A program made the translations under genes and the position numbers. Positions 1 through 7,178 of a stretch of DNA of 7,178 nt are shown one piece after another. A model generated the notes under the pieces. That model had not been told where the DNA came from. It ran no database searches and saw only the letters and a program-made list of their open reading frames with translations. Position 1 is the stretch's first letter; every line of letters begins with the position of its first letter. Where the stretch lies: positions 1,811-8,988 of the forward strand of contig DCDU01000054.1 in NCBI GenBank assembly GCA_002316585.1, in the 5' to 3' direction. The stretch comes from Firmicutes bacterium UBA1047 (GTDB taxonomy: Bacteria > Bacillota > Clostridia > Tissierellales > Sedimentibacteraceae).

Positions 1-507
1 GACGGTGTTATTGCTCCCATGATTTTTATACTGCTTGGAGGCGCGCCCCTGGGTTTTTTATACAAGGCAGTGAACACCCTGGATTCAATGGTCGGATATA
101 AAAATGAAAAATATATAAATTTAGGTAAATTCTCTGCAATTGCAGATGATGTATTTAATTTTATACCTTCAAGGCTTGCTGCGCTGCTGATGATTGCAGC
201 ATCATATATTCTTAAAATGGATTACAGGAATGCATATAAAATATACATAAGGGACAGATACAATCATAAAAGCCCAAATTCCGCTCAAACGGAGTCTGCA
301 TGTGCGGGAGCGTTAAATTTAATGTTGGGAGGCAGCAGCTATTACGGCAAAATATTAGTGGAAAAGCCCGCCATAGGAGATAACAGCAGAGAGGCGGAAG
401 CGGAAGATATAAAAAGAGCAAACAAGCTTATGTATATGACCTCAATACTTTGCGTCATACTTGGAACCGCTCTGAAATTTCTGCTTTGGCAGCATGTTTT
501 TCTATGA
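1..507 (+). CDS. cbiB: Adenosylcobinamide-phosphate synthase CbiB, 5'-truncated by window edge
   Basis: This is the C-terminal ~168 residues of the integral membrane enzyme that joins aminopropanol phosphate (the CobD product) to adenosylcobyric acid (the CobQ product), giving adenosylcobinamide phosphate. The frame is open from base 1, and the residues before the first internal ATG (DGVIAP) already fit the family, so the true start lies outside the window. Family signatures seen are NTLDSMVGYKNEKY (about residues 25-38 of the fragment), DDVFNFIPSRL, the RDR..HKSPNSAQTE..CAGALNLMLGG stretch and KPAIGD. Hydrophobic segments at the start, near FIPSRLAALLMIAASYIL and at the C-terminus fit membrane helices. 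The C-terminus is complete, with stop TGA at 505-507. The gene was called CobD in Pseudomonas nomenclature and must not be confused with the decarboxylase that follows. It is followed at once by the strong Shine-Dalgarno AGGAGG (511-516), so it is most likely cotranscribed with the downstream cobalamin genes. Confidence 0.93.
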   Translation, partial: DGVIAPMIFILLGGAPLGFLYKAVNTLDSMVGYKNEKYINLGKFSAIADDVFNFIPSRLAALLMIAASYILKMDYRNAYKIYIRDRYNHKSPNSAQTESACAGALNLMLGGSSYYGKILVEKPAIGDNSREAEAEDIKRANKLMYMTSILCVILGTALKFLLWQHVFL

Positions 508-529
508 TTGAGGAGGAAGGTTGAAAGAA

Positions 530-610
530 ATGAAAAACAAAGAAAGGATAAAAACCGAGCCCATGCATCGATGTTTCATATCGTTTTGTGTAATCGGTGC
601 ATGGGCATAA
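530..610 (+). CDS. Possible 26-codon leader ORF between cbiB and cobD
   Basis: A short open frame, ATG 530 to TAA 608-610, starts MKNKERIKTEP and ends with a hydrophobic, Cys/Trp-containing tail (FCVIGAWA). The strong AGGAGGAAGG at 511-520 lies upstream. The best spacing is to TTG 521, in the same frame, or slightly long to ATG 530. This Shine-Dalgarno is far too distant to serve the cobD ATG at 613. The stop codon ends 2 nt before that ATG, and the frame runs through both arms of the inverted repeat at 559-606. I do not recognise the peptide. It may be a coupling leader rather than a functional protein. The alternative is that the Shine-Dalgarno is a relic or serves an N-terminally extended CobD. 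Existence as a translated frame is inferred only. Confidence 0.3.
   Translation: MKNKERIKTEPMHRCFISFCVIGAWA
559..606 (+). promoter_or_regulatory. 14-bp inverted repeat (RNA hairpin) just upstream of the cobD start
   Basis: The arm GCCCATGCATCGAT (559-572) pairs with ATCGGTGCATGGGC (593-606), all Watson-Crick except one G·U, across a 20-nt loop. The stem would bury the alternative ATG at 601 and end 6 nt before the ATG at 613. No T-run follows, so this is not an ordinary intrinsic terminator. It sits where it could block ribosome access to cobD unless the leader frame at 530-610 is being translated. The repeat is directly visible; the regulatory role is inference. Confidence 0.5.
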
Positions 611-612
611 AT

Positions 613-1680
613 ATGGAAATACACGGAGCAGATATATATACAGCTTCCCTGATATCGGGCTTAAATGAAAATGACATAATCGATTTCTCATCAAATATCA
701 ACCCTTTGGGAATACCAAGGGATGTTGCGTCAGCGGCAGTAAATTCCATTGTGCATGCAGACAGATATCCTGATATAAATTCAAGAAAGCTTATTGATGC
801 CTTGTCCGAATATGAAAATGTACCGAAGGAATTTATATTTGTTTCTAACGGAGCGGCTGAATCAATATACAGAATATCAGCGTTTCTTAAGCCTAAAGAA
901 GGACTTGTTACTGCACCTGCCTTCAGTGATTATGAGAAATCAATGGAAGCAGTTGGGACAAATATAAGCTATTACTGCTTAAAAGAGGATAACAGCTTTA
1001 AAATTGAGGAGGATATTTTAAACAGCATCAATGAAAAAACAGACATTGCTTTCATATGCAATCCCAATAATCCCACAGGACAGTTAACGGAAAAAAGCAT
1101 ACTTGAAAAAATGCTTATAAAATTAAAGGAAAGAAATGCTTTTCTGGCTGTGGACGAATGTTTTTTAGATTTTGCGGAAAACTCCGAAAGCTGCAGCATG
1201 GTGGATTTGCTTGACAAATATGATAATTTGATTGTTATAAAAGCATTCACAAAAATATTTGCAATACCGGGAATACGTCTTGGTTATTGCATGTCATCAA
1301 ATAAGGAATTAATATATAAATTAAAATCAATAGGTGCGCCCTGGAATGTTTCAACCATTGCACAGGCTGCCGGAATTGCCGCCGTAAAAGAGAATGAATA
1401 CATAAAAAGAACTGTAGACTACGTTAAGGAGCAAAGAAATTATCTCTTTGACGAATTGAAGAAATTAGGCATTAAAGCCTTTGAATCACATGCAAACTAT
1501 ATTCTATTCAAAACAGATATTCCCGGCTTTAAGGAGCAAATGCTTAATAGGAAAATTTTAATAAGAAGCTGCTCCAATTATGTTAATTTAAGCGGAGAAT
1601 ACTATAGGATTGCGGTGAAAACAAGTGAAGAAAATAAAATATTCATTGAAAAACTAAAAGAAATAATGGAAAAAAGATGA
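613..1680 (+). CDS. cobD: L-threonine-O-3-phosphate decarboxylase (CobD), PLP-dependent
   Basis: This is a fold-type I PLP enzyme of the histidinol-phosphate aminotransferase-like group. It decarboxylates L-threonine O-3-phosphate to (R)-1-aminopropan-2-ol O-phosphate for the cobalamin nucleotide loop. From ATG 613 it is 355 residues, close to the Salmonella enzyme, and begins MEIHGADIY as the family does. Motifs seen are DFSSNINPLG (24-33), the NPNNPTG loop (150-156), D181 in VDECF (pyridine-nitrogen Asp), the PLP lysine K214 in AFTKIFAIPGIRLGY, and R332 near the C-terminus in a phosphate/carboxylate-binding position. The frame is open back to a TTG at 508, and ATG 601 is also in frame, but the residues before 613 do not resemble CobD and neither ATG has its own Shine-Dalgarno. 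Translation may be coupled to the short frame ending at 610. It lacks the C-terminal cysteine-rich extension found in some relatives; a stand-alone version lies at 4210-4491. Its stop overlaps the next start (ATGA). Confidence 0.9.
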   Translation: MEIHGADIYTASLISGLNENDIIDFSSNINPLGIPRDVASAAVNSIVHADRYPDINSRKLIDALSEYENVPKEFIFVSNGAAESIYRISAFLKPKEGLVTAPAFSDYEKSMEAVGTNISYYCLKEDNSFKIEEDILNSINEKTDIAFICNPNNPTGQLTEKSILEKMLIKLKERNAFLAVDECFLDFAENSESCSMVDLLDKYDNLIVIKAFTKIFAIPGIRLGYCMSSNKELIYKLKSIGAPWNVSTIAQAAGIAAVKENEYIKRTVDYVKEQRNYLFDELKKLGIKAFESHANYILFKTDIPGFKEQMLNRKILIRSCSNYVNLSGEYYRIAVKTSEENKIFIEKLKEIMEKR

Positions 1681-2708
1681 AAACAATACTTGTAATATTA
1701 GACGGTGCAAGCGAGGAAAAAATAGAAGGATTAAATTTTATGACTCCTATTGAATATGCAAGAACACCGACTCTTGATAAGCTGATAAAAACGGGAAAAT
1801 ACAGCAAAAGAATATTTTTTCCCAAAAACAGAATTCCCGACAGCTTATGCTGCATACTCACGATTTTAGGTGTAAATGAAAGCCTTATACCTGAAAACAG
1901 AGCATATTTTGAGGCATTGGCGGCAAATATCGAGATTAAGGACACCGAAGCTGCCCTTCGGTGCAATTTGGTGAGCATTAAGGACGGCAGGCTGGAATCC
2001 TTTAACGGAGAAGGCTTGACAAAGGCCGAAATGAAGGAATTCTCAAATAAAGTCATAACAAAAAATAATCTTAAATTTTACCACATAAGTGATTACAGAA
2101 ATATTTTGCTTATAGATAAAGAAAAGCTCGCAAGCAGACCGTACAATATGCCTCCTCATGAAAATATCGGAAAGTCGGTGGAAGTATTAAGGAGAAATAT
2201 AAATAATAATATTCTACGGGAATTTCTCCATGAAAACCAATTTTCAACAAAAGGAACAGATTATGCGTTTTATCCATGGGGTGTTTCGGAGAGGGCAGAG
2301 CTTAAGTCTTTTTTTGATATCCACAAAAAATCATGCTCCTGTGTCTGCAGCGCCGAAATCATGAAAGGAATTTCAAAGGCAATGAAAATAAGGCTGCCTG
2401 AATTAAAAAATGCAACATCTGACGTGGACACGGATTTAGGAGAAAAAGCAGAGGCCGTATTAAGTGAATTGCATACCCATGATGTTGTTATAGCTCACAT
2501 AAACGGGACAGATGAAGTATCTCACAGAAAAGATACATACGGCAAAATTAAATTCATAGAAAAAATTGACGAAAACTTTTTAAGTGTTATATATAAAAAT
2601 GTCAACAACACAAGGATAATAGTTTTAGCTGACCATCAGACAAGCTCGGTTACGGGAAAACATGAAACAGGTGCTGTTGATGTGGTAGAAGCAATTATAA
2701 AGGAGTAG
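1677..2708 (+). CDS. iPGM/ApgM-like alkaline-phosphatase-superfamily enzyme in the cobalamin operon (candidate threonine kinase or ribazole phosphatase)
   Basis: This 343-residue protein belongs to the cofactor-independent phosphoglycerate mutase family, archaeal (ApgM) branch. It opens with the VILDGAS metal-binding strand (D9). A serine at 56 (PDSLCCILTILG) sits where the catalytic phospho-serine lies. ALRCNLVSIKDGRL (about 93-106) matches the ApgM-type RxN segment. The two-metal set appears intact: D279 and H283 (NGTDEVSH), D319 and H320 (LADHQ), and H329. It is shorter than a typical ~400-residue ApgM, and the Ser motif departs from the usual GSD form, which argues against glycolytic mutase work. 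The start overlaps the cobD stop by ATGA and has no clear Shine-Dalgarno, implying translational coupling; cobQ follows after 3 nt. This family includes proposed homoserine kinases (ThrB2 type), so inferred roles are supplying L-threonine phosphate to CobD or removing phosphate from alpha-ribazole phosphate. The family call is firm; the substrate is not known. Confidence 0.82.
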   Translation: MKTILVILDGASEEKIEGLNFMTPIEYARTPTLDKLIKTGKYSKRIFFPKNRIPDSLCCILTILGVNESLIPENRAYFEALAANIEIKDTEAALRCNLVSIKDGRLESFNGEGLTKAEMKEFSNKVITKNNLKFYHISDYRNILLIDKEKLASRPYNMPPHENIGKSVEVLRRNINNNILREFLHENQFSTKGTDYAFYPWGVSERAELKSFFDIHKKSCSCVCSAEIMKGISKAMKIRLPELKNATSDVDTDLGEKAEAVLSELHTHDVVIAHINGTDEVSHRKDTYGKIKFIEKIDENFLSVIYKNVNNTRIIVLADHQTSSVTGKHETGAVDVVEAIIKE

Positions 2709-2711
2709 TAT

Positions 2712-4217
2712 ATGGCAAAGGTAATAATGATTCAGGGAACCACTTCAAATGCAGGCAAAAGCTTGACGGTTGCAGCACTTTGCAGAATTTTTAAGCAGGA
2801 TGGCTACAAGGCGGCTCCCTTTAAATCGCAAAATATGGCATTAAATTCATTTATAACAAAGGATGGGCTTGAAATGGGCAGAGCTCAGGCAATGCAGGCA
2901 GAAGCTGCGGGAATTGCTCCCGATATAAGAATGAATCCCATTTTATTAAAGCCCACGGGAGATACGGGCTCTCAAATTGTATTAAACGGCAAGGTTTTCA
3001 AGGATATGAGCGCAAGCAGGTATCATAACTATAAAAAAGAAATGATTCCTCATATTTTAAAAGCATACAATTCATTAGCGGATGAATATGATATAATTGT
3101 TATAGAAGGTGCCGGAAGCCCTGCGGAAATAAATTTAAAGGATATGGACATTGTTAATATGGGCATGGCTGAGCTTGTGGATGCACCTGTGGTAATAGTA
3201 GGCGATATTGACAGGGGAGGGGTATTTGCCTCCTTGGCGGGAACAATGCTTTTGCTGGACGAGGAAGAAAAGGCAAGAGTTAAGGGCTTTGTAATAAATA
3301 AGTTCAGAGGGGATGTAAACCTGCTCCTGCCCGGATTAAGAATGCTTGAGGAAATAACGAAGGTTGATGTACTGGGGGTTGTTCCCTACATGAATGTTGA
3401 CATAGATGATGAAGACAGCTTATCGGAGCGGTTGTCAAACAATGCCGCCGATACTGTAGATATTGCGGTAATAAGGCTGCCGAGAATTTCAAATTTTACG
3501 GATTTCAATGTATTTTCAATGATTGAAGGTGTTTCCCTGAGATATGTTTCAAATATAAGAGATTTCGGCAATCCCGACATGGTAATAATTCCGGGAACGA
3601 AAAATACAATTGATGATTTGAAATGGTTAAGACAGACAGGCATTGAAGTTAAAGTCAGAAGGCATGCCGATGAAGGGAAAGCCGTATTTGGAATATGCGG
3701 AGGATATCAGATGCTTGGTGAAACTATCAGCGACCCATGCTATGTTGAAGGCGGCGGAGAAATTGAAGGTCTCAAGCTGTTGAAAATTAATACGGTTTTT
3801 TCTAAGGACAAAACCACCACACAATACAGCGGTGTAATTAATGAATTAAGCGGCTTTTATGAGAAACTGTCGGGAATTTCCGTTGAAGGGTATGAAATAC
3901 ATATGGGACAGTCTCATATAATTGAGGGTTCACCCATGACCGCAGGAAGCAAGACTGAGGGATGCGTAAGCGGCAATGTGGCGGGAAGCTATGTCCACGG
4001 ATTTTTTGACAATTCTGAGGGGGTAAATGCGGTTATAGAAACATTGGCAGAGAGGAAAGGAATTTCATTAGGCGAGCTGACTAATTTTGACATAAAAAAA
4101 TACAAGGAAGACCAATATGATATTTTAGCGGATTGCGTGAGAAAATCATTGGATATGGATAAAATTTACGAAATTGCAGGCTTGAAAAATTGCGCAAAAG
4201 GAGGACGGTATGAATAA
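2712..4217 (+). CDS. cobQ: Adenosylcobyric acid synthase, glutamine-hydrolysing (CobQ/CbiP)
   Basis: This cytoplasmic ATP-dependent amidotransferase uses glutamine to amidate the b, d, e and g carboxylates of adenosylcobyrinic acid a,c-diamide. Its 501 residues match the family length. The N-terminal dethiobiotin-synthetase-like ATPase domain (about 1-230) begins with a P-loop GTTSNAGKS (9-17) and contains [20 protein letters not shown] and [15 protein letters not shown]. The C-terminal class I glutaminase domain (about 250-450) has the nucleophile C329 in [10 protein letters not shown], the GYEIHMGQ strand (393-400) and the triad His H429 in [10 protein letters not shown]. An AAAGGAG Shine-Dalgarno at 2699-2705 lies 6 nt before the ATG. 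The 3' end overlaps the next gene by 8 nt. In the pathway it feeds CbiB, whose other substrate comes from CobD. Nothing is missing from the active sites. It is also called cbiP, depending on the organism. Confidence 0.96.
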
Positions 4218-4491
4218 AGAAAAATCAGCACATAATACTACGAATTATAAGTTTTCGCAAAACAGAAGGTGTGAGTACTTTCCATGTCATAAAACCGAAG
4301 ACGAGGATAATTTCAATTGCCTTTTTTGCTATTGCCCCTTGTATGCATTAAAGGGAAACTGCGGAGGAAATTATTTGAAAAAAAACGGGATAAAGGATTG
4401 TACAAATTGCTTGATACCTCATTCTGCGGGAAGCTATGAAAAAATTATGTCTAAAATAAAGGATGTTATAGAATTAGGAAGCGATTTTTAA
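4210..4491 (+). CDS. Small cysteine-rich putative metal-binding protein linked to cobalamin synthesis
   Basis: This 93-residue cytoplasmic protein has eight cysteines, at 21, 26, 37, 40, 42, 51, 64 and 67, in the pattern [26 protein letters not shown] and DCTNCLIPH. It matches, from memory, the small cysteine-rich 'zf-like' family (PF04071), whose members occur alone or fused to the C-terminus of CobD-type decarboxylases in archaea and some Firmicutes. The pattern suggests a Zn or Fe site. It overlaps cobQ by 8 nt and has a strong AGGAGG (4199-4204) 5 nt before its ATG, so it is firmly inside the operon. Because the CobD here has no such domain, it may act with CobD as a separate chain. Other possibilities are a metal- or cobalt-handling role. 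No catalytic motif is visible. The family call is fairly sure; the function is unknown. Confidence 0.8.
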
Positions 4492-4526
4492 ATTAAAAAC
4501 TACCGCACAAAAGGAGAAATTATACA

Positions 4527-5408
4527 ATGGATTACATGATAAGAGCAATGGATAAGAAACAAACCTTCAGACTTTTTATGGTAAGGTCGACAAATACGGT
4601 TGAAGAAGCAAGGCAGTACCACAACACGACTCCCACAGCCTCGGCAGCACTTGGCAGAACTCTAACGGCAGGACTTATGATGGGCTTCATGATGAAAAAT
4701 GAAAGAGACAGATTAACAATCAATATAAACGGGGGAGGACCCATAGGCACAATTTTGGCTGTTTCCGACAACTCGGGGCATGTGAAGGGATATGTGGATA
4801 ATCCCAACGTGGATTTGGAATTAAAGGAAAACGGCAAATTAAATGTAGGAGGCGCCGTCGGTATTCAAGGTAAGCTGACTGTTATGATGGATATAGGAAT
4901 GAAGGAGCCCTATGTGGGAAGCACTGATTTGGCAACGGGAGAAATCGGAGAGGATATTGCTCTGTATTATTATTTGTCCGAGCAGCAGAATACGGCTGTA
5001 GCCTTGGGTGCATTGGTGGATACGGATTACAGCATTAAGTCCGCAGGAGGCTTCATGGTTCAGACACTTCCCTTTATTGAAGATGAAGACCTTGATAAAT
5101 TAGAAAATACTCTCGGCAGTCTTAAATCCATATCGGATTACTTCGATAATGACAGGGATGTTGAGGAAATAGCGAAAGAAATATTTTCCGACTTTGAAAT
5201 TGAAATAACCGATAAAATTCCCGTTGCTTTTAATTGTGACTGCTCGGGGGAAAGAATGGAGCAGGCGCTTATATCCATAGGTAAAAAGGACCTGAAGGAA
5301 ATAATCGAAGAAGACGGAAAAATAGAAACGGTGTGCCACTTCTGCAGTAAGAAATACATGTTTGAAGGGGAAAAACTAAAAAATATTTTAGAATATATTG
5401 AAGAATAA
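4527..5408 (+). CDS. hslO: Redox-regulated molecular chaperone Hsp33 (HslO)
   Basis: Hsp33 is a cytoplasmic holdase chaperone. Oxidation turns it on through disulfide formation and Zn release, and it protects unfolding proteins during oxidative and heat stress. The 293 residues match full length. The N-terminal domain contains ASAALGRTLTAGLMMG, INGGGPIGTILAVSD, GHVKGYVDNP and a YYYLSEQQNTAVALG segment. The C-terminal zinc redox switch is complete: C237-x-C239 (FNCDCSGERM) and C270-x2-C273 (VCHFCSKKY). AAGGAG (4511-4516) lies 10 nt before ATG 4527; ATG 4536 would also be in frame. It begins 35 nt after the small cysteine-rich gene, with no visible terminator or strong promoter between them, so it may be read through from the cobalamin operon. 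It is the first gene in the cluster with no evident cobalamin role. Confidence 0.96.
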   Translation: MDYMIRAMDKKQTFRLFMVRSTNTVEEARQYHNTTPTASAALGRTLTAGLMMGFMMKNERDRLTININGGGPIGTILAVSDNSGHVKGYVDNPNVDLELKENGKLNVGGAVGIQGKLTVMMDIGMKEPYVGSTDLATGEIGEDIALYYYLSEQQNTAVALGALVDTDYSIKSAGGFMVQTLPFIEDEDLDKLENTLGSLKSISDYFDNDRDVEEIAKEIFSDFEIEITDKIPVAFNCDCSGERMEQALISIGKKDLKEIIEEDGKIETVCHFCSKKYMFEGEKLKNILEYIEE

Positions 5409-5450
5409 AGGAACGAAATCAGTACGAGAACGGGTGAACAAATTATAAAG

Positions 5451-5885
5451 ATGAGTGATGATTCAATGAATTTCATATTCGGCAAAATGGAGAAATTGGG
5501 GTTCATAGAAAATATCATCCAGTCATATGACGGAAAAACATCTGAAATAACTTCTTACGGAGCTGAGGTTGGATATTGGGCAAAGGCTATGGAGCATTGG
5601 ATACACAGTATATTGTTTTTTATATTTACTGTTGTAACTTTAAGCTTACTTGGTGCATATGGCGTTAAATCTCTGTATTCGGCTGTTTCTACAATTGTTT
5701 TGTTTGTTATATTTTCTGTTTGCAATGAATACTATCAGTCCTTGTTTATTGACGGCAGGGGTTATGAATTTCAAGATGTTGTATTTTCACTGACCGGTAT
5801 GATTGCAGGATTTGCTGCTTACGGGTTATTTAAATTTTTAGCCGAAGGCAGGAAAAAAAAGAAAAAGAGGGTGAAAGCCGTATAA
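5451..5885 (+). CDS. VanZ-like membrane protein, apparently missing its N-terminal helix
   Basis: From ATG 5451 this encodes 144 residues with hydrophobic helices at about 52-72, 76-92 and 108-130 and a lysine-rich cytoplasmic tail (KKKKKR). The VanZ-family core is recognisable: a His-containing stretch MEHWIH (47-52) where relatives have RKxxHF, then NEYYQSLFIDGRGYEFQDV with E93, Q96, R103 and D109, and the G-x3-G near 116-120. Normal VanZ-like proteins start with one more transmembrane helix followed by an FSSQTGEQS-type loop. Here the codons just before the ATG (5409-5450) are open and read ISTRTGEQIIK, resembling that loop, but they run straight into the hslO stop in the same frame. No clear Shine-Dalgarno precedes ATG 5451. 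The gene therefore looks 5'-truncated and may be decaying, or may be expressed as a shortened protein. VanZ-family functions are poorly defined; VanZ itself is linked to teicoplanin resistance. Confidence 0.7.
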   Translation: MSDDSMNFIFGKMEKLGFIENIIQSYDGKTSEITSYGAEVGYWAKAMEHWIHSILFFIFTVVTLSLLGAYGVKSLYSAVSTIVLFVIFSVCNEYYQSLFIDGRGYEFQDVVFSLTGMIAGFAAYGLFKFLAEGRKKKKKRVKAV

Positions 5886-5898
5886 ATGGATGTTCAAT

Positions 5899-5921
5899 AA
5901 CTTCATCCGCCCGGCGAAGTT
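5899..5921 (+). other. Short inverted repeat after the VanZ-like gene, weak terminator candidate
   Basis: AACTTC (5899-5904) pairs with GAAGTT (5916-5921) across an 11-nt GC-rich loop, 14 nt after the VanZ-like stop. No T-run follows (the next bases are TCGACTAAATTT), so it is a poor intrinsic terminator. It is the only hairpin between the two transcription units that might serve as one. Confidence 0.25.
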
Positions 5922-5944
5922 TCGACTAAATTTGAGATTATTCT

Positions 5945-5956
5945 AACAAATTTGTT
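5945..5956. promoter_or_regulatory. Perfect 12-bp palindrome overlapping the -35 box, possible operator
   Basis: AACAAATTTGTT is an exact 12-bp palindrome whose last two bases are the first two of the -35 hexamer. A second repeat, AAATTTG at 5928-5934 with CAAATTT at 5947-5953, includes its left part and could form a 7-bp stem with a 12-nt loop. The position suits a repressor or activator site for the promoter of the MoeA-like gene. AT-rich palindromes arise by chance, so the operator role is tentative. Confidence 0.35.
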
Positions 5957-5983
5957 GCAATAATAAACTTTGCATGTTAAAAT
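5955..5983 (+). promoter_or_regulatory. Sigma-A-type promoter for the MoeA-like gene
   Basis: The -35 box TTGCAA (5955-5960) is followed by a 17-bp spacer and the -10 box TAAAAT (5978-5983). A TG at 5975-5976, one base before the -10, gives an extended -10. Transcription would start near 5990 and leave a leader of about 48 nt before ATG 6038. I see no room for a Moco riboswitch in that leader. Confidence 0.6.
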
Positions 5984-6037
5984 ATCATCAGATTAGCGTT
6001 ATATTTTATAAAAAGCAACGGTATATCAGGAGGAAAA

Positions 6038-7072
6038 ATGAGGCAGATTAATATCAATGATGCTGTAGGGCAGGTGTTGTGCCACGATATCACTCAAATA
6101 ATCAAAGGTGAAACAAAGGATGTCGTATTTAAAAAGGGACACGTAATCAAAAAAGAAGATATTCCTGTTTTCCTTTCTGTAGGGAAGGAGCACATTTATG
6201 TGTGGGAGAAGCAGGAGGGTATACTTCACGAAAACGAAGCGGCTGAAATACTGTACGAGGTCTGTAAAAACAATTATATGAAGCCCACACCTGTAAAGGA
6301 AGGGAAAATTGAACTTGTAGCCGATATAGACGGCTTGTTTAAGCTTGATACAAAAAGACTGTATGAAATAAACAGTCTGGGAGAAATGATGATTGCAACA
6401 AGGCACGGAAATACTCCTGTAAAAAAAGGAGACAAGCTTGCCGGAACACGCATCATACCCCTTGTTATAGAAGAATATAAAATGGAAAGAGTTCAAGAAA
6501 TCGGCGCAGGTCAGCCCATAATGGAAATTTTGCCATTCAAGCATAAAAGGGTGGGTATCGTTACTACGGGCAGCGAGGTTTTTCACGGCAGAATCAAGGA
6601 TACCTTCGGACCTGTAATTATAGATAAATTCAGCGAGTTTGACACGGAAATATTAGGTCAGACAATTGTGGATGATGAGAAGGAAGATATTGCGCAGGCA
6701 GTATTGTCATATATAGAAAAAGGAGCGGATATTGTGGTTTGCACCGGAGGAATGAGTGTTGACCCGGATGACTGCACACCGGGAGCTATAAAAAGTACCG
6801 GAGCGGAAATAATCACATACGGAGCACCTGTACTTCCCGGAGCCATGCTTCTGGTAGCCTATTATGATTACAACGGCAAAAAAGTACCTGTATTAGGCTT
6901 GCCCGGCTGCGTAATGTATGCAAAGCGCACTATTTTTGATTTAATACTTCCAAGAATTATGGCTGATGAAAAAATAAACAAATCGGATATAGATAAATTA
7001 GGACAGGGCGGATTATGTCTGAATTGTGACGTATGCACCTATCCAAACTGCGGTTTTGGAAAAGGTAATTGA
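6038..7072 (+). CDS. MoeA-like molybdopterin-binding protein with C-terminal four-cysteine cluster
   Basis: This 344-residue cytoplasmic protein has a MoeA-type N-terminal region (about 1-165, beginning with INDAVGQVLCHDIT) followed by a MoCF/MogA-like molybdopterin-binding domain. Motifs seen are IVTTGSEV (174-181), CTGGMSVDPDDCTPGAI (235 onward) and LPGCVMY (288-294). In true MoeA the last motif is LPGNP, so Asn is replaced by Cys. The usual MoeA domain IV is absent. The chain ends instead with C327-x2-C330-x2-C333-x4-C338 (CLNCDVCTYPNCGFGKG), a likely metal or Fe-S ligand set. AGGAGG (6028-6033) lies 4 nt before the ATG. A promoter upstream makes it the likely first gene of a separate unit. 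From memory, such proteins occur near molybdenum hydroxylase (xanthine dehydrogenase-type) genes in Clostridia. A role in molybdenum-cofactor insertion or modification is inferred. It should not be called moeA without testing. Confidence 0.82.
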   Translation: MRQININDAVGQVLCHDITQIIKGETKDVVFKKGHVIKKEDIPVFLSVGKEHIYVWEKQEGILHENEAAEILYEVCKNNYMKPTPVKEGKIELVADIDGLFKLDTKRLYEINSLGEMMIATRHGNTPVKKGDKLAGTRIIPLVIEEYKMERVQEIGAGQPIMEILPFKHKRVGIVTTGSEVFHGRIKDTFGPVIIDKFSEFDTEILGQTIVDDEKEDIAQAVLSYIEKGADIVVCTGGMSVDPDDCTPGAIKSTGAEIITYGAPVLPGAMLLVAYYDYNGKKVPVLGLPGCVMYAKRTIFDLILPRIMADEKINKSDIDKLGQGGLCLNCDVCTYPNCGFGKGN

Positions 7073-7131
7073 TATATATATTTAATTTTTTAGCACCGTT
7101 ATACTCAAAAAAACATAACGAAAAAAGATGC

Positions 7132-7177
7132 CCTAACCCTATTTTTCCGACCAAAGGGAGAGAAAAATAGCGGTAGG
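7132..7177 (+). other. Imperfect hairpin at the window edge in the gene-free 3' tail
   Basis: In the 106-nt tail after the MoeA-like gene, CTATTTTTC (7139-7147) pairs with GAAAAATAG (7162-7170) over a 14-nt loop. The flanks CCTA and CC (7132-7135, 7137-7138) pair with GG, T and AGG (7172-7177), with single-base bulges at A7136 and C7171. The total is about 15 bp. The window ends at the stem, so a following T-run cannot be seen. It could be a terminator, part of a 5' leader of the next gene, or a dispersed repeat. Nothing else in 7073-7178 looks coding. Confidence 0.4.
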
Positions 7178-7178
7178 T

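Follow-up and report, generated by a model that had tools for sequence, protein, structure and literature searches.

A predicted L-threonine kinase of the CbiU type encoded between cobD and cobQ in a Sedimentibacteraceae genome

The window analysed here is a stretch of 7,178 nucleotides from Firmicutes bacterium UBA1047 (contig DCDU01000054.1, positions 1,811 to 8,988; C173 in our numbering), and the contig belongs to a genome bin that is 62% complete. The gene order on the contig is cbiA, cbiB, cobD, an ORF of the phosphoglycerate-mutase family that we refer to as X, cobQ, a gene for a PF04071 protein and then Hsp33 and others; cbiA and the first part of cbiB lie 5′ of the window. X encodes 343 aa and runs from an ATG start to a TAG stop. 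The features of this operon within the window are:

1–507, + strand: cbiB, C-terminal part, adenosylcobinamide-phosphate synthase (PF03186, 184.6 bits)
613–1680, + strand: cobD, L-threonine-O-3-phosphate decarboxylase (TIGR01140, 290.0 bits)
1677–1680, + strand: ATGA stop/start overlap of cobD and X (sequence)
1677–2708, + strand: X, CbiU-type protein with a predicted phosphoglycerate-mutase fold, predicted L-threonine kinase or phosphotransferase (sequence and predicted fold)
2712–4217, + strand: cobQ (cbiP), cobyric acid synthase (NF001989, 659.5 bits, cut-off 273)
4210–4491, + strand: small cysteine-rich protein whose gene overlaps the 3′ end of cobQ (PF04071, 96.6 bits)

The cobD frame is open from 508 and its inferred start, ATG 613, was picked against relatives; its TIGR01140 score is slightly below the cut-off of 290.55 but was the top one among 62 families. 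The initial annotation had X overlapping cobD by ATGA and ending 3 nt before cobQ, and both can be seen in the sequence (TAG stop to the cobQ start at 2712); the overlap suggests translational coupling. It had also described X as fused into the cobD–cobQ operon, which we rejected because the frames are separate and X is a gene of its own within the operon. As the 120 relatives listed show 46–92% identity and the order cobD-X-cobQ recurs, X is a real gene. An Rfam gathering scan of L007, whose contig begins inside cbiA, gave no riboswitch, and among five X-cluster loci scanned (some of them cut) a cobalamin riboswitch was present at one (L158, not L161, L163, L069 or L070). Reading of translated frames 3′ of the cob operon pointed to a molybdenum cofactor region, with a MoeA-like gene, then molybdate-transport-like genes and frames resembling moaA, moaC and MOSC (window 6038–7072, L007:9146–11795, L010:420–2461).

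Searches with Pfam matched X to Metalloenzyme (PF01676, 82.1 bits) and PhosphMutase (PF10143, 56 bits), and those with NCBIfam to apgM (TIGR00306, 218.3 bits, cut-off 320) and to the proposed homoserine kinase family TIGR02535 (193.7 bits, cut-off 446.3); since X fell under the cut-off for all six NCBIfam models matched, it is a clear member of none of them. Pfam found neither a GHMP kinase domain nor an ATP-binding family in X, and a histidine-phosphatase domain was found with neither Pfam nor NCBIfam. The AlphaFold model of X has a mean pLDDT of 94.2 and its closest PDB structure is PH0037 (2zkt; TM 0.75 on X, 22% identity). The Pfam match, the metal ligands, a Ser or Thr nucleophile and the predicted fold all fit the Metalloenzyme/alkaline-phosphatase superfamily. 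The codons that bear on the assignment are:

1701–1703, + strand: D9, metal ligand by homology (alignments)
1842–1844, + strand: S56, nucleophile by homology, replaced by Thr in two distant X proteins (alignments)
1959–1967, + strand: R95-C96-N97 (alignments)
2277–2279, + strand: W201, common to X and ThrB2-type rows, with R in its place in ApgM rows (residue counts)
2502–2504, + strand: N276, the X residue at a position with E in ThrB2-type and K in ApgM rows (residue counts)
2511–2525, + strand: D279 to H283, metal ligands by homology (alignments)
2631–2636, + strand: D319-H320, metal ligands by homology (alignments)
2661–2663, + strand: H329, metal ligand by homology (alignments)

In a 26-row family alignment D9, S56, R95, C96, N97, D279, H283, D319, H320 and H329 were invariant, and the metal/Ser set reported earlier (these residues less R95, C96 and N97) was confirmed at its positions, as was RCN at 95–97. 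Residue counts over 26 X, 28 ThrB2-type and 5 ApgM rows were then compared. The motif RRAGR is present in 5/5 ApgM rows and in 0/28 ThrB2-type and 0/26 X rows; we take it to have a substrate role in ApgM. Position 201 is W in every X and every ThrB2-type row (26/26 and 28/28) and R in 5/5 ApgM rows, position 140 is Y in 25/26 X and 28/28 ThrB2-type rows and H in 5/5 ApgM rows, and position 280 is E in 26/26 X, 28/28 ThrB2-type and 0/5 ApgM rows, while position 276 distinguishes all three groups, with N in the X rows, E in those of the ThrB2 type and K in those of ApgM. The initial annotation had read RCN at about 95–97 as a sign of the kinase branch; as a tendency this stood, with C96 in 24/26 X and 23/28 ThrB2-type rows vs 0/5 ApgM rows. 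The nucleophile is S in 24 of the 26 X rows and T in two (G279 and G546). The proteins of these two genomes (L068:9198–10127 and L163:4666–5739, 309 and 357 aa) are very divergent X proteins adjoining cobD, in which the nucleophile is Thr and the RCN motif reads RGS or RAS.

A tree of the same 59 rows was rooted on ApgM. The X rows formed a single clade (100/100), as did the ThrB2-type (98/96) and ApgM rows (100/99), so that in this phylogeny, of the kind proposed by the initial annotation with ApgM and ThrB2 references, X lies in a clade of its own and within neither of the others; a sister relationship of X and the ThrB2-type depends on the chosen ApgM root and on the residues. G279 and G546 are long branches that meet in the tree and their placement is unsure. 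The ThrB2-type rows are the 28 having loci, out of about 50 such matches in the class sample, and the ApgM rows are five remote loci from a single-sequence scan of genome contigs. Three ThrB2-type controls scored over the TIGR02535 cut-off (507.9 to 537.9 bits), and reading of translated frames showed hom, thrC or aspartokinase neighbours at 4/28 ThrB2-type loci. No cob query (that for cbiB being partly out of frame) matched within 1.5 kb of any of the 28.

These results bear on the reading of X as an ordinary phosphoglycerate mutase (ApgM type) or homoserine kinase (ThrB2 type) placed in the operon by chance. The top NCBIfam matches are indeed apgM, the PRK04200 mutase and the proposed homoserine kinase, and PH0037 is the nearest solved fold. 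However, every one of these scores is under its curated cut-off, X forms a separate clade, it lacks RRAGR and has W rather than R at position 201, and none of the 28 ThrB2-type loci had a cob neighbour within 1.5 kb. We regard this reading as highly improbable, and the distribution of X and the presence of ThrB, described below, count against it as well.

Profile A1 was used to search 147 genomes of the class, 199 of the order and 398 of the phylum, with matches counted up to E 1e-30 in the order and up to E 1e-52 in the phylum, and X-type matches were obtained in 23 distinct genomes over the three samples. In the class sample X was found at 581 and 564 bits in G000 and G047, the next match being at 175 bits. 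The initial annotation had considered that relatives might show no conserved link to cob genes; the link is kept in 22 of the 23 X-bearing genomes. Directly 5′ of X lies cobD in 21/23 (in G717 the contig starts inside X, with cobQ next), and directly 3′ lies cobQ in 20/23 (not so in G279 and G047; G255 is cut). At 18 relatives' loci, with starts assigned mechanically, the cobD–X junction was a 4-nt overlap in nine, an overlap of 1–29 nt in six, a 10-nt gap in one and indeterminate in two. The X gene of G047 (L067:7242–8294) is unlinked to cob and flanked by rng-like and obg-like genes (frames read), and that genome has a CobD match elsewhere and no PduX match. A broader profile search returned at least 160 proteins at E 1e-20 (best 7995 candidates scored). 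Names among the matches listed (120 of 160) include Dehalobacter, Sedimentibacter, Acidaminococcaceae, Oligoflexales and Clostridium sp., and where a function is annotated, phosphoglycerate mutase and alkaline phosphatase family protein predominate.

Within the genus of the window, 13/14 genomes with X and 1/11 without it have full-length CobQ (Fisher p 3.5e-5, kinship ignored), a co-retention that has to be read with the fact that adjacent genes can vanish together. The 11 genomes are those in which X was not found at E 1e-30, and 10 of them are without full-length CobQ, which argues against X being a plain mutase or homoserine kinase. About 50 genomes of the order without a listed full-length CobQ have proteins of ~280–310 aa that match approximately the first 240 CobQ positions at ~300 bits.

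Other slots of the pathway were searched in the X-bearing genomes. CobS was found in 18 of 19 genomes (17 with X, 2 without), and a histidine-phosphatase (CobC-like) frame follows cobS directly in 14 of the 16 X genomes having a CobS match, the window's own genome (contig C58) among them; in G195 cobS has no adjoining phosphatase frame and G255 is cut there. In the phylum-level sample a CobC-like gene lies inside the X cluster in G499, G522, G565 and G546, and the 18-kb region with X in G660 showed no CobC-like frame. TIGR03162 was the best family for 8/8 CobC-like proteins tested (90.7 to 172.2 bits; one of the eight over the cut-off of 162.9). A second CobC-like phosphatase (L010:5972–6589, C173; 154.6 bits, under the cut-off) lies ~13.5 kb 3′ of X. 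Canonical ThrB (TIGR00191, cut-off 168.25) was found at 236 to 261 bits in 10/10 X genomes scanned other than the window's, and these 10 genes adjoin a thrC-like frame (frames read), which speaks against X as the homoserine kinase. With CobC-like and canonical ThrB genes present, the CobC and homoserine-kinase jobs look filled.

This weighs against the alternative, put forward in the initial annotation, that X is an alpha-ribazole-5′-phosphate phosphatase replacing CobC, a reading that would work via a Ser56 phosphoenzyme and could also take in adenosylcobalamin 5′-phosphate as substrate. Such a role would suit the predicted alkaline-phosphatase superfamily fold with its complete metal set, the place of X within the nucleotide-loop operon, and the regions of G195 (no phosphatase frame by CobS) and G660 (none in 18 kb). 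It is disfavoured by the CobC-like gene after cobS in the window's genome and 13 more and by that in the X cluster of four more, and by TIGR03162 being the top family of the eight CobC-like proteins, though only one passes its cut-off; we consider it very unlikely. On the rival evidence, X was rejected as a CobC substitute, as a plain mutase and as a homoserine kinase.

For L-threonine kinase itself, PduX profiles A2 and A3 were built because NCBIfam gave no family over cut-off for the PduX query; A2 consists of enterobacterial rows, and A3 includes six of the eight relatives that score over 400 bits, the same eight giving 194 to 268 bits with A2 alone. The cob set comprised 56 genomes, namely those of the order with a full-length or contig-cut CobQ match together with G255, G279, G152 and G047, and CobD was present at E 1e-60 in 53 of them. 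PduX exceeded 400 bits (A3) in 8/56, and none of the 17 X genomes in the set had a strong match. The initial annotation had named pduX and cobC as genes to look for elsewhere in the window's genome; the CobC-like gene is there (C58) and no PduX match was obtained, an absence that is weak because the genome is 62% complete. The other 16 X genomes gave weak PduX matches of 38 bits or less, and those scanned were ThrB. In the phylum sample PduX was found in 120/398 genomes (E 1e-25 or better) and in 0/7 X genomes, the X and PduX draws, made with equal settings, being assumed to cover identical genomes (unmatched genomes were partly listed). The mutual exclusion of X and PduX was not significant (p 0.09 and 0.11). 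In 6 of the 8 PduX-positive relatives cbiC- and cbiD-like frames adjoin pduX (frames read), indicating that in those relatives the place of the kinase gene is indeed in a cob neighbourhood. G161 has two weaker PduX-like GHMP kinases, one by ATP-grasp and lyase-like genes (L065) and one by a peptide synthetase (L066), which are perhaps kinases of secondary-metabolite pathways.

As 31 of the 56 cob-set genomes are without both X and a strong PduX match, a missing kinase by itself proves little. G219 (L072, same genus) and G223 (L073, same family) have cbiB-cobD-cobQ without X and without a strong PduX match, and with the 31 genomes this implies that X is not needed wherever CobD works, or that other kinases exist. 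The same 31 genomes, in which threonine phosphate must often have another source, are consistent with X serving the aminopropanol branch otherwise, by phosphorylating (R)-1-amino-2-propanol or L-serine or by trimming a phosphorylated intermediate, with L-threonine phosphorylated elsewhere, and the gene context would be identical. However, cobD is directly 5′ in 21 of the 23 X genomes, the known CobD substrate is threonine phosphate (PMC7242693, available text), and the active site of X resembles the proposed amino-acid kinase branch, so that we think this role unlikely.

A gene of this kind has been described before. Dehre_1608, in the nucleotide-loop operon of Dehalobacter restrictus PER-K23, was proposed in 2015 to be an L-threonine kinase and named cbiU, the grounds given in the portion of the paper available being similarity to TIGR02535 and the absence of pduX (PMC4285132). 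Our literature search, from whose reach most subscription journals were excluded, found no assay of CbiU. L158 is likely the D. restrictus locus (a protein named Dehalobacter is 90% identical to its X), and its X shares the clade of the window's X (100/100), with 40% identity over 349 columns. The order cobD-X-cobQ is common to both, and PduX was found in neither, for the window's genome a weak absence at 62% completeness. The L158 protein is longer (374 vs 343 aa), and its cluster, unlike the window's, includes cobU-, cobS- and cobC-like genes, all in a single run preceded by the riboswitch. That X is a member of the proposed CbiU enzyme kind is a well-supported prediction from sequence. The names CblZ, CblX and CblY were rejected for X by description, cblZ and cblXY being tied to Actinobacteria and some Alphaproteobacteria in the text available from PMC8620254.

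With ThrB2/TIGR02535 X has in common the family, the metal and Ser set, R95, mostly C96, W201, Y140, E280 and the lack of RRAGR, but it is ~50 residues shorter, belongs to another clade, has N276 rather than E and scores 193.7 bits against a cut-off of 446.3. X is linked to cob genes and ThrB2 to thr genes; co-occurrence and co-localization of ThrB2 with threonine genes are described in the accessible part of PMC9026213. Mutants in BT2402 (ThrB2) require threonine, yet BT2402 failed to complement an Escherichia coli thrB mutant (personal communication), both according to the excerpt available of PMC7311316, so that the kinase chemistry of the ThrB2 branch is itself only putative. ApgM, the archaeal-type iPGM represented by PH0037, shares with X the predicted fold, metal ligands, Ser nucleophile, R75 and R95, whereas X is without RRAGR and without R at 201 and is 22% identical in the structural match. 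PduX, the L-threonine kinase of Salmonella, resembles X in the predicted reaction and in frequent location among cob genes, but is a GHMP kinase (PF00288), which X is not, and the two never co-occur in the genomes examined. BluE of Rhodobacterales, set beside X here by description, is likewise an L-threonine kinase that serves this step without being an orthologue (PMC7242693 and PMC8123684, as far as the text was available).

Taking context, clade, active-site signature and the accounting of slots together, L-threonine kinase is favoured over a CobC substitute, as the initial annotation had guessed, although the exclusion of PduX that would go with it is not significant. From its sequence, X probably phosphorylates L-threonine to L-threonine O-3-phosphate. 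In this predicted reaction D9, S56, D279, H283, D319, H320 and H329 would hold two metal ions, activating Ser56; Ser56 would accept a phosphoryl group from a donor, and the resulting phosphoserine would pass it to the hydroxyl of L-threonine. The neighbouring CobD, the predicted user of threonine phosphate, would then give aminopropanol phosphate for CbiB. For related TIGR02535 proteins phosphoenolpyruvate has been suggested as donor by the TIGRFAM curators (PMC7311316, in the part available). It is conceivable, and we put it forward tentatively, that the phosphoglycerate-mutase superfamily has an amino-acid branch, with CbiU as one arm and ThrB2 as the other, in which a phosphoryl group passes, free of nucleotides, from a phosphoenolpyruvate-like metabolite via phosphoserine to L-threonine or homoserine; the B12 loop might in this way be fed without an ATP-dependent threonine kinase.

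The idea of an L-threonine kinase for this kind of protein is already in print, having been published in 2015 for the Dehalobacter homologue (PMC4285132, available portion). New here are that X forms a distinct clade spread over several families, that it coexists with CobC and that it has short (309 aa) and Thr-nucleophile variants. Many predicted cobamide producers have a gap at the step that supplies L-threonine phosphate (31/56 in the cob set of the order, with neither X nor a strong PduX match). If the L-threonine kinase reading is true, X would be a third protein family, beside PduX and BluE, for making L-threonine phosphate, database names such as ‘phosphoglycerate mutase’ would be wrong for the X clade, and the proposed ThrB2 chemistry would be strengthened.
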